Assembly (NCBI RefSeq): GCF_004698125.1
Contig: NZ_ML214297.1
Coordinates: 1,054,001-1,118,000, forward strand
Direction of reading: 5' to 3'
Source: Halosimplex halophilum
Lineage (GTDB): Archaea; Halobacteriota; Halobacteria; Halobacteriales; Haloarculaceae
Length of the DNA stretch: 64,000 nt
Shown: piece by piece, positions 1 to 64,000 of the stretch
Position numbering within the stretch: the stretch's first letter is position 1
Layout: the number at the start of each line of letters is the position of its first letter
Made by a program: the position numbers and the translations under genes
Notes under the pieces: model-generated
What the model was told of the DNA's origin: nothing
Seen by the model: only the letters and a program-made list of their open reading frames with translations
Database searches by the model: none

Positions 1-2
1 TG

Positions 3-695
3 GACGTAGCCCCCGACCACGGGAGCGGCCCGTTCGTCGAAGATGCGTACTTCGATGCGGCGGTGACTGAGGACTTCGAGGAGCCACCGACGCTGGACAT
101 GGCGCACATCCACCACGAACAGGAGAGCGTCGTACTCAAGCACGTCAAGGACGGCCTCTCGCCGGTCCAGTGGGAATCGCTCGAAGTCCTGGTCACCGAC
201 GGGGGCGAGGTGGCCCCCGCAGATATCGCGGAACAGAAAGACCGGCACGTCGATAGCGTCCGCGACGCGCTCCGCCGGATGGACGACCTCGTGAAGCGCG
301 AGTACGGAAGCGTTTCCCTGCGGTCGACCTACGTCGCGGAACTCGTCCACGACGCCGTACAGCGCGCCGAGGAAGCCGTGAAGGACGCCGCCTCGGCGAC
401 GGCGAAGGCCCTGGAGGCGGCCGAGCGCGGGCTGGACGAGCGCACGAGCGCCTTGCTGGCATTCTGCGACCGCTACGGTATCGACTATCAGGACAAGGGC
501 GACGCGCGGATGAAAATCCGGTTCGGGGAACTGGACCCGGACGCGGACCCGTCGCCGTCGTTCCTGGCGAAGCGCGCGTTCTCGATGTGGACCGACGCAA
601 AGCAAGACGCCGAGCGGTTCCGGTCGGCTGTGGTGAAGTGGACCCGGCCGGACGGGGAGAACTGCCGGGTCGACGCCTGGCGGCTACTGGCGTAG
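3..695 (+). CDS. C-terminal part of a DUF7845-like accessory protein (5' end outside window)
   Basis: The frame is open to the left window edge with no stop, so the GTG at 63 is probably internal and this is the C-terminal ~230 residues of a longer protein. It contains a helix-turn-helix-like stretch (a DIAEQ...VRDALRRMDDL segment typical of winged helices) followed by an alanine/glutamate-rich helical tail. From memory it resembles DUF7845 proteins, which are 400-500 residues long and common on haloarchaeal plasmids and proviruses. Function is unknown. Its position beside AT-rich defence-like genes fits an integrated element to the left of the window. Confidence 0.7.
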   Translation, partial: DVAPDHGSGPFVEDAYFDAAVTEDFEEPPTLDMAHIHHEQESVVLKHVKDGLSPVQWESLEVLVTDGGEVAPADIAEQKDRHVDSVRDALRRMDDLVKREYGSVSLRSTYVAELVHDAVQRAEEAVKDAASATAKALEAAERGLDERTSALLAFCDRYGIDYQDKGDARMKIRFGELDPDADPSPSFLAKRAFSMWTDAKQDAERFRSAVVKWTRPDGENCRVDAWRLLA

Positions 696-1026
696 CGGTC
701 GGCCGCCCGCGGGCCGGGAGCGTCCCGGTTCGCGGGTAGTGGCGACGCTCTCGAAGGCTCTATTTTCCGGGTATTTTCGCCTCATTTGCGGGGCGTAGGC
801 CAGGGTACCAGGGGAGATCGATGACGTCGAGCCCGGGAGCGATGGGCTATGGGCGATGGGCCTCGGCCACCGCCCGAGCGGAAACCCGACCGGGGCGGTC
901 GCGTTTCCGCTTAGGGGTGTGGCTAAGGCCACATCATCAAAATACACCACACTGCATCTCAGAGCTCGAAGTCGAAACCTACCGCCCCCTTGCGGGGCGC
1001 GCGAAAATTTTGGATGCTTCAGTCCG
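696..1026. other. Intergenic region with no convincing gene
   Basis: This 331-base stretch has short overlapping frames only, none with haloarchaeal codon character. It contains an ATGGGC-rich 25-nt segment at 839-863 that recurs at 2797-2821, and a GC hairpin followed by an A/T run near 985-1012 that could end the minus-strand transcript of the next gene. Confidence 0.5.
839..863 (+). repeat. 25-nt direct repeat, left copy (ATGGGC-rich)
   Basis: It matches 2797-2821 at 22 of 25 positions in the same orientation. Each copy holds three iterations of ATGGGC. The two copies bracket the small CWIAH gene and the HEPN-type gene, so they could be module boundaries; they could also be unrelated simple repeats. 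Confidence 0.5.
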
Positions 1027-1233
1027 CTATATCATATCAAATTCCCTCAGTGCATCTTCAATAGCCTCTCTACGATGCTCTGGGCAGGGATTCGCTCTTG
1101 GCTCTTGCCTATTCGATGCTGGGCCTGCGGTGAGGCCGTGGTCCCCTTTCACGTGAGCAATCCAGCAATTCTTTGCATGGAATCCGTGCTTTTGCTTCAC
1201 ATATTCGCGGATTTCATCATAGGTAGCTGACAT
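1027..1233 (-). CDS. Small conserved CWIAH-motif protein
   Basis: A 68-residue protein starting MSATYDEIREYVKQ with a central CWIAHVKGDHGL segment and a PCPEHRREAIEDAL...GMI-like end. I recall very similar 60-75 residue proteins scattered through bacteria and archaea, often next to restriction-modification or other mobile genes; no function is established that I know of. A TATA-like element (minus strand, 1256-1266) lies about 28 nt before the ATG, so a leaderless transcript is likely. Two cysteines and several histidines could bind metal, but this is a guess. Confidence 0.7.
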   Translation of the reverse strand: MSATYDEIREYVKQKHGFHAKNCWIAHVKGDHGLTAGPASNRQEPRANPCPEHRREAIEDALREFDMI

Positions 1234-1646
1234 TGTGTGCCAGCCTTGAATCTACGATTAGATAAGAGCATCGCGCTCGCCGCGCGTCTTATATATACAC
1301 CCCTCCGGCCGCTGAGAAGGGTAGCCCATGATGTGTATTGCTCTCTAAAGGCGACTGAGCGTGTTCGGTTGTCCATTGTATACTACAGGGGGCCGGGTTT
1401 CCGTTTACATATCTCCACTCGGCTGCCGTCATGTGATTTTGGCAGCTGAAGTGTAAAATGATAATTTGGCCTGGTTAGGGATTAGATTAGAGTCTCAGCT
1501 ATATTCTCCACAATTCAGCGTCTCTGTGGCTATTTTCCGGATTTCATTTCTATAACATGGGAGCAAATATATCAACTATTCATTACGATGTATCGCAAAT
1601 TGGCCTCTTGTAATTTTTATACTTGGAAGGGTTCATCCCGTGTATA
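1234..1646. other. AT-rich intergenic region with an orphan promoter-like element
   Basis: About 410 bases separate the divergent small gene and the HEPN-type gene. A very strong TATA (1289-1297) faces right with no sensible ORF behind it. The 3' end carries the TATA of the next gene (1614-1621). No RNA gene or repeat was recognised here. Confidence 0.5.
1289..1297 (+). promoter_or_regulatory. Orphan TATA box
   Basis: TTATATATA stands out in the GC-rich surroundings. The predicted start near 1320 is followed only by an ATG reading six codons before a stop. It may drive a non-coding RNA of the 1320-1600 region, or be a remnant of a lost gene. Confidence 0.3.
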
Positions 1647-2645
1647 ATGACAGTCGATACCAATTCTACTGACGGCACAGTTCCCGAATACTTCACAGAG
1701 GATGTGCTGAAATCGTATACAATTCTAGCTTCAGCACAGCAAATGCTGCAGTATCGTAGTTTTCTTGCACGTAATGCTAATAATACAATTAAAAAGATAC
1801 ACCAAGGAGGGATTGATTTTCAAGACTCGCCAAATATACAACAAGAGCGAAATATTATTCGTGCTCTTCATGCAGAGATGGTTTCTGAGACGATCTCAAT
1901 ATTGGAAGGATTAGCAGCGGTAAGTATGAATCCAGAGGACCCACCGGAAGAACGGGCAAGAAATCTCCTCACGTATAAGACTTATCAGGTCGGAGACTTC
2001 TATGACTCAATCGGTCAGGAGTCAGATTTGAGTGACTTTAAGGACATCATGTCATATCCCTCTGTGTCGGAATTAGACATTGATACTAATGATGAAGAGT
2101 ATTACCGGAAAATTATGGATGGAAACGCAGACGCTTATCGAGATTTCTTTGATATATGTAGCGATACTTGGGATATATTAAAAGATTGTAGAAACAAGAT
2201 CACGCACGGGTTCTTTCTACTACTCCACGACGAAGAAAGACTTGCTACTAGAACAGGAGGAGAAAGGGTCTTTCCAAAAGGCTGTAATGACTATCTTGCA
2301 ACTGTAGATTGGGATAAGGATAGCAACGATTTCGACCCATCGGCTCTTCTCATCGGCGAGCAGCCCAGAGAAGCTTATCTCACTGTCGCACGTAATGCCG
2401 CAATGGTTCAAAATGACGTTATCGTTGGGTTGATGAATTCTATCAGGAATCAAGGAGACCCGGTTTTTCCAGAAAGGCTGTTCGGCGGAGACCATCGCCC
2501 AAATCAAAAACCAAGCACAGAGCCATCATATGAATTGGCAAATATCCAAGCAGAAATCGACCAAGAGTTCGAAGAATCATTTATTCAGCGGCAGGAAGAA
2601 TTTTTAGAGAGTGTAGAAGAGTTAGTTAACAAGTACGGCGCCTAG
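1647..2645 (+). CDS. HEPN-type protein (RxxxxH motif), candidate RNase or defence effector
   Basis: A 332-residue protein with unusually AT-rich codons compared with the chromosome, indicating recent transfer. The all-alpha sequence carries R182-N-K-I-T-H187 followed by G, the RxxxxH signature of HEPN ribonucleases, in the context CRNKITHGF that is typical of Cthe_2314-like and other HEPN groups. I chose the ATG at 1647 over an upstream TTG at 1623 because the TATA box at 1614-1621 places transcription start almost at 1647 (leaderless). No partner antitoxin overlaps it, so it could be a stand-alone abortive-infection effector; RNase activity is inferred, not shown. Confidence 0.65.
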   Translation: MTVDTNSTDGTVPEYFTEDVLKSYTILASAQQMLQYRSFLARNANNTIKKIHQGGIDFQDSPNIQQERNIIRALHAEMVSETISILEGLAAVSMNPEDPPEERARNLLTYKTYQVGDFYDSIGQESDLSDFKDIMSYPSVSELDIDTNDEEYYRKIMDGNADAYRDFFDICSDTWDILKDCRNKITHGFFLLLHDEERLATRTGGERVFPKGCNDYLATVDWDKDSNDFDPSALLIGEQPREAYLTVARNAAMVQNDVIVGLMNSIRNQGDPVFPERLFGGDHRPNQKPSTEPSYELANIQAEIDQEFEESFIQRQEEFLESVEELVNKYGA

Positions 2646-2701
2646 ACCTGCACATTAGTTCTACGTAGTCAATTTCTACGATACGAACCCCAGCGGTCGC
2701 A

Positions 2702-2757
2702 CGTCGAGAGAATCGTTCGACGCGATATGCACACGAGCGAGATCGGGCCGTGTGCAT
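2702..2757. repeat. Two successive inverted repeats after the HEPN-type gene
   Basis: CGTCGA (2702-2707) pairs with TCGACG (2717-2722), and ATGCACACG (2727-2735) pairs perfectly with CGTGTGCAT (2749-2757) across a 13-nt loop. They begin about 56 nt past the stop codon and may act as a terminator or protein-binding site. No T-run follows directly. Confidence 0.5.
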
Positions 2758-2796
2758 ACTCAGATGAAATCGAACCTCGATGCGGCTGATTCTGAC

Positions 2797-2821
2797 GCGA
2801 TGGGCGATGGGCTGTGGGCCT
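2797..2821 (+). repeat. 25-nt direct repeat, right copy (ATGGGC-rich)
   Basis: Right-hand partner of the segment at 839-863, with three mismatches over 25 positions. It lies between the HEPN-type gene and the next minus-strand gene. Confidence 0.5.
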
Positions 2822-2888
2822 TTTTATAATGAGCGACTGTCTCAGTTACCTGAGTAGAACGGTATACGCCGGTCGTGTTCACGAGCGC

Positions 2889-3359
2889 TTAGTTTGCGCT
2901 CGCCCCTCGAATAGCATGTGGAAGCTTAGAGATCTCGGAGTCATCCCCACGGAATCTATACGTCGATTGGTCGGTCTTGATGACGAGCGACGCTTTTGCA
3001 AAGAGGATGCCTAAGATCACCAGAACAACTCCGATAGAGATCGGAAGAAACGCTACCATCTCTGTACCGCTTGGTATCTGCGAAATGACCGACAGAAGGA
3101 GCCAAAGAATAGCACCCGCAATGATTGCGAGCATACCGTATCTCGTTAGACCATTCAAATACGACGGTGGTGAATAATCTATCTCAGAGATACTATCCAA
3201 TCGAATATCTGTTATCGACTGTGCGGTATCGAACACGAGCCGGGAGTCGCTACAGACAATTTTCCCGCTCCCGGTGTAGGGAGGAACCGGCTTGGTTTGG
3301 TCGACTTCTATGGTAACTAGACGAGACTCTTGCTTTTTCAGATAGTCCTCAGCATCCAT
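2889..3359 (-). CDS. Membrane protein with PH-like soluble domain
   Basis: A 156-residue protein: an N-terminal soluble part (1-70) with beta-strand pattern ending in a DIRLDSISEIDY segment typical of bacterial/archaeal PH-like domains, then two hydrophobic helices at about 75-94 and 101-122, and a short soluble tail (VIKTDQSTYRF...) that completes the domain. No catalytic motif. It faces away from the HEPN gene and toward it by transcription. Base composition is intermediate. Function unknown. Confidence 0.65.
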   Translation of the reverse strand: MDAEDYLKKQESRLVTIEVDQTKPVPPYTGSGKIVCSDSRLVFDTAQSITDIRLDSISEIDYSPPSYLNGLTRYGMLAIIAGAILWLLLSVISQIPSGTEMVAFLPISIGVVLVILGILFAKASLVIKTDQSTYRFRGDDSEISKLPHAIRGASAN

Positions 3360-3420
3360 AGTCTGTAGTGGCTGATAGATTCCAAAGAGATCACTTCAAT
3401 CTGTTCTCTGCGGAAACCAC

Positions 3421-3460
3421 TTTCACTTTCACTCTACACTAGGCTGGCATCTTTTTACTA
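3421..3460 (+). promoter_or_regulatory. Promoter with TTTCACTTTCACTCT upstream element (copy 1)
   Basis: The 15-nt element (3421-3435) is followed by a TATA-like TTTTTACT (3452-3459) and a C-run, then the ATG at 3483 about 28 nt from the TATA centre. The same element, TATA type and C-run recur before the zinc-ribbon/antitoxin gene at 5589-5626. Confidence 0.5.
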
Positions 3461-3482
3461 CCCCCCTCTGCTCCCAGATGCG

Positions 3483-4004
3483 ATGTCCACTAACCGGCAA
3501 GTCGAGTTGAGCGAATCGTGGTCCGGAGATAGAGTGCTGTCAGAGGATCTGCGAAAGCGGATTCAGTCTACCCTCCGGTCCCTGCTGTCGACCAGAAACC
3601 CGGACGGCGAGTTGGTGGAAATCACCGAAGATCTCCCGTTCGAGGTGACGCAATTCAACATCACCCACTACGTCGACCACTCTTTCGGGTTCGAGTTATT
3701 TGTGAACCATTCAGACGACGTGACGCTGGTTACCGACGACGTGGTTGATTGCGTCCACCACGCGGAGGGGCACCCGCTTTCGACGCTCGCGGAGCTGGGC
3801 GAGAACTACGAAGCCCTGGAGAAGGACCTGCTCGAAACCATCGCGGTGATGGTCGACCTCCCGGAGCATCCTGACGACCGCGAACGCCACCTATATGGAG
3901 ATCTCGCGTTTACAAATACTTGTTACGATGTGTGTCTAATCTTCACCTTCCTGTATGACCCCGGTAAGCATATACGAGGAATATATCAGGACGCAGCATT
4001 CTAA
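3483..4004 (+). CDS. Hypothetical acidic protein
   Basis: A 173-residue acidic soluble protein with no motif I recognise; it has a conserved-looking HHAEGHPLSTLAELGENYEALEKDL helical stretch in the middle and two cysteines near the end. Codon use is close to chromosomal in the first two thirds and AT-richer toward the 3' end. The TATA element at 3452-3459 supports a leaderless start at 3483; an out-of-frame ATG at 3478 is ignored. Probably an accessory gene of the island. Confidence 0.55.
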   Translation: MSTNRQVELSESWSGDRVLSEDLRKRIQSTLRSLLSTRNPDGELVEITEDLPFEVTQFNITHYVDHSFGFELFVNHSDDVTLVTDDVVDCVHHAEGHPLSTLAELGENYEALEKDLLETIAVMVDLPEHPDDRERHLYGDLAFTNTCYDVCLIFTFLYDPGKHIRGIYQDAAF

Positions 4005-4147
4005 GGGGGACGAACCGTCGGCATCCCGGTAGATCCTGAAACTGAGGAGATTCTCGAAAGAGACTAAGTTGAAACATACGCTTCCTTCGCAGAAGCCGCG
4101 GTATAGTTTTCAGTTAGCGTCAACAATCATCTTAACTAAGAGAGGGA

Positions 4148-5488
4148 ATGACTCGTAAGAAATCCCCACAACAAGAGTTAGAACAGTATTCCCGAATGAA
4201 GTTTGGGATGCTCTTTTCGGAGTGGATTGTAAATTCGCATGATGAGGAGGATTTTGGTTTTGACTTTGAAATCCGCCCGACGGAGCGATCTGAATCTGGA
4301 TTCTATAATGTCAAGCCATCGGGTTTTTACGCCCAATTAAAAGCATCTGAAGAGTTTGAGGGGGAGACTGAGATCTCGTTTGATATGGAAGTAGATTATC
4401 TATTGGAAGAATGTCTGAGCACAACGGTCCCCGTTATGTTAGCACTCTACGATAGGGGAGAGGATGAATTCTACTGGTGTATCCTTCAGAAATATTGTTG
4501 GGATATCTTGGAAGAGAATAAATCAAATTGGCGGGATCAGGAAACAGTGCGACTGAAGATACAGAGGAAACCACTTTCTGCCACTTTTCAAAAACATATC
4601 CTCCGGACTGAGGTAAAGAAGGTTCAGGACCGAATCGCATTTCGTAGGTATATCGGTGAAATCAAGACGGTCGGTTCACCGTCAAATGCAGAAGATCTGT
4701 CGGATAATAGTTCAACTGAGGAATACAAGCACCAACGATTAGATTTGGTCCGTCAACTCCTGAACTCTGGTAATAAATCCCGAGCACTATCTGAATTAAT
4801 AGAAATTTATAATATGCCTGGGGAGGACCGAGGTAAACTTGAGGCGATAATTCAACTTCTGGAATCAAGGGAAATCACGGACCCCGTTATTGCAGTTGCA
4901 CAGCGTCGATTCGCAGTTGAAGGGCTATATCTCTGTGAAAAATACGAAATTACGGAATATGTAGATTCTCTTAGAGAGAAAAAATTCAGGGCTGAGGACT
5001 ATATTGACCGGTACTTTGTCGGTGCACGGGTGTTTGATTCAGAGGCTGACGAAGAGGCAATTGTGCTTGATGTCGAGGACTGGCTTCCCGATGAAGAGAG
5101 CCAAATGTTAGCGGCGATACTCCAATATGAAGATGGGATTCTGTACGATGCATCAGCCGGTGGATTTGGAGGGTCAAGATTTGAGTTCATAGAATCTGGT
5201 GAATCCAATTATCCCTTAGACGGAGCTTGTGATGAAGACAAGCATGACTTCGAAGCATCGAATTATAGGGAGCTTGGAGAAACTGATTTTTGTATTGAAT
5301 GTGGGTTATCGCGGCAGGTTCTTGCAGAATTGTTGGACCACTCTCTAAGAAAAAGCATGGAGACAAAATGTACGAATTGTGACGATGTGATTCCATCGAG
5401 TATGGACCTAGATGAGATCGGGATAGGAATTGATGGAGAATTTCTATGCCACGACTGTAGCAATCAAAATTCTGTCTCTAGCCAATAG
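4148..5488 (+). CDS. DUF4365-type (PD-(D/E)XK-like) protein with C-terminal CxxC zinc motifs
   Basis: A 446-residue, AT-rich gene. The N-terminal ~160 residues match the DUF4365 pattern as I remember it: an acidic DFGFDFEI segment (D35, D39), then FYAQLKAS giving a Q63-x-K65 variant of the (D/E)xK nuclease motif, then an YRGEDEFYWCIL-like strand pattern. The middle is helical. The C-terminal 65 residues have three CxxC pairs (382/385, 408/411, 434/437), likely binding zinc. DUF4365 domains occur in many defence loci, so a nuclease effector is plausible; activity is inferred. The ATG follows an AGAGAGGG purine stretch. Confidence 0.65.
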   Translation: MTRKKSPQQELEQYSRMKFGMLFSEWIVNSHDEEDFGFDFEIRPTERSESGFYNVKPSGFYAQLKASEEFEGETEISFDMEVDYLLEECLSTTVPVMLALYDRGEDEFYWCILQKYCWDILEENKSNWRDQETVRLKIQRKPLSATFQKHILRTEVKKVQDRIAFRRYIGEIKTVGSPSNAEDLSDNSSTEEYKHQRLDLVRQLLNSGNKSRALSELIEIYNMPGEDRGKLEAIIQLLESREITDPVIAVAQRRFAVEGLYLCEKYEITEYVDSLREKKFRAEDYIDRYFVGARVFDSEADEEAIVLDVEDWLPDEESQMLAAILQYEDGILYDASAGGFGGSRFEFIESGESNYPLDGACDEDKHDFEASNYRELGETDFCIECGLSRQVLAELLDHSLRKSMETKCTNCDDVIPSSMDLDEIGIGIDGEFLCHDCSNQNSVSSQ

Positions 5489-5588
5489 CTGAATTGCTGA
5501 ACGAAACCATAATCCACTTTTTTAGTTTCATCAGTGGAGATGACACTAAAATCACCCATCTGACCATCTATACCTACGATATTCTGAA

Positions 5589-5626
5589 TTTCACTTTCAC
5601 TCTGACCCTCAGACTCGCCTCTTTTA
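5589..5626 (+). promoter_or_regulatory. Promoter with TTTCACTTTCACTCT upstream element (copy 2)
   Basis: An exact second copy of the 15-nt element (5589-5603), followed by CTCTTTTACAC (TATA-like, around 5616-5626) and a C-rich run before the ATG at 5655. The distance from element to start codon is 66 nt here and 62 nt at copy 1. Confidence 0.5.
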
Positions 5627-5654
5627 CACACCCCTCCAAATCGGCCGGTTGGCC

Positions 5655-6104
5655 ATGTCGAAGTTGACGATTGAGACGCAGGCGGATAGCTGGCGACTCC
5701 GCTGTCCGAACGGCCACAAGGTCGCACCGACGAACAATCACTGGTACTGCCGCCAGTGTGCGCGGAGATGGGACGACGAGGCGACGCCGGAGATCGAGGA
5801 AGCTATCGACGCGAAAACCGGCGAGCGACTGAGCGCCGACGCCGAAAGAAATACGGCCCGCCGTACACAGCGTATACATATGAGCACGATCAGAGTCAGC
5901 GAGGACGTGAAAGAGCGTCTTCGCGACCTCAAACGCGAGGACGAGAGTTTCAACGACTTGCTGGACCGTCTCAGCCGAACGGAGAAAGACGTAGAGCGGA
6001 TCGCAGAAGACCTGAGCAGCATCGGTGGTGAGGACTTCGAGGAGGATATGCAGGAAGCCCACGATGAGTTGAACGAATCCCTCGAGGAACGGATCGGCCG
6101 ATGA
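5655..6104 (+). CDS. vapB: Zinc-ribbon protein fused to VapB-type antitoxin
   Basis: The ATG at 5655 is preferred to the TTG at 5649. Residues 1-75 form a small zinc-ribbon (C17, H21, C32, C35) like stand-alone 70-90 residue haloarchaeal proteins that begin MSKLTIETQ. Residues 76-149 are a typical antitoxin: an MSTIRVSEDVKERL strand-helix-helix followed by an acidic tail that would wrap the toxin. M76 (ATG at 5880) could be an independent start; a weak TATA-like AAGAAATAC lies 29 nt before it. The stop overlaps the toxin start by four bases, so the pair is translationally coupled and probably autoregulated. Confidence 0.75.
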   Translation: MSKLTIETQADSWRLRCPNGHKVAPTNNHWYCRQCARRWDDEATPEIEEAIDAKTGERLSADAERNTARRTQRIHMSTIRVSEDVKERLRDLKREDESFNDLLDRLSRTEKDVERIAEDLSSIGGEDFEEDMQEAHDELNESLEERIGR

Positions 6105-6502
6105 TCGTTCTGGACCGGGACATCGTCGCGAAGCTCGCTCAGACGGACCAGTCGGTGATCAACCACCTGCACCAGTACAGCAGCGAAGAGTGGACGATCC
6201 CCTCGCTGGTCGCCTGGGAGTCCTACAAGGCACAGGACTCTCGGACCGAGATGCGACAGACGCAGTCGACGCTACGGTCGAATTTCGACCGGATCCTCGA
6301 CTTCACCGACGACACCGCGCTCGAAGCCGCGTACCTCGACGAGAAGTTCCAGTCCCAGGGCGTGAACGTCCCTCCTGTCGATCTATTGAACCTGGCGACC
6401 GCTCACGAGGCGAACGGGACGTTCGTCACTCACAACAGGAACGATTTCGACAAGCCGCCACTGCACGACCTCGTAGATGTAGACGTGGTGAATACAGACT
6501 GA
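6101..6502 (+). CDS. vapC: VapC-type PIN-domain toxin (RNase)
   Basis: A 133-residue PIN-domain protein. The metal-binding acidic residues are visible as D5 (MIVLDRD), E40 (AWESY), D94 (PPVDLLNLATA) and D115 (THNRNDF). VapC toxins cleave RNA, usually tRNA or rRNA, when the antitoxin decays. The ATGA overlap with the fused antitoxin gene is typical of vapBC operons. Codon use is chromosomal, unlike the AT-rich genes upstream. Confidence 0.88.
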   Translation: MIVLDRDIVAKLAQTDQSVINHLHQYSSEEWTIPSLVAWESYKAQDSRTEMRQTQSTLRSNFDRILDFTDDTALEAAYLDEKFQSQGVNVPPVDLLNLATAHEANGTFVTHNRNDFDKPPLHDLVDVDVVNTD

Positions 6503-6521
6503 TGGGAACCGATCCCGATAG

Positions 6522-6710
6522 ATGACGGAAACCGAGTACTACGGTTACACGGCCGACCAACTACGGATAATCGCAGGGACGACGATAGCGCTCACGTTCG
6601 CACCGCTACTCTTCTCGCCGGTCGACGGGTGGGGACTCCACCGGTTCGCACTCGCGCTGGGCTGTGGCCTGCTCGCGGCACTCACGGGACTCGCGCTTCA
6701 CCGGCTCTGA
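6522..6710 (+). CDS. Small two-helix membrane protein
   Basis: A 62-residue protein with a short soluble start and two hydrophobic segments (about 17-33 and 40-59). It begins 20 nt after the toxin stop, so it might be co-transcribed. No family recognised. Confidence 0.5.
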   Translation: MTETEYYGYTADQLRIIAGTTIALTFAPLLFSPVDGWGLHRFALALGCGLLAALTGLALHRL

Positions 6711-6779
6711 CCGGCACGACCGTCCGGTATCAGTACTTACAACCCACTACCGGACCAACGGACGACCGGTGAGACTTCT

Positions 6780-7619
6780 ATGACGGTTCCGACGCAGACG
6801 CTACCGAGCGGCGACGAACTCCCGCAGGTCGGGTACGGCACGTGGAACATCGGCGGCGAGACGGTGAAAGAGGGCGTCCGAGCTGCCCTCGACGCCGGCT
6901 ACGGCCACGTCGACACCGCCGAAGGGTACAAGAACGAAGCCGAGATCGGGGAGGCGCTGGCCGAGTACGACCGCGAGGACGTGTTCCTCACGTCGAAGGT
7001 GCTCCCGAAGAACCTCAACTACGACTCGGTGATCGAGTCCTGCCGGGACTCGCTGGACCGGCTGGGCACCGACTACCTCGACCTGTACCTGATCCACTGG
7101 CCGAACCCGGCGATCTCGCTGCGGGAGACGCTCGACGCGATGGCGACGCTGCACGACGAGGGGCTCGTCCGGAACGTCGGCGTCTCGAACTTCAGCGCCT
7201 ACCAGCTGTCCTGCGCCCACCACATCTCGGACGTGCCGATCGCGGTCAACCAGATCGAGTTCCACCCGTGGCTCCAGCGGCCCGACCTCGTCGAGTACTG
7301 CCGCGAGACCGACACCGTGGTCGAGGCGGCGGCGCCGCTGGCTCGCACGGAGGTCTTCGAGGACGAGGCCGTCCAGCAGCTGGCCGACGAGTACGACAGG
7401 CACCCCGCCCAGATCGTCCTCAAGTGGGCGGTCGAGCGCGACATCGTCGTCCTGCCCAAGTCCTCCTCGCCGGACCACGTCGAGTCGAACCTTAACCTGT
7501 TCGACTGGTCGATGGCCGACGAGGACCTGGAGACGCTCGACGGCCGCGACCGCGACGAGCCGGTCTACGACCACCCGGCCCGCGACTGGTCGGGCGACGT
7601 GTACGGTATCAACCAGTAG
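6780..7619 (+). CDS. Aldo/keto reductase
   Basis: A 279-residue NADPH-dependent AKR of the usual length. The catalytic tetrad is present as D45, Y50, K73 and H106 (DTAEGY, SKV, LIHWP), with VGVSNF and LPKSSSPDHVESN toward the cofactor-binding C-terminal half. It reduces aldehydes or ketones; the substrate cannot be told. It stands alone with its own ATG after a purine/T-rich stretch. Confidence 0.9.
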   Translation: MTVPTQTLPSGDELPQVGYGTWNIGGETVKEGVRAALDAGYGHVDTAEGYKNEAEIGEALAEYDREDVFLTSKVLPKNLNYDSVIESCRDSLDRLGTDYLDLYLIHWPNPAISLRETLDAMATLHDEGLVRNVGVSNFSAYQLSCAHHISDVPIAVNQIEFHPWLQRPDLVEYCRETDTVVEAAAPLARTEVFEDEAVQQLADEYDRHPAQIVLKWAVERDIVVLPKSSSPDHVESNLNLFDWSMADEDLETLDGRDRDEPVYDHPARDWSGDVYGINQ

Positions 7620-7890
7620 CGAGCCGCCGCGAAGTCGCTCGATTTCGCCCGAGCGTCCCACGTCGCCCGGTTTCGGCCATCTTTCCACATTACCCATTTT
7701 CACTGACGTACTACCCTGTCAGCCGACCACGAAGACCCGGCTGACCGCCTCGAACCGATAGATCGCTATCGTCCACATCTACCGGAGAAATCGGGACGAT
7801 GATTCAACGATGCCGAATACTTCTTTGAATTCGTATTACGATGGCGCACATACCAAAACATTCATCACACAATTCGACGAATATCTGAGT

Positions 7891-8064
7891 ATGAGCACCG
7901 ATATGCGGTCGGTCGACGGACGATCGGTGGCCGAGCCGGAGATCGTCGCGACGGTCGACGAGGTCGACGGGGACGCCCGGTTCGTCGTCGCCGACATCGC
8001 CCGCGACGAGGCGTGGGCCTCGGTTCCCGAAGCCGACGCCTGCTCGCTCGACGAGTGGCGATAG
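7891..8064 (+). CDS. DUF7556 family small protein
   Basis: A 57-residue acidic protein with the pattern EIVATVDEVDGDARFVVADI followed by RDEAWASVP and a LDEWR end, which I recognise as a Halobacteria-only family (DUF7556, from memory). The frame stays open upstream to 7810, but the codons before the ATG at 7891 are AT-rich and unlike coding sequence, so I chose 7891. Function unknown. Confidence 0.7.
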   Translation: MSTDMRSVDGRSVAEPEIVATVDEVDGDARFVVADIARDEAWASVPEADACSLDEWR

Positions 8065-8154
8065 CTTGCCGGCCGTAGCGGTGCACGCAGTGGGAGTCCG
8101 GATTCGGCCGCCGGCGTGTGGCCGGCGGTCGGTTCACCGGTCCCAGTCCAGTTT

Positions 8155-9363
8155 TCACTCGGCAGACCCGGAGACAGCTGCGGCCAGCGCGACGGCGAGC
8201 GCGGTCGCGAGTGCGACGGCGCCGGCCGCGAGGAGGAGCGACTCGTAGCCGACGCCGGGGCGGCTCGCGAGTCCGGTGAAGAGGATCGGGCCGGCGGCGC
8301 GGCCGAGAAACGTCGTGCTGTTGCGGAGGCTGAAGGCGCCGGCGCGGTACTCGGCCGACACCCCTTCGCTGACGGCGGCGTCGATCGAGGGGAGCAACAG
8401 GCCGATCCCGGCACCGGCCGCGGTGAGTGCGGTCGCGGTCCCCGCAACAGTGGCCGCCGCCCACGCCCCGACGAAGCCCAGGCCGTAGCAGCCGAACCCG
8501 AGCGCGACGAGTCGGTCGCTGGACAGCCGGCGGGCCAGCCGGCCGCTGGCGGCGGCGACGACGGTCGACACCGCTTCGGTCGCCAGCAGTGCGACCCCCA
8601 CGAGGACTGGCGTGAGCGTCCGTTCGAGCAGGAACGGGACGGCGGTGAACACGACGCCGAACGCGAGCAGTTCCGTCAGCAGGGTCGCGCCGAAGAGCCC
8701 GAGCGTCCGGGGCGTCGCGATCTCCACCGCGGCCGCGCGCAGGTAGCCGGTCCCGGCGTCCCCTGACCGCGTCCGGCTCTCGGGGAGGACGAGGAACACT
8801 CCCAGCGCGACCGGGAGCGCCGCGAAGTACGCGAGAAACGGCGCGTTCCAGGCGACCGTGACGAGCGCGCCGCCCAGAACCGGGAACAGCGCCGCGGCCG
8901 CCGAGAGGACGGCGACGTTGACGCCGAGGACCGCGTTGCGCTGCGGGCCGTCGAACGTGTCGCCGATGATCGTGACCGTCGTGATGAAGATCGCCGCGGC
9001 GCCCGTCCCCTGCAGGACCCGCAGCGCGAGCACCACCTCGAACGAGGGGGCGAAGGCCATCGACCCCCCGAGGAGGCCGAACAGGGCGAGGCCGGCGACG
9101 AGGACGGGTTTCCGCCCGACGCGGTCCGTCAGGACGCCGACGAACGGCGAGAGGACGATCCCGACGAGGAAGTACCCGCTGACGAGCAGGCTCGTCTCGG
9201 GTTCGGACACCCCGAACTCGTCACGGAGGACGGGCAACCCTGGACTCACCAGCGGGACCCCAAGCGGGGCGAGCGCCGTGCTCGCGAGCACGACCTGGAC
9301 CGTCCGCGACCGCCACGGGACCCCCGCTGTCGCCCCGTCGTCGTCTTCGGTGGCTCCGGACAC
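8155..9363 (-). CDS. MFS transporter
   Basis: A 402-residue major facilitator protein with about 12 hydrophobic segments. The loop 2-3 signature is seen as GVLTDRVGRKP, and the first half has the exporter-like PGLPVLRDEFG and a GTGAA-containing helix typical of drug/proton antiporters. The start is GTG at 9363. Likely an efflux pump; substrate unknown. It converges with the DUF7556 gene. Confidence 0.85.
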   Translation of the reverse strand: MSGATEDDDGATAGVPWRSRTVQVVLASTALAPLGVPLVSPGLPVLRDEFGVSEPETSLLVSGYFLVGIVLSPFVGVLTDRVGRKPVLVAGLALFGLLGGSMAFAPSFEVVLALRVLQGTGAAAIFITTVTIIGDTFDGPQRNAVLGVNVAVLSAAAALFPVLGGALVTVAWNAPFLAYFAALPVALGVFLVLPESRTRSGDAGTGYLRAAAVEIATPRTLGLFGATLLTELLAFGVVFTAVPFLLERTLTPVLVGVALLATEAVSTVVAAASGRLARRLSSDRLVALGFGCYGLGFVGAWAAATVAGTATALTAAGAGIGLLLPSIDAAVSEGVSAEYRAGAFSLRNSTTFLGRAAGPILFTGLASRPGVGYESLLLAAGAVALATALAVALAAAVSGSAE

Positions 9364-9501
9364 GCGCCGACGGAACGGCGCCCGCGTCGAAAAACAGGGG
9401 CCGCTTATCCCGACTCGGGGGTCCGTACGCGGACGCTACCCGGAGGTCAGCCGGCGAGTATCGAGGGGCCGGACGCTCGCGGGTTAGTTCGCGGCAGAAC
9501 A

Positions 9502-9575
9502 CGGGCCGGAAGGGATTTGAACCCCTGACCGTCTGATTAAGAGTCAGACGCTCTGCCGGACTGAGCTACCGGCCC
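9502..9575 (-). tRNA. tRNA-Lys (anticodon CTT)
   Basis: Read on the minus strand, the 7-bp acceptor GGGCCGG pairs with CCGGCCC. The D-arm begins TAGCTCAG, the anticodon loop is CTCTTAA with CTT, and the T-arm contains GGTTCAAATCC. It is 74 nt with discriminator G and no encoded CCA or intron. A TATA-like element lies near 9601-9610, about 30 nt upstream. Confidence 0.96.
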
Positions 9576-9678
9576 ACGGATTCGAGTTACGGAGGTTGAC
9601 TGAAATACGTTACTGTTCGGTCCCGGGCGGTCGGAACAAGGGGGAATTATATGCGTCGTGGCCCTGTGACGTGACAGT

Positions 9679-11130
9679 ATGAGTGCCGGCATCACGATGG
9701 CGTCGATGTCTCGTTACGCCATCCTCGGGTGCGGGAGCGTGGGTCACGCCGTCGCCGAGGAACTCGTCGACGAGGGCAAGGAGGTCGAGATCATCGACCG
9801 CGACGAGGGACGCGTCGAGGCGCTGCGCGACCAGGACCTGGACGCCAACGTCGCCGACATCCGCGACGAGGCCGTCGTCGACGCGGTGGCCGACTGCGAC
9901 GTGGTCCTCATCATGTCCTCCGACGTCGAGGCCAACTCCGCCGCCGTCGAGAACATCCGCGCCCGCGGCGACGACCACTTCATCGTCGCCAGGGCCTCCG
10001 ACCCCGTCTCCGCCGACGAACTCACGGATCTGGGCGCCGACGTGGTGATCAACCCCTCCGCCGTCATCGCCGACTCCGCGCTGCGCGCCCTGGAGACCGG
10101 CGAACTGGAGTTCAAGGCCCGCAACCTCGCCGAGGTCATCGACGACACCGAGGAGCGCATGGCCATCCTCGTCCACCGCAGTCCGGACCCCGATTCGATC
10201 GCCTCCGCCGCGGCGCTGCGGGACATCGCCGCCAGCCGCGACGTGGAGGCCGACATCATCTACGAGGGCGAGATCGGCCACCAGGAGAACCGCGCGTTCG
10301 TCAACCTGCTGGGCATCGACCTCGTCTCCCGCGACGAGGTCGACATGGACGACTACGACACCGTCGCCCTGGTCGACTACGCGAAGGGCGGCGAGCCCGC
10401 CGCCGGCGAGATCGACATCCTCCTCGACCACTACGAGTACGAGAACGAGGACCTGGACACCGGCTTCGAGGACGTGCGCTCGAACGTCTCCGCCACCTCG
10501 ACCATCCTCACCAAGTACATTCAGGAACTCGATCTGAATCTCAGCCAGGAGGTCGCCACCGCCCTGCTCTACGGCATCCGCGCCGAGACGCTGGACTTCA
10601 AGCGCGACACGACCCCCGCCGACCTCACCGCGGCGGCCTACCTCTACCCGTTCGCCGACCACGACACGCTCGAACAGGTCGAGTCGCCGTCGATGTCGCC
10701 CGAGACGCTGGACGTGCTCGCCGAGGCGATCCGCAACCGGGAGGTCAGCGGCTCCCACCTCGTCTCCAACGCGGGGTTCATCCGCGACCGCGACGCCCTG
10801 GCCCAGGCCGCCCAGCACCTCCTGAACCTCGAAGGCATCACCACGACCGCCGTCTTCGCCATCGCCGACGACACCATCTACCTCGCCGCCCGCTCGAAGG
10901 ACATCCGCATGAACATCGGGAAGGTGCTCGACGACGCCTTCGGCGAGATGGGCGAGGCGAAGGGCCACTCGACCGACGCCGCCGTCGAGATCCCGCTGGG
11001 CATCTTCACCGGCATCGAGACCAGCGAGGACAACCGCGAGACGCTCCTGCAACTGACCGAGGAGGCCGTCCGCAAGAAACTGTTCGACGCGATGGGCGTC
11101 GACTCCGCGGGCGAGAGCAACGGCAGCTGA
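9679..11130 (+). CDS. RCK_N/DHH-domain phosphoesterase-like protein
   Basis: 483 residues. The N-terminal 120 residues form a TrkA-N/RCK Rossmann domain (ILGCGSVGHAVAEEL, then EIIDRDEGRVEAL). A DHH-type domain follows (SPDPDSIASA motif I, VDYAKGG, then LLDHYEYEN at the motif III site) with a DHHA1-like C-terminal third. The canonical DHH is DHY here. Such proteins are linked to cyclic-dinucleotide or nanoRNA hydrolysis, and the RCK domain suggests nucleotide sensing; its substrate is unknown. TATA AATTATAT (9645-9652) predicts a leaderless start at the ATG at 9679. Confidence 0.85.
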   Translation: MSAGITMASMSRYAILGCGSVGHAVAEELVDEGKEVEIIDRDEGRVEALRDQDLDANVADIRDEAVVDAVADCDVVLIMSSDVEANSAAVENIRARGDDHFIVARASDPVSADELTDLGADVVINPSAVIADSALRALETGELEFKARNLAEVIDDTEERMAILVHRSPDPDSIASAAALRDIAASRDVEADIIYEGEIGHQENRAFVNLLGIDLVSRDEVDMDDYDTVALVDYAKGGEPAAGEIDILLDHYEYENEDLDTGFEDVRSNVSATSTILTKYIQELDLNLSQEVATALLYGIRAETLDFKRDTTPADLTAAAYLYPFADHDTLEQVESPSMSPETLDVLAEAIRNREVSGSHLVSNAGFIRDRDALAQAAQHLLNLEGITTTAVFAIADDTIYLAARSKDIRMNIGKVLDDAFGEMGEAKGHSTDAAVEIPLGIFTGIETSEDNRETLLQLTEEAVRKKLFDAMGVDSAGESNGS

Positions 11131-11203
11131 CGGACGGTACTTTTCGACGGGTGCGCCTCGCGCGAGCGGGAGATACATACCGGAGAGGGGCGAACTCCAA
11201 CGC

Positions 11204-11653
11204 ATGAGCGACAGCGACTGGAGCGACCGGATCGTCGGCGAGCGGATGCAGACCGACCAGGAGTTCGCCGAGAAGGTCGCCGCCTCGAACTTCTCGCGCC
11301 AGCAGTGGGGGCTGATCATGACCGCCGTCGAGTTCGAGATCGAGAACCCCGACGACCCCGAGTCGGCCCGCCTGGTGGCGGACACGAGCAAGGTCGAGAG
11401 CGTCGTCCCCGAGCTGGAGAAGGTCGACCAGGCCGCGGGGATGGCCGCCGGCGGCGGTCGACCGGACGACGACGCCGGGGGCATCCTCGACGGGGTCAAG
11501 GACGCCCTCGGCCTCGGCGGCGGGGGAGACGGTATCGACCGCGAGCAGCTGGCCGCCGCCGAGGAGATGGCGCAGATGTACGCCGGCGACCTCCAGGAGA
11601 GGCTCGAATCCCGGGGCAAGTGGGAGGAGGTCTGTGTCCTCGCCCGGGAGTGA
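11204..11653 (+). CDS. DUF5799 family protein
   Basis: A 149-residue acidic protein starting with a DWSDRIVGERMQTDQEF-type segment and FSRQQWGLIMTAVEF, which I recall as the Halobacteria-specific DUF5799 family. A glycine-rich linker (about 85-110) separates two helical parts. Function unknown. It lies downstream of the RCK-DHH gene in the same direction with a 73-nt gap. Confidence 0.8.
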   Translation: MSDSDWSDRIVGERMQTDQEFAEKVAASNFSRQQWGLIMTAVEFEIENPDDPESARLVADTSKVESVVPELEKVDQAAGMAAGGGRPDDDAGGILDGVKDALGLGGGGDGIDREQLAAAEEMAQMYAGDLQERLESRGKWEEVCVLARE

Positions 11654-11722
11654 CGCGGTCCCGGTGGTTCCCGCCGGGTCCGAACGGCGACCGACCGGCC
11701 GCCGTTCGGCGGTCCCGATCCG

Positions 11723-11863
11723 CTACTCGCTGGTGAACAGCGTCAGTCCCTCGGCCTCGTAGATGTTGATGAGTTCGGCGACGATCTCGTCGTAGGACTC
11801 GCCGTCCTCGCGCAGTGCGTCCAGGCGCTCGATCGTCTCCTCGTCGAGTTCGACCGTCGGCAT
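11723..11863 (-). CDS. DUF7557-like small protein (antitoxin-like)
   Basis: A 46-residue ORF, MPTVELDEETIERLDALRED..., ending LTLFTSE. The strand-helix-helix layout with a GESYDEIVAELI segment matches the short DUF7557/VapB-like family of Halobacteria. No toxin gene adjoins it, so it is probably an orphan DNA-binding protein. It is convergent with the DUF5799 gene. Confidence 0.75.
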   Translation of the reverse strand: MPTVELDEETIERLDALREDGESYDEIVAELINIYEAEGLTLFTSE

Positions 11864-11923
11864 ACAGTCGGCACTAGGGACGCTCGGAGACTTAAAATAC
11901 CGGGACAGCGCCGGGTTCGACGC

Positions 11924-12904
11924 TCAGAGGCGGTCGACGACGGCCGCGGTCACCTCGTCGGTCGAGGCGTCGCCGCCCAGGTCCGGCGTGCGCGGGCCGT
12001 CGGCGAGGACGCCCTCGACGGCCTCGCGGACGGCGGCCGCCTCGTCGCCGTAGTCGAGGTGGTCGAGCAGCATCGCCGCCGAGAGTATCATCGCGGAGGG
12101 GTTGGCGATCCCCTCGCCGGCGATGTCCGGGGCCGACCCGTGGACCGGTTCGAACAGCGCGTTGTCCTCGCCGACGTTCGCGCTCGGGAGCAGGCCCAGC
12201 CCGCCGACCAGCCCGGCAGCGAGGTCCGAGAGCATGTCCCCTGCGAGGTTCGGACAGATGACGACGCCGTAGTCCTCGGGGTGCATGACGAGGTGCATCG
12301 CCAGGGCGTCCATCAGCGCCGTGTCGTAGTCGACGTCGAACGAGTCGCCGACCTCCTGGGCAGTTTCCAGGAAGAGGCCGTCCGTCTCGCGCATGACGTT
12401 GGCCTTGTGGGCGATGGTGACGTTCTCGAAGCCGTTCTGTTTCGCGTAGCGGAAGCCGAACTCGGCGATCTCGCGGGAGGCGTCCTCGGTGATCACGCGC
12501 GTCAGCGTGCGGACGCCGTCGTCGATCTCGGCCTCGATGCCGGAGTAGACGCCCTCGGTGTTCTCGCGGATGAAGACGAGGTCCGTGTCCGGCTGGACGG
12601 CGTCGAGGCCGGGATAGGAGCGAGCGGGGCGGACGTTGGCGAACGAGCCGACCACGTCCCGCAGCGGGAGGATCACGTCGGCGGCCGTCTCGCCGGCGGC
12701 GCCGAACAGCGTCGCGTCGGCGTCGGCCGCCAGCTCCCGGGTCTCGGCGGGCAGCGCCTCGCCGGTCTCCGCCTCCACCGCGTCGCCGGCCTCGCCCTCG
12801 ACGAAGTCGAAGTCGGCGTCGACCGCCTCCAGCACGTCGACTGCCGCCGGTGTGACTTCCTGCCCGATGCCGTCGCCGGGGATCACGGCGATCTCGTGAG
12901 TCAT
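11924..12904 (-). CDS. leuB: 3-isopropylmalate dehydrogenase
   Basis: 326 residues, the normal size for archaeal LeuB/isocitrate dehydrogenase-family enzymes. Visible motifs: [10 protein letters not shown] at the start, the [14 protein letters not shown] loop, [13 protein letters not shown] with the catalytic lysine, [17 protein letters not shown], and [19 protein letters not shown] for metal and NAD binding. It oxidises and decarboxylates 3-isopropylmalate in leucine synthesis. It is not adjacent to leuCD; a weak TATA-like element lies around 12925-12935, so it probably has its own promoter. Confidence 0.93.
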
Positions 12905-12978
12905 GCGAGTAACTCCAGCGGGTGCCGAAAAGAGGGTGTCGATGTGCGACAGCGGCGCTTCGGCGGTCTGACGCCCGA

Positions 12979-13650
12979 TCAGTCGCGGCCGGCGTCACCC
13001 GGGTACGCGACCGCCCGCACCGGCGAGGCGTCGGCCCCGTCGAACCGGAGCGGGTAGGCCCGGAGTTCGAACCCCCCGGACACCCGCCCGAGCCCGCGGA
13101 GGTTCTCGACGATCAGCCGGTCGGCGTCGAACAGCCGCTCGTGGACGGGGAATCCGTCAGGTTCGCCCTCGTCCGCGCGCTCGGTCGGCGTCGGGTCCGG
13201 GTTGACCGTGTCGACGCCCAGATCGCAGCCGTGGGCGGCCAGCCACGCGGCCGCCTCGGCGGAGAGATACGGGTGGTCGAAGTACCGGTCGTCGCCCCAG
13301 TGGCGGTCCCAGCCGGTGACGACCGCGACCAGGTCCACCCCGTCGGGGTCGGCGGTCAGCGCGTCCCGGAGCGCGTCGCGGCCGATCCGTTCGCGGGGTT
13401 CGAGCGGCCGCAGGTCGGCCGCGGCGGCGTCGAACCGGAACCGCTCGACGGGGAACTCGTCGAGCGACGAGCCGTCCGTGAGGTGCGCGGGCGCGTCGAC
13501 GTGGGTCCCCGCGTGGGAGTCCAGGTCGAGCCGCGTCGTCCGGTAGCCGTCCGCGTCGCGGGTCGCGTCGGGCTCGACCCGCACGGGCTCCGTGCCGGGG
13601 TACACCGGCATCCCGGTGGCCAGCGGATGGGTGAGGTCCAGGGGTGACAC
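12979..13650 (-). CDS. Cyclase family protein (KynB-like metal hydrolase)
   Basis: 223 residues with the family metal motif [12 protein letters not shown] (HxGTHxDxPxH) near residues 45-56 and a [15 protein letters not shown] start. Relatives include arylformamidase (kynurenine formamidase) and various amidohydrolase-like cyclases, so the substrate is open. It sits 74 nt upstream of leuB in the same direction; co-transcription is possible but functionally unexplained. Confidence 0.85.
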
Positions 13651-13793
13651 CCGCGGGCGTACGCCCGCCCGACTGAAATGGGCGGCGGCGCGGCCGCGGC
13701 CGCCCCGCGGGCTCGCGAATTCGGCCTAAACAGGTATCACGTCTGATAACTGGTGAATTAGACATAAGATATCCGGCGATAGCTGGAGGGACA

Positions 13794-16700
13794 ATGAGAC
13801 TGAGTGCGAAACTCATCCTCGTCTTTCTGGTGGTCTCGCTGATACCGACGGCGGTAGTCGGGGTGACGGCGAACGGGGCGATGACCGACCTGAGCGAGCA
13901 GTCCCAGCGCGCGAGCGCGGCGTCGCTGGAAGCGCAGGTGACCGACGAGCTGAACAACAGCGTCGAGGCCCGCAGCGAGGGGGTCGGGAACCTGCTCAAC
14001 GAGCGCCGCGCCGACGTGAAGTCGCTGGCCGGGACCGCGGCGGTCGCCGACTACTACGCGACGGCGAGCGGCGAGTCGACGGCGGCGCGCGAGCGGAGCG
14101 CCCGGCGGCTCGGGACCCTCGCGCTCCACGTCCGCGACGCCGTCGAGAGCACCGCCGAGACGGTCATCGCCGAGCGCTACGACGGGCGGGCCTGGGAGGA
14201 CCTGAGCGCCGACGAACGACGGGCGGTCGAGACGGCGGTCGAGCGACGGATCGCCGGCACGGCCGGCGACGGGACGGCCGACCGCGGCGCGCTCGCCGAC
14301 ACGTTCCGCCCCGGCTACGTCGGCGAGACCGGGTACGCGATGGTCACCGACCGCAACGGGTCGGTGGTCGTCCACCACGAGGTCGGCGACGGCGAGCGGC
14401 TGGGCGACGGCGTCGGCGGGCTCGCGATGGTCTACGACGCGGTCGACCGGACGGTCCGGTCGGACGAGCGCGTCCGCGCCGGCGAGGACTGGGCGAGCGA
14501 GACCTACGCAGCGGGCGAGGACGACGCGACACGGGTCGTCTCCTACGCGTACTACGACCGGTTCGACTGGGTGATCGCGCCGACGGTCCCGGTCGCCGAG
14601 TTCCGCCGGGGCAGCGTCGTCGAGGCGCGGTCGACCGTCGCGGCCTCCTTCGAGAGCGCGCTGTGGACTCAGACGATGACTGTCGGCGGCGAAGACGTAC
14701 AGGCCTACCGGAGCCTCCGCCTGACCGACGCCGACGGGCGGGAAGTCGTCGGCGTCACCCGGACCGGCGGCGGGTCGGTCGAGGTCTCGGAGAACGGGAC
14801 CTCCTACGCGGACGCGGAGTGGTTCTCCCGCGCGGAGGGCGCCCGACCCGGCCGGGTCGTCGTCGGCGACATCGGGATGCGAGACGGCGAACAGCGGAGC
14901 GTGCTCGCGACGCCGGTGTACCACGACGGTCGCCTGGCGGGCGTGCTGGCGGCGGAGTTCAACTACCACCACGTCACCAACATGACCAACGGCGTGACCG
15001 TCGCGGAGTCGGGGTACCTCTACATCGTCAACGACCGGGGCGAACTCGTCAGTTACCCCCGCGAGGCGCTGCTGCGCGAGCAGGCCAACGTCGCCCAGGG
15101 GGCGCTGGGCGACTCCCTGGCGACGATCGTCAACGAACGGATGCTCCAGGGCGAGGCCGGACTCGCGACCTACAGCCTCGGCAACGACAGCGACGCGGCC
15201 AAACGCTACGTCGGCTTCCGGCCGATCGACGTGGGCGAGCGGACCTTCACGATGGTCGCAACCGTCCCCGAGTCCGACGTGACCGACCCGGCGGCCGCGC
15301 TCGGGGCGCAACTGCGCGCGGAGGCCGACGCGACCCGCCAGACGATCCTGCTCATCCTCGGCGCCGTCCTGGTCGGCGTCGTCGCGACCGGCTACGGGCT
15401 CGCCCGCTACTTCGCCCGGCCGATCGAGCGGGTCCGCGACCACGCCCAGCGGCTCGCCCGCGGCGAGTTCGACGAGGAACTGGATGTCGACGCCGGCAAC
15501 GACGAGATCGGCGAGATGGTCACCGCCTTCGAGGGGATGCACGACAACCTCTCGGTGGCCGCCGCCCAGGCGGACGCGCTGGCCGACCAGGAGTTCGACG
15601 CGCCCGTCCTCGACGAGGAGGTCCCGGGCCGGCTGGGCGCCGCGCTGACGACGATGCACGAGAACACCGAGGCGTTCGTCGCGGACCTGGACGAGGCCCG
15701 CAGCGAGGCCGAGGCCGCCCGCGAGGAGGCCGAACAGCTGGCCGCCGACCTGCAGCGGCAGGCCGAGGAGGCCGCGGGCGTCCTCGAACGGGCCGCCGAC
15801 GGCGACCTGACCGCCCGGATGGACGAGGCCCGCGACAGCGAGGCGATGCGGACCATCGCCACCGAGTTCAACGCGATGCTCGCCGACCTGGAGGAGACCG
15901 TCGTCGAGATCAAGCGGTTCAGCGACGAGGTCGCGGGCGTCAGCGAGCAGGTCTCCCGCGGGTCGACGGAGGTGTCCTCGGCCAGCCGGGAGGTCGCCGA
16001 GTCCATCGAGGACATCGCCGCCCGCGCCGCCGAGCAGACCGGGAGCCTCGAGGAGGTCTCCGGCGAGATGAACGACCTCTCGGCGACCGTCGAGGAGATC
16101 GCCTCCTCCTCGGACGAGGTGGCCGAGCTCTCCGCGGCGGCCGCCGCGGACGCCCGCGACGGGACCGACCTGGCCGCGGAGTCGATCGACGTGATGGAGA
16201 CCATCGAGGCCCAGGCCGACGCGACCGTCGCGGAGATGGAGCAACTGGAGGCGGCGGTCTCGGAGATCGACGAGATCGTCGCGCTCATCGACGACATCGC
16301 CGAGCAGACGAACGTCCTCGCGCTGAACGCCTCCATCGAGGCCGCCCGCGCCGGCGAGGCCGGCGAGGGCTTCGCCGTCGTCGCCCAGGAGGTCAAGGGG
16401 CTCGCCGAGGAGACGAGCGAGGCGACCGACGAGATCGCCGACCGCATCGACGGCGTGGAGTCGTCGACGGCCGAGACGGTCGCGGACATGCGCGAGATGC
16501 ACGCGGCCGTCGAGGAGGGCCGCGAGACCGTCGACGAGAGCCTGCGGACGCTGGAGGAGATCGCCGACCGCGTCGAGGAGGCCAACACCGGCGTCCAGTC
16601 GATCAACGACGCCACCGACGAGCAGGCCGCCTCCGCCCAGGAGGTCGTCGCGATGGCCGACGACGTGGCATCGGCCAGCCGCGAGACCCGCTCGGAGGCC

Positions 16701-16964
16701 CAGGAGGTCGCCTCCGCCGCCGAGCAACAGACGACGACCGCCTCGCAGATGGCCGGCACCGCCGACGAACTGGACGACCTGGCCGACCGGCTGCGCGAGC
16801 GCCTCGACGAGTTCACCGTCGGCGAGGGGGACGGTACCGACACCGCACCGGGCGGCGGAGACGACGACGGTTTGACCGTGGAGCCCGGGGACACGGGCGG
16901 GAGCGCGGATCCGTCCGCGTCCGCCGGCGACGACCGGGCGGCCACGGACGGGGGCGAAGAGTAA
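13794..16964 (+). CDS. Methyl-accepting transducer with long double-Cache ectodomain
   Basis: 1056 residues: TM1 at 7-27, an extracellular region of ~490 residues, TM2 at about 516-540, HAMP (540-595), and a coiled-coil cytoplasmic domain with the hairpin tip [20 protein letters not shown] at about 842-861 that contacts CheA/CheW. The ectodomain shows two Cache-like signatures, [18 protein letters not shown] (~180) and [18 protein letters not shown] (~405). It is therefore a halobacterial chemo- or osmotaxis transducer for an extracellular ligand. The C-terminal ~45 residues are a disordered acidic tail. GGAGGG lies 5 nt upstream of the ATG. Confidence 0.92.
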
Positions 16965-17039
16965 GGCGGCCGCTCGCGGCCGCGATCCAGCCGGAGACAC
17001 GACTGAAGATTGAAGTCCGTGTAGAGTCTAAAGCGGCTC

Positions 17040-18443
17040 ATGCCTGACCCCGTCGGACGAGGAACAGAGACGGGAGCGGGGAGTCGAGACCCTCCCGACG
17101 GGCCGCGGATCCGGGCGCAGTTCGCGACTGCCGACCTCCCCCGTCACCTCGCGTTGTTCTACCGCACTCGCGCGGAGCAACTTGCGACGGTCTCGGCGTT
17201 CGTGGAGCGCGGACTGGCGCTCGACGAGCGAGTCGTCTACCTCGCCGACGAAAACGAGGTCGAGACGGTGGTCGACGCGCTCGATGCGACGGGGATCGAC
17301 GTGGCGGCCTGCCGCGACCGGGGACGGCTCCGCGTCGAAGACGCCCGGGCGGTCTACGGGGAGGACACGTTCGACCCGGCCCGGACGGTCGACGGCGTCG
17401 AGTCCCTCGCACGCGAGGCCGTCGAGGACGGGTACGCGGGACTCAGGCTCGCCGGCGAGAACACCTGGTCGTTCGAAGCCGACTGCGAGTTCGATAGCGT
17501 GATCGAGTTCGAACGCGACTTCGACCGGCGATGTCCGGAGTTCGAGGTGACCGCGCTCTGCCAGTACAGCCTCGACCGGTTCGACGACGCCGCGGTCGGC
17601 AAGGCGCTCCAGACCCACGAGCAGGTCGTCTACCGCGGACGGCTCTGCGAGAACCCCTACTACGTGCCGCCCGCCGAAGCCCTGGAAGCGGGCGCGCCGC
17701 TTTCCAACGGTACGCTGTTGCTGGAACAGACCCGCGACGTGGACCGCTTCGAGCGCGACATCGAACGCCGCGAACAGCGTCTCTCGGTCGTCAACCGCGT
17801 CCTCAGACACAACCTCCGAAACGACCTCAACGTGATCCTCGGGCGACTGGACTGGTTCGAGCGTTCCGATGCGGATCCGGGTCAGGCCGAGCAGATCCGG
17901 GTCATCCGCGACGCCGCCGAGCGGCTGCTCGCGCTCTCCGAGAAGGCCCGCCACGTCGACCGGACGCTCGAATCGGTCGACCACGGACAGGTCCCCCTCC
18001 TCGACTGTATCGAAGAGACCGTCGACGACCTCGAATCCGAGCTTCCGGACCTCCGGGTCACGCTCGAACGCGCGCCGCCGGACGCGGCCGCCGCCGCCGA
18101 CAGCGTCGTCGGGCTGGCGATCCGCGAGGTCATCTCGGTCGCGGCGGAGCGACTGGACGACCCGTCAGTCACCGTCTCGGTGCGAACCGACGGCCCCGCC
18201 GGCGTCGCGACCGTCGACGTCGCCGCGACCGATCCCTTCGTCTCCCAGGGGACCCGCGACACCCTGCGGTCGGGCTCCGAGGAGTCGCTCCAGCACGCCG
18301 TCGGCCTCAGCATGTGGGTCGTCAAGTGGGTCGTCGAGTCGGTGAACGGCTCCCTCCGTATGCCCTCCGACGGACCGGTCGACCGGATCGAGTTCACTGT
18401 GCCGACCGTTCCGAGTAGCGGCCCGACCGACAGGTCCGTCTAG
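17040..18443 (+). CDS. MEDS sensory domain protein with degenerate histidine kinase domain
   Basis: 467 residues. Residues ~30-205 resemble the MEDS (DcmR sensory) domain: HLALFYRTRAEQLATVSAFVERGL..., a predicted Rossmann-like RecA fold. A HisKA-like helix follows with H257 in VLRHNLRNDLNVIL. The last ~150 residues align with an HATPase_c region, but the N-box asparagine is replaced (IREVISVAAER) and no DxGxG G1 motif is present. It may thus act as a phosphotransfer or scaffold protein rather than a kinase. It lies 76 nt after the transducer, in the same direction. Confidence 0.8.
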   Translation: MPDPVGRGTETGAGSRDPPDGPRIRAQFATADLPRHLALFYRTRAEQLATVSAFVERGLALDERVVYLADENEVETVVDALDATGIDVAACRDRGRLRVEDARAVYGEDTFDPARTVDGVESLAREAVEDGYAGLRLAGENTWSFEADCEFDSVIEFERDFDRRCPEFEVTALCQYSLDRFDDAAVGKALQTHEQVVYRGRLCENPYYVPPAEALEAGAPLSNGTLLLEQTRDVDRFERDIERREQRLSVVNRVLRHNLRNDLNVILGRLDWFERSDADPGQAEQIRVIRDAAERLLALSEKARHVDRTLESVDHGQVPLLDCIEETVDDLESELPDLRVTLERAPPDAAAAADSVVGLAIREVISVAAERLDDPSVTVSVRTDGPAGVATVDVAATDPFVSQGTRDTLRSGSEESLQHAVGLSMWVVKWVVESVNGSLRMPSDGPVDRIEFTVPTVPSSGPTDRSV

Positions 18444-18514
18444 GGGCGCCGGCGAAGACAGCCGCCGAACGCGGCGTCAGAAAGCGACGACAGTCAGGGG
18501 GCGACCTGCGCGAG

Positions 18515-19135
18515 TCAGTCCGCGGATTCGAGGTACGGCAACGACGCGGCCGTCTCCTCGATCGCGTTCCGGTTCGCTTTCATCAGCGCGGTCGTGTCCC
18601 AGTTGCCCTCGACCAGCGCCTCGCGCTGGGCGCGGTCGACGCTGACGCTGATCTCGTTGTCCCCGTAGGTCACCGTCTCGGCGCGCACGTCGACCTCGAT
18701 GTCGCCGTCCGGGTTGTCGTCGACCCACTGCTGGAGGGCGTTGATCGTCTCGTGGTCGGCGGTGACGGTCGGGATGCCGAGCGCCAGGCAGTTGCCCGCG
18801 AAGATCTCGGCGAACCCTTCGCCGACGAGGGCGTCGATCCCCCAGCGCATCAGCGCCTGCGGGGCGTGCTCGCGGGAGGAGCCGCAGCCGAAGTTGTCGT
18901 TGACCACCATGACCGAGGCGTCCTGGAACCGGTCCTCGTTCATCGGGTGGTCTTTCTCGTTGTCGTCGTCGTCGAACCGCTGGTCGAAGAAGGCGAACTG
19001 GCCCAGGCCGTCGAAGGTGACGACCTTCATGAACCGCGCCGGGATGATCTGGTCGGTGTCGATGTCGTTGCCCCGGATCGGGATGCCCGTCCCCTCCACG
19101 TAGTCGACCGACGGGATGTCGTCGGCGTCGACCAT
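18515..19135 (-). CDS. leuD: 3-isopropylmalate dehydratase small subunit
   Basis: 206 residues, typical for LeuD. It has GNDIDTDQIIPARFM near the start and FGCGSSREHAPQAL (swivel-domain substrate contact) in the middle. With LeuC it isomerises 2- to 3-isopropylmalate. Its start shares one base with the leuC stop, so the two are translationally coupled. Confidence 0.95.
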   Translation of the reverse strand: MVDADDIPSVDYVEGTGIPIRGNDIDTDQIIPARFMKVVTFDGLGQFAFFDQRFDDDDNEKDHPMNEDRFQDASVMVVNDNFGCGSSREHAPQALMRWGIDALVGEGFAEIFAGNCLALGIPTVTADHETINALQQWVDDNPDGDIEVDVRAETVTYGDNEISVSVDRAQREALVEGNWDTTALMKANRNAIEETAASLPYLESAD

Positions 19136-20559
19136 CAGGCGGACACCTCCGCTTCCGGCAGCTCGCGCACGTCAGAGACCTCGCCGGTGATCGCCGCCGC
19201 GGCGACCATCCGCGGGTTCATCAGGACGGTCCGCCCGTCCTTGCTGCCCTGGCGGCCGACGAAGTTGCGGTTCGACGAGGAGGCACACGCCTCGTCGCCC
19301 TCCAGCTGGTCCTCGTTCATCCCGAGGCACATCGAACAGCCGGCGTTGCGCCAGTCGAAGCCGGCTTCCTCGAAGACGTCTTTCAGGCCCTCCTTCTCGG
19401 CCTGCCTCTGGACGCGCTGGCTGCCGGGGACGACCATCGCGCGCACGTCGTCGGCGACCTCGCGGCCCTTGACGACGCGGGCCGCCCGCCGCAGGTCCGG
19501 CAGGCGCGCGTTGGTACACGAACCGAGGAAGGCCACGTCGATGTCGTAGCCCGCCATCGTCTCGCCGGGCTCGACGCGCATGTGCTCCTGGGCGCGACGG
19601 GCAGTGTCCTGCTTGCCCTCCGGCAGGTCCTCAGGGGCCGGGATCGGGTCGTGGACGCCGATGCCCTGGCCGGGCGTCGTGCCCCACGTGACGACGGGGT
19701 CCAGCTCGCTCGCGTCGATGCGGACCACGTCGTCGTATTCGGCGTCCGCGTCGCTGCGGATGGACTCCCAGTACGGTTTCAGTTCGTCGAACTTCTCGGG
19801 GTTGTCCTGGAAGTAGTCCGTCTCCTTCAGCCACTCGAAGGTGGTCTCGTCGGGGTTGACGTAGCCCGCGCGGGCGCCGCCCTCGATGGACATGTTGCAG
19901 ATGGACATCCGCCCCTCCATGTCGAGGTTCTCGATGGCCTCGCCGGCGTACTCGTAGACGTAGCCGACGCCGCCCTCGGTGCCCAGGCGGCGGATGATCT
20001 CGAGGATGATGTCCTTGGCCTCGACGCCCTCGCCGAGCTCGCCGTCGACCTGGATCTTCCGGACCTTCTGCTTCTCCATCGCGATGGTCTGGGTGGCCAG
20101 CACGTCGCGGATCTGGGAGGTGCCGATGCCGAAGGCGAGCGCGCCGAACGCGCCGTGCGTGGAGGTGTGGGAGTCGCCGCAGACGATCGTCTTGCCGGGC
20201 TGGGTGAGCCCCTGTTCCGGGCCGACGACGTGGACGATGCCCTGCTCGCCGCTGGTCGGGTCGAGAAAGTCGATGCCCGCCTCGCGGACGTTCTCCTCCA
20301 GCTCGGACATCATGTTCTCGGCCGCGTCGTCGCCGTAGGGCCGCGACTGGTCGGCCGTCGGGACGATGTGGTCGACCGTCGCCAGCGTCAGGTCCGGTCG
20401 CGCGACCTCGATGTCCCGTTCGCGGAGCATGCCGAACGCCTGCGGGCTCGTCACCTCGTGGATGAGGTGCAGCCCGACGAACAGCTGGTCCTGCCCGTTG
20501 GGCAGCGTCGTCACCTTGTGCCGGTCCCAGACCTTGTCGTACAGTGTGCCCTGACTCAT
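19135..20559 (-). CDS. leuC: 3-isopropylmalate dehydratase large subunit
   Basis: 474 residues. Aconitase-type [4Fe-4S] ligands are seen in [11 protein letters not shown] and GCSMCLGMN, with [19 protein letters not shown] upstream. It is the Fe-S subunit of isopropylmalate isomerase in leucine synthesis. The ATG overlaps the stop of the preceding 99-codon gene by four bases; the stop overlaps leuD by one base. Confidence 0.96.
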
Positions 20560-20855
20560 ACTGATCCGTCTCGTCCCTCTTCACCCCGCTGGAAGACGCG
20601 GTTGGCGTCCGCCGCGTCGTCGTCGGGGTGTTCGTGGTCGACGTCTTCCATCGTCTGCTCGTCCGTCTCGGCGTCCGCGCGCCCGCCGTCCGCAGCCACA
20701 GCAGGGCCCCGCTGGAAGGCGAAGTCGTCGCCGAACGCCTTCCCCGTGTGGGGGTTGGTGTGGCTGAACTCGGCCATCGTCGCCTTCGGGGCCGCGTCGC
20801 CGACGGTGTCGGTCGTCGTGTCTGTCGTCGGTGTCGTGGTCGGTTCGTCTGTCAT
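20556..20855 (-). CDS. Small conserved ORF between ilvC and leuC
   Basis: A 99-residue low-complexity acidic protein (Thr/Asp-rich start, then [22 protein letters not shown]). The ATG at 20855 lies 20 nt past the ilvC stop and the stop overlaps the leuC start as ATGA, so it is an integral operon gene. I recall a small hypothetical gene at the same operon position in Haloferax. A second RVFQRGEEG near the C-terminus echoes the FAFQRGP segment. Role unknown. Confidence 0.75.
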
Positions 20856-20874
20856 CGGTGTGGTGTGTCGGTGG

Positions 20875-21876
20875 TCACTCGTCGGCTTCCTCCCACGCGA
20901 ACAGCTCGCGCAGGCGGCCGCCGACCTCCTCGATCTGGTGGTTCTGTTCGGCGCTCCGGTACTGCTTGTAGGCCGGCCGGCCGGCCTGGTTCTCGCTGAT
21001 CCACTCGCGGGCGAACTCCCCGTTCTGGACCTCTTCGAGGAGTTCGTCCATCCCCTCGCGGTCGATGACCTCCTCGCCGCGGGTGAGCCCGCCGTACTCG
21101 GCGGTGTCCGAGACGGAGTTCCACATGCCCATGTGGCCGCCCTCGTACATGAGGTCGACAATCAGCTTCAGTTCGTTGAGGCACTCGAAGTAGGCCATCT
21201 CGGGCGCGTAGCCCGCATCCACGAGGGTCTCGAAGCCGGCCTTGACCATCTCGGTGACGCCGCCGCAGAGGACGGCCTGCTCGCCGAACAGGTCGGTCTC
21301 GACCTCCTCCTGGAAGGTCGTCTCGATGACGCCCGCGCGGGCGCAGCCGATGGCCTGCGCGTAGGCCAGCGCCTGCTCCTTCGCGGAGCCGGTGGCGTCC
21401 TGCTCGATGGCGATCAGACCGGGGGTACCCTCGCCGCGCTTGTACGTGCGGCGGACGAGGTGGCCGGGGCTCTTGGGGGCGACCATCGTCACGTCGACGC
21501 CCTCCGGCGGTTCGATCTGGCCGTAGTGGACGTTGAAGCCGTGGGCGAACTGGAGGGTGTCGCCCTCCTCGATGCCGTCCGAGATGGCCTCGTAGACGGC
21601 CGGCTGGACGGTGTCCGGGACGAGCATGACGACGATGTCCGCCTCCGCGGCGGCGTCGTCGGGCGTCTCGACGCGCAGCCCGTCGGCCTCGGCCTCCTGG
21701 CGCGAACTGGAGCCCTCGCGGAGGCCGACGACCACGTCGACCCCGCTGTCGGCGAGGTTCTGCGCCTGGGCGTGGCCCTGGCTGCCGTAGCCAAGGATGG
21801 CCACGGTCTCGTCTTCGATGTACGATGCGTCGGCGTCGCCGTCGTCGTAGACGGGTACGGTGAAGTCGTCAGTCAT
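20875..21876 (-). CDS. ilvC: Ketol-acid reductoisomerase (NADP-type)
   Basis: 333 residues, class I length. It has the Rossmann [13 protein letters not shown] motif, [13 protein letters not shown], the conserved [13 protein letters not shown] segment and the knotted C-terminal domain with EQAVLCGG and [17 protein letters not shown]. It converts acetolactate/acetohydroxybutyrate to dihydroxy acids for Val, Ile and Leu. The start overlaps the ilvN stop by 8 nt. Confidence 0.96.
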
Positions 21877-22525
21877 CTGTAGCTGTCTGAGGGGTCTCGC
21901 CCGTCTCTGATATCGTCTCCGCTTTCCGCCGCGTGTCCTCCAGGGTGTCCGCCCCGCGCTCGACCGCCGCCGCGCCCGTGCGGACGACCTCCTGCACGTC
22001 GAACTGGTCGAACGCCTCGACCGCGGCCTCGATCTTCTGCTGGCTGCCCGTGATCTCGACCGTGATCGCTTCGGGGGAGGCGTCGACGACGTTGCCGTCG
22101 TACATGTCCGCGACCGCGTTCACGTCGTCGGGCTTCTCGCCGCTGACCTTCACGAGGACCAGCTCGCGCTGGACCGCCTCCGGTTCGAGCTCCTCGACGG
22201 AGATGACCGGCACGAGCTTCTCCAGCTGCTTCTTCGCCTGGTCGACCCCGGGCTCGGGCTCCTCGATGACGATCGTCATCCGTGCGACCTCGGGGTCGTC
22301 CGTGGCGCCCACGGTGAGGCTCTCGATGTTGAACTGCCGGCGGCTGAAGAGTCCGGAGACCTCCGCGAGGACGCCCGGCTCGTGGTTCACCAGCGTCGAC
22401 AGCACCGCCTTGCGCGGCTGGTGGGTCGCTTCGGCTTCCGGATCGATACGAATTCCCTGCGAGTTTCGTCGGCCCTCCGGACGCATCCGCTCGTCGGGAT
22501 GGGGGCCGTCCATGCCTTGTGTCAT
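21869..22525 (-). CDS. ilvN: Acetolactate synthase regulatory (small) subunit
   Basis: 218 residues from the ATG at 22525, one base after the ilvB stop; an in-frame GTG at 22537 would overlap ilvB and is less likely. The ACT domain is plain: [29 protein letters not shown], followed by the ALS_ss C-terminal domain. It binds valine or other branched-chain amino acids to control IlvB. A charged ~45-residue N-terminal extension precedes the ACT domain. Confidence 0.93.
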
Positions 22526-22526
22526 C

Positions 22527-24356
22527 TCAGAGATCACCCAGCTGGTCGCCGTTCAGTGCGAACAGGCCGTTGTCCCCGCCGCTGGGGACCATCGGGTAGA
22601 CGTTCTCCGCCGGGTCGATGATCGCGTCGACGACCGCGGGCCCGTCGTAGCTGCGCGCCTTCTCGATTATCTCGTCGACCTCCGCGGGGTCCTCCAGGCG
22701 GAACCCGCGGGCGCCGAAGGCCTCGGCGAGCATGTCGAACTGCGGGATCCACGGGTACTCCGAGGCCATCCGCCGGCCCTCGTAGAAGCCGTCCTGCCAC
22801 TGGCGGACCATCCCGACCGCCTCGTTGTTGAGAACGACGTACGTGATGTCCAGGTCCTCCCGGACCGCGACGGAGAGTTCCTGCACGGTCATCAGGAAGG
22901 ATCCGTCGCCGTCGAAGCAGACGACCTCCTGGTCGGGGGCGGCGATCTTCGCGCCGATGGCCGAGGGGACGCCGTAGCCCATCGTGCCCAGGCCGTGGCT
23001 GGAGACCCAGGTGCGGGGCTCGGTGAACGTCCAGAACTGGCTGGCCCACATCTGGTGTTGGCCGACGCCGGTCGTGACGATGGCGTCGTCGTCGGCCAGC
23101 TCGGAGAACCGCTCGACCACGTACTGCGGTTTGAGCGGCTCGTCCTCCGGCATGTCGTAGGTCATCGCGTACTCGTCCTTCCAGGCCTGGCACTGCTCGC
23201 GCCACTCGGCGTACTCGTCGGGCGAGGTGTCCATCGCCTCGTAGGCGACGGGCATCGCGTCGTCGAGCTGGCGCAGGACCTGCTTCGCGTCCCCGATCAG
23301 CGGGTAGTCCGCCTCGATGTTCTTGGAGATCTCGGCGGGGTCGATGTCGACGTGGATGACCTCGGCGTCGGGCGCGAACGTCTCGACGCTGCCGGTCAGC
23401 CGGTCGTCGAACCGGGTCCCGATGGCCAGCATGCAGTCGGTGTTCGTGATCGCCATGTTGGCGTAGCCGGTGCCGTGCATCCCGGCCCACTCCAGGGACA
23501 GCTCGTGGTCCTCCGGGAACGAGCCGATGCCGGGCATCGTCGTGATGACCGGGATCTCGTAGTCGGTCGCGAACTGGCGCAGTTCGTCGCTTGCCTCGGC
23601 CTTGATGACGCCGCCGCCCGCGAGGATCACGGGCCGCTCGGCCTCCGCCAGCGCCGCGGCCGCCGAGTCGACGGCCTCGGGCTCGGCCTCGTTCGGCGGG
23701 TTGTACGTGTCCGGGGTCTCCGGTTCGCCCGGGAACTCGTCGGTCTCGCCCTGGGTCACGTCCTTCGGCAGGTCGACCAGCGTCGGCCCCTGGCGGCCCT
23801 CCTCGGCCAGCGCGAACGCCTCGCCGACCTCGGTGCCGACCGTGTCCGAGTCCGCCGCGAAGTAGCTGTGCTTGGTGACCGGCTGGGTCACGCCCACGGT
23901 GTCGGTCTCCTGGAACGCGTCGTTGCCGACGAAGTTCGTCGGGACCTGCCCGGTCAGCGCGATCACGGGGTCCGAGTCCATCGACGCGTCCGCGAGGCCG
24001 GTCACGAGGTTGGTCGCGCCCGGCCCCGAGGTCGCCAGGCAGACGCCCGGCTTGCCCGAGACGATGCCGTAGGCGTCCGCCGCGTGGGAGGCCCCCTGCT
24101 CGTGGGCCATCGTGACGTGGGTCAGCTCCTCGGAGTCGTACAGGGCGTCGTAGACGGGCATGATCGCCCCGCCCTGCACGCCGAAGAGCGTCTCCGCGCC
24201 GGCCTGTTCGAGCGCCGCGACGACCGACTCCGCGCCCGTGCTCACGCTGTCGCGCGTCGTCGATCCCTCGTCGGCCTCCGCCGCTGTCTCCGCTGTCTGT
24301 TCGCCCTCTCCCGTCGTCTCGCCGTCTGGTGGCGACACTGGTGTTTGCTCGCTCAT
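22527..24356 (-). CDS. ilvB: Acetolactate synthase catalytic (large) subunit
   Basis: 609 residues with a ~40-residue disordered acidic N-terminal extension. The thiamine diphosphate site shows catalytic Glu in AHEQGASHAADAYG and the GDGSFLMTVQEL...NN motif (cofactor and Mg binding). It also has FAD-binding sequence typical of AHAS (IGTRFDDRLTG). It joins pyruvate with pyruvate or 2-oxobutyrate. It heads the ilvBNC-leuCD operon and is preceded by a structured leader with an upstream ORF. Confidence 0.96.
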   Translation of the reverse strand: MSEQTPVSPPDGETTGEGEQTAETAAEADEGSTTRDSVSTGAESVVAALEQAGAETLFGVQGGAIMPVYDALYDSEELTHVTMAHEQGASHAADAYGIVSGKPGVCLATSGPGATNLVTGLADASMDSDPVIALTGQVPTNFVGNDAFQETDTVGVTQPVTKHSYFAADSDTVGTEVGEAFALAEEGRQGPTLVDLPKDVTQGETDEFPGEPETPDTYNPPNEAEPEAVDSAAAALAEAERPVILAGGGVIKAEASDELRQFATDYEIPVITTMPGIGSFPEDHELSLEWAGMHGTGYANMAITNTDCMLAIGTRFDDRLTGSVETFAPDAEVIHVDIDPAEISKNIEADYPLIGDAKQVLRQLDDAMPVAYEAMDTSPDEYAEWREQCQAWKDEYAMTYDMPEDEPLKPQYVVERFSELADDDAIVTTGVGQHQMWASQFWTFTEPRTWVSSHGLGTMGYGVPSAIGAKIAAPDQEVVCFDGDGSFLMTVQELSVAVREDLDITYVVLNNEAVGMVRQWQDGFYEGRRMASEYPWIPQFDMLAEAFGARGFRLEDPAEVDEIIEKARSYDGPAVVDAIIDPAENVYPMVPSGGDNGLFALNGDQLGDL

Positions 24357-24428
24357 GTGTGGTGGTGTCGTCGAGTTCGCTCCGCGTCGGTCCGATGCGT
24401 CCGCCGAGAATGAACAGCTGTGAGTGGT

Positions 24429-24500
24429 GGGGCTAGGGAGCCCCTACGATCGCGCGAAGCGCGCCGCTGGACGGGAGTTCGAACGCCTCGCCGCCAGCGG
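24429..24500 (-). promoter_or_regulatory. Structured leader of the ilvB operon (three adjacent hairpins)
   Basis: In RNA order: stem I pairs 24500-24494 with 24470-24464 (7 bp), stem II pairs 24463-24459 with 24455-24451 (5 bp, 3-nt loop), and stem III pairs 24444-24439 with 24434-24429 (GGGGCT/AGCCCC, 4-nt loop). They stack with almost no spacers and overlap the upstream ORF, whose stop lies in stem III. They end about 73 nt before the ilvB start. This layout suggests attenuation or translation-dependent control, but that is inference. Confidence 0.5.
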
Positions 24501-24510
24501 TCGGTCTCAT
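24433..24510 (-). CDS. Candidate leader peptide upstream of ilvB
   Basis: A 25-codon ORF (MRPTAGGEAF... ending GALRAIVGAP, stop TAG) begins about 31 nt after the centre of a TATA-like element (RC of 24537-24547), so it would be read from an almost leaderless transcript. Its last third carries Leu, Ile and Val codons. All three leader hairpins lie inside it. It may be a true regulatory peptide or a chance ORF. Confidence 0.4.
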   Translation of the reverse strand: MRPTAGGEAFELPSSGALRAIVGAP

Positions 24511-24536
24511 CACTACGGGTATCTGCACACCGGCGG

Positions 24537-24547
24537 CAATAAATTTT
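24537..24547 (-). promoter_or_regulatory. TATA box of the ilvB operon
   Basis: On the minus strand AAAATTTATTG stands in GC-rich DNA between leuA and ilvB. It predicts a transcript start near 24514 and an ilvB leader of about 158 nt, long for a haloarchaeal gene. Confidence 0.55.
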
Positions 24548-24665
24548 CCGTGTCCGGCGCGCGGCCGCCGACGCCTCTCGTGGGATTCCAGCCGCTCGCG
24601 TGGCTCCCCGGTGGAGCGTCGGCTCTCTCCGTGTGCGCTCGGCGGCCGGGGAGGCGGGCATCGTC

Positions 24666-25964
24666 CTACGCCCGGACCTCCTCTTCCTCGACCTCGCGGT
24701 CGACGCCGACGTCCTGGGCGAACTCCTCCAGGACCTCCATGGTGACGCGGTTGTCGTCCGCGCCGTACTCCTTGACGCGCCGGGTGATCTCGCGCACCTC
24801 CTCGTCGGTGGGCTCGTAGTCGGCCTCGACCAGCCGCTCCCGGACGGAGTGCTGGCCGGTGTGTTTGCCCAGGACGAGTTCGCGCGAGGCCCCGACCATC
24901 TCCGGGGTCATGACCCCCGGCTCGAACGTGTCGGAGTTCTCGATGACGCCGGCCGCGTGGATCCCGCTCTCGTGGGAGAAGGCGTTGCGGCCGACCACCG
25001 GCTTGTTCGCCGGCACCGGGATGTCGCTCTTGCCCTCGATGACCCGCGAGATCTCCGTGATCCGGGTCGTGTCGATCCCCGTGTCCACGTCGTACAGCGA
25101 CTCCAGGGCCATCACGACCTCCTCGTAGGCCGCGTTGCCCGCGCGCTCGCCGATGCCGTTGACCGAGACCTGCGCCTGCGAGGCGCCGGCCTCGAAGCCC
25201 GACAGGGCGTTGGCCGCCGCCAGCCCGAAGTCGTCGTGCGTGTGCACGTCGATGCGGGCGTCCGTGCGGTCGACGACCTTCGCGATCATGTCGCGGAACC
25301 GACCGGGCGTCGCCACCCCGCAGGTGTCCGGGATGTTGATCCAGTCGGTGCCCGCCTCCGAGACCGCGTCGACGACCTCCATCAGGAACGCCTCGTCGGT
25401 GCGGGTGGCGTCCATCGGGGAGAACATGCACTCCACGCCGGCCTCCTTGACGCGCTCGACCGACTGGACGGCGCGCTCGACGGCCTGCTCGCGCGTGGCG
25501 TGCATGGAGTCCTCCAGCTGTACGTCGCTCGTCGAGACGAACACGTGGACCAGCTCCACGCCGGAGTCCAGTGCCGCTTCGACGTCTTTCTCGACGACCC
25601 GGGCCAGCCCGCAGGTCGTCGTCGAGGTCGCTTCCGCGATGTCGCGGACGGCCTCGAATTCCGCGTCGGAGTTGACCGGGAAGCCCGCCTCGATGACGTG
25701 GGTCCCCATGTCGTCCAGCACCGCCGCTATCTCCCGTTTGTCTTCGTAGGAGAACGACGTGCGCGGCGACTGCTCCCCGTCGCGGAGCGTGGTGTCGAAA
25801 ATGCGTGCCTCGTGGACTTCCGAGGTACTATTCAGAGTACCCTGGAAGAACTCGATCCGCCGGCGAAGCCGACGTGCCCTCTGTATTGGACATTGTACCC
25901 CTATCTGTTCTCTCGGGGGCAATAAAGGCTCCGCTCGGCGCGGCGCCGCGCTAGCGCGTGGCAC
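24666..25964 (-). CDS. leuA: 2-isopropylmalate synthase family enzyme (start unresolved)
   Basis: About 400 residues of clear LeuA/citramalate synthase family sequence: FDTTLRDGEQSP (metal aspartate), HVIEAGFPVNSDAEF, HTHDDFGLAAANAL (HxH ligands) and NAFSHESGIHAAGV. It condenses acetyl-CoA with 2-oxoisovalerate. The C-terminal LeuA regulatory domain is absent (432 vs >500 residues), as in related halobacterial enzymes. The only in-frame start upstream of the conserved part is a GTG at 25964, which lies before the TATA (25919-25928). The promoter-proximal ATG at 25893 is in another frame; see findings. Confidence 0.85.
   Translation of the reverse strand: MPRASAAPRRAEPLLPPREQIGVQCPIQRARRLRRRIEFFQGTLNSTSEVHEARIFDTTLRDGEQSPRTSFSYEDKREIAAVLDDMGTHVIEAGFPVNSDAEFEAVRDIAEATSTTTCGLARVVEKDVEAALDSGVELVHVFVSTSDVQLEDSMHATREQAVERAVQSVERVKEAGVECMFSPMDATRTDEAFLMEVVDAVSEAGTDWINIPDTCGVATPGRFRDMIAKVVDRTDARIDVHTHDDFGLAAANALSGFEAGASQAQVSVNGIGERAGNAAYEEVVMALESLYDVDTGIDTTRITEISRVIEGKSDIPVPANKPVVGRNAFSHESGIHAAGVIENSDTFEPGVMTPEMVGASRELVLGKHTGQHSVRERLVEADYEPTDEEVREITRRVKEYGADDNRVTMEVLEEFAQDVGVDREVEEEEVRA
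25828..25893 (-). CDS. Upstream ORF at the leuA 5' end (leader peptide or frameshifted N-terminus)
   Basis: ATG at 25893 lies 31 nt after the TATA centre and opens a 21-codon frame (MSNTEGTSAS... ending PGYSE, stop TAG). It overlaps the LeuA frame. Dropping one G near 25852-25856 would join it directly to the conserved IEFFQGTL segment of LeuA. The stop codon lies in a 6-bp hairpin (25824-25829 with 25836-25841). It is either a leader peptide, a real or sequencing frameshift, or chance. Confidence 0.4.
   Translation of the reverse strand: MSNTEGTSASPADRVLPGYSE
25919..25928 (-). promoter_or_regulatory. TATA box of leuA
   Basis: On the minus strand CCTTTATTGC. It is spaced about 31 nt from the ATG at 25893, matching the leaderless spacing seen at many genes in this window. 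Confidence 0.6.
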
Positions 25965-26183
25965 GATGTCGTTCTCAGGCCGGTGGTGATCCGGTTTTGG
26001 GAGTAAAGCGGACCGTTTGCGATGAATTGGAGAACGGAGTGGCAGTTAGAGGGTTAATTAGCGGGATTTACCGTCTTTGCAGAACCGGACACTATGATCG
26101 GCCTCAGAATGCTTGAGTCTGTACAATAAAATCGAGCGTTAATTATATTATCTGTAGTGAGAAATCATCTCTAATTCGAAAAT

Positions 26184-27020
26184 ATGGCTGAGAACATTGA
26201 GAAAGAGGAAATAAATAGCCAATCTGTTGATGATGGCGCCTTGAATTCTCAGTCAACAGATGAAGAATCAAGCTGGGTGAGGTTTATCGATGAGAATCTG
26301 AAGGACACAAAAGACATTAAGCTTTACACCAAGTCAAAGTATTACGCAAAAATTGGAAAATGGGGTTCGGGTATCTCATTATATATGCTCTTGGCAATGT
26401 ACGTTGAACACTGGCCATCGAACAAACTCTATGTCGCGGTATCAGGAGGTCTTTCCATTCTCGCTATTACCCTGACTGTTTTGTTCCGGCTCAATGCCAA
26501 GAAGTCAGATATCAATGATGATTTGGTATCTCGTCATGTTATCGCTTCTCTCCTGTCCTCTTTCGATAGTGGTGGAAGCGAAAAGTTGGTTGAAACCTAT
26601 GAAAAGTGGGAGGGGAAGTTTAGGAATAATCCGTACATCTCTAAAAAACGGAGACAAGACTTTGACAGCTATATTGAAGACATTCAGGAAAAAGAGGGTG
26701 TACATGAGAGAGAAACAAAAGAATATTTAGACATTCTAGTGGATGAGACTCAGAGTGTGGTAAATCATAGGTTCTCAGTCAACGACGAGATTGAATCTTC
26801 TTCGGATGAGACACAGGAAAAGAAAATTGGATTTATGTCCGTACTTAGATCCTCAGTAGACTCAGAGAATATTAACACCTCCTACGTATTTTGGGCGCTC
26901 TTCTTCATCGCAGCTATAGTCGGAACGATAGTCGCTCTATGGAAGGGGCAAAGCTGGGGGGTTCTAACTGTTACAATTCTAATGGGGGCATTGAGATTTT
27001 ACGACAAGCGGAACTCGTAG
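26184..27020 (+). CDS. AT-rich orphan membrane protein
   Basis: 278 residues with strongly AT-rich codons against a GC-rich background, so probably acquired. The polar start has a duplicated NSQS-[VT]-D segment. Hydrophobic segments lie at about 59-77, 80-100, 235-254 and 258-272, with a ~130-residue soluble helical region between the pairs. A similar 2+2 helix layout with a long loop is seen in some haloarchaeal SLATT-like effector proteins, but I cannot confirm that family. No partner gene beside it. Confidence 0.6.
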   Translation: MAENIEKEEINSQSVDDGALNSQSTDEESSWVRFIDENLKDTKDIKLYTKSKYYAKIGKWGSGISLYMLLAMYVEHWPSNKLYVAVSGGLSILAITLTVLFRLNAKKSDINDDLVSRHVIASLLSSFDSGGSEKLVETYEKWEGKFRNNPYISKKRRQDFDSYIEDIQEKEGVHERETKEYLDILVDETQSVVNHRFSVNDEIESSSDETQEKKIGFMSVLRSSVDSENINTSYVFWALFFIAAIVGTIVALWKGQSWGVLTVTILMGALRFYDKRNS

Positions 27021-27373
27021 AGAATTTTCCTGAATCCGAATGGGAATAGAATACAGACAGATTTCAGAATACCTCGTTCCATACAACTTTATACTGCCGC
27101 CCATCCCGCTGAGCGTGGCCGGTCTCATTCCACTCGCCACCGACGATCTCGGTGACGGTCGACGACTTCCGCCGGACCACGTCGTCGCTCTCGTCGAATA
27201 GCACGAACGCGTACCAGGCGGTTTGCCCCTCTGCGCCTTCCGCCGCCGTCAGCGAGCGGTGTTGGTCCTCCCACAGCCTGAACCGGCCTGCAGCGCCGCT
27301 CGCGAGCGTTTCGTGAATCCAAGCGATTACCAAGGCATACACTTGAGTAGCTGGTCGACGAAATTCCCGAGCT
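27021..27373. other. Intergenic region holding a possible gene fragment
   Basis: This gap separates the AT-rich orphan and the SDR gene. The minus-strand frame within it (27064-27300) is noted separately. The plus-strand end carries the SDR promoter (GGCATACACTTGAG around 27332-27345). Confidence 0.4.
27064..27300 (-). pseudogene. Possible C-terminal gene remnant
   Basis: The minus frame ends with a protein-like stretch (TAWYAFVLFDESDDVVRRK, then VGGEWNETGHAQRDG and a YKVVWNEVF end) but has no ATG or GTG start before it runs into sequence antisense to the SDR gene. The alternating hydrophobic pattern and composition look coding. It may be the tail of a gene cut off when the AT-rich segment arrived. 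Family not recognised. Confidence 0.35.
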
Positions 27374-28204
27374 ATGAACGGCATAGCCGGAAAATCGGCA
27401 CTCGTCACCGGAGCGGGGTCGGGCATCGGACGCGCCTCGGCACTCCGATTCGCCGAGGAGGGCGCGAACGTCGTCGTCGCGGACATCGACACCGAGGGCG
27501 GACGGGAGACCGTCGACCTGATCGAGGATGCCGGCGGGGACGCGACCTTCGTGGAGGTCGACGTGTCGGACACCGAGTCGGTCGAGCGGATGGTCGACAC
27601 CGCCGTCGAGACCTACGGCGGGCTCGACTTCGCGCACAACAACGCGGGCATCCTCACCGACTTCGTGGAGACCACGGGCATCAACGAGGCCAACTGGGAC
27701 CGGATCGTCGACATCAACCTCAAGGGGATCTGGTCGTGCATGAAGGCCGAACTCCCCGTCGTCGAGCACGGGGACGGCGGCGCCATCGTCAACACCGCCT
27801 CCGAGGCCGGGCTGGTGGGGATGGGCGGGCTCTCCAGCTACTCGGCCACCAAACACGGCGTGGTCGGGCTGACGAAGTCCGTCGCGCTGGAGTACGCCGA
27901 GCGCGGAGTCCGCGTCAACGCCATCGCCCCCGGACCGACGAAGACCAACATCCAGTCGGGGATCCTCGGCGACACCGGCGGGTCGGGGATACTCGGCCGG
28001 GTCCGCTCTATCGTTCAGATGGTCAAGATGGCGCTCTGGAGCCTCCGCGCCGACTTCGACACGTCCGCGATGCGGGACGTGCCGATGGGCCGGATCGCCG
28101 ACCCCGAGGAGATGGCCGGCGCGGTCGCCTTCCTCTGCTCGGCCGACGCCTCCTACATCACCGGGACGACGATCCCCGTCGACGGCGGCCAGGCGGCCGA
28201 CTGA
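27374..28204 (+). CDS. SDR family oxidoreductase
   Basis: 276 residues. Classical SDR motifs: TGAGSGIG (12-19) for NAD(P), NNAG, catalytic Ser in NTASEAG, and Y156xxxK160 (YSATKHG), ending with a GTTIPVDGG signature. A ~35-residue insertion (residues ~205-240) is longer than usual in front of the last helix. Substrate unknown. The 3' end faces the aldehyde dehydrogenase gene (convergent). Confidence 0.88.
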   Translation: MNGIAGKSALVTGAGSGIGRASALRFAEEGANVVVADIDTEGGRETVDLIEDAGGDATFVEVDVSDTESVERMVDTAVETYGGLDFAHNNAGILTDFVETTGINEANWDRIVDINLKGIWSCMKAELPVVEHGDGGAIVNTASEAGLVGMGGLSSYSATKHGVVGLTKSVALEYAERGVRVNAIAPGPTKTNIQSGILGDTGGSGILGRVRSIVQMVKMALWSLRADFDTSAMRDVPMGRIADPEEMAGAVAFLCSADASYITGTTIPVDGGQAAD

Positions 28205-28259
28205 GCGGCGGCCGAGCGGTGATCGACCCTCGTTGGAAGGTGACCAGGGTACAGCCCAG

Positions 28260-29750
28260 TCAGAACGGGTACTCGCGGGGCTCGCGCTGCAGCGACACCC
28301 ACTTCGTCTCGGTCACCTGCTCCAGGATGGTCCCGTCGTTGTACCCGCCCATGCCGGAGGCGCGGGTCCCGCTGAATGTGACGTGGGCCTCGTCGTTGAT
28401 CGGCTGGTCGTTGACGTGGACCTGACCCGTCTTCATGCGGTCGGCGATGTCCATCCCGGTCCCGAGGTCGCCGGCGTGGACCGACCCGGCGAGGCCGTAC
28501 TCGGTGTCGTTGGCGATCTCGACCGCCTCGTCGATATCGGAGAAGGGGATGACCGGCGCGATGGGGCCGAAGTGCTCGTTGCACGCGGCGGCCATGTCGT
28601 TGGTCACGCCCGAGAGGACGGTCGGCCGGACGACCAGCGAGTCGTCGACGCCCTCCAGGTCGGCCGTCTCGCCGCCCGTCTCCAGGGTCGCGCCGGCGTC
28701 GACGGTCTCCTCGACGTACGCCAGCATCTCGTCGCGCTGGGACTCGTCGATGATCGGGCCGACGATGGTGTCCTCGTCGTGAGCGCTGCCGACCGGGAGC
28801 GACTCGGCGCGGTCGACCAGGGCGTCGACGTACTCGTCGTATACGTCCTCGTGGACGACGTGGCGGTTGATCGAGATGCAGACCTGGCCCTGGTGGACGA
28901 ACGAGCCGAACGTAGCGCTGTCGACGGCGCGGTCGATGTCCGCGTCGGCGGTCACGATGTGGGCGTTGTTCCCGCCGAGCTCCATCGCCTGGGCGGAGAG
29001 GTTCTCGGCGGCGGTCGCGGCGACCTGCCGGCCGACCGGCGTCGAGCCCGTGAACGCGACCATGTCGCTCTCGGGGTGGCCGGCGACGCGGTCCCCGATG
29101 TCCGAGCCGCTGCCCGTGACGACGTTCAGCAGTCCGTCGGGCAGGCCCGCGTCCTCGAAGATCTTCGCGAACAGCAGCCCGCCCGTGATCGGCGCGTTCG
29201 ACGACGGTTTGAGCACGACCGCGTTGCCCGCCGCGAGGGCGGGCGCGACCGCGCGCATGGAGAGGTTGAGCGGGAAGTTCCACGGCGAGATCACCGTCAC
29301 GACCCCGCGGGGGACGCGCTCGACGCGGTTGTCCTTCCCGGGGACGTTCGAGTCCGCGAGCTCGCCTTTCATCCGCCGGGGCATCGTCGCCGCCTCGCCC
29401 ATCTGGTCCGCGGCGATCCGCAGCGACGTCTCGCCCATGATCTGCGACCCGCCCACCTCGGCGGCGAGCAGTTCCGCGATCCCCTCGCTGTGAGCCTGCA
29501 TCGCCTCCAGGGCGTCCTGGACGAGCGTCTCCCGGCGCCCGGGCGGCGCCTCGGCCCACTCCGACTGCGCCTCGGCGGCGGCCTCGTAGGCGGCTTCCAC
29601 GTCGGCCTCGCCGGCGGCGGGGACCGTCGCCACCTGCTCGCGGGTCGAGGGGTCCTCGACCGCGATGGTCTCGTCGCTCTCGGCGGCCGTCCACTCGCCG
29701 TCGACGTACAGTGCGTTCCAGTCGTCGTCGATCGCGTAGCTGTCGGGCAC
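28260..29750 (-). CDS. Aldehyde dehydrogenase family protein
   Basis: 496 residues from a GTG at 29750, where homology begins (DSYAIDDDWNALYVDGEW). The motifs ISPWNFPLNLSMRAVAPALAAGN, FTGSTPVGR, MELGGNNAHIV (general-base Glu) and GQVCISINR (nucleophile Cys) are intact. The pattern looks like benzaldehyde/vanillin dehydrogenase-type enzymes, which may fit the nearby aromatic-type genes, but the substrate is not certain. The frame stays open upstream only as antisense of other genes. Confidence 0.9.
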   Translation of the reverse strand: MPDSYAIDDDWNALYVDGEWTAAESDETIAVEDPSTREQVATVPAAGEADVEAAYEAAAEAQSEWAEAPPGRRETLVQDALEAMQAHSEGIAELLAAEVGGSQIMGETSLRIAADQMGEAATMPRRMKGELADSNVPGKDNRVERVPRGVVTVISPWNFPLNLSMRAVAPALAAGNAVVLKPSSNAPITGGLLFAKIFEDAGLPDGLLNVVTGSGSDIGDRVAGHPESDMVAFTGSTPVGRQVAATAAENLSAQAMELGGNNAHIVTADADIDRAVDSATFGSFVHQGQVCISINRHVVHEDVYDEYVDALVDRAESLPVGSAHDEDTIVGPIIDESQRDEMLAYVEETVDAGATLETGGETADLEGVDDSLVVRPTVLSGVTNDMAAACNEHFGPIAPVIPFSDIDEAVEIANDTEYGLAGSVHAGDLGTGMDIADRMKTGQVHVNDQPINDEAHVTFSGTRASGMGGYNDGTILEQVTETKWVSLQREPREYPF

Positions 29751-29930
29751 GAGTGTCTCGGCTAGGGAATTCGGACCGAAAAGGGGCGAGGACCCGGGCG
29801 GTGCTGCCGGTTCCCGTCGCAAACGCAGGCGACCGGCGAGCGAACGGCTTGAAGTCGCCGGTACTCCTACCACAGGACGGATGTTCCACGCGAGTCCTCG
29901 GACTCCGGTCGACACGACGGAGGCGCGGAG

Positions 29931-30590
29931 ATGACCGGGCCGCATCAGGACCGGCCGCTCGTCACCGCCGGCGCGCCCCTCTCGGTCGCCGGAGCGGCCG
30001 CCGTCCTCGTCCACGGCCGCGGCGGGAGCGCCGACGGGATGGTCCGACTCGCCGACGAGTTCTACCGCCACGGCCTCGCGCTGGTCGCGCCCGCGGCCCG
30101 GCGCAACCGGTGGTACCCCAACTCGTTTCTCGCACCCCGCGAGGCCAACGAGCCCGAGCTCTCGTCGGCCCTGCAGGCGGTCGCCGACGCGGTCGAGACG
30201 GTCCGCGAGGCGGGCGTCCCGAGCGAGCGGACCGTCGTCCTCGGGATCTCCCAGGGCGCCTGCCTCGTCGCGGAGTTCGCCGCGGGGAATCCCCAGCGGT
30301 ACGGCGGCGTCGTCCTCGCCAGCGGCGGGCTGATGGGCCCCGAGGTCGGCCAGTACGAGGGCAGTCTCGACGGGACGCCGGTGCTCGTCGGCGGCCACGA
30401 GGGCGACCCGGCGGTCCCGGTCGACCGCGTCCGCGAGACGGCCGCGGTCTTCGAGTCGCTCGGCGGCGACGTGCGGATCCGCATCGAACCGGGCGACGAC
30501 CACGGGATCACGGACGCCGAACTCGCGGCGGTCGGCGACCTGGTCGAGGACCTGCTGGCCGACGGGGGCGACGAGCCGCCGGACCCGTGA
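29931..30590 (+). CDS. Alpha/beta hydrolase (MhqD/carboxylesterase-like)
   Basis: 219 residues, the size of the phospholipase/carboxylesterase family. It has the oxyanion HGRGGSADGM, the nucleophile GISQG, an Asp in VGGHEGDPAVP and a His in DDHGIT. It resembles Bacillus MhqD-type hydrolases, which accompany ring-cleaving dioxygenases. It is followed by the dioxygenase gene after a 93-nt gap in the same direction. Confidence 0.85.
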   Translation: MTGPHQDRPLVTAGAPLSVAGAAAVLVHGRGGSADGMVRLADEFYRHGLALVAPAARRNRWYPNSFLAPREANEPELSSALQAVADAVETVREAGVPSERTVVLGISQGACLVAEFAAGNPQRYGGVVLASGGLMGPEVGQYEGSLDGTPVLVGGHEGDPAVPVDRVRETAAVFESLGGDVRIRIEPGDDHGITDAELAAVGDLVEDLLADGGDEPPDP

Positions 30591-30683
30591 CCGGGCTCGT
30601 CCCCGACCCCGGTCGCGGCGGAGCGGCCGGGGGTTGAGTGTGCCTGCAGAGGGGGTATCGTGGTCGGCACCGAACCGGGGGCA

Positions 30684-31625
30684 ATGCCAGCGGACATCCC
30701 CGGGATCCACCACGTGACGGCCATCTCCAGCGACCCCGGCCGTACCCACCGCTTTCTCACCGAGACGCTGGGGTTACGACTGGTGAAACGCAGCGTCAAC
30801 CAGGACGACGTGTCGGTGTATCACCTCTTCTACGGCGACCGGAGCGGGTCCCCCGGAACGAGCATGACGTACTTCCCGTACACGGACGCCCAGCCCGGCC
30901 GCGTCGGCACGGGCCAGGTGACGACCGTCCAGTTCACGATCCCCGCCGGGTCCGTCGAGTACTGGACCGACCGCCTCGACTCGGAGGGCGTCGCCCACGG
31001 TCCGCCCCGCGAGCGCTTCGGCGACACCGTGGTCACCTTCGAGGACCCCGACGGGCTCCCGATGGAACTCGTCGCACGCGCGGACGCGCCCGACGGCGAC
31101 CCGCCGGACGGTCCCGTCCCGGACCAGCACGCCGTCCGCGGCTTCTTCGGGGTGACGCTCTCGCTGGCGACCGCCAGCGGCACGGGGAGCCTGCTCAAGA
31201 CGATGGGGTTCCAGCCGACCCGCAGCGAGAAACACCGCCAGCGGTTCCGCGCCGGCGGCGACCTGGGCGCCGTCGTCGACGTGCTGGAGGACCCCGAGGC
31301 CCCGCGCGGCGAGGCGGGCGCCGGCACGGTCCACCACGTCGCCTTCCAGGTCTCCGACGCCGAACAGGCACAGTGGCACGACGCCCTCGTCGAGCGGGGG
31401 CTCCGCCCAACCCAGATCATCGACCGCAAGTGGTTCCGGTCGATCTACGCCCGCACCGAGGGCGGCGTCCTCTTCGAGTTCGCCACCAAGTCGCCCGGCT
31501 ACACCGTCGACGAGAGCGTCGACGAACTCGGCGAGCACCTCGTGCTCCCCGAGTGGCTCGAGGACCGCCGCGCCGAGATCGAGGCGAACCTGCCCGAGCT
31601 GCCGAGCGCACCCCGCGAGGCCTGA
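30684..31625 (+). CDS. VOC-family ring-cleaving dioxygenase (MhqO-like), copy 1
   Basis: 313 residues from the ATG at 30684 (an upstream GTG at 30660 is less likely). Two glyoxalase/VOC modules: IHHVTAISSDPGRTHRFLTETLGLR at the start and TVHHVAFQVSDAEQA in the second, with a C-terminal VLFEFATKSPGY giving a metal ligand Glu. Such proteins are annotated as hydroquinone or catechol-type ring-cleaving enzymes. Likely in a transcription unit with the hydrolase. Confidence 0.85.
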   Translation: MPADIPGIHHVTAISSDPGRTHRFLTETLGLRLVKRSVNQDDVSVYHLFYGDRSGSPGTSMTYFPYTDAQPGRVGTGQVTTVQFTIPAGSVEYWTDRLDSEGVAHGPPRERFGDTVVTFEDPDGLPMELVARADAPDGDPPDGPVPDQHAVRGFFGVTLSLATASGTGSLLKTMGFQPTRSEKHRQRFRAGGDLGAVVDVLEDPEAPRGEAGAGTVHHVAFQVSDAEQAQWHDALVERGLRPTQIIDRKWFRSIYARTEGGVLFEFATKSPGYTVDESVDELGEHLVLPEWLEDRRAEIEANLPELPSAPREA

Positions 31626-31680
31626 GCGGGACCGCGCGGCGCCACCCGGACCGCGAACGACGGCCACTCCCTGCGGAGGG

Positions 31681-32649
31681 TCACTCGCCGTCGAACGGCG
31701 GCAGTTGCCCCTCGATCATCCCGCGGTCCTCCTCCAGCCACGGCGGGAGGACGAGGTCACTGCCGGGGTCGGGTTCACGCTCGGCGACGCCGAGTCCCGG
31801 TCGCTCGGTCGCCAGTTCGAACAGGATCCCGCCGCCGTCGCGGACGTACAGCGACTCGAAGAAGTGGCGTTCTTTCACTCGCGACACGTCGAAGCCCCGC
31901 TCGTCGAGTAGCTCGCGCCACTCGCGCAACTGCTCGCCGCTCTCGACGCTCAGCGCGACGTGGTGGATCGACCCCCGCCCCTCCTTGCCGTACGCGGCGT
32001 CGTCGGTCAGCAGGTCGACCGTCGACTCGCGGCCTCCGGGCAGTCGATAGCGGACGAGGTCGTCGCGCTCGGCGACGATCTCGAACCCGAAGGTGTCCAG
32101 CAGGCTCGCGGTGACGTACGGGTCCGCGGAGCGGACGGCGACGCCGCGGACGCCGCGGACCGCGTGTTCGGCGGGGATCGCACCGTCCGGCTGGCCGCCG
32201 GTCCAGGGGTGGTCGGCCTCCGCGTCGAGGTCGGTCGGCGCGGCATCGCCCTCCGGGACACCGACGAGTTCCAGTGAGGTGCCGTCGGGGTCCTCGAAGG
32301 TCAGGACGGGCTCGCCGAACCGTTCGCCCCGGTCGACGGCCACGCCGCGGTCGGCCAGCCGGTCGGCCCAGTAGTCGACGGAGCCCGCGGGGATCCGCAG
32401 CGCCGCGCTCGTGATGTCGGGTTTTCCGATCCGACCCGGTTCCTCCCGCGGGTAGGTGAAGAAGGTGAGCACCGAGCCGGGGGTCCCGCGCTCGTCGCCG
32501 TAGTAGAGGTGGTAGACGAACGGCTCCTCGAAATTGACCGTCCGCAGGAGAAAGCGCAGTCCGAGCGTCTCCGCGTAGAACCGCCGGTTCTCGCCGGGGT
32601 CGCCCGCGACGACCGACACGTGATGGACGCCGAGCGTGTCCGAGAGCAC
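31681..32649 (-). CDS. VOC-family ring-cleaving dioxygenase (MhqO-like), copy 2
   Basis: 322 residues, a clear paralogue of the gene it faces: VHHVSVVAGDPGENRRFYAETLGLR, SIHHVALSVESGEQL and ILFELATERPGLG supply the H/H/E ligands. It converges with copy 1 across a 55-nt gap. A divergent duplication with separate control is likely. Confidence 0.85.
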   Translation of the reverse strand: MLSDTLGVHHVSVVAGDPGENRRFYAETLGLRFLLRTVNFEEPFVYHLYYGDERGTPGSVLTFFTYPREEPGRIGKPDITSAALRIPAGSVDYWADRLADRGVAVDRGERFGEPVLTFEDPDGTSLELVGVPEGDAAPTDLDAEADHPWTGGQPDGAIPAEHAVRGVRGVAVRSADPYVTASLLDTFGFEIVAERDDLVRYRLPGGRESTVDLLTDDAAYGKEGRGSIHHVALSVESGEQLREWRELLDERGFDVSRVKERHFFESLYVRDGGGILFELATERPGLGVAEREPDPGSDLVLPPWLEEDRGMIEGQLPPFDGE

Positions 32650-32721
32650 TGCCGGCGGTAGGGGCCGCGCCGGGATAAGCCTGTCAGCGGCGGACGACCG
32701 GACGAGGGCCGAACCAGCCGG

Positions 32722-33264
32722 TCACTCGTGGCGCTCGCCGGCTTCGACCGTCGTCTCCAGCCAGTTCTCCTCGGGCGGGTACGGACAGGAGAAGGTGTCG
32801 CTGAACGCGCAGAACGGGGAGTACGCGAGGTTGAAGTCGACCGTCACCTCGTCGCCGTCTTCGAGGTCGCGGTCCGGTTCCAGTTCCATGTAGCGGCCGC
32901 CGTGGTAGGTCGCCTGGCCGGTCGTCTTGTCGCGGAACGGGACGAAGATGGACTCGTCCTCGGGCTGTTGCCGGTACCCGTGGAGTTCGCGAGTCTCCCC
33001 GTCGAGTTCGAACGCGAAGGTGACCACGCGCTCGTAGCGGACCGTCCGACCGTCGGAGGTCTCCATCTCGACGGGGTCGGGCTGGTCGTGGACCGTCACC
33101 GTCGCGTCGACGCGGTAGTCGGGGTCGGGCTCGAAGTAGTCCAGCCCGTCGAAGTCCTCGCGCTCGCCCGGCGGGATCGGCGACTGGGGGTGCTCGGCCA
33201 GGAACTCGTCCTTCTCGGCGCGGTTCGCCCGCAACTGCTCGGCCCACTCGTCTGTCTCGCTCAT
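32722..33264 (-). CDS. DUF1684 family protein
   Basis: 180 residues from the ATG at 33264. The signature is the PFRDKTTGQATYHGGRYMEL stretch and the VDFNLAYSPFCAFSDTFSCPYPPEENWL end with conserved Cys residues. DUF1684 proteins are widespread; role unknown. The frame is open further upstream, but only as antisense of the next genes. Confidence 0.9.
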   Translation of the reverse strand: MSETDEWAEQLRANRAEKDEFLAEHPQSPIPPGEREDFDGLDYFEPDPDYRVDATVTVHDQPDPVEMETSDGRTVRYERVVTFAFELDGETRELHGYRQQPEDESIFVPFRDKTTGQATYHGGRYMELEPDRDLEDGDEVTVDFNLAYSPFCAFSDTFSCPYPPEENWLETTVEAGERHE

Positions 33265-33423
33265 GGCCCGGGATTGCCGCCCCGGCGGTTTGAGTCCGGC
33301 GGTCACGGTCGCTCGATATCTGTCCGACCGATCCCGCACGACGGCGTCTGTGATAGCCCCGCGACGGCCCGAACACGCTCCGGGGCGCACACCTTTTTCT
33401 CGGTCGACCGCGAGGGGGCGGGT

Positions 33424-33726
33424 ATGAGCGAGATCGACCTCGACCTCCAGACGGTCGAGGAGGAACTGACCGACGAGGAGGAGGGCGACGACGGGGGCGG
33501 CCGGGTCGTCCTCGGCGTGCTCGACGGGACGACCCCCGACGAGGAGTGGGCCGAGATCGTCGAGGACGGCGGGACGCTCGTGCTCTCCATCGAGGGGGAC
33601 GTGAACGAACTCGCGGCGGGGTTCGCCCGCGACGTGCGCGAACTCGACGGCGACCTCATGCAGTTCCGCGGGTTCCTCGTGGTGACGCCGCCCGGCGTCG
33701 GCATCGACACGAGCCGGCTGGACTGA
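33424..33726 (+). CDS. DUF5779 family protein
   Basis: A 100-residue acidic protein with an EIDLDLQTVEEEL start and a VVLGVLDGTTPDEEWAEIV core, recalled as the Halobacteria-only family DUF5779. The fold looks alpha/beta. ATG at 33424; function unknown. Confidence 0.8.
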   Translation: MSEIDLDLQTVEEELTDEEEGDDGGGRVVLGVLDGTTPDEEWAEIVEDGGTLVLSIEGDVNELAAGFARDVRELDGDLMQFRGFLVVTPPGVGIDTSRLD

Positions 33727-33814
33727 GTGGGGTCGACGCCAGCAGTCCGTCGAGACCAGACGCCCCAACTCGTCGGTATCGGCGCTTATGTGGCCGGCGG
33801 GCCAACAGTGGGGT

Positions 33815-34492
33815 ATGCCGATGAAAGGCTCCGGACAGGCGGCGTCGTGGCGGGAGATCGACCAGTGGGAGGGCGGCACCGGCTGGATCGCCTACCCCGA
33901 CGAGGAGATGCAGCGGGCGAGCCACGCGCTGGTCTCCGACGGCGACGTGTGGCTCGTCGACCCCGTCGACTGCGACGGGCTGGACGAAACCCTCGCAGAG
34001 TACGGCACCGTCCGGGGCGTCGTCCTCCTGCTGGACCGCCACAAGCGCGACGCCGACGCGCTCGCGCGCCGCCACGAGGTGCCGGTGTACGTCCCCGAGT
34101 GGATGAGCGGCGTGCGCTCGGAGCTCTCGGCGCCCGTCGACCTGATCCGGCGGAGCCTCCCCGACAGCGGCTACGATCTGCACAAGCTCGTCGACAACCC
34201 GGTCTGGAAGGAGGGCTTCCTCTACGACGAGGACTCGAAGACGCTGGTCGTCGCCGAGGCGGTCGGCACCTCGGCGTTCATGCGCACGAGCGACGAGCGA
34301 CTCGGCGTCCACCCCGCGCTCCGGCTCAAACCGCCGAAGGCGCTCGGTCGCTACTCGCCCGACCGGATCCTGGTGGGCCACGGCGAGGGCGTCATGGAGG
34401 GCGCGGCCGAGGCGCTGACCGACGCGCTCGACGGGTCGCGCAAGCGGACGCCGCGGCTGTACGCCCAGACCGCCCGGGAGTTCCTGTTTTGA
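33815..34492 (+). CDS. Conserved haloarchaeal protein, possibly MBL-like fold without active site
   Basis: 225 residues from the ATG at 33815, about 28 nt after the TATA-like CTTATG (33785-33790); the ATG at 33788 would overlap that box. The order of segments (ASHALVSDGDVWLVDPVDC, GVVLLLDRHKRDA, VPVYVPEWM, DRILVGHGEGV) follows a metallo-beta-lactamase fold, but HxHxDH is absent (LDRHKRD instead). So hydrolase activity is doubtful. Conserved in Halobacteria by memory. Confidence 0.7.
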   Translation: MPMKGSGQAASWREIDQWEGGTGWIAYPDEEMQRASHALVSDGDVWLVDPVDCDGLDETLAEYGTVRGVVLLLDRHKRDADALARRHEVPVYVPEWMSGVRSELSAPVDLIRRSLPDSGYDLHKLVDNPVWKEGFLYDEDSKTLVVAEAVGTSAFMRTSDERLGVHPALRLKPPKALGRYSPDRILVGHGEGVMEGAAEALTDALDGSRKRTPRLYAQTAREFLF

Positions 34493-34584
34493 GCCAGGTC
34501 CGTGCCGAAGCTCGACGGTGCTGGGAGGGGAACGAGGAGCGCCGCGAGCGACGGAGTTTTGCCCCGGGCGGCGAATAACCCACC

Positions 34585-34995
34585 GTGGTCTACGCGACGC
34601 GGGGGCTGGTCGAGTCGTGTCTCAGGTTCGCCAGGGAGTCCGACCCGGACCCGGTGACCATCTCGCTGTCCGTGACGCCCGCCGGGGAGCTGCCGGGCGC
34701 GGACCTCCCGCCGGAGACGCCGGTGTTCACGCACTTCTACTACCCGGACTCGGCGGGGTCGGTCAACTTCGTCTTCGGCGTCGACATGGGGACGCCGGTC
34801 GGCCAGACCCAGGCGCGGTTCGTCTCCCACCCCAACGGGGAGCTGCGCGTCCGCCAGCGCGACGACTTCCACGAGCGCATCTTCGTCGCCGTCCCGCCGT
34901 GGGACGAGGGGTCGGTGGCCGTCTTCGACCGCCGCGGCGAAGAGCAGCCGCTGGAACTGCTCGACGTGGAACCGCCCGAGGAGTTCCCCGAGTGA
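34585..34995 (+). CDS. Conserved haloarchaeal hypothetical protein
   Basis: 136 residues from a GTG. It has a GRFVSHPNG-like strand (ARFVSHPNGELRV) and a VAVPPWDEGSVAVFDRRG end, and closely similar 130-140 residue proteins are, as I recall, general in Halobacteria. Function unknown; one possibility is an MPN/JAB-like fold, though no JAMM motif is present. Confidence 0.7.
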   Translation: MVYATRGLVESCLRFARESDPDPVTISLSVTPAGELPGADLPPETPVFTHFYYPDSAGSVNFVFGVDMGTPVGQTQARFVSHPNGELRVRQRDDFHERIFVAVPPWDEGSVAVFDRRGEEQPLELLDVEPPEEFPE

Positions 34996-35034
34996 CCGCT
35001 CGTCGGCGCACCCGCCGTGCGGTCGGACCGCCGT

Positions 35035-35244
35035 TCAGTCCAGGTACCCCAGGTCTTCGAGCTGGTCGGCGATCTCGGAGAACTCCGCCTCGGTCAGCTC
35101 GCCCTTCTGCTGGTTCTGGATGACGATGCTCCGGAGCAGGAACCGGACCAGGTCGCTCGTCGACGAGAAGCTCGTCCCCTCGATGGTCTCCTCGACGCGG
35201 TCGGCCAGGTCCTTCGGGATCGAGACGGTGGTGTAGTCGGTCAT
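35035..35244 (-). CDS. Ribbon-helix-helix protein (CopG/Arc type)
   Basis: 69 residues. The N-terminal strand DYTTVSIPKDLADRVEETIEG and helices SSTSDLVRFLLRSIV fit an RHH DNA-binding domain; an acidic C-terminal helix (ELTEAEFSEIADQLEDLGYLD) follows. Its target is unknown. It has no toxin partner adjacent, so probably a transcription factor rather than an antitoxin. Confidence 0.8.
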   Translation of the reverse strand: MTDYTTVSIPKDLADRVEETIEGTSFSSTSDLVRFLLRSIVIQNQQKGELTEAEFSEIADQLEDLGYLD

Positions 35245-35430
35245 ACCGTGCGGATGGGGAGGGGCGGGGTTAGTCGTTGTGGCTGGCCCTGAACGACGTA
35301 CCCGCTCCCCGTCGACGATACCGGACGTTCGAATGCTCAGAGCAGGTGAAGCACGTATCGTTCAGAACAGTATACACACCCCCTAATGTCGTAGAAGAAA
35401 TTATTGTCGTATGGCTAGAAATGCGAGCGA

Positions 35431-35907
35431 ATGAACTTCCGGGAGGCGACAACAAGTGATACGAGGGTGATGTCTCGTATTCAGCGGGAAGCACTACTGG
35501 AACGTGCCGAGGGGAGGTATTCGCCCGATCAGCTCCGCCACATGGTTGCAGCGGAATCTGACCGCGAAATAGTTCCTGAAAAGCGAGTCAGTTCGGAAGA
35601 AAATAGATACGTGATCGTAGAGGATGAAGGGAATCCTGTTGGGTACGGCGGAATCAGTATCGGTGAAGGAATCCTATTAGCAACGTTCGTTGAGCCATCA
35701 GTAGCCGACCAAGGGATCGGAAGCAGAATTGTCCGACACCTACATGATATAGCCCGAGACGAAGGACACGAAAACCTACGAACATACGCGTCTTTGAATG
35801 CAGTGGAATTCTATCGGAAACTTGGATACACGGAAGTAGAGCGGACTACCGTTGGGGAAGAGGGCGGGCCAGACATTCCGAGTGTTTTGATGAAAGCCCC
35901 TCTTTGA
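35431..35907 (+). CDS. GNAT family N-acetyltransferase
   Basis: 158 residues: MNFREATTSDTRVMSRIQ start, the acetyl-CoA binding GIGSRIVRHLHDIARDEG (Q/R-x-x-G-x-G/A motif QGIGS) and NAVEFYRKLGY near the end. Codons are clearly more AT-rich than those of the neighbours, suggesting transfer. Substrate unknown. Confidence 0.85.
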   Translation: MNFREATTSDTRVMSRIQREALLERAEGRYSPDQLRHMVAAESDREIVPEKRVSSEENRYVIVEDEGNPVGYGGISIGEGILLATFVEPSVADQGIGSRIVRHLHDIARDEGHENLRTYASLNAVEFYRKLGYTEVERTTVGEEGGPDIPSVLMKAPL

Positions 35908-35985
35908 AAGGTACCCAACACACACTGAATACCTACCAGACTCCGTCACAAGAACTACACATCGCGCCCACGAATCCGAGGGACG

Positions 35986-36411
35986 ATGCCCTCCAACGAC
36001 GAGCCCGAAACACTCCGCGCGGACATCGTCCGGCGCTGGAAGGAAGAGCTGTTCTCGGCGGACACCGTGGTCGCGGCGGTCGCCGTCGCGGTGGCGATCC
36101 CCGCCGGCCTCGCCGCCGCGGCCGTCGTCGACCCGGCCGCGCTGTATCCGGTCTGGCTGTCGACCGCGTCGGGCCCGAGCCTCGGCTACTGGCGCGGAAT
36201 CAGGATCGAGGTCCCGATGGACACCGCCGCGAGGGTCGGCCTCGTGATGGCGTCGGTGATCGCCGCCGTCACGAGCGGCGTCGTCGCGCTGACGCTCGCG
36301 CTCGGTGGGACCCAGGGCGCGGCCGTCGTCGCGGGGGCCGTCGTCGGCCTGCTGTTCGGCGGGCTCGCCAGCCGGTTCGCCTTCCACCGGCTGGCCGGCG
36401 AGACCGCGTGA
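35986..36411 (+). CDS. Membrane protein, four helices
   Basis: 141 residues with hydrophobic segments near 26-50, 83-103 and 109-130 and a weaker one between. No catalytic motif. Convergent with the peptidase gene. Function unknown. Confidence 0.65.
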   Translation: MPSNDEPETLRADIVRRWKEELFSADTVVAAVAVAVAIPAGLAAAAVVDPAALYPVWLSTASGPSLGYWRGIRIEVPMDTAARVGLVMASVIAAVTSGVVALTLALGGTQGAAVVAGAVVGLLFGGLASRFAFHRLAGETA

Positions 36412-36434
36412 CGCCGGCCACCGCACCCGCTCGT

Positions 36435-37607
36435 CTACACCGTCAGTTCGACGCGGTAGTCGGTCAGGTTCTCGTAGCCGTCCTCGGTGACGACGACCAG
36501 GTCCTCGATGCGGACGCCGCCCACCGCCGGGTCGTACAACCCCGGTTCGATCGTGATGACGTGGCCCGGTTCCAGTTCCTCCCCGCTCGGAGCGAGACTC
36601 GGTCCCTCGTGTACGTCTAGACCGACGCCGTGGCCGGTCGAGTGGATGAACCCCGTCTCGGTCCCCTCGTCGCTCCGCAGAGTGGGTTCGCCGGCTTCCT
36701 CGTACACGTCGCAGGCGGCGTCGTGTACGTCCGCGCCCGTCGCACCTGGCTCGACCGCGTCCAGCGCGGCGCGGTAGGCGTCCTCGGTCAGGTCGTACCA
36801 CTCCCGCAGGGTCTCCGAGGGCTCGCCCTTGCAGAACGTCCGGGTCATGTCGGCGTGGTACTTCGTCGCCTTGTTCTGGGGGAAGATGTCGACGATGATC
36901 GGCTCGCCTGCCTCCAGCGGGCCGCTCCCGCGGTCGTGGGGGTCGGCGGCGTCGGCGCCGCAGGCGACGATCGTCTCGTCCAGCGCGCAGCCGTGCCGGA
37001 GCAGCGTCGCCTCGATCTCCGTCTTGACGGCCTCGCTCGTCAGCACCTCGCCGTCGCGGTAGAGCGTCCCGTCTTCCACGTCGGCCTCGGCGATCAGGTC
37101 CTCGGCGGCGTGCATGGCCGCCTCGTTGGCTTTCTGCGCCTCGCGGACGTGTTCGATCTCCTCGTCGGTCTTGACCGCGCGGATGTCCGAGACGGTGTCC
37201 TCGCCGTCGACGCTCACGGAGACGCCCAGCTCGCGCAGGCCGTCGGCGACGTGCAGCGGGAACCGCGGCGGCGCGGCGACGCTGTCGACGCCGTGGGCCG
37301 AGAGGAAGTCCGCGAGCGAGCGGTGGATGGCCTCGCGAGGGCCGTACTCCTCGCTATAGGCGCCGTAGTCGTAGTCGATGGCGCGCTCGACCGTGGCGGC
37401 GCGGGCCTCCCGCTTCGCGCGGCCGAACTCCAGGCTGCGCCCGAAGAAGAGCCGTACGTCGCCGTCGTAGAGCGTGACGAACGGGTCCGGCGCGTCGAAG
37501 CCCGAGAGGTAGTACTGCGTCGAGTCCGTCGAGTCGGCGTGGACGAGGTAGCCGTCGACGCCCTGCTCGTCCAGATACTCGTCGAGCGCGGAGAGATCCG
37601 GGTCCAT
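36435..37607 (-). CDS. pepQ: Xaa-Pro dipeptidase/M24 peptidase
   Basis: 390 residues. An N-terminal creatinase-type domain ([21 protein letters not shown]...) precedes the pita-bread domain. The dinuclear metal ligands are seen as D in [10 protein letters not shown] in ADMTRTF, H in [10 protein letters not shown] in ITIEPGLY and E in [13 protein letters not shown]-like TATTTATC (RC of ~37630-37638) is 28 nt before the ATG, so leaderless. It cleaves Xaa-Pro dipeptides. Divergent from aroA. Confidence 0.9.
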
Positions 37608-37718
37608 ACCCCCAGGAAGCATCGCCCGGGATAAATAGCGTGTGGCGCCTGCAAACGAGTCGCTACCAGCGTCGCCGCCTCCGGTAGCCTGATACCGCGG
37701 GGGGCCGACCCGGACCAC

Positions 37719-39008
37719 ATGGACGCCACCATCGAGCGGTCGACGGTCGGGGGCCGGGCGCGGGCCCCGCCGTCGAAGAGCTACACGCACCGGGCGATCC
37801 TCGCGGCGGGGTACGGGACGGAGGCGACCGTCCGCGACCCGCTGGTCAGCGCCGACACGCAGGCCACCCGCCGCGCCGTCGAAGCCTACGGCGGCGAGAC
37901 CGACCTCTCCGAGGACCGGTCGACCCTGGCGGTCGCGGGCTTCGACGGCCGCCCGGACGTGCCCGCCGACGTGATCGACTGCGCCAACAGCGGGACGACG
38001 ATGCGCCTGACCACCGCGACGGCCGCGCTCGCCGACGGCACGACCGTCCTCACCGGCGACGGGTCGCTGCGCTCGCGCCCGCAGGGCCCCCTGCTGGACG
38101 CCATCGAACAGCTCGGCGGCCGCGCCGAGAGCACCCGCGGCAACGGCCAGGCCCCGCTCGTCGTCGGCGGGCCCGTCTCCGGCGGCACCGCCTCCATCCC
38201 GGGCGACGTGTCCTCGCAGTTCGTCACCGCCCTCCTGATGGCCGGCGCCGTCTCCGAGGACGGGGTCACGGTCGACCTCGAAACCGAGCTCAAGTCCGCG
38301 CCCTACGTCGACATCACGATCGAGGTGCTGGAGGCGTTCGGCGTCGAAGCCAGCGAGACCGACGGCGGCTACCGCGTCGAAGGCGGCCAGTCCTACGCCC
38401 CCGAGGGCGGCGAGTACCGCGTCCCCGGCGACTTCTCCTCGATGTCGTACCTCCTCGCCGCCGGCGCGCTCGCGGCCCCCGACGGGATTACCGTCGAGGG
38501 CGCCTACCCCAGCGCGCAGGGCGACTCGGCCATCGTCGACGTGCTCGAACGGATGGGCGCCGACATCGACTGGGACCGCGAGACCGGCGAGATCACCGTC
38601 AGACAGTCCGACCTGACGGGCGTCGAGGTCAGCGTCGCCGACACCCCCGACTTGCTCCCGACCATCGCGGTCCTCGGCGCCGCGGCGGACGGCACCACCT
38701 CGATCGTCGACTGCGAGCACGTCCGCTACAAGGAGACCGACCGCGTCAGCGTCATGGCCGACTCGCTCACGGAGATGGGCGCCGCCGTCGTCGAGGAACG
38801 GGACCGCCTGTCCATCCGCGGCGCCGAGACCGACCTGCGCGGCGCGACCCTGCCCGGCCGCGACGACCACCGCATCATCATGTCGCTGGCCGTCGCCGGC
38901 CTCGTCGCCGACGGCGAGACCACCGTCACCGAGGCCGAGGACGTGGACGTGTCGTTCCCCGGCTTCTTCGACACGCTCGCCGACCTGGGCGCGACCGTCT
39001 CGAAGTGA
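37719..39008 (+). CDS. aroA: 3-phosphoshikimate 1-carboxyvinyltransferase (EPSP synthase)
   Basis: 429 residues, full length. Motifs: [15 protein letters not shown] (shikimate-3-phosphate and PEP binding Lys/Ser), [24 protein letters not shown], and [16 protein letters not shown] near the C-terminus. It transfers the enolpyruvyl group in the shikimate pathway; aroC, the next step, is 3.2 kb downstream in the same direction, separated by msrA, a membrane gene and TnpB. Confidence 0.96.
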
Positions 39009-39029
39009 GAAGCGAACCGCCCCGGACGG

Positions 39030-39584
39030 TCACTGCGTGGCGGCGCGGTCGCCGAACTGCTCGCGCACTTTCTTTACCTTCGGCTCGGCGTGGAACTGGC
39101 AGTAGCGGTCTCCCGGGTTCTTGTCGTAGTAGTCCTGGTGTTTCTCCTCGGCCTCGTAGAAGGTGTCCAGCGGTTCGATCTCGGTGACGATCTCGTCGTT
39201 CTCGTAGCTGTCGAAGTCGCCGCCCTCTTGGAGGTTGTGGACGAACCGCTCGACGACCGCCTTCTGCTCGTCGTCGTGGTAGTAGACGGCCGAGCGGTAC
39301 TGCGAGCCCACGTCGGGGCCCTGCCGATCTTTCGTCGTCGGGTCGTGGATGCGGAAGAACACCTCCAGCAGGTCCTCGTAGGCGACGGTCGCGGGGTCGT
39401 ACTCGACCTGCACGACCTCTGCGTGGCCGGTCGACCCCGAACAGACTTCCCTGTAGCTCGGGTTCTCGACGTGGCCGCCGGCGTAGCCGGAGGTGACCGA
39501 CTCGACGCCGTCCAGTTCCTTGAACGCCGCCTCGATACACCAGAAGCACCCGCCCGCGAGCGTCGCCGTCTCTGTCTCGGTCAT
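39030..39584 (-). CDS. msrA: Peptide methionine sulfoxide reductase A
   Basis: 184 residues with the active-site GGCFWCIEAAF motif (catalytic C13), SGYAGGHVENPSY, GHAEVVQVEYDP and SQYRSAVYY. It reduces methionine-S-sulfoxide in proteins. C16 might act as resolving residue together with C-terminal C-x motif (YCQFH). Convergent with aroA. Confidence 0.95.
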   Translation of the reverse strand: MTETETATLAGGCFWCIEAAFKELDGVESVTSGYAGGHVENPSYREVCSGSTGHAEVVQVEYDPATVAYEDLLEVFFRIHDPTTKDRQGPDVGSQYRSAVYYHDDEQKAVVERFVHNLQEGGDFDSYENDEIVTEIEPLDTFYEAEEKHQDYYDKNPGDRYCQFHAEPKVKKVREQFGDRAATQ

Positions 39585-39631
39585 TACCCGCGCTTGGGCG
39601 CGGAACCGCTTGAACCCAGCGACCGGAACAG

Positions 39632-40666
39632 TCAGTCGTCCCGGGCGCCGTCGCCGGGGGAGATGCCGTCGATGTCGCCGGTCGCGCGGTCGCTGAGGAC
39701 GAACCCGCCGCCGTCGCCTGTCCGCCGGGCGACCGCGGACACCCGCAGGACGTAGCTCCCGACGAGGAGGAAGGGGGCGAGAGCGACCGCCTCGACGGTC
39801 ACCACGAGGAAGTGCGTCGTCGGGAGGACCTCCAGATAGTGCATGAACGAGGCGGTCGTGGCGACAGCGACGACGGAGGTAAAGACGAGGTTCCGCGAGA
39901 GGTCGGCGAACTCCCGTCTGACGTACAGCGACTGGAAGTACGCGCGGGCCGTCGCGAAGTACTGGAGCAGTTGCAGCAGATCGCCGATGGCCTCGTCGGT
40001 CTCCGCCGGGAGCGCGTCGGCGTGAGTCGACTGCAGGTGCCGCAGGTCGTTGATCTGGCGGTCGTGGTTGTAGTCCATCATCGCGACGACGAGGTCGACG
40101 TTCGAGGTCGCGTCGTCGAGCTGTTCGTTCATCTCGCCGGTCTCCTCGGCCAGCGACGAGAGGTACGCGTCCAGGTCCGCCCGCAGGTCCAGATCCGCGG
40201 CACGCAGGTCCTCGTCGATTGTCTGCGCCAGCCCGAGGATTTCCGCCGAGAGGAGCCGAACCAGCCGCGGCGGGTCCGCCGGGACGTGGTCGGCGTCGAT
40301 CACCGACTCGAGCTGGCGGCGGAACTCGACGACGCTGCGGACCCGCCCCAGCTCGCGGTCCAGCGGCGTGTCGCTCCCGGTGACGAACAGCGAGTTCACC
40401 GAGACGACGATCGAGAACAGCAGGAAGTTCCCGCTCAGCAGCGCGCCGACCAGCGAGACGGTCGTCCGGTCGTAGGTCGGATCCCCCGCGAGGGTCCGCT
40501 CCAGCGCGTAGCCGGCGACGCCGACCAGGAGGAAGCCGGCGACCAGGACCGCCCCCGCGACCCGGACGCGGTCACCCGTCAGCAGGAGCCAGCGCCAGAA
40601 CCGCGCCGCCGGCGCCGCCGGTCCCGACGGACCGCCCTCCGTCGACACCGAGTCTCGGTCGCTCAT
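39632..40666 (-). CDS. Conserved membrane protein with long soluble helical loop
   Basis: 344 residues from the ATG at 40666. Two hydrophobic segments (about 33-55 and 70-92), then a ~170-residue helical region (DEDLRAADLDLRADLDAYLSSL...), then two more (about 262-284 and 293-315). The topology resembles ion-channel-like or bestrophin-unlike haloarchaeal membrane proteins; no motif assigns a role. Confidence 0.7.
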   Translation of the reverse strand: MSDRDSVSTEGGPSGPAAPAARFWRWLLLTGDRVRVAGAVLVAGFLLVGVAGYALERTLAGDPTYDRTTVSLVGALLSGNFLLFSIVVSVNSLFVTGSDTPLDRELGRVRSVVEFRRQLESVIDADHVPADPPRLVRLLSAEILGLAQTIDEDLRAADLDLRADLDAYLSSLAEETGEMNEQLDDATSNVDLVVAMMDYNHDRQINDLRHLQSTHADALPAETDEAIGDLLQLLQYFATARAYFQSLYVRREFADLSRNLVFTSVVAVATTASFMHYLEVLPTTHFLVVTVEAVALAPFLLVGSYVLRVSAVARRTGDGGGFVLSDRATGDIDGISPGDGARDD

Positions 40667-40746
40667 CCGGTCGTGCTGACGGCCGCTCGTGCTTAGTGGT
40701 TCCGCTGAACGCACGGCCCTCCGCCCACCTAATTCAGCGAGGGAGT

Positions 40747-40764
40747 CCCGCCGTTCACGGCGGG
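40747..40764 (+). repeat. Left-end hairpin of the TnpB element
   Basis: CCCGCCGT (40747-40754) pairs with ACGGCGGG (40757-40764). Together with AATTCAGCGAGGGAG just before it, it matches the left end of IS200/IS605-group elements of haloarchaea as I recall them. Exact element end not determined. Confidence 0.6.
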
Positions 40765-40859
40765 CGGGAATCGCGTAAGCTCCGAGAACCGAACAACATT
40801 CAACGACCCAGCCTACTCGCAAGCATTTATATATAGATTGTGCCGCATGTGGTATGTAG

Positions 40860-42077
40860 ATGGAGATTCAGCGTACCGCTGTCGTCAAGCTCTCCGTCCC
40901 CGACGAGCGGCGCGACGACCTGAAACGAACGATGAATACGTTTCGGGACGCCGCACAGCGGTTTGCCGACCGGGGGTGGGGCGGCGACGACGACGGGTAC
41001 GTGATAACGTCGCGCTCTCGACTTCAGCCGCTTGTCTACGACGAGATACGGGAAGACACAGGGCTACACTCCGATTTGACGGTTGCCGCTGTCAACCATG
41101 CCGCCGACGCACTCACTGGTTGTGTAGACAGAATGAAAGAGGGAGAACAAACCTCGAAACCCGTGTTCACGTCGAACACGACTGTCTACAACACCAACGC
41201 AATAAGCTACTTCGACGGTTACTGTTCGTTGGCCGCATACGGCAGTGGGCGTGTTCAAGCCGAGTACGTTTACTCGGACGACTCACCCCAAGCTGAATAC
41301 ATGGAAAGCGACGAGTGGCAGAAACAGGGCGCGAAACTCCGCTACGACCGCCAGACCGATACCTACTACCTACACGTTTCCGTCAAGCAGGAACGCGACG
41401 AGTCGTCGGAAGAAGCCGAGAGCCGAACAGTTCTCGGCGTAGACCGGAACGTGGACGGGTATCTGGCTGTCACCAGCACAGGTGCGTTCATCGGCAATGC
41501 TGACCTGCTGAATCACAAACGCCGCGAATACGAACGCCGCCGTGCCAAACTCCAACAGCAGGGCACGCGAAGCGCCCACCTAACAATTCAGTCTATCGGT
41601 GACACCTTTGCTAACTGGTCAGAAAACTTCCTGCACCAAGCGTCGAAACGGCTGGTCAAAGAAGCCGTGTCACAGGGCTGTTCGGTAATCGTCTTCGAGG
41701 ACTTGGAACAGATACGCGAACGTATCTCGAACGCCTCGAAATTCCAGCAGTGGGCGTTCCGCGAGTTGAAACGACAGACGACGTACAAAGCCCGTGGCGA
41801 AGGAATCGCCGTCGAGTCAGTCCATCCTGCGTACACCAGTCAACGGTGTAGTCACGCCGACTGTGGCTTCACGCACGAAGACAACCGCGACGGCGACGAC
41901 TTTGCCTGTCAGGAGTGCGGCAGAGAGCTACATAGCGACTACAACGCGGCACGGAATATCGCACACAGGTACGTCCAGAATCGGCTCAAGTCTGGTTCTG
42001 GACGGGCGACCAATCACCTCGCCCTCAAGTCGGGGACGTTGAACGGGAACGGCGACTACTCGCCTTCCACGGTATAG
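40860..42077 (+). CDS. tnpB: TnpB RNA-guided endonuclease of IS200/IS605 group
   Basis: 405 residues, a normal TnpB length. The RuvC-like triad is visible: D in LGVDRNVDGYLA, E in VIVFEDLEQIR and D in ELHSDYNAARNIA. The zinc finger (YTSQRCSHADCG ... CQECGREL) has its four cysteines. It is therefore probably active as a guided nuclease. TATA TTTATATATA (40824-40834) predicts a leaderless start at 40860. Confidence 0.93.
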   Translation: MEIQRTAVVKLSVPDERRDDLKRTMNTFRDAAQRFADRGWGGDDDGYVITSRSRLQPLVYDEIREDTGLHSDLTVAAVNHAADALTGCVDRMKEGEQTSKPVFTSNTTVYNTNAISYFDGYCSLAAYGSGRVQAEYVYSDDSPQAEYMESDEWQKQGAKLRYDRQTDTYYLHVSVKQERDESSEEAESRTVLGVDRNVDGYLAVTSTGAFIGNADLLNHKRREYERRRAKLQQQGTRSAHLTIQSIGDTFANWSENFLHQASKRLVKEAVSQGCSVIVFEDLEQIRERISNASKFQQWAFRELKRQTTYKARGEGIAVESVHPAYTSQRCSHADCGFTHEDNRDGDDFACQECGRELHSDYNAARNIAHRYVQNRLKSGSGRATNHLALKSGTLNGNGDYSPSTV

Positions 42078-42140
42078 TGGATAGACCGGGAGTCCACCGA
42101 CAAACCTCGGCGTTCACGCCGAGGTAGGTGATATCTTCAG
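42000..42140 (+). ncRNA. Candidate omega RNA at the tnpB 3' end
   Basis: TnpB guide RNAs derive from the 3' end of the gene and the right end. Here a GTGGA/TCCAC hairpin (42077-42081 with 42093-42097) and the perfect right-end hairpin (42105-42124) follow the stop codon. Sense-overlapping RNAs at this place are known from Halobacterium. Extent and guide boundary are inferred. Confidence 0.5.
42105..42124 (+). repeat. Right-end hairpin of the TnpB element
   Basis: CCTCGGCG (42105-42112) pairs with CGCCGAGG (42117-42124), loop TTCA. The same TTCA loop occurs in the left-end hairpin. Confidence 0.7.
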
Positions 42141-42172
42141 AACTATATGGCAGGGTCACTCACCCGCACGTA

Positions 42173-43399
42173 ATGAACGGCAACGAGTTCGGCCGGCTCT
42201 TCCGGTTCACGACGTTCGGCGAGAGCCACGGGGAGGCGATGGGCTGTACGGTGTCCGGCTGCCCGGCGGGGGTCGAGATCTCCGAGGAGGTCGTCCAGGA
42301 GGAGCTCGACCGGCGCAAACCCGGCCAGTCGATGATCACGACCTCCCGGGGGGAACCCGACGAGGTGTCGATCAAGTCGGGCACCCAGGACGGCTACACG
42401 ACGGGGACCCCCATCGGGATGGTCATCCAGAACAAGGACGCCCGTTCGGGCAAGTACGAACCCTTCATCACGGCGCCCCGGCCCTCGCACGGCGACTACA
42501 CCTACTCGGCGAAGTTCGGCACGCGCAACTGGGGCGGCGGCGGCCGCTCGTCGGCCCGGGAGACGGTCAACTGGGTCGCCGCCGGCGCCGTCGCGAAGCA
42601 AGTTCTAGAGCAGTCCGACCACGACGTACAGGTCAAGGCCCACGTCAACCAGATCGGCGACATCAAAGCGGAGGGCGTGACCTGGGAGGACATGCTCGAA
42701 CACACCGAGGACAACGAGGTGCGGTGTGCCGACCCCGAGAAGGCGGAGGAGATGCGCGACGCCATCGACCGGTATCAGCAGGAGGGTGACTCCATCGGGG
42801 GCTCGGTCTACTTCGAGTGTCGCGGCGTGCCCCGCGGCCTGGGCGCGCCCCGCTTCGACTCGTTCCCCGCCCGCCTCGGCCAGGCCATGTTCTCCATCCC
42901 GGCGACGACGGCCGTCGAGTACGGCCAGGGCCGCGAGGCCCGGGAGACCCGGGGGATCGACCGCAACGAGGACTGGGAGTTCGACGACGGCACCCGCGAC
43001 GACGTGGTCAGCGAGGAAGGCGACCCCGTCCCCGTCGGCAACGACCACGGCGGCCTCCAGGGCGGGATCACGACCGGCGAACCCGTCTACGGCGAGGTGA
43101 CCTGGCACGCGCCCGTCTCCATCCCGAAGACCCAGCAGACCGTCGACTGGGAGACCGGCGAGACCAAGGAGGCGAAGGTCGTCGGCCGCCACGACCCGAG
43201 CCTGCCGCCCCGCGCCGTCCCCGTCGTCGAGGCGATGCTCCGCGTGACGATCCTCGACTTCATGCTGCTTTCAGGCCGGATCAATCCGGACCGCCTCGAC
43301 GACCGCCCCGGCGAGTACGACACCGACTATCACCCCGAGAGCCCGCAGAACGATCCCGACGACGCCGACACGATGACCGAGACGGTCGACGAGGACTGA
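42173..43399 (+). CDS. aroC: Chorismate synthase
   Basis: 408 residues from the ATG at 42173, leaderless by the TATA at 42142-42149. Motifs: RFTTFGESHGEAMGCTVSG near the start, RPSHGDYTYSAKFG, GGGRSSARETVNWVAAG and GNDHGGLQGGITTGEP. FMN-dependent, it makes chorismate from EPSP. An acidic C-terminal tail of ~40 residues is longer than in bacteria. Confidence 0.96.
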   Translation: MNGNEFGRLFRFTTFGESHGEAMGCTVSGCPAGVEISEEVVQEELDRRKPGQSMITTSRGEPDEVSIKSGTQDGYTTGTPIGMVIQNKDARSGKYEPFITAPRPSHGDYTYSAKFGTRNWGGGGRSSARETVNWVAAGAVAKQVLEQSDHDVQVKAHVNQIGDIKAEGVTWEDMLEHTEDNEVRCADPEKAEEMRDAIDRYQQEGDSIGGSVYFECRGVPRGLGAPRFDSFPARLGQAMFSIPATTAVEYGQGREARETRGIDRNEDWEFDDGTRDDVVSEEGDPVPVGNDHGGLQGGITTGEPVYGEVTWHAPVSIPKTQQTVDWETGETKEAKVVGRHDPSLPPRAVPVVEAMLRVTILDFMLLSGRINPDRLDDRPGEYDTDYHPESPQNDPDDADTMTETVDED

Positions 43400-43436
43400 T
43401 AGGCGTGGAGCCACTACCGAACACGGACACCCCATA

Positions 43437-44096
43437 ATGGACGCACGCCAGGACGAGATCGCCAACCCGTTCGGGATGGACAGCGAGTGTACGAACTGCC
43501 CGGAGCTGGTCGAGACGCGCGAGCGGGTCGTCCACGGCTACGGCGACGTGGGCGCGGACTTCGTCGTCGTCGGCGACCAGCCCAGCGCGGCGGCCGACGA
43601 GACGGGCGTCCCCTTCGCGGGCGACCAGTCGCTCGTCTGGGACATCCTCGATCGGGTGGGGCTCGTCGAGGGCGACCCGGGCGCGGAGGAGCCAGTCCCC
43701 GACGAGGTGTACCTGACCTACGTGACGCGCTGTCGCCACCCCGACCGCGGCGCGACCGACGAGGAGGTCAGGGCCTGCGAGGGATACCGCTCCAGCGAGT
43801 TGCGGATGATAAACCCCGAGATCATCGTCCCCGTGGGCCAGCGCGCCATCGAGGCGCTCGCCTTCCAGTACACCACGAAGAGCGCCGAGGAACTCGACGT
43901 CGAGGAACTCCACGCGACGACGATGCGCGGCCGCGGGTTCGAACTCGTCCCCATGGTCGACCCCGCCGACCAGACGCCCGAGCAGACCGAGGCGTTCGTC
44001 GAGCACTTCGCCGACCTCCTGGGGACGGACTACCGCCAGACGAAGGGCCGACAGGGCAGCCTGGAGACCGGCCGCGGACCCGACACCGACGAGTAG
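43437..44096 (+). CDS. Family 4 uracil-DNA glycosylase
   Basis: 219 residues. The four cysteines C18, C21, C99 and C114 match the [4Fe-4S] ligands of family 4 enzymes, and GDQPSAAADETGVPFAG carries the active-site motif. It removes uracil from DNA in base excision repair. The start lies 38 nt after aroC, so co-transcription is likely. Confidence 0.88.
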   Translation: MDARQDEIANPFGMDSECTNCPELVETRERVVHGYGDVGADFVVVGDQPSAAADETGVPFAGDQSLVWDILDRVGLVEGDPGAEEPVPDEVYLTYVTRCRHPDRGATDEEVRACEGYRSSELRMINPEIIVPVGQRAIEALAFQYTTKSAEELDVEELHATTMRGRGFELVPMVDPADQTPEQTEAFVEHFADLLGTDYRQTKGRQGSLETGRGPDTDE

Positions 44097-44135
44097 GGAC
44101 CACCACGCCTCGCCCTTCCGCCACTCGAATCGGCC

Positions 44136-44570
44136 TCAGCCGCCGCGTCGCCAGTCGCGCTCGGCCAGGTCCTCGGCGGCCGCGGCGGCCTCCTTCCGGA
44201 GGTCGGCCACGTGGTAGACCACGTCGGTGAGCGTGACGATACCAAGCACCGACAGCCCCTCGGTGACGACCACTTTCTTGACTCCCTCCTCGGCCATCGT
44301 CCGGGCGACGCGCTGGACGGTCCGGTCGGGGTCGGTCGTCACGAGCGGCGGATGCGCCAAGTCGCGGACAGCGATCTCATCGAGGGGCTGGCCACGCTCG
44401 TGGGCGGCCCGCAGCGCGTCGCTCTCGGTGACGATCCCGGTGGGCGTCTCCCCGTCGACGACGACGACGCTGCCAACGCCCTCCGCGAGGAGCTTGCCGA
44501 CGGCGTCGTCGAGCGTCGCGTCGACGCCGACGGTCACAACCTCGGTCGTCATCAGTTCGCGGACGAGCAT
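44136..44570 (-). CDS. Two-CBS-domain protein
   Basis: 144 residues made of two CBS motifs (LMTTEVVTVGVDATLDDAVGKLL... and AHPPLVTTDPDRTVQRVARTM...). Such proteins bind adenine nucleotides as energy sensors. It starts 4 nt past the universal stress protein stop, forming an operon with it. Confidence 0.9.
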   Translation of the reverse strand: MLVRELMTTEVVTVGVDATLDDAVGKLLAEGVGSVVVVDGETPTGIVTESDALRAAHERGQPLDEIAVRDLAHPPLVTTDPDRTVQRVARTMAEEGVKKVVVTEGLSVLGIVTLTDVVYHVADLRKEAAAAAEDLAERDWRRGG

Positions 44571-44574
44571 GAAT

Positions 44575-45009
44575 TCAGTCGCCGATGTCGACGACGAGGA
44601 CCGGCGTCCCCACGTCCTCGACGACGCGGTCGGTGACGCTGCCGAGATTTTGAACGCGGTCGCGGCCGGTGCGGCCGTGGGTCCCCATCACCACCAGGTC
44701 GATACCCGCCTCCTCGACGTAGTCGACGATCTCGCGGTGGGGGATGCCGTCGCGCAGTCGCGTCTCGACGGCGAGCCCCTCGTCTTCGAGGGCGACCTGC
44801 AGGTCCTCGACGGCGCGCTCGCCCTCGACCTCCAGCGAGCGGACGATCTCCTCTTTCGTGTCCGCTTCGGCCGCGCGATAGCGGCGGCTGTCGACGACGT
44901 ACAGCGCGTGGACCGTCGCGTCGTTGTCCCGCGCGATGGCGATGGCGTGCTCCACCGTCTCGGTCGTCCCCTTGCTCCCGTCCGTCGGCAACAGGATGTC
45001 GTCGTACAT
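44575..45009 (-). CDS. Universal stress protein (UspA family)
   Basis: 144 residues with ILLPTDGSKG at the N-terminus and the ATP-binding GTHGRTGRDRVQNLGSVTDRVV motif (G-2x-G-9x-G(S/T)). ATP-binding stress protein of unknown target. First gene of a usp-CBS operon. Confidence 0.93.
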   Translation of the reverse strand: MYDDILLPTDGSKGTTETVEHAIAIARDNDATVHALYVVDSRRYRAAEADTKEEIVRSLEVEGERAVEDLQVALEDEGLAVETRLRDGIPHREIVDYVEEAGIDLVVMGTHGRTGRDRVQNLGSVTDRVVEDVGTPVLVVDIGD

Positions 45010-45194
45010 ACCCGGGGGTTCGTCGCCGGGCCGTATAGTGGTGGGTGGCCGTTCCCGCCGTCCGGAGGCCCACCGTGGCCGTCCTCTCACCGTCGAACGT
45101 CCCACCGTGTCCCGCCCGTCCCACTACCGTTCACCGATCCCCCCGGACGGTTGCGACAGCGTTATGTTTATTGGTACCGAATAACACGACCGCC

Positions 45195-45974
45195 ATGCAG
45201 GGGGGACGAGACGCGAGCGACACGCGGATAGAGGTGTACGTGCGGTCGCTGGAGCCCGGCGAGGACCGGCCCCAGCGGCGCGCGCTCGACCGACTGGACG
45301 CGCTGGCGGCGGCCGGCGACATCGAGGGCTACGAGGTCGTGGTCTGGGGGGACCGCGCGCCGCCCTCGCGGGCCGCGGTCCGGACGCGGGCGGGCCGGTT
45401 CGTCCTCGATCGCGTGACGGTCTTCCAGCGATGGGCCGAGCGCAACGACGCGTCCATCGAGGACGCGTTCGGCGTGCGGACCGTGGACTCGTCGATCACC
45501 GGGGAGCGACACGAGGAACTCGTGCTCCCGCGGCTCGCGGTGGCCGCGGTCCGGGAGGGCCGGCTGCTGGCCGTCGCGCCCGCCTCCGTCGACGGCGAAC
45601 ACCGCCCGGTCGACGCCGTCCTCGACCGTCTCGAAGACGGGTCGCTCCCCGCGACGACGGCCGTCGAACTGCGCCCGCTCGGCGGCGTCCGGGACACGGA
45701 TACCGGGCCGACAGACAGGCGCGAGCAGGTCGCGCCGGTGGATCGCGACCGAACCACGAGGTCACCGGACGTGGCGGGTGTGACACGGAGAGACCCGGAA
45801 CCGACCGAACCGGTCGAGGGAGAGGTCGAACCGACGGGGGAACCGGCCGAGCCGGTCGAGGGGCCCGCCGAACCGACTGAACAGCAGGGCGACGAGACGG
45901 GCTCGGACCCCGGGAGCGCCGGGAGCGGGGACGACCGCGGCGACCCGCCGCGGACGCCGTACCCGCCGTACTGA
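45195..45974 (+). CDS. Conserved haloarchaeal HTH-type protein
   Basis: 259 residues. The first ~165 residues (RIEVYVRSLEPGEDRPQRRALDRLDAL... YEVVVWGDRAP) match a Halobacteria family usually annotated as HTH domain-containing. The C-terminal ~95 residues are a low-complexity Pro/Glu/Thr tail with repeated EPxEPVEG. TATA GTTTATT (45164-45170) is 28 nt before the ATG. Faces thrS. Confidence 0.7.
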   Translation: MQGGRDASDTRIEVYVRSLEPGEDRPQRRALDRLDALAAAGDIEGYEVVVWGDRAPPSRAAVRTRAGRFVLDRVTVFQRWAERNDASIEDAFGVRTVDSSITGERHEELVLPRLAVAAVREGRLLAVAPASVDGEHRPVDAVLDRLEDGSLPATTAVELRPLGGVRDTDTGPTDRREQVAPVDRDRTTRSPDVAGVTRRDPEPTEPVEGEVEPTGEPAEPVEGPAEPTEQQGDETGSDPGSAGSGDDRGDPPRTPYPPY

Positions 45975-45975
45975 G

Positions 45976-47838
45976 TCACCGCCCGGTGAAGCTCGGGTGG
46001 TCGCTGACGTGTTTCGGCAGGTAGCGCTTCTTTCGGGGCAGGCCCGCGGTCTCGTCGCGGACCCGCTCGCGCAGCTTCCGGGGCGTCAGCTCGACTTCGG
46101 TGTCGTCGGCGCGGACGTTCACGTCGAGGCGACCGCTGTCGAGTTCGCGGTCGCCGACGACGGCGTAGTAGGGCACCCAGTCCGTCTCCGCGCGGGCGAT
46201 GCGCTTGCCGACCGACTCCGAGCGGTCGTCCACGTCCGCCCGGACCCCGGCCGCCGCCAGCTCCTCGACCAGCTCGTCGCAGTACTCGACGTGTTCCTCG
46301 CCGACCGGGACGAACCGCACCTGCGTCGGCGAGAGCCACGTCGGCAGCCGCGGCGTCTCCATCGTCGCCGTCTCCTCCAGCAGCGCCGCCACCACCCGCT
46401 CGATCCCGCCCGACGGCGAGTAGTGCAGTATCGGCGGGTGGTGGCTCCCCTCGGCGTCGGTGTAGGTGATGTCGAACCGCTCGGCGCTCTCCACGTCGAT
46501 CTGGACCGTCGGGTTCTCCATGGGTCGACCCAGCCCGTCGATGGCCGCGAAGTCGACCTTCGCCGACCAGTAGTGGTGCCGCTCGGGGATGATCTCCAGG
46601 AGGGCGGGCTTGTCGAGTTCCGCGACCACCTCGGCGACCCACGCCTCGTTGGCCTCGTAGAACTCGCGGGTCACCCGCAGTGCGGGCTGGTACTCCAGCC
46701 CGAGGTCGTCGCCCGTCCGCAGCGAGAGCTTCGCCTGGCGCAGTAGCTCCTCGCGGGCGCCCGCCATGTCGGCCGTCGCGGTGTGCATGTCCGGCATCGT
46801 GAACGAGCGCAGGCGCTTGAGCCCCGTCACCTCGCCCTTCTGCTCGCGGCGGAACGAGTAGGTCGACATCTCGTAGATCCGCAGCGGCAGGTCGCTCGCG
46901 GCGATGTGCATGTCCCGCATGATCGAGAACTGCCCGAAGCAGGCCGCGAACCGGAGCATCATCCGGCGGTCGCCCGACTCGAAGCGGTACTGGCGCTCCC
47001 CGAACTTGCCGGCGTGTTCGTCGATGGGTCGGGCGCCCAGGTCGTACATGACCGGCGTCTCGACCGGCATCCCGCCGTAATCGACGACCATATCGTTCAC
47101 GTACTCCATCAGCGAGTCCCGGACCAGCTTCCCGCGAGGGTACCATCGCAGGTTGCCGGCGTCCGACAGCTCGTCGTACCCCGCCAGCGACTTCTCCCGC
47201 ATGAGTTCGACGTGGGGCGGCTCCTCGCCGGGCGAAGCCGTCACGTCCTCGACCTCGCTCTCGACGAACGCCCGCATGTCCTCGCTCACCTCGGGCTTGG
47301 CCGCGACCGCGTCCTCGGTCGAGCCGTCGGGCCACATGATCCGCCACTCGCTGGGTTCGCGGTCGGGTTCCCCCTCGCCCTCACCGGTTCCGCCCCCCGC
47401 CTCGTCGCGGTGGGCCGAGACGTGCCGGGAGAGCTCCGAGAGCGGGTGGCCCTTGCAGGCGACCTCGAAGGCCTTGTACCAGCCGAACGGCGCCCGGAGC
47501 ACCTCGTAGCCCTCTCCTTCGAGTTCGGACTCCAGGTCCCGCATGACGGCCTTGGCGGCGTCGGGGTCCGCCAGGTCCTCGCTGAGGTGAGCGTAGGGGT
47601 ACAGCACCACCCGGTTCGTGTTGAGTTGTCCTGTCACGTCCCTGAGTTCGTCGGTCGCGTTCGCGACGACCCCGTCGAGGTCGGACTCGTCGTCGGACTC
47701 GACGCTGATGAACGCGGTCACGCACTCCTCCATGCGCCCCTCCATCGGGACGCCCTCCGTCTCCGCGAGGTCGTCGGGGCCGGCCTCCTCGCGGGCCTCG
47801 AACTCCAGGTGGTCCGAGTGGACGAACAGGAGTCGCAT
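45976..47838 (-). CDS. thrS: Threonyl-tRNA synthetase
   Basis: 620 residues, archaeal type: the N-terminal ~140 residues are the D-aminoacyl-tRNA-deacylase-like editing domain (LLFVHSDHLEFEAREEAG), then a class II core with RFAACFGQFSIMRDMH-type motif 2 region and a SPTQVRFVPVGEEHVEYC anticodon-binding start. Zinc ligands of the core are visible (C in FAACFG). It charges tRNA-Thr. Confidence 0.95.
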   Translation of the reverse strand: MRLLFVHSDHLEFEAREEAGPDDLAETEGVPMEGRMEECVTAFISVESDDESDLDGVVANATDELRDVTGQLNTNRVVLYPYAHLSEDLADPDAAKAVMRDLESELEGEGYEVLRAPFGWYKAFEVACKGHPLSELSRHVSAHRDEAGGGTGEGEGEPDREPSEWRIMWPDGSTEDAVAAKPEVSEDMRAFVESEVEDVTASPGEEPPHVELMREKSLAGYDELSDAGNLRWYPRGKLVRDSLMEYVNDMVVDYGGMPVETPVMYDLGARPIDEHAGKFGERQYRFESGDRRMMLRFAACFGQFSIMRDMHIAASDLPLRIYEMSTYSFRREQKGEVTGLKRLRSFTMPDMHTATADMAGAREELLRQAKLSLRTGDDLGLEYQPALRVTREFYEANEAWVAEVVAELDKPALLEIIPERHHYWSAKVDFAAIDGLGRPMENPTVQIDVESAERFDITYTDAEGSHHPPILHYSPSGGIERVVAALLEETATMETPRLPTWLSPTQVRFVPVGEEHVEYCDELVEELAAAGVRADVDDRSESVGKRIARAETDWVPYYAVVGDRELDSGRLDVNVRADDTEVELTPRKLRERVRDETAGLPRKKRYLPKHVSDHPSFTGR

Positions 47839-47915
47839 ACCGGACCGTGGCGCGGCGGCGCAAAAAGTGTGCTGGCGGAGTCGGGGGCGTCGTCAATACG
47901 GCCGTCTCGGCGGCG

Positions 47916-48827
47916 CTACTTCTCGTCTTCCTTGAGCTCCTCCAGCTCCGCCTCGACCTCCGAGTCGTCGACCGACACGTCCTCGGCGTCGGCCTCCACG
48001 TCGGCCGCGTCCACGTCGGTATCCACGTCCATGTCCACGTCCGCGTCCTCCACGTCGGCGGACCCACTGTCGGACCCGCCGGACCCGTTCCCGCTCGCGC
48101 TCTCGGACTCGCTTTCGCTCTCGGTCGTTCCCTTGCCCATCTCGCCTTTGAGCGTGTTCAGCTCGGCGTCGACGGAGCTGTCGGTGCTGAGCTGTTCGAG
48201 CTCGCGGTCGATGTCGTCCTTGTCGGAGAGCACGTCGTCGAACGCGCCGGTCTCCTGGAGCTCGTCCATCGCCTGCGAGCGGGCCTCCATGTCCTCGGTG
48301 CGCTCCTCGGCGCGCTCGATGGCCCGGCCCACGTCCTCGAACTCGTCGCCCGCGCCGGTCATCGCCTCCGAAACTTTGGCGCTGGCCTCGGCCGCCTCGT
48401 AGCGGGCCTTCATCGTCTCCTTCTTCGTGCGGAACTCCTCGATGCGGCTCTGGAGCTTGTTCTTCTGCTCGACCAGCTTGTCCTGCTGGTCCTGGAGCTG
48501 GGCGATCTGCCCCTCCAGGTCCTCGATCTGGTTCATCTTCTGTTTCTTCTTCTCGAGGGCCTTCCGCGCCAGGTCGTCGCGGTCCTGCCGAACCGCCTCG
48601 CGGGCCTGCTCGTTGTGCTTCTCGACGTTCTCCTCGAGCCGACGCTTCTGGATCTCCAGGCGCTTCTTCTGGGTGGTCAGGTCGGCGATCCCCTGTTTCA
48701 CGTCCTGGAGCTGGTCGCGCAGCTGCTCGTAGGAGTAGTCGAGCGTCTCGGAGGGGTCCTCCGCCCGGTTGAGCACGGCGTTGATCTTCGACCGGACGAC
48801 GTACGAGGCGCGCGAGATGATTCCCAT
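47916..48827 (-). CDS. pspA: PspA/IM30 family protein
   Basis: 303 residues from the ATG at 48827: residues 1-220 are the long PspA coiled coil (IISRASYVVRSKINAVLNRAEDPSE..., LEIQKRRLEENVEKH). The last ~80 residues are a Ser/Glu then Asp/Val/Glu repeat tail ((VD)n-like). It binds and protects the membrane. TATA-like CAATTAAAG (RC of ~48851-48859) is about 28 nt before the ATG. Confidence 0.92.
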   Translation of the reverse strand: MGIISRASYVVRSKINAVLNRAEDPSETLDYSYEQLRDQLQDVKQGIADLTTQKKRLEIQKRRLEENVEKHNEQAREAVRQDRDDLARKALEKKKQKMNQIEDLEGQIAQLQDQQDKLVEQKNKLQSRIEEFRTKKETMKARYEAAEASAKVSEAMTGAGDEFEDVGRAIERAEERTEDMEARSQAMDELQETGAFDDVLSDKDDIDRELEQLSTDSSVDAELNTLKGEMGKGTTESESESESASGNGSGGSDSGSADVEDADVDMDVDTDVDAADVEADAEDVSVDDSEVEAELEELKEDEK

Positions 48828-49053
48828 ACCCCCGCTTTGTGCCCGAGCCTTTAATTGTTTTTCAGCCACATTCCGGCCGTGTTCGGGTTCGGCGACCGGA
48901 TCGCGGGTCGGCGTCCCCGCCGCCGGATCGCCGGGCCGGTCCCGGCGGGAACGGCTATCAGCGAGCGCGGAATCCAGTTTCGACCGGGGTGAGCGGTCTC
49001 AGACGCGATACTCGGCCACAACAGTTATAGCCCGCTACCGGTTGTCAGGGACT

Positions 49054-51144
49054 ATGAGCGGGGTGTCGGGGGACGGGATCCGGGTCCTCCACGTCGACGA
49101 CGACCGGGACGTGTCCGAGCTGACCGCCACGTTCCTCGAACGGGCCGACGAGCGGTTCACCGTCGAGACGGCCGCCGACGCCGCCGAGGGGCTGGACCGG
49201 CTCGAGGACTGCGCGTTCGACTGCGTCGTCTCGGACTACGAGATGCCGGGGCTCGACGGGATCGAGTTCCTGGAGCGGGTCAGGGAGTCCTGCCCGGAGC
49301 TCCCCTTCATCCTCTTCACCGGGAAGGGGTCGGAGGCGGTGGCGAGCGAGGCCATCTCCGCCGGCGTGACCGACTACCTCCAGAAGGAGACCGGGACCGA
49401 CCAGTACACGGTGCTGGCCAACCGGGTCGCCAACGCCGTCGAGCACGCCCGGTCCCAGCGGCGGGTCGAACGCAGCGAGCGCCGGCTCCGGAAGATCGTC
49501 GACTCGCTGCCCCACCTGGTCTACGTGGTCGACGGGTCTGGGACCTACCGCCTGGTCAACGAGGCGCTGGCGGCGTTCCACGGGACGACCGTCGAGGCGA
49601 TCGAGGGCTCGACCGTCGACGACGTGCTGAGCGACCGCGCGGCGGCGAAGTTCCTGCAGGACTTCCGGTCGGTCATCGAGACCGGCGAGCCGAAACACCT
49701 CTCGGGGGTCGAGGTGGCCGACGCCGAGGGGCGGACCCACGTCTTCGAGCCGCAGATATTCCCCTACGACATCGGCGAGAACGGCGACCGCGCGGTGCTG
49801 GGCGTGACCCGCGACGTGACCGACCGGGCGGAGCGCGAGCGGAAGCTCGAACGGCTGCAACACCGGACCCGGGCGCTGATGCACACGGAGACGGCCGAGG
49901 AGACCGCCCGCGTGGCGACCGAGGCCGCCGACGCCCTCCTGGAAGCCCGACTGAGCGGCGTGTTCCTGCTCGACGACGGCGGCGATCGGCTCGAACCGGC
50001 CGCCGTCGTCGACGCCGTCCGCGAGGCGTTCGACGAGGTCCCGGAGTACCCGCGGGACGCCCCCGAGGGGTCGCGGGCCGCGCTGGTGTGGGACGCCTTC
50101 GAGACCGGCGAGCCCGTCCGGATCGACGACGTCCCCGCCGACGACCGGGTCGACGAGCCGACCCCCTCGCGGAGCGTGATCCTCTACCCGATGGGCGACC
50201 ACGGCGTGTTCGTCGTCTCCGCCGAGCGGACCCACGCCTTCTCGGGGACCGACGAGGTGCTCGTCGAGATCCTGGCGACGACGCTCGAAGCCGCCCTCGA
50301 CCGCACCGAGCGCCGGGCGGAGCTGCGCAGCCAGCGCGACGAGCTCGAACGGAAGAACGAACGCCTGGAGGAGTTCACGAGCGTCGTCAGCCACGACCTC
50401 CGGAACCCGCTGACGGTGCTGAACGGCGCGATCGAGGCGGCCGAGGCGACCGGCGACCCCGAACACTTCGAGCGCGGCCGGGACGCCGTCGACCGGATGG
50501 ACGCGATGATCGAGAACCTCCTGGCGCTGTCCCGGCAGGGCGAGGCGATCTCCGAGCCCGAATCGGTCGACCTCGCGGAGGCGGCCGTCCGGGCGTGGGG
50601 CGCCGTCGAGACCGACGCCGAACGCCTCGCCGTCGAGACCGACCGGACGATCCGGGCAGACCCCGACCGGCTCGCGCACCTGCTGGAGAACCTGTTCCGG
50701 AACGCCGTGGAACACGGTTCCACGAGCCCTCAGTCGCAGGCTCCTGGGGACGCCGACGGAGCGAGCTCCGCCGAGCCGTCGGTCGCTGACGCTCCAGGAG
50801 ACGCCGTCGAGCACGGCTCGACGAGCGGTCACCCGGAGGCCGACGACGGGGTCGAACACGGCGCCGCGGGCCGGGCGGCGGACGAGGTCGGCGAAGACGG
50901 GCTCGTCGTCCGCGTCGGTGACGTCGACGGCGGGTTCTTCGTCGCCGACGACGGTCCGGGGATCCCGGGGGACGTGCGCGAGGAGGTGTTCGAATCGGGG
51001 TTCTCGACGCGGGGCGACAGCACCGGGTTCGGGCTGGCCATCGTCGACCGGATCGCCGAGGCCCACGACTGGAGCGTCGCGGCGACCGAGAGCGAGGACG
51101 GCGGCGCGCGCTTCGAGATCACCGGCGTCGACTTCGGGGAGTGA
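49054..51144 (+). CDS. Receiver-PAS-GAF-histidine kinase
   Basis: 696 residues from the ATG at 49054 (TATA AGTTATAG at 49023-49030). Order: receiver with phospho-acceptor D61 (VVSDYEMPG), PAS (~145-265), GAF (~275-420), HisKA with H447 (VVSHDLRNPLTVL), HATPase with N box NLFRNAVEHG, G1 VADDGPGIPGDV and G2 STGFGLAI. Between N and G1 box is an extra ~55-residue segment with repeated AVEHGSTS. Signal and partner unknown. Confidence 0.92.
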   Translation: MSGVSGDGIRVLHVDDDRDVSELTATFLERADERFTVETAADAAEGLDRLEDCAFDCVVSDYEMPGLDGIEFLERVRESCPELPFILFTGKGSEAVASEAISAGVTDYLQKETGTDQYTVLANRVANAVEHARSQRRVERSERRLRKIVDSLPHLVYVVDGSGTYRLVNEALAAFHGTTVEAIEGSTVDDVLSDRAAAKFLQDFRSVIETGEPKHLSGVEVADAEGRTHVFEPQIFPYDIGENGDRAVLGVTRDVTDRAERERKLERLQHRTRALMHTETAEETARVATEAADALLEARLSGVFLLDDGGDRLEPAAVVDAVREAFDEVPEYPRDAPEGSRAALVWDAFETGEPVRIDDVPADDRVDEPTPSRSVILYPMGDHGVFVVSAERTHAFSGTDEVLVEILATTLEAALDRTERRAELRSQRDELERKNERLEEFTSVVSHDLRNPLTVLNGAIEAAEATGDPEHFERGRDAVDRMDAMIENLLALSRQGEAISEPESVDLAEAAVRAWGAVETDAERLAVETDRTIRADPDRLAHLLENLFRNAVEHGSTSPQSQAPGDADGASSAEPSVADAPGDAVEHGSTSGHPEADDGVEHGAAGRAADEVGEDGLVVRVGDVDGGFFVADDGPGIPGDVREEVFESGFSTRGDSTGFGLAIVDRIAEAHDWSVAATESEDGGARFEITGVDFGE
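50707..50823 (+). repeat. 99-bp spaced palindromic duplication inside the histidine kinase gene
   Basis: Two copies of a palindrome with the same CACGG centre lie 99 bp (33 codons) apart: GTGGAA/TTCCAC (50707-50723) and GTCGAG/CTCGAC (50806-50822). Between them are nested inverted repeats: CTCCTGG 50741-50747 with CCAGGAG 50794-50800, CCGACGG 50753-50759 with CCGTCGG 50776-50782, and GGAGC-GA-GCTCC 50758-50769. The reading frame stays open. Confidence 0.7.
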
Positions 51145-51235
51145 CCGGCCGCCGAACCGACCGAGTGACATCGACTGGTCCCGGCTGCGAGCGCCCGCCG
51201 ACAGGTTCGAGGTGCTGCCAGACCACGCTCGACCC

Positions 51236-51898
51236 GTGAGCGAACCAGTGATCGTCCCGGGCCCCCGCGACGTGCGCGGGTCACTGGACGAACCGGACGA
51301 CGCGGACCCGACAGCCTGCGTGGTCGCCTGTCCGCCCCACCCGGAGATGGGCGGGAGCCGGTCGGACCGGCGGCTGGCCGCCGTCGCGGACGCGCTGACC
51401 GACCGGTCGATCGCCTGCCTGCGGTTCGACTACGGCGAGTGGGACGAGGGCCGGGGCGAGCTTCGCGACGCCACCGCGGCGTTCGGCTGGGCGGCCGAGC
51501 GCTACGACAGGGTCGGCCTGTTCGGCTACAGCTTCGGCGGCTGCCTCGCCCTAGTCGCGGCGGCCGAGCGCGGGGACCCGGCGACCGACCGGGTCGATGC
51601 CGGGACCGACGGCGCCGACGCCGGGGACGGTCCCGCGGCCGTCTCGGCGCTCGCGCCCGCGCCGCGCGTCGGCGACGGCCCGGACGCGGTCGACGCGGTC
51701 GCGGCTATCGAACGGATCGACTGTCCCGGCCAGGTCGTCTCCGGGAGCCGCGACGACACGGTCGACGCCGCGGCGGTCGTCGAACGGGCGCGCGAGCGCG
51801 GGTTCGCGGTGACGGAACTGGCGGCCGACCACCACTTCGTCGGCCAGGCGGACGCGGTCGCGGCGGTCGTCGCGGACTTTCTCGGACCGCGGCTCTGA
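51236..51898 (+). CDS. Alpha/beta hydrolase (dienelactone hydrolase-like)
   Basis: 220 residues from a GTG at 51236. GYSFGG gives the nucleophile serine, with an Asp in [12 protein letters not shown] and His in [24 protein letters not shown] and [11 protein letters not shown] are typical of this haloarchaeal serine hydrolase group. Substrate unknown. Confidence 0.8.
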
Positions 51899-52023
51899 CC
51901 CGGCCGTCTCGACCGGTTCGCGAACCGACGGGATCGGCGGTCCGCGGCCGTCACACGTTGACAAACGGACGGATCCCCGGCGGCTCCCGAAACGGTTTTC
52001 AGGTCACACCGCGCACGGTCGGT

Positions 52024-53721
52024 ATGCCGGAACCGGAGACAGAGTACGACGAAACTCTGGGGAACAAGTTCGTTTTCGTCACCGGGGGCGTCATGTCCGG
52101 GCTGGGCAAGGGTATCACGGCCGCCAGCACCGGCAGACTGCTCTCGAACGCCGGGTTCGACGTGACCGCCGTGAAGGTCGACCCCTACCTCAACGTCGAC
52201 GCGGGCACGATGAACCCCTTCCAGCACGGGGAGGTGTACGTCCTCAAGGACGGCGGCGAGGTCGACCTCGACCTGGGGAACTACGAGCGGTTCCTCGACA
52301 TCGACATGACCTCGAAGCACAACGTGACGACGGGCAAGGTCTACCAGTCGGTCATCGAGAAGGAGCGGGCGGGCGACTACCTCGGGAAGACGGTGCAGGT
52401 CATCCCCCACGTCACCAACGACATCAAGCGGCGCATCCGCGAGGTCGCCGAGGGCAGCGACGTCTGTATCATCGAGGTCGGCGGCACCGTCGGCGACATC
52501 GAGGGGATGCCCTACCTCGAAGCCCTGCGGCAGTTCGCCCACGAGGAAGACGAGGATGACATCCTGTTCGTCCACGTCACGCTGGTCCCCTACTCGAAGA
52601 ACGGCGAGCAGAAGACCAAGCCGACCCAGCACAGCGTCAAGGAACTGCGCTCGATCGGCCTCCAGCCGGACGTGCTCGTCGGCCGCTGCGACGACCCGCT
52701 GGAGGACCAGACCAAGGAGAAGATCGCCCTCTTCTGCGACGTTCCGACCGACGCCGTCTTCTCGAACCCGGACGTGCCGGACATCTACCAGGTGCCGCTG
52801 ATGGTCGAGGACGAGGGCCTCGACGAGTACGTCATGGAGCGGCTCGACCTGGCCGACGACGCCCTGCCCGAGGACGAGCGGCACAACGAGTGGCGCGAGC
52901 TGGTCACCCAGGACCAGACCGGCTCCGTCGACGTGGCGCTGGTCGGCAAGTACGGCCTCGAAGACGCCTACCTCTCCATCTACGAGTCGCTGAAACACGC
53001 CGGCCTCGCCCACAACGTCAACGTCGACACCGAGTGGATCCACGCCGAGGAACTGGCGGACGGCCACGAGGGCGAACTCGACGGGATGGACGCCGTCGTC
53101 GTCCCCGGCGGGTTCGGCTCGCGGGGCACCGAGGGCAAGATGGAGGCCATCCGCTACGCCCGCGAGCACGGCGTGCCCTACCTCGGCCTCTGCCTGGGCT
53201 TCCAGCTCGCCGTCGTCGAGTACGCCCGCAACGTCCTCGGGCTGGAAGGCGCCCACTCCGCCGAGCTCGACGAGGAGACCCCCCACCCGGTCATCGACAT
53301 CCTCCCCGAGCAGGAGGGCGTCGACGACATGGGCGGGACGATGCGCCTGGGCGCCCACGTCACCGAGATCGAGGGGGGCACCCTCGCCGAAGAGATCTAC
53401 GGCGACGACTCCTGCACGGAACGGCACCGCCACCGCTACGAGGTCAACCCCGAGTACATCGACGACCTGGAGGCGGCGGGCCTGCGCTTCTCCGGCAAGT
53501 CCGGCCGCCGGATGGAGATCCTCGAACTGCCCGACCACCCCTACTTCCTCGGGACGCAGTTCCACCCCGAGTTCCGCTCGCGACCCGGCCGCGCGAGTCC
53601 GCCGTTCGTCGGGCTGCTCGACGCCGCGCTGGACCTGCAGGAAGCCGGGAGCGGCGACGGCGGCGCGGGCGAGTCCGCCCGCGGTGGCGACGACCGCGAC
53701 ACCGAGGAGGTGGAGGTCTGA
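52024..53721 (+). CDS. pyrG: CTP synthase
   Basis: 565 residues from the ATG at 52024. The synthase domain shows [17 protein letters not shown] (P-loop) and [21 protein letters not shown]. The glutaminase domain has [11 protein letters not shown] (Cys nucleophile) and [15 protein letters not shown] (His, Glu). It makes CTP from UTP. A ~25-residue acidic tail closes it. Stop shares one base with guaAb start. Confidence 0.96.
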
Positions 53722-54638
53722 TGGTCGACGTCGACTCCTTTATCGACGAGAAACTCGACGAAATCGCGACCGAGATCGGCGACGCCAACGCCGTCATCGG
53801 CCTGTCGGGCGGCGTCGACTCCTCGACGGCGGCCGCGCTGGCCTACGAGGCCATCGGCGACCAGCTCACCGCCGTCTACGTCGACACCGGCCTCATGCGC
53901 AAGGGCGAGACCGACCAGATCCGCGAGACCTTCGACTACATGGACTCGCTGCGGGTCATCGAGGCCCAGGACCGCTTCGTCGACGCGCTCTCGGGCGTCA
54001 CCGATCCCGAGGAGAAGCGCCACATCATCGGCGAGCAGTTCATCCGCGAGTTCGAGGAGGTCGCCCGCGAGGTCGACGCTGACTACCTCGTCCAGGGGAC
54101 CATCTACCCCGACCGAATCGAGAGCGAGGGGACGATCAAGTCCCACCACAACGTCGGCGGACTCCCCGAGCGCATCGACTTCGACGGCATCGTCGAGCCG
54201 ATGCGCGACCTCTACAAGGACGAGGTCCGCGAGGTCGCCCGCGAACTCGACCTGGAGGAGATCATCTCCGAGCGGATGCCGTTCCCCGGCCCCGGGCTCG
54301 CGGTGCGGATCATCGGCGAGGTCACCGAGGAGAAACTCGAAGTCGCACGCGAGGCCAACCACGTCGTCGAGGAGGAGCTGGAGGAGTACGAGCCCTGGCA
54401 GGCCCTCGCCGCGGTACTCGGCAAGGCCACCGGCGTCAAGGGCGACAACCGCGTCCACGGCTGGGTCGTGGCCGTCCGCTCGGTCGAGAGCCGGGACGGC
54501 ATGACCGCCCGCGCACAGGAGATCGACTGGGAGACGCTCCAGCGCATCCAGAGCCGCATCACCGGCGAACTCGACAACGTCTCCCGGGTCCTCTACGACG
54601 TGACCCACAAGCCGCCGGCGACCATCGAGTACGAGTAA
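53721..54638 (+). CDS. guaAb: GMP synthase subunit B (ATP pyrophosphatase)
   Basis: 305 residues. The PP-loop SGGVDSS and the C-terminal GMP synthetase domain ([35 protein letters not shown]) are present, but the glutaminase domain is absent, as in archaea with split GuaA. Coupled to pyrG by a TGATG overlap, linking two nucleotide amidotransferase reactions. Confidence 0.95.
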
Positions 54639-54666
54639 TCGGTCCGCCGCGGGAGCGGATTTTCAC

Positions 54667-56001
54667 TCACTCCGACCCGAACGCGACGATCCCCTGGTCC
54701 ATCGTGGCGAGGTAGTACTCGCCGGCGACGGCCTGCGGACCGACCCGCGGATTCTCCCACTGTTCGACCGCCGCGGAGCCGACCCGCTCGTCGGCCGCCG
54801 GGTCGACCGCGCTGGCCGTCAAGGTCCCGTCCTCGGTGGTGACGCCGTACAGGAGGCCGTCGGCGGCGACGAGCCCGCCGTCGGTGTCCATCCGCTCGAC
54901 GGAGCCGTCGGCGGCGTCGACGGCGAAGAAGCCCCACTCGTCGCGCCCTATGCCCTGGACGTAGACGGTGTCGTCGACGACGAGGGGCATCCCGTAGAAG
55001 GCGGCCTGCTCGGCCTCGGCGGGGTCTCCCTCGTAGGTCTGGGGGTCGTCGCCCTCCGGTATCGCCGTCCACAGCTCCGACCCGTCCTCGACGTCGATCG
55101 CGACCATCCCGCCCGTGTCCCGGTTGGTGATTCGGCCGCAGACCGCGTAGGCGACGCCGTCGACGACGACCGGGGAGTTGAACGGGGCGCCCTCCTCCTG
55201 GTAGAGGATGGTGTAGAAGTCGTTGCTCGCCGTCCAGCGACGCTCGCCGCTCTCGCGGTCGACGGCGTGGATCTCGTCGTGGTCCGTGGCGTAGACGGTA
55301 TCGTCGGTCACCGTGGGCGGGTACCGGTTGCGCCACAGCGGGTCCTCGCCGGGCGCGTACCGCGACTCGCGGCTCCCGTCGCCGGCGTCGAAGGCGGCGT
55401 AGAGCCGGTCGCCGACGAACAGCGACCCCCCCTCGGCGGTCACCGGCGACTCGTACGGCGTGTCGAGGGCCTGTTCCCACGCCGTCTCGCCGTCGTCCGG
55501 TGAGAGCGCGGCGAGTCCCGGGCCCTCCGAGACGGTCCCGACGACGAGACGCTCGCCGCCCGACCCGAGCGTCCGCGCCGGCGAGGTGTCCCCCTCGCCG
55601 TCGATCTCGGCGATGGGGAACGACCGCTCCCACTGCCGCTCGCCGGTGGCGAGGTCGAACGCGGAGACGACCGTCCGCCAGCCGGAGTCGTCGTTGAGGT
55701 CCGCCGCGGCGAAGACCGTCCCGTCGAGGACGACGGGTGCGGAGAGAACGCTCACTCCGGCGGGGCCCTCGGAGCCGTCGGTGTAGCTGGCCGTCCACGC
55801 GACCGAGAGGTCGCCGCCCGGGCCGGGCGCGGAGGGGTGGGCCGCGCTGTTGCGCGCGTCGAACCGGTAGCTCGGCCAGTCCGTCTCGCCGGGCTCGAAC
55901 CCGGACGATCCGCCGATACCCGCCGGACAGCCGGCGAGGGCCGCAGCACCCGTCGCGCCGAGCGCGCGGAGCAGGGACCGCCGTCGGAGGGACGTATCCA
56001 T
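54667..56001 (-). CDS. PQQ-binding-like beta-propeller lipoprotein (Tat)
   Basis: 444 residues from the ATG at 56001. The signal has RRR (6-8) and a lipobox ALAGC (C25), so it is a Tat-exported, lipid-anchored protein. The rest shows repeated propeller blades (DAATGSVERM-like GSxxW signatures: FDLATGERQWERSF, VDRESGERRWTAS, IDVEDGSELWTA). Extracytoplasmic sensor or enzyme of unknown ligand. Confidence 0.88.
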   Translation of the reverse strand: MDTSLRRRSLLRALGATGAAALAGCPAGIGGSSGFEPGETDWPSYRFDARNSAAHPSAPGPGGDLSVAWTASYTDGSEGPAGVSVLSAPVVLDGTVFAAADLNDDSGWRTVVSAFDLATGERQWERSFPIAEIDGEGDTSPARTLGSGGERLVVGTVSEGPGLAALSPDDGETAWEQALDTPYESPVTAEGGSLFVGDRLYAAFDAGDGSRESRYAPGEDPLWRNRYPPTVTDDTVYATDHDEIHAVDRESGERRWTASNDFYTILYQEEGAPFNSPVVVDGVAYAVCGRITNRDTGGMVAIDVEDGSELWTAIPEGDDPQTYEGDPAEAEQAAFYGMPLVVDDTVYVQGIGRDEWGFFAVDAADGSVERMDTDGGLVAADGLLYGVTTEDGTLTASAVDPAADERVGSAAVEQWENPRVGPQAVAGEYYLATMDQGIVAFGSE

Positions 56002-56121
56002 GTCGGGCGTTTCGGACGGACTGGTAAGTGTTTTTTCCTGAACGCGTGACTCGTTGTCGGGGCACGCGGCCGCGGCCGCGCGAAACGTGAAGCACAAACC
56101 CCCCGGCCCCGATCAGTGGGT

Positions 56122-56460
56122 ATGAACGCAGTTTTCGCGGGGACCGACACCGAGGGACTCGCCGACGAGTTGCGCGAGCGGGGCGCGACCGTGTCGGTCG
56201 TCGACGGGATCGCCAATCGCCCGGCGCTCGAAGAGGCGGGCGTCCACGACGCCGACGTGTTCGTCCTCACCGACGCCGGCCAGGCCACCTCTATCGTCGT
56301 CGCCCGGGACCTCAACCCCGACATCCGGGTCGTCGCCTACACCGCCGACTCGCTGCCGGAGTTCGTCAGCGGCCAGCAGGTCCTCGGGATGGACCCCGCG
56401 CTGTTCGACGCCGACACCGTCGCCGAGGAACTGACCGACGCCGACGACGCGGACGACTGA
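56122..56460 (+). CDS. DUF7126 family protein (small RCK-like domain)
   Basis: 112 residues, a half-Rossmann domain (AVFAGTDTEGLADELRERGATVSVVDGIA) followed by ADVFVLTDAGQATSIVVARDLNPDIRVVAYTADS, similar to TrkA-N. I recall it as DUF7126. A small soluble regulator; role unknown. Confidence 0.75.
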   Translation: MNAVFAGTDTEGLADELRERGATVSVVDGIANRPALEEAGVHDADVFVLTDAGQATSIVVARDLNPDIRVVAYTADSLPEFVSGQQVLGMDPALFDADTVAEELTDADDADD

Positions 56461-56570
56461 CACTCGGACCTGGCCGCCCCGACCGCCGCGAGTGTCCGGA
56501 CCGCCACGACGGTCCCGCCGCGTTGCTTCCGGGGCAACATTATTGTTACTGCGGGAGAAACTCTCGCAGT

Positions 56571-57353
56571 ATGACCGAAGTGTCGACCGGTCCCGTGGCG
56601 AGCGCGTCGCCGGGAGCCGCGGTGCTCTCGGCCTGGCGCGAGGGCGTCGGCGCGCTGGCCGGCGGCGCGCTCCTCGGGGCCCTCGCCCGGTCGCTGCTGG
56701 CGATCAACGGCGTCGCGGCGCCGTCGGCGGCCGCGCTCGTCGGCGGCGGGGCGGTGGCCGCGCTCGTCTGCGTCCTCGGCGTCGTCGCGGCCGGCGCGAC
56801 CCGCCGCCGCGTCCGGTTCGGCCGCGACGCCCTCACGGTCGAGAGCGGGCTCTCGCCGGGCGCGACGACCGTCGCGTACGACGACATCGACCTGGCGATC
56901 CGCCGTGATACCGCCGTCGACCGTCGGCTGGGGACGGCGAGCTACGAGCTGGTTCGGTCGGGCGGGTCGAGCCGCTTCCTCGGCCACCTGCGCGACCCCG
57001 GGGAGTTCGAGCGCGCGCTCGACGCCCGCGTGCCGACCCCGCGCGAGCGGGTCGACGCCGTCGACGAGGCGACGGTCCGCGAGGCGCTCCAGCGGAGCCG
57101 CGTGTTCTGGCGAACCTGGCCGAGCGACGAGCCGCTCCCCCGCTCGGCGGTCGTGACCGACGACGTGCTCGTCGAGAAACTCGGCGGAGAGGGGGACGTG
57201 ACCCCCGCCCGCGGGGACGACGACGAGCGACCGCGTCGCTCCTCGCCCGGCCCGGACCGACCGGCCACGCTCGACGGGATAACCCGCAACGGGAACGGCA
57301 GCGAGGCCGAGGAGTTCACCGGAGGAACCGGGGGCGACGGAGTTGCCGAGTAG
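56571..57353 (+). CDS. PH-like domain membrane protein
   Basis: 260 residues: two TM segments (~30-50 and 57-80), then a PH-like domain (RRVRFGRDALTVESGLSPGATTVAYDDIDL) and a long polar tail ending EEFTGGTGGDGVAE. TATA CATTATTG (56538-56545) is ~29 nt before the ATG. Paralogue of the next gene. Confidence 0.7.
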   Translation: MTEVSTGPVASASPGAAVLSAWREGVGALAGGALLGALARSLLAINGVAAPSAAALVGGGAVAALVCVLGVVAAGATRRRVRFGRDALTVESGLSPGATTVAYDDIDLAIRRDTAVDRRLGTASYELVRSGGSSRFLGHLRDPGEFERALDARVPTPRERVDAVDEATVREALQRSRVFWRTWPSDEPLPRSAVVTDDVLVEKLGGEGDVTPARGDDDERPRRSSPGPDRPATLDGITRNGNGSEAEEFTGGTGGDGVAE

Positions 57354-57431
57354 CACCCTGGGCGCCGAAGGCGGGTCGCCGGCCGCTCACTCCCCACGAA
57401 ACTTATCCCCGATCACCGACGAGTTAGGACG

Positions 57432-58097
57432 ATGACCGACCCGATCCCGAGCGAACGGTTCGTCGGGACCGTCCCCGGAGTTCGGTCCGAGCTACGTGTC
57501 TTCCGGGACCACCTGGAGTACGACCCCGGCGGGCTGGGCGGCCTCCTCCGCGGGTCGGAGACCGTCCAGTGGGAGGATGTCGACCTCGTCCTCCGCCGCG
57601 ACGGGCGGCTCGACCGGCTGCTCGGCGCCGGGAGCTACGACCTGGTCCGCTCCGGGAAGTCGACGGTGAAGCTCCACCACGTCGCCGACACCGAGGGGGT
57701 CGAACGCGCGCTCGACGCTCGCGTGCCGGCGCCCCGCGACCGGGTCGAGGCCGGTGGCGAGGCGGAGAAACGCGCGGCGCTCCAGCAGGACCGCGTCGCC
57801 TGGCGGCGCTGGCCGGACGACGAGCCGGTCCCCCGGTCGGCGGTCGTGACGGACCCAGACCTGGTGGCGGCCTACACCACCTCCGACCGCCCCGAACGCC
57901 CCGAGGTCACGCGCGCCGAGGACGCGCGCCCGTCCGGCGTCACTGCGGCCGACTTCGAGAACGGGCGGTTCCCCGGCGGCGGTGGGGGCGGGGAGACCGA
58001 CTTCACCGGCGGCACCTCGCGACACTCGCCGGGTCTGGCCTCCAACCAGGGTGGCGCGGAGAAAAACGTCGGCAGCGAGTCCACCGGCGATATGTGA
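57432..58097 (+). CDS. PH-like domain soluble protein, paralogue
   Basis: 221 residues sharing with its neighbour the domain (LRVFRDHLEYDPGG...VQWEDVDLVLRRDGRLDRLLGAGSYDLVRSG) plus EPVPRSAVVTDPDLV and a DFTGGTSRHSPG-type tail. The TM part is missing. Likely a tandem duplication; own TATA at 57401-57407. Confidence 0.7.
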   Translation: MTDPIPSERFVGTVPGVRSELRVFRDHLEYDPGGLGGLLRGSETVQWEDVDLVLRRDGRLDRLLGAGSYDLVRSGKSTVKLHHVADTEGVERALDARVPAPRDRVEAGGEAEKRAALQQDRVAWRRWPDDEPVPRSAVVTDPDLVAAYTTSDRPERPEVTRAEDARPSGVTAADFENGRFPGGGGGGETDFTGGTSRHSPGLASNQGGAEKNVGSESTGDM

Positions 58098-58124
58098 GTC
58101 GTCGACCCGTCCGGTGGGCGGGGC

Positions 58125-58799
58125 TCAGAGGCGTCCCGCGAGGTCCGCGAGTCTGTCGCCCCCGCCGCGCTCGAACGGCACGCCGTGGCCCATCGCCCCG
58201 ACTTCGAACGCCGGCGCGTCGGCGGCCAGCCGACCGATACTCTCGCGGGCGACTGCGGTGTCGTCGGTGACGACCCACGGCGTCGGCTTCAGCTCGCCGC
58301 CGGACTCGCGCACGAGGTCGCCCAGCGCAGCGAACTCCAGGTCCTCGCTGACGTAGGCGACGTGGCCGGGGGTGTGGCCGGGCGTCTCGTGGACGGTGAA
58401 CGAGCCGACGGTGTCGCCCCCGGTCAGCGGGACGACATCGTTGTCCGGCGGCGTGAGTAACGGGCCGACCAGTCGCTGGAAGACCCCCTTCGGGACGGAG
58501 AACGGTGGTTTCTCCCGGCCGGTCACCAGCGGGGCGTCGCGCCGGCCGGCGTAGATCGTGACGTCGAGGCCGTCCAGGCGCGGGAGGCCGCCGACGTGGT
58601 CCAGGTCGTAGTGGGTGACCAGGACCCGGTCGAGGTCGCCGAGGGCGAACCCCGCCTCGACGACGGCGTTCGCGAGTGCGCCGCCGCGCCAGGGCGTCCC
58701 CGCGTCGACGAGCGTCAGCGTGCCCCCGTCGTCGACGAGGTAGGCGTTGACGCCGCCGAGGTCGATCCACCACGCCGCCTCGGAGAGTCGCGTGACCAT
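58125..58799 (-). CDS. MBL-fold metallohydrolase
   Basis: 224 residues with VDAGTPWRGG and the metal motif T-H63-Y-D65-L-D67-H68, in which the second His of HxHxDH is Asp, as in several MBL subgroups. Further HETPGHTPGHVAYV carries a His ligand. Hydrolase of unknown substrate. Converges with the PH-like genes. Confidence 0.87.
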   Translation of the reverse strand: MVTRLSEAAWWIDLGGVNAYLVDDGGTLTLVDAGTPWRGGALANAVVEAGFALGDLDRVLVTHYDLDHVGGLPRLDGLDVTIYAGRRDAPLVTGREKPPFSVPKGVFQRLVGPLLTPPDNDVVPLTGGDTVGSFTVHETPGHTPGHVAYVSEDLEFAALGDLVRESGGELKPTPWVVTDDTAVARESIGRLAADAPAFEVGAMGHGVPFERGGGDRLADLAGRL

Positions 58800-58924
58800 A
58801 CCGCCCGTAGGGCCGTCGGCGGGATAAACCGGCGGGCGGGTCGGATCCGGCGGCCGGCAAGATCGGTTACGGAGACCGGGCGGCCACCGGGACGCTTTTC
58901 GTCCAGGGCCGCCCGCCCACGGGC

Positions 58925-59590
58925 ATGCGAGCGGACGACGTGCCGGCGGTCCACGAGCGGGTGGCCGACGAGGCCCGCGAGCACTTCGCGGGCGACGACA
59001 CGGGCCACGACATGGCCCACGCCTGGCGAGTCTACCGGCTGGGCCGGCGCCTCGCGGCGGCGACGGACGCCGACTTCGCCGTCGTCGGCGCGGCGGCGCT
59101 GGTCCACGACCTCCACCGCCTCCGCGGCGAGGGGTTCACCCACCCGAAGGAGACGCTCCCGGAGGTCCGGACGACTCTCGCGGACGCGGAATTTCCCGAA
59201 CACCGTCGGGAGGCGGTCTGTCACTGCGTGGCCCACCACGAGGAGTACGACTTCGCCGAGCGGACGGACCTGGACCACGAGCCGACCCGCGAGGAGCGGG
59301 TCCTGCGGGACGCCGACAACCTCGACGCGCTCGGCGCGGTCGGGATCGGCCGGGCGTTCACCTTCGGCGCCCACCACGGCCAGGGGATGTACGACCCCGA
59401 ACGGGAGGTCCGGGACAGCTACGACCGGAACGACCGCGACAACACCGTGATCCAGCACGCCCGCGAGAAACTGCTGCGGCTGCCCGAGGCGATGGAGACC
59501 GAGCCCGGCCGCGAACTCGCCGCCGAGCGGGCCGCGTTCGTCGAGCAGTTCGTCGAGCGGTTCGAGGCCGAGTGGCGCGGCGACCAGTAA
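58925..59590 (+). CDS. HD-domain phosphohydrolase
   Basis: 221 residues: H...HD...D seen as DTGHDMAHAWRVYRL, AALVHDLHRL, and LRDADNLDALGAVGI, with VAHHEEYDF between. Resembles YedJ-like HD hydrolases acting on nucleotides. Substrate unknown. Ends 11 nt before the convergent GH3 gene. Confidence 0.88.
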   Translation: MRADDVPAVHERVADEAREHFAGDDTGHDMAHAWRVYRLGRRLAAATDADFAVVGAAALVHDLHRLRGEGFTHPKETLPEVRTTLADAEFPEHRREAVCHCVAHHEEYDFAERTDLDHEPTREERVLRDADNLDALGAVGIGRAFTFGAHHGQGMYDPEREVRDSYDRNDRDNTVIQHAREKLLRLPEAMETEPGRELAAERAAFVEQFVERFEAEWRGDQ

Positions 59591-59600
59591 GGTCGGCGGC

Positions 59601-61796
59601 TTACCGCTCGACAGTCACGTCGAGCCGCAGGTCCCGCGACGAGCGGCCGAGCGAGATCAGGTACTCGCCGGGGTCGACCGTCCAGCCCTCGCCGGCGTCG
59701 TAGCGGCCGAACGCCCGCTCGTCGAGGTCGAGGGTGACGCGGCGGGACTCGCCGGCGTCGAGCGCCAGCGGGGCGAACCCGCCGAGTTCCCGCGGCGGTC
59801 GGTCCAGGTCGTCGGGCGCCGCCGGCGAGTCGACGTACGTCTGGACGACCTCCCTGCCGCGCCGGTCGCCGGTGTTCTCGACGGTGAGTTCGACGGTCGC
59901 GTCGTCGACCGCCTCGGCGTCGCGGTACTCGAAAGTCGCGTAGGAGTGGCCGTGGCCGAACGGGTAGGTCGGTTCGGCGTCGGTCGCGTCGAAGTGCCGG
60001 TAGCCGACGAGCAGCCCCTCGTCGTAGTGGGCCTCGCCGTCGACGCCGGGGTACCGCCGTTCGTCGGCCGCGGGATACGCCTCGGCGGGCGCGAACGTCA
60101 CCGGGAGCCGCCCGCCGGGGTCGCTGTCGCCGTAGAGGACGGCCGCCGCGGCCGACCCGTGGGCCTGGCCGGGGTACCAGCCCGCGACGACGGCCGCCAC
60201 GTCCTCGCGCCAGGGCGCCTCGAAGGGACCGCTCGTGTTCGCGACGACGACCGTCCGGGGGTTCTCGGCGGCGACGGCCTCGATCAACTCGTCCTGCTCG
60301 CCGGGCAGCGCGAGCGTCTCGCGGTCGGCGGCCTCGGTCGCCTGGTCGCGGACGAACACGAGGGCCACGTCGGCCTCGGCGGCCGCCGCGACCGCGTCGT
60401 CGACCGAAGGGTCGGGCCCCGCCTCGCCCTCGTCGCCGTCGTCCGGTTCGAACGCGTCGAACAGCGAGATGTCCTCGACCCGCGGGTGGCCGCGGGCGAC
60501 CGAGACCGAGCCCTCGGCGCGGGCCTCGATCCCCTCGACCGGGCTCGTCTCGGTGACCGGGGTCACCTCCGAGGAGCCGCCCCCGCCGAGGATCGCCTCG
60601 TCGACGTTGGGGCCGACCACGGCCACGTCGGCGTCGTCGGCCAGCGGCAGGACGCCGTCGTTGTCCAGCAGGACGGTCCCGCGGACCGCGACGCGCTCGG
60701 CCAGCTCGCGGTGTTCCGGCGTGTCGACGGCACCGCCGGGGTCGGCTCCGTCCCGGGACCCGTCGAGCAGTCCATGACTGTGCAGCTGGGTGAGCAGCCG
60801 CCGGACCATGTCGTCGAGCCGCGACTCCGGCACCTCGCCCGCCTCGACGGCGTCGGCCAGCTCCTCGCGGTAGAGCCCGCCCGTCGTCGGGTCCGGCATC
60901 CCGTCGGCGTAGTCGAATCCCTCCGTCGGATCCGCGGGAGCCCCCTCGCCGTCGGGACCGGCCCCATTGCGGTCCGCGTCGCCGCCGTCCCCGCGGTCCG
61001 CACCGTCGCCCTCGCCGCCGGGCGCGCCCATCGACTCGAACAGCTCCTCGGCGGAGATGCCGGGCATCTGCAGGTCCAGCCCGCCGTTGGCAGTGCCGAC
61101 GACGCTCTCGGTGCCGAACCAGTCGGACATGACCACGCCGTCGAAGCCCCACTCCTCCTTGAGCACGTCCGTCAGCAGTTCCTCGTGTTCGCTCATGTAC
61201 GTCCCGTTGACGCGGTTGTACGATGACATCACCGCGCCGGCGCCGGCGTCGACGGCGTCGCGGAAGCCCGGCAGGTAGATCTCCCGGAGGACGCGCTCGT
61301 CGACCTCGGCGCTGACCGACGCGCGGGCCGTCTCCTGGTTGTTCGCGACGAAGTGTTTCGGCGTGGCGACCACGCCCGTCGACTCGATGCCGTCGACGAC
61401 GCCCGCGGCGAAGCGGCCGGTCACGACCGGGTCCTCCGAGTAGTACTCGAAGTTGCGCCCGCAGTGGGGCACCCGGACGAGGTTCAGTCCGGGCCCGAGC
61501 AGCACGTCCTGGTCCCGGGCCAGCGCCTCCCGGCCGAGCGCCCGGCCGAACTCGCGAGCCAGTTCCGGATCGAACGTCGACGCCAGCGCCGTCGACGCCG
61601 GGAACGCCGTCGCCGGGTCGTCGGTGCGGACGCCCAGCGGCCCGTCCGAGAACCTCACCGGCGGGATGTCAAGCCGCTCGACCCCTGGTATGAAGCCGGT
61701 CGCCGTCCCTTCCGTGTCCGTCGCGCCGTGCGTGAGCTGTACCTTCTCCGCCAGCCGGAGCTCCGCGAGGAGCCGGTCCACCGTGTCGGGCGTCAT
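59601..61796 (-). CDS. Glycoside hydrolase family 3 (beta-glucosidase type)
   Basis: 731 residues: GH3 N-domain with GVVMSDWFGTES (nucleophile Asp ~225), KHFVANNQET and RVPHCGRNFEYYSEDP; GH3 C-domain with the flexible loop and a C-terminal fibronectin III-like domain (VVQTYVDSPAAPDDLDRPPRELGG). A Gly/Asp/Glu-rich insertion (residues ~245-300) sits in the middle. No signal peptide, so cytoplasmic. TATA-like CGTTAAGC is ~30 nt upstream. Confidence 0.92.
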   Translation of the reverse strand: MTPDTVDRLLAELRLAEKVQLTHGATDTEGTATGFIPGVERLDIPPVRFSDGPLGVRTDDPATAFPASTALASTFDPELAREFGRALGREALARDQDVLLGPGLNLVRVPHCGRNFEYYSEDPVVTGRFAAGVVDGIESTGVVATPKHFVANNQETARASVSAEVDERVLREIYLPGFRDAVDAGAGAVMSSYNRVNGTYMSEHEELLTDVLKEEWGFDGVVMSDWFGTESVVGTANGGLDLQMPGISAEELFESMGAPGGEGDGADRGDGGDADRNGAGPDGEGAPADPTEGFDYADGMPDPTTGGLYREELADAVEAGEVPESRLDDMVRRLLTQLHSHGLLDGSRDGADPGGAVDTPEHRELAERVAVRGTVLLDNDGVLPLADDADVAVVGPNVDEAILGGGGSSEVTPVTETSPVEGIEARAEGSVSVARGHPRVEDISLFDAFEPDDGDEGEAGPDPSVDDAVAAAAEADVALVFVRDQATEAADRETLALPGEQDELIEAVAAENPRTVVVANTSGPFEAPWREDVAAVVAGWYPGQAHGSAAAAVLYGDSDPGGRLPVTFAPAEAYPAADERRYPGVDGEAHYDEGLLVGYRHFDATDAEPTYPFGHGHSYATFEYRDAEAVDDATVELTVENTGDRRGREVVQTYVDSPAAPDDLDRPPRELGGFAPLALDAGESRRVTLDLDERAFGRYDAGEGWTVDPGEYLISLGRSSRDLRLDVTVER

Positions 61797-61866
61797 TGAC
61801 TGGACGTTCAGTCAGGATCGGCTTAACGGTTTCCCCACCGCGGGTGCGAAGCGAAGAAAACGGGTT

Positions 61867-61941
61867 CCGGACGCCTGACAGCGGAGGGTACCGGGAACGG
61901 GGACCGGATGCCTGACAGCCGGAGGACGCAGGGAACGGGGA
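61867..61941. repeat. Tandem 37/38-nt repeat
   Basis: Unit 1 (61867-61903) and unit 2 (61904-61941) share CCGGA-GCCTGACAG and GGGAACGGGGA with a few changes. It lies between the Tat-propeller and GH3 genes, in non-coding DNA. Confidence 0.6.
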
Positions 61942-62041
61942 CCGACGACGGCAGCGGGAATTCGAGCGACGCGGAGTGTGGAGGTGACGCGGGTGGAGTG
62001 GTGGAGGGGTCAGCCAGCGACCAGCGGTCGGGGAGCGGTCG

Positions 62042-63001
62042 TCAGTGTTCGAGGATGGTGCCGCCGGCGCCGACGGCGATCTCGACCTCGCTCTTCCGGC
62101 AGGCGGCCTTCAGGTTCTGGCCGGTCGGGGTGGCGTCGGGCTTCCACTCCTCGTTCTCGCGGTCGAAGACCTTGCCGCCGCCGCCGACGGTGTACCCCTC
62201 GCCGTCCTCGACCTCGATGTCGCGCAGGCCGGCGTCGCCGGTGTCGGCGGGTACCCACCGGGAGCCGGTCCAGTGGAAGACCATCCCGCCGCCGCCGGAG
62301 ATCCACACGTCGTCGGCGCCGTCGGAGTCGACGCCGTAGAAGTTGACGTTGGCGTCGGCCAGCCCGATCTTGTCCCAGGTCGAGCCGTCCTGAGTGTAGA
62401 AGACGGACTTGTTGCCGTCGACGATGTGACCCTTGCGGTCGTCGTAGAAGTCGACGGCGTTGATGGCCGACCCCGAGCCCGGCGTGACGTAGTCCCAGGT
62501 CTGGGTGGCGCCGTTCTCGAAGCTGTAGTACATCTTCCCGGAGTCGCCGGCGACGTAGACGTTGGCCTCGCCGGCCTCGCCCGTGACCGACACGTCGTTG
62601 AAGTTGTTGGTCACGTCCATCGGCGCCGAGTGGTCGTTCAGGTTGCCGGTCGTCACGTCGTACTCGCCGATGGCGCCGGAGGAGCCGACGAACCACAGGC
62701 GCTTCCCGTCGTCGGTCACGTCCGCGCCGTAGAGGTTGTTGCCGTTGCCGGTCGGACCGCCGTCGAGGATCTTCCGCCAGCCCTTCTCGGTGCGTTCGAG
62801 GACGACCCCCGCGTCGCCGACCGCGTACGCGCCTTCGCTCGTCTCCTCGACGTCGTAGAGGGTTCCGCCGACCGGGGACTTCACGGCCGTCCATTCGGAG
62901 TCGTCGCCGGACGCGGCCGCGGCCGTCGGGACCGCCGCCGCGCCGATCGCTGCGCCGGCTGCCTTCAACACGGTGCGTCGAGTGGAGGTGCGTTCGGACA
63001 T
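62042..63001 (-). CDS. Tat-secreted beta-propeller protein
   Basis: 319 residues with a twin-arginine signal (TRRTVLKAAG, 8-9 RR) cleaved after AAAASG. The mature part has repeated GDAGVVLERTEKGW, GSSGAIGEYD, GDSGKMYYSFENGATQTW, GGGGMVFHWTGSRW and GGGGKVFDRE blades (Ycf48/BNR-like). TATA CATTAAGTGC is ~30 nt upstream. Surface protein, function unknown. Confidence 0.82.
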   Translation of the reverse strand: MSERTSTRRTVLKAAGAAIGAAAVPTAAAASGDDSEWTAVKSPVGGTLYDVEETSEGAYAVGDAGVVLERTEKGWRKILDGGPTGNGNNLYGADVTDDGKRLWFVGSSGAIGEYDVTTGNLNDHSAPMDVTNNFNDVSVTGEAGEANVYVAGDSGKMYYSFENGATQTWDYVTPGSGSAINAVDFYDDRKGHIVDGNKSVFYTQDGSTWDKIGLADANVNFYGVDSDGADDVWISGGGGMVFHWTGSRWVPADTGDAGLRDIEVEDGEGYTVGGGGKVFDRENEEWKPDATPTGQNLKAACRKSEVEIAVGAGGTILEH

Positions 63002-63313
63002 TGCATCCGGGACATGCGACGGGTTGCACTTAATGGGGGGTCGCCCTTGGCGCCGATTTAGGGCGTTTTAGGGCCTGAAACTCCCATTTTGGATCCGTTC
63101 ACTCGTCCGAACGGACGGATTCCGGGGTCCGCGCACCCCCCGCCGCTAGACCGACTTAATCGACATAAAACGACGAAAGATTGAAGTTTCGAAACTGAAC
63201 GCCCGCGAGCGGGCCGGTGAGGCCCGAATACGTTCGCCTCGTCGCAGCGTACGGACACCCGAATACTGTGGTACGGCGCGGGCGCGGCGAGGGCCAGCGG
63301 GGAGGTCCGGCGT
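63002..63313. other. Intergenic region
   Basis: About 310 bases without a gene. It holds the promoter of the minus-strand propeller gene (TATA RC of ~63026-63035) and an AT-rich segment near 63154-63195 (GACTTAATCGACATAAAACG) of unknown role. No repeat or RNA recognised. Confidence 0.5.
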
Positions 63314-64000
63314 TCAATCGTCCCGGCGAGCGAGCGAGACGAGGTGGGCCATCTCCTCGACGACGAGCTCCTCGGTCCCCAGGCGGGCCGCGGCCTCGCT
63401 GCCCGGGAGGCAGAAGACGGGGACGCCGTCGACCATGCCGGCGGTGGCCCGGGAGACCATCGCGCGGGTGCCGATCTCCTCGTAGGAGAGGATCCGGAAC
63501 AGCTCGCCGAACCCCGGGAGTTCGCGGTCGAAGAGGGGACGGGCGGCCTCGACGGTCACGTCGTCCGGCGTGACGCCGGTCCCGCCGGTCGTGACGACCA
63601 CGTCCACGTCGCCGCGGCCGGTGAGGTTCAACAGCGCGGTCTGGACGCCGTCGAGGTCGTCCCGGAGGATCTCGCGGGTGACGACCTCGTGGTCGGCGGC
63701 CTCGACGACCGCCTCGATCACGTCGCCGCTCGCGTCGTCCTCGCGTGTGCGCGTGGACGAGACCGTGACGACCGCGACGCCGAGCAGCCCGACGTCGGCG
63801 CCGTGAGCGTGGTCGTGCGAGTGGCCGCCCGCGCCGTGTGCGTGCTCCGCCGCGCCGTCCGAGTGGTCCGCGTTCTCCGGGTTGTCGACGCCCTCCTGGT
63901 GGCCGGGACCCTCCGAGTGGTCGCCCGTGTCCTGTGGGTGGCCGCTGGAGTCCGTCGAACGCGCGCCGGGCTCGGCGCGGTCGCCTCCCTCGCGGGCGGG
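63314..64000 (-). CDS. moaB: MoaB/MogA-type molybdopterin protein with His-rich N-terminal region (partial)
   Basis: The 3' end is complete; the 5' end runs out of the window with the frame open (229 codons, stop included). The C-terminal ~165 residues form the MoCF_biosynth domain (LGVAVVTVSSTRTREDD, VVTTGGTGVTPDDVTVEA, FRILSYEEIGTRAMVSRA, LPGSEAAARLG), which adenylylates or binds molybdopterin. Before it lies a disordered Gly/Asp/His region with HAHGAGGHSHDHAHG. The GTG at 63721 is internal. Confidence 0.88.
   Translation of the reverse strand, partial: PAREGGDRAEPGARSTDSSGHPQDTGDHSEGPGHQEGVDNPENADHSDGAAEHAHGAGGHSHDHAHGADVGLLGVAVVTVSSTRTREDDASGDVIEAVVEAADHEVVTREILRDDLDGVQTALLNLTGRGDVDVVVTTGGTGVTPDDVTVEAARPLFDRELPGFGELFRILSYEEIGTRAMVSRATAGMVDGVPVFCLPGSEAAARLGTEELVVEEMAHLVSLARRDD

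Follow-up and report, generated by a model that had tools for sequence, protein, structure and literature searches.

An in-frame array behind the N box of a haloarchaeal histidine kinase and its probable origin in a family of palindromic double-hairpin elements

The window analysed here, a stretch of 64,000 nucleotides from Halosimplex halophilum, encodes a histidine kinase in which an in-frame array of palindromic repeats lies directly behind the N box (NAVEHG) and before the G1 box. What is this array made of, and is it the peptide or the underlying DNA that is preserved? An earlier note, based on the letters of the window, had suggested a recurring hairpin that expands within this one protein site. 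The analysis described below favours a broader answer: with a probability of about 0.8, small mobile palindromic elements, members of a haloarchaeal family here named double-hairpin elements, make up the array. Their best reading is that of a haloarchaeal family new to the literature that behaves like the Rickettsia palindromic elements (RPE); the open-access literature searched holds no description of it, and a description may exist elsewhere.

The position of the array is best appreciated in the predicted structure of the kinase (mean pLDDT 80). The N-box helix (106-124) stops at the glycine of VEHG, the insert is modelled as disordered (pLDDT about 46-51), and the next strand (187-193) precedes G1. 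In this model the insert occupies the N-G1 loop, which links the N-box helix to the pre-G1 strand, and the array peptide of the kinases is a disordered loop behind that helix. The insert had previously been assigned to the ATP lid, a location that is slightly wrong, as the lid comes after G1 and the insert before it; the accompanying claim that the reading frame is unbroken holds for the kinase array.

Table 1. Features of the kinase gene and of its array, numbered from the first letter of the window
Feature	Position	Strand	Basis
Host gene, REC-PAS-GAF-HisKA-HATPase histidine kinase, 696 aa from ATG 49054	49054..51144	+	Pfam, ORF
N box coding region LLENLFRNAVEHG; its GCCGTGGAACACGG is the left arm of hairpin A	50682..50717	+	sequence, structure model
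Unit 1, kinase-type double-hairpin element VEHGSTSPQSQAPGDA	50706..50754	+	covariance models R1, R2
Hairpin A of unit 1, CGTGGAAC-ACG-GTTCCACG	50706..50724	+	sequence, covariation
Arms of first palindrome, CGTGGAAC/GTTCCACG	50706-50713 and 50717-50724
Hairpin B of unit 1, CCTCAG-TCGCAGGCTC-CTGGGG, one T.G pair	50728..50749	+	covariation
Inverted repeat, 7 bp, CTCCTGG/CCAGGAG	50741/50794
Inverted repeat, 7 bp, CCGACGG/CCGTCGG	50753/50776
Inverted repeat, 5 bp, GGAGC/GCTCC	50758/50765
Unit 2, decayed generic double-hairpin element DGASSAEPSVADAPGDA	50754..50805	+	alignment, peptide similarity
Unit 3, 45-bp kind, VEHGSTSGHPEADD, hairpin A CGTCGAGC-ACG-GCTCGACG	50805..50847	+	R1 32.4 bits, E 1.8e-7
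Arms of second palindrome, CGTCGAGC/GCTCGACG	50805-50812 and 50816-50823
Decayed third VEHG GTCGAACACGGC, end of array	50851..50862	+	sequence

The region encoding AVEHGSTS does occur twice, 99 bp apart, as originally reported: GTGGAACACGGTTCCAC starts at 50707 and GTCGAGCACGGCTCGAC at 50806, and both code for VEHGST. The two copies differ at four wobble positions (the third positions of the Val, Glu, Gly and Ser codons), with the peptide and all base pairs kept. Each forms a palindrome with a stem of its own, although the arms, given as 6 bp in the earlier note, are 8 bp long and enclose a 3-nt loop; the description of three nested inverted repeats (7, 7 and 5 bp) is likewise correct (Table 1). 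Read unit by unit, the array, whose units measure 45-51 bp, consists of a kinase-type unit, then a decayed generic element, then a 45-bp-type unit and then a decayed VEHG. Unit 1 scores 73.1 bits (E 5.4e-19) with covariance model R1 and 61.1 bits (E 2.1e-12) with R2, being itself among the training sequences of both alignments, which otherwise derive from relatives. Unit 2 has no match to either model. It is composed of hairpin A CGACGGAGC-GA-GCTCCGCCG (8/9 pairs), AGC, the loop TCGCTGACGCTC and a decayed B stem, is translated in another frame, and is identical to the unit at locus L100 at 43/55 aligned positions and to an intragenic copy at L302 at 42/53.

AVEHGSTSP strings are indeed recurrent in haloarchaeal kinases, and the hairpin pattern is found in 184/392 Halobacteriales genomes. 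The kinase G1 motif follows in 243 of the 268 distinct hairpin copies fetched, the others including chance matches, truncated loci and a few unrelated proteins. The unit plan comprises hairpin A (CGTNGARC-AYG-GYTCNACG), an AGC spacer and hairpin B (CCTNNN-TCGCARGCTC-N'N'N'AGG). Units in kinases measure 48 bp (STSPxSQAxxDAVEHG), 45 bp (STSSRPxADDAVEHG) or 51 bp and more, their flavours appear to be lineage-specific, and the spacing inside arrays is a multiple of three in 189/190 cases. The number of units is not fixed between relatives. The largest arrays reach 8 VEHG copies and L152 carries seven near-identical tandem 48-bp units; orthologues of the window kinase in four other Halosimplex genomes (83-87% identity) have no array at all, and one orthologue (83% identity) has an array whose units have been gained, lost or reordered. 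Kinase copies at L057, L122 and L144 seem to have lost the frame in or close to the array, through truncation or a shift of the reading, and are possibly pseudogenes or assembly errors. No match to the kinase hairpin was detected in the viral contigs searched. Pattern matches from Planctomycetota, rhizobia and Paenibacillus were rejected as members, since they lack the unit and lie in unrelated contexts.

The strongest evidence that these units are more than a repeated peptide comes from their stems. Across the 243 haloarchaeal kinase copies, pairing in hairpin A lies far above what codon bias produces in codon-shuffled controls: the Val-Ser wobble pair is complementary in 213/243 copies versus 106 ± 7 in 5000 codon shuffles, the Glu-Gly pair in 214/243 versus 120 ± 8 in 5000 codon shuffles among copies, and both together in 201/243 versus 52. 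The earlier note had recognized hairpin A but missed hairpin B, which covaries through amino-acid changes. Watson-Crick complementarity at its three variable pairs reaches 117, 105 and 107 of 128 distinct units, where independence would predict 63, 41 and 45 of 128, and changes of these pairs alter amino acids on both sides (for instance PDSQARQD, PASQAQQD, PRSQAPED and PPSQARED). The covariation score of 35 diverse units amounts to 0.374, compared with 0.133 in shuffles (0/500) and ≤0.078 in slid registers; these pairing and covariation counts treat related copies as independent, so that their exact significance is overstated, and the effect size together with the nonsynonymous compensation is not easily explained by relatedness. 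What is kept is the fold of the DNA, not the peptide. Because stem pairs are preserved through amino-acid changes, the units show with unusual clarity how, within a gene, the structure of the DNA can prevail over the sequence of the peptide. Exceptions to the Glu-Gly pair are of the G.T type in 12 copies and of the A.C type in 13, and hairpin B behaves similarly; the two types being about equal, there is no preference for the coding strand. For the Glu-Gly pair, a control drawn from native N boxes comprises 8 de-duplicated sequences only, too few for a comparison; judged by eye, GAA with GGC, which do not pair, is the commonest combination among the native N-box matches listed.

Two processes could keep the stems complementary: selection, if a folded single strand serves as substrate, or templated correction acting on the palindromes. 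The second alternative, in which template switching corrects imperfect palindromes and mutation produces the complementarity with no selection, rivals the explanation of the covariation only, as the element would spread by other means. It suits both the near-constant complementarity of three independently varying, loop-adjacent pairs in hairpin B and the strand symmetry of the exceptions. It does not account for the AGC spacer, for the conservation of the loop TCGC...GCTC or for the dispersal of the element, and recombinant arms such as GTGGAGCACGGTTCGAC still persist (7 copies). Such correction is a possible, if somewhat unlikely, source of the pairing.

The change in unit number that the earlier note envisaged is real, but confinement to one protein site is not: relatives of the unit also populate intergenic DNA and unrelated proteins, in either orientation. 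Intergenic Halosimplex copies match a covariance model of the kinase unit; in them the AGC spacer is kept, the loop is similar and the stems are different. Halorussus-like genomes harbour copies both between genes and inside proteins. A search of 296 genomes of the phylum with a generic covariance model returned matches in 61, all of them Halobacteriales, with per-genome copy counts that are lower bounds (20 candidates scored); no genome listed outside Halobacteriales had a match, the listing giving the names of a minority of the match-free genomes. The stem table of the generic copies does not constitute independent evidence, because these copies were partly chosen by pairing. In-frame hosts include a TPP enzyme, CobN, adenylosuccinate synthetase (PurA), the beta subunit of Phe-tRNA synthetase (PheT), argininosuccinate lyase, a release-factor-like protein and an AMP-binding enzyme. 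Intragenic copies occur in either orientation and give at least three peptide readings: GV(S/H)ASxASGGSS..SDG (opposite strand), TVGASSDEPxVADAxxD and AVEHGSTxPRSxxHED. A length divisible by three was recorded for 17/17 of them versus 15/27; since an open frame served as a criterion for calling copies intragenic, part of this excess is circular. No Rfam family matches the element, tRNAs being the only matches; the sole one in the window is a tRNA gene (9502-9575, minus strand).

Taken as a whole, the family is dispersed and structure-conserved, lies between and inside genes in both orientations, and occupies exact positions that are vacant in related species. Orthologues from related species of the same genus span the insertion sites and are shorter by exactly 48 or 57 bp. 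Clean empty sites were identified at L046 (two orthologues) and L270 (four), and partial ones at L267 and L273; at L046, the cleanest, gtggtcggg is separated by 48 bp from gaggacgaggag, and the two are contiguous in the orthologue. Copies 90-96% identical at other loci of the same genus point to recent movement. From these patterns we infer that the elements are mobile; a transposition event or a mobilising gene did not come to light. Part of the presence and absence could reflect precise loss rather than gain, and for many kinase units the route may have been gene conversion between paralogues and not insertion.

The elements span about 48-57 bp, in the order hairpin A, AGC and hairpin B, with ends of the form C[G/A]C...C[G/A]C. 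In the 5' flank the C is found at position -1 in 41/44 copies and at -3 in 43/44, and C[G/A]C is frequent at the 3' end too. A long target-site duplication is absent, as identity between 10-bp flank and element is 2.95 versus 2.93 and 2.41 versus 2.34 when permuted; the candidate duplication is short and ambiguous, consisting of C[G/A]C(CG) repeats only. Copies landing in genes would survive if their length is a multiple of three, the frame used has no stop and the loop is tolerant. Judging from sequence similarity, the N-box DNA AACGCCGTCGAGCACGG resembles the element's own end junction, GACGCC|CGTC.GAGCACG, and this likeness possibly makes N boxes a hot spot by favouring insertion or recombination there. 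Once established, arrays may grow and shrink via unequal exchange between near-identical units.

As to the origin and mover of the element, rather than an alternative to the element itself, a terminal-only remnant of IS200/IS605 (TnpA/TnpB) has to be considered, in which the end hairpins are fused and a Y1 transposase moves single-stranded DNA. Two subterminal hairpins, the short conserved 5' flank C[G/A]C and the lack of a long target duplication fit this proposal. A precedent is provided by the Haloquadratum PATEs, which have near-terminal palindromes and, as described in PMC3119063, a core-deleted, terminal-only form of 52 bp (HqIRS46). Against it, the element lies at the ends of 0/30 TnpB and 0/3 Y1 loci scanned (33 loci out of a larger number), and a hairpin scan likewise gave no end match. 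The one strong match, at L364, is a copy in a neighbouring gene, orthologues of which lack it. Moreover, the element-rich genome G266 has no match to Y1 (PF01797), of which G000 and two Halosimplex relatives have one each, and G228 has none to TnpB. This descent is regarded as unlikely. At L364 (G266 C3:100455) tnpB adjoins the element-bearing gene, and relatives seem to share the neighbourhood without the element.

A bolder proposal is that the elements are site-seeking cassettes: a hairpin-recognizing haloarchaeal recombinase would move folded single strands or circles and join them at junction-like GACGCCGTC, with N boxes serving as attachment sites where cassettes accumulate and are reshuffled. 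If true, such reshuffling would diversify signalling proteins, much as integrons collect cassettes; the scenario is speculative and, in our estimate, improbable.

The array might instead be a kinase-specific protein repeat, VEHGSTSPxSQAxxD, selected as such and multiplied by slippage and paralogue gene conversion, with the palindrome as a by-product of codon usage. Most high-scoring copies do lie in kinases, tandem arrays such as that of L152 are near-identical and flavours seem to follow lineages. Codon shuffles nevertheless destroy the pairing, hairpin B stays paired at the expense of the amino-acid sequence, and similar elements occur in intergenic DNA as well as in proteins of other families, where frame and strand differ. 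This explanation is strongly disfavoured, and a simple tandem protein repeat is rejected, as copies extend beyond one gene family and their variation is not neutral to the DNA fold. A hairpin acting at the RNA level, whether in the regulation or the translation of kinase mRNAs, would account for a stable paired structure on the coding strand but is very improbable, given equal G.T-type and A.C-type exceptions (12 versus 13) that do not privilege that strand, intragenic copies in both orientations and the lack of an Rfam match.

Among known systems, RPEs and intragenic REPs are short palindromes found between genes and in frame in unrelated, presumably functional proteins, the mover being unknown for several families (PMC3733652). 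The haloarchaeal elements share with RPEs their palindromic nature and their dispersal over many loci, intergenic as well as in frame in unrelated proteins, a likeness of behaviour. They differ in being restricted to Halobacteriales in the phylum scan, in their two hairpins, fixed AGC spacer and conserved loop, and in forming tandem arrays at one conserved kinase motif. Haloquadratum PATEs and SMRs are likewise small palindromic mobile repeats devoid of a transposase of their own, the mover of SMRs being unexplained; in the portion of PMC3119063 considered here, SMR-A is about 110 bp long and targets IS605 elements, and neither kind is reported in frame in ordinary proteins. Double-hairpin elements show no association with the TnpB/TnpA loci tested. 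The intergenic Halosimplex copies lie inside mosaics of several hairpins, as in REP/BIME arrangements; the GTAG tag of REPs associated with RAYT is absent, and CGTC is not constant and, in the copies that have it, lies within the stem. Membership of the GTAG/CGTC REP superfamily was rejected, as 44 copies start with CGTC, CGGG, CGGA, CGCC or CGAG inside the stem and G266 has no Y1/RAYT match. Mitochondrial double-hairpin elements and GC clusters also use two adjacent hairpins as a mobile unit, in other genomes and with other sequences.

Rickettsia supplies the best-known cases of palindromic elements that lie in frame and lengthen working proteins by a peptide, and the present family would extend them to haloarchaea. 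It stands out for its clean empty sites, its copies in essential enzymes and its strong hot spot at a kinase catalytic motif. As haloarchaea are genetically tractable, double-hairpin elements offer a direct test of selfish DNA reshaping proteins. The element also explains the puzzling AVEHGSTSP strings, and its inserts distort kinase alignments and domain calls.

A few observations stand apart. Many loci of Halosimplex G000 (L217-L230) contain intergenic mosaics of up to about 500 bp with several different hairpins, which are common to many places of the genome and resemble bacterial BIMEs. The palindrome GTCGAGCACGGATCGACGAG is found many times in marine Planctomycetota MAGs (ARS15 and similar; L127, L130, L133, L137, L145, L146 and L161), in a shared context that reads AKSRRRRRPCRAVEHGSTSPTPRRRRGR in translation, often with stops, and looks like an unrelated repeat family. 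At L312 (1501-1558) and L305 (1501-1552) the flanking host codons repeat an element arm (TTCGACGGCGTC and GGCGTCCACGC, respectively), as if part of the stem had been copied from, or matched to, the target.
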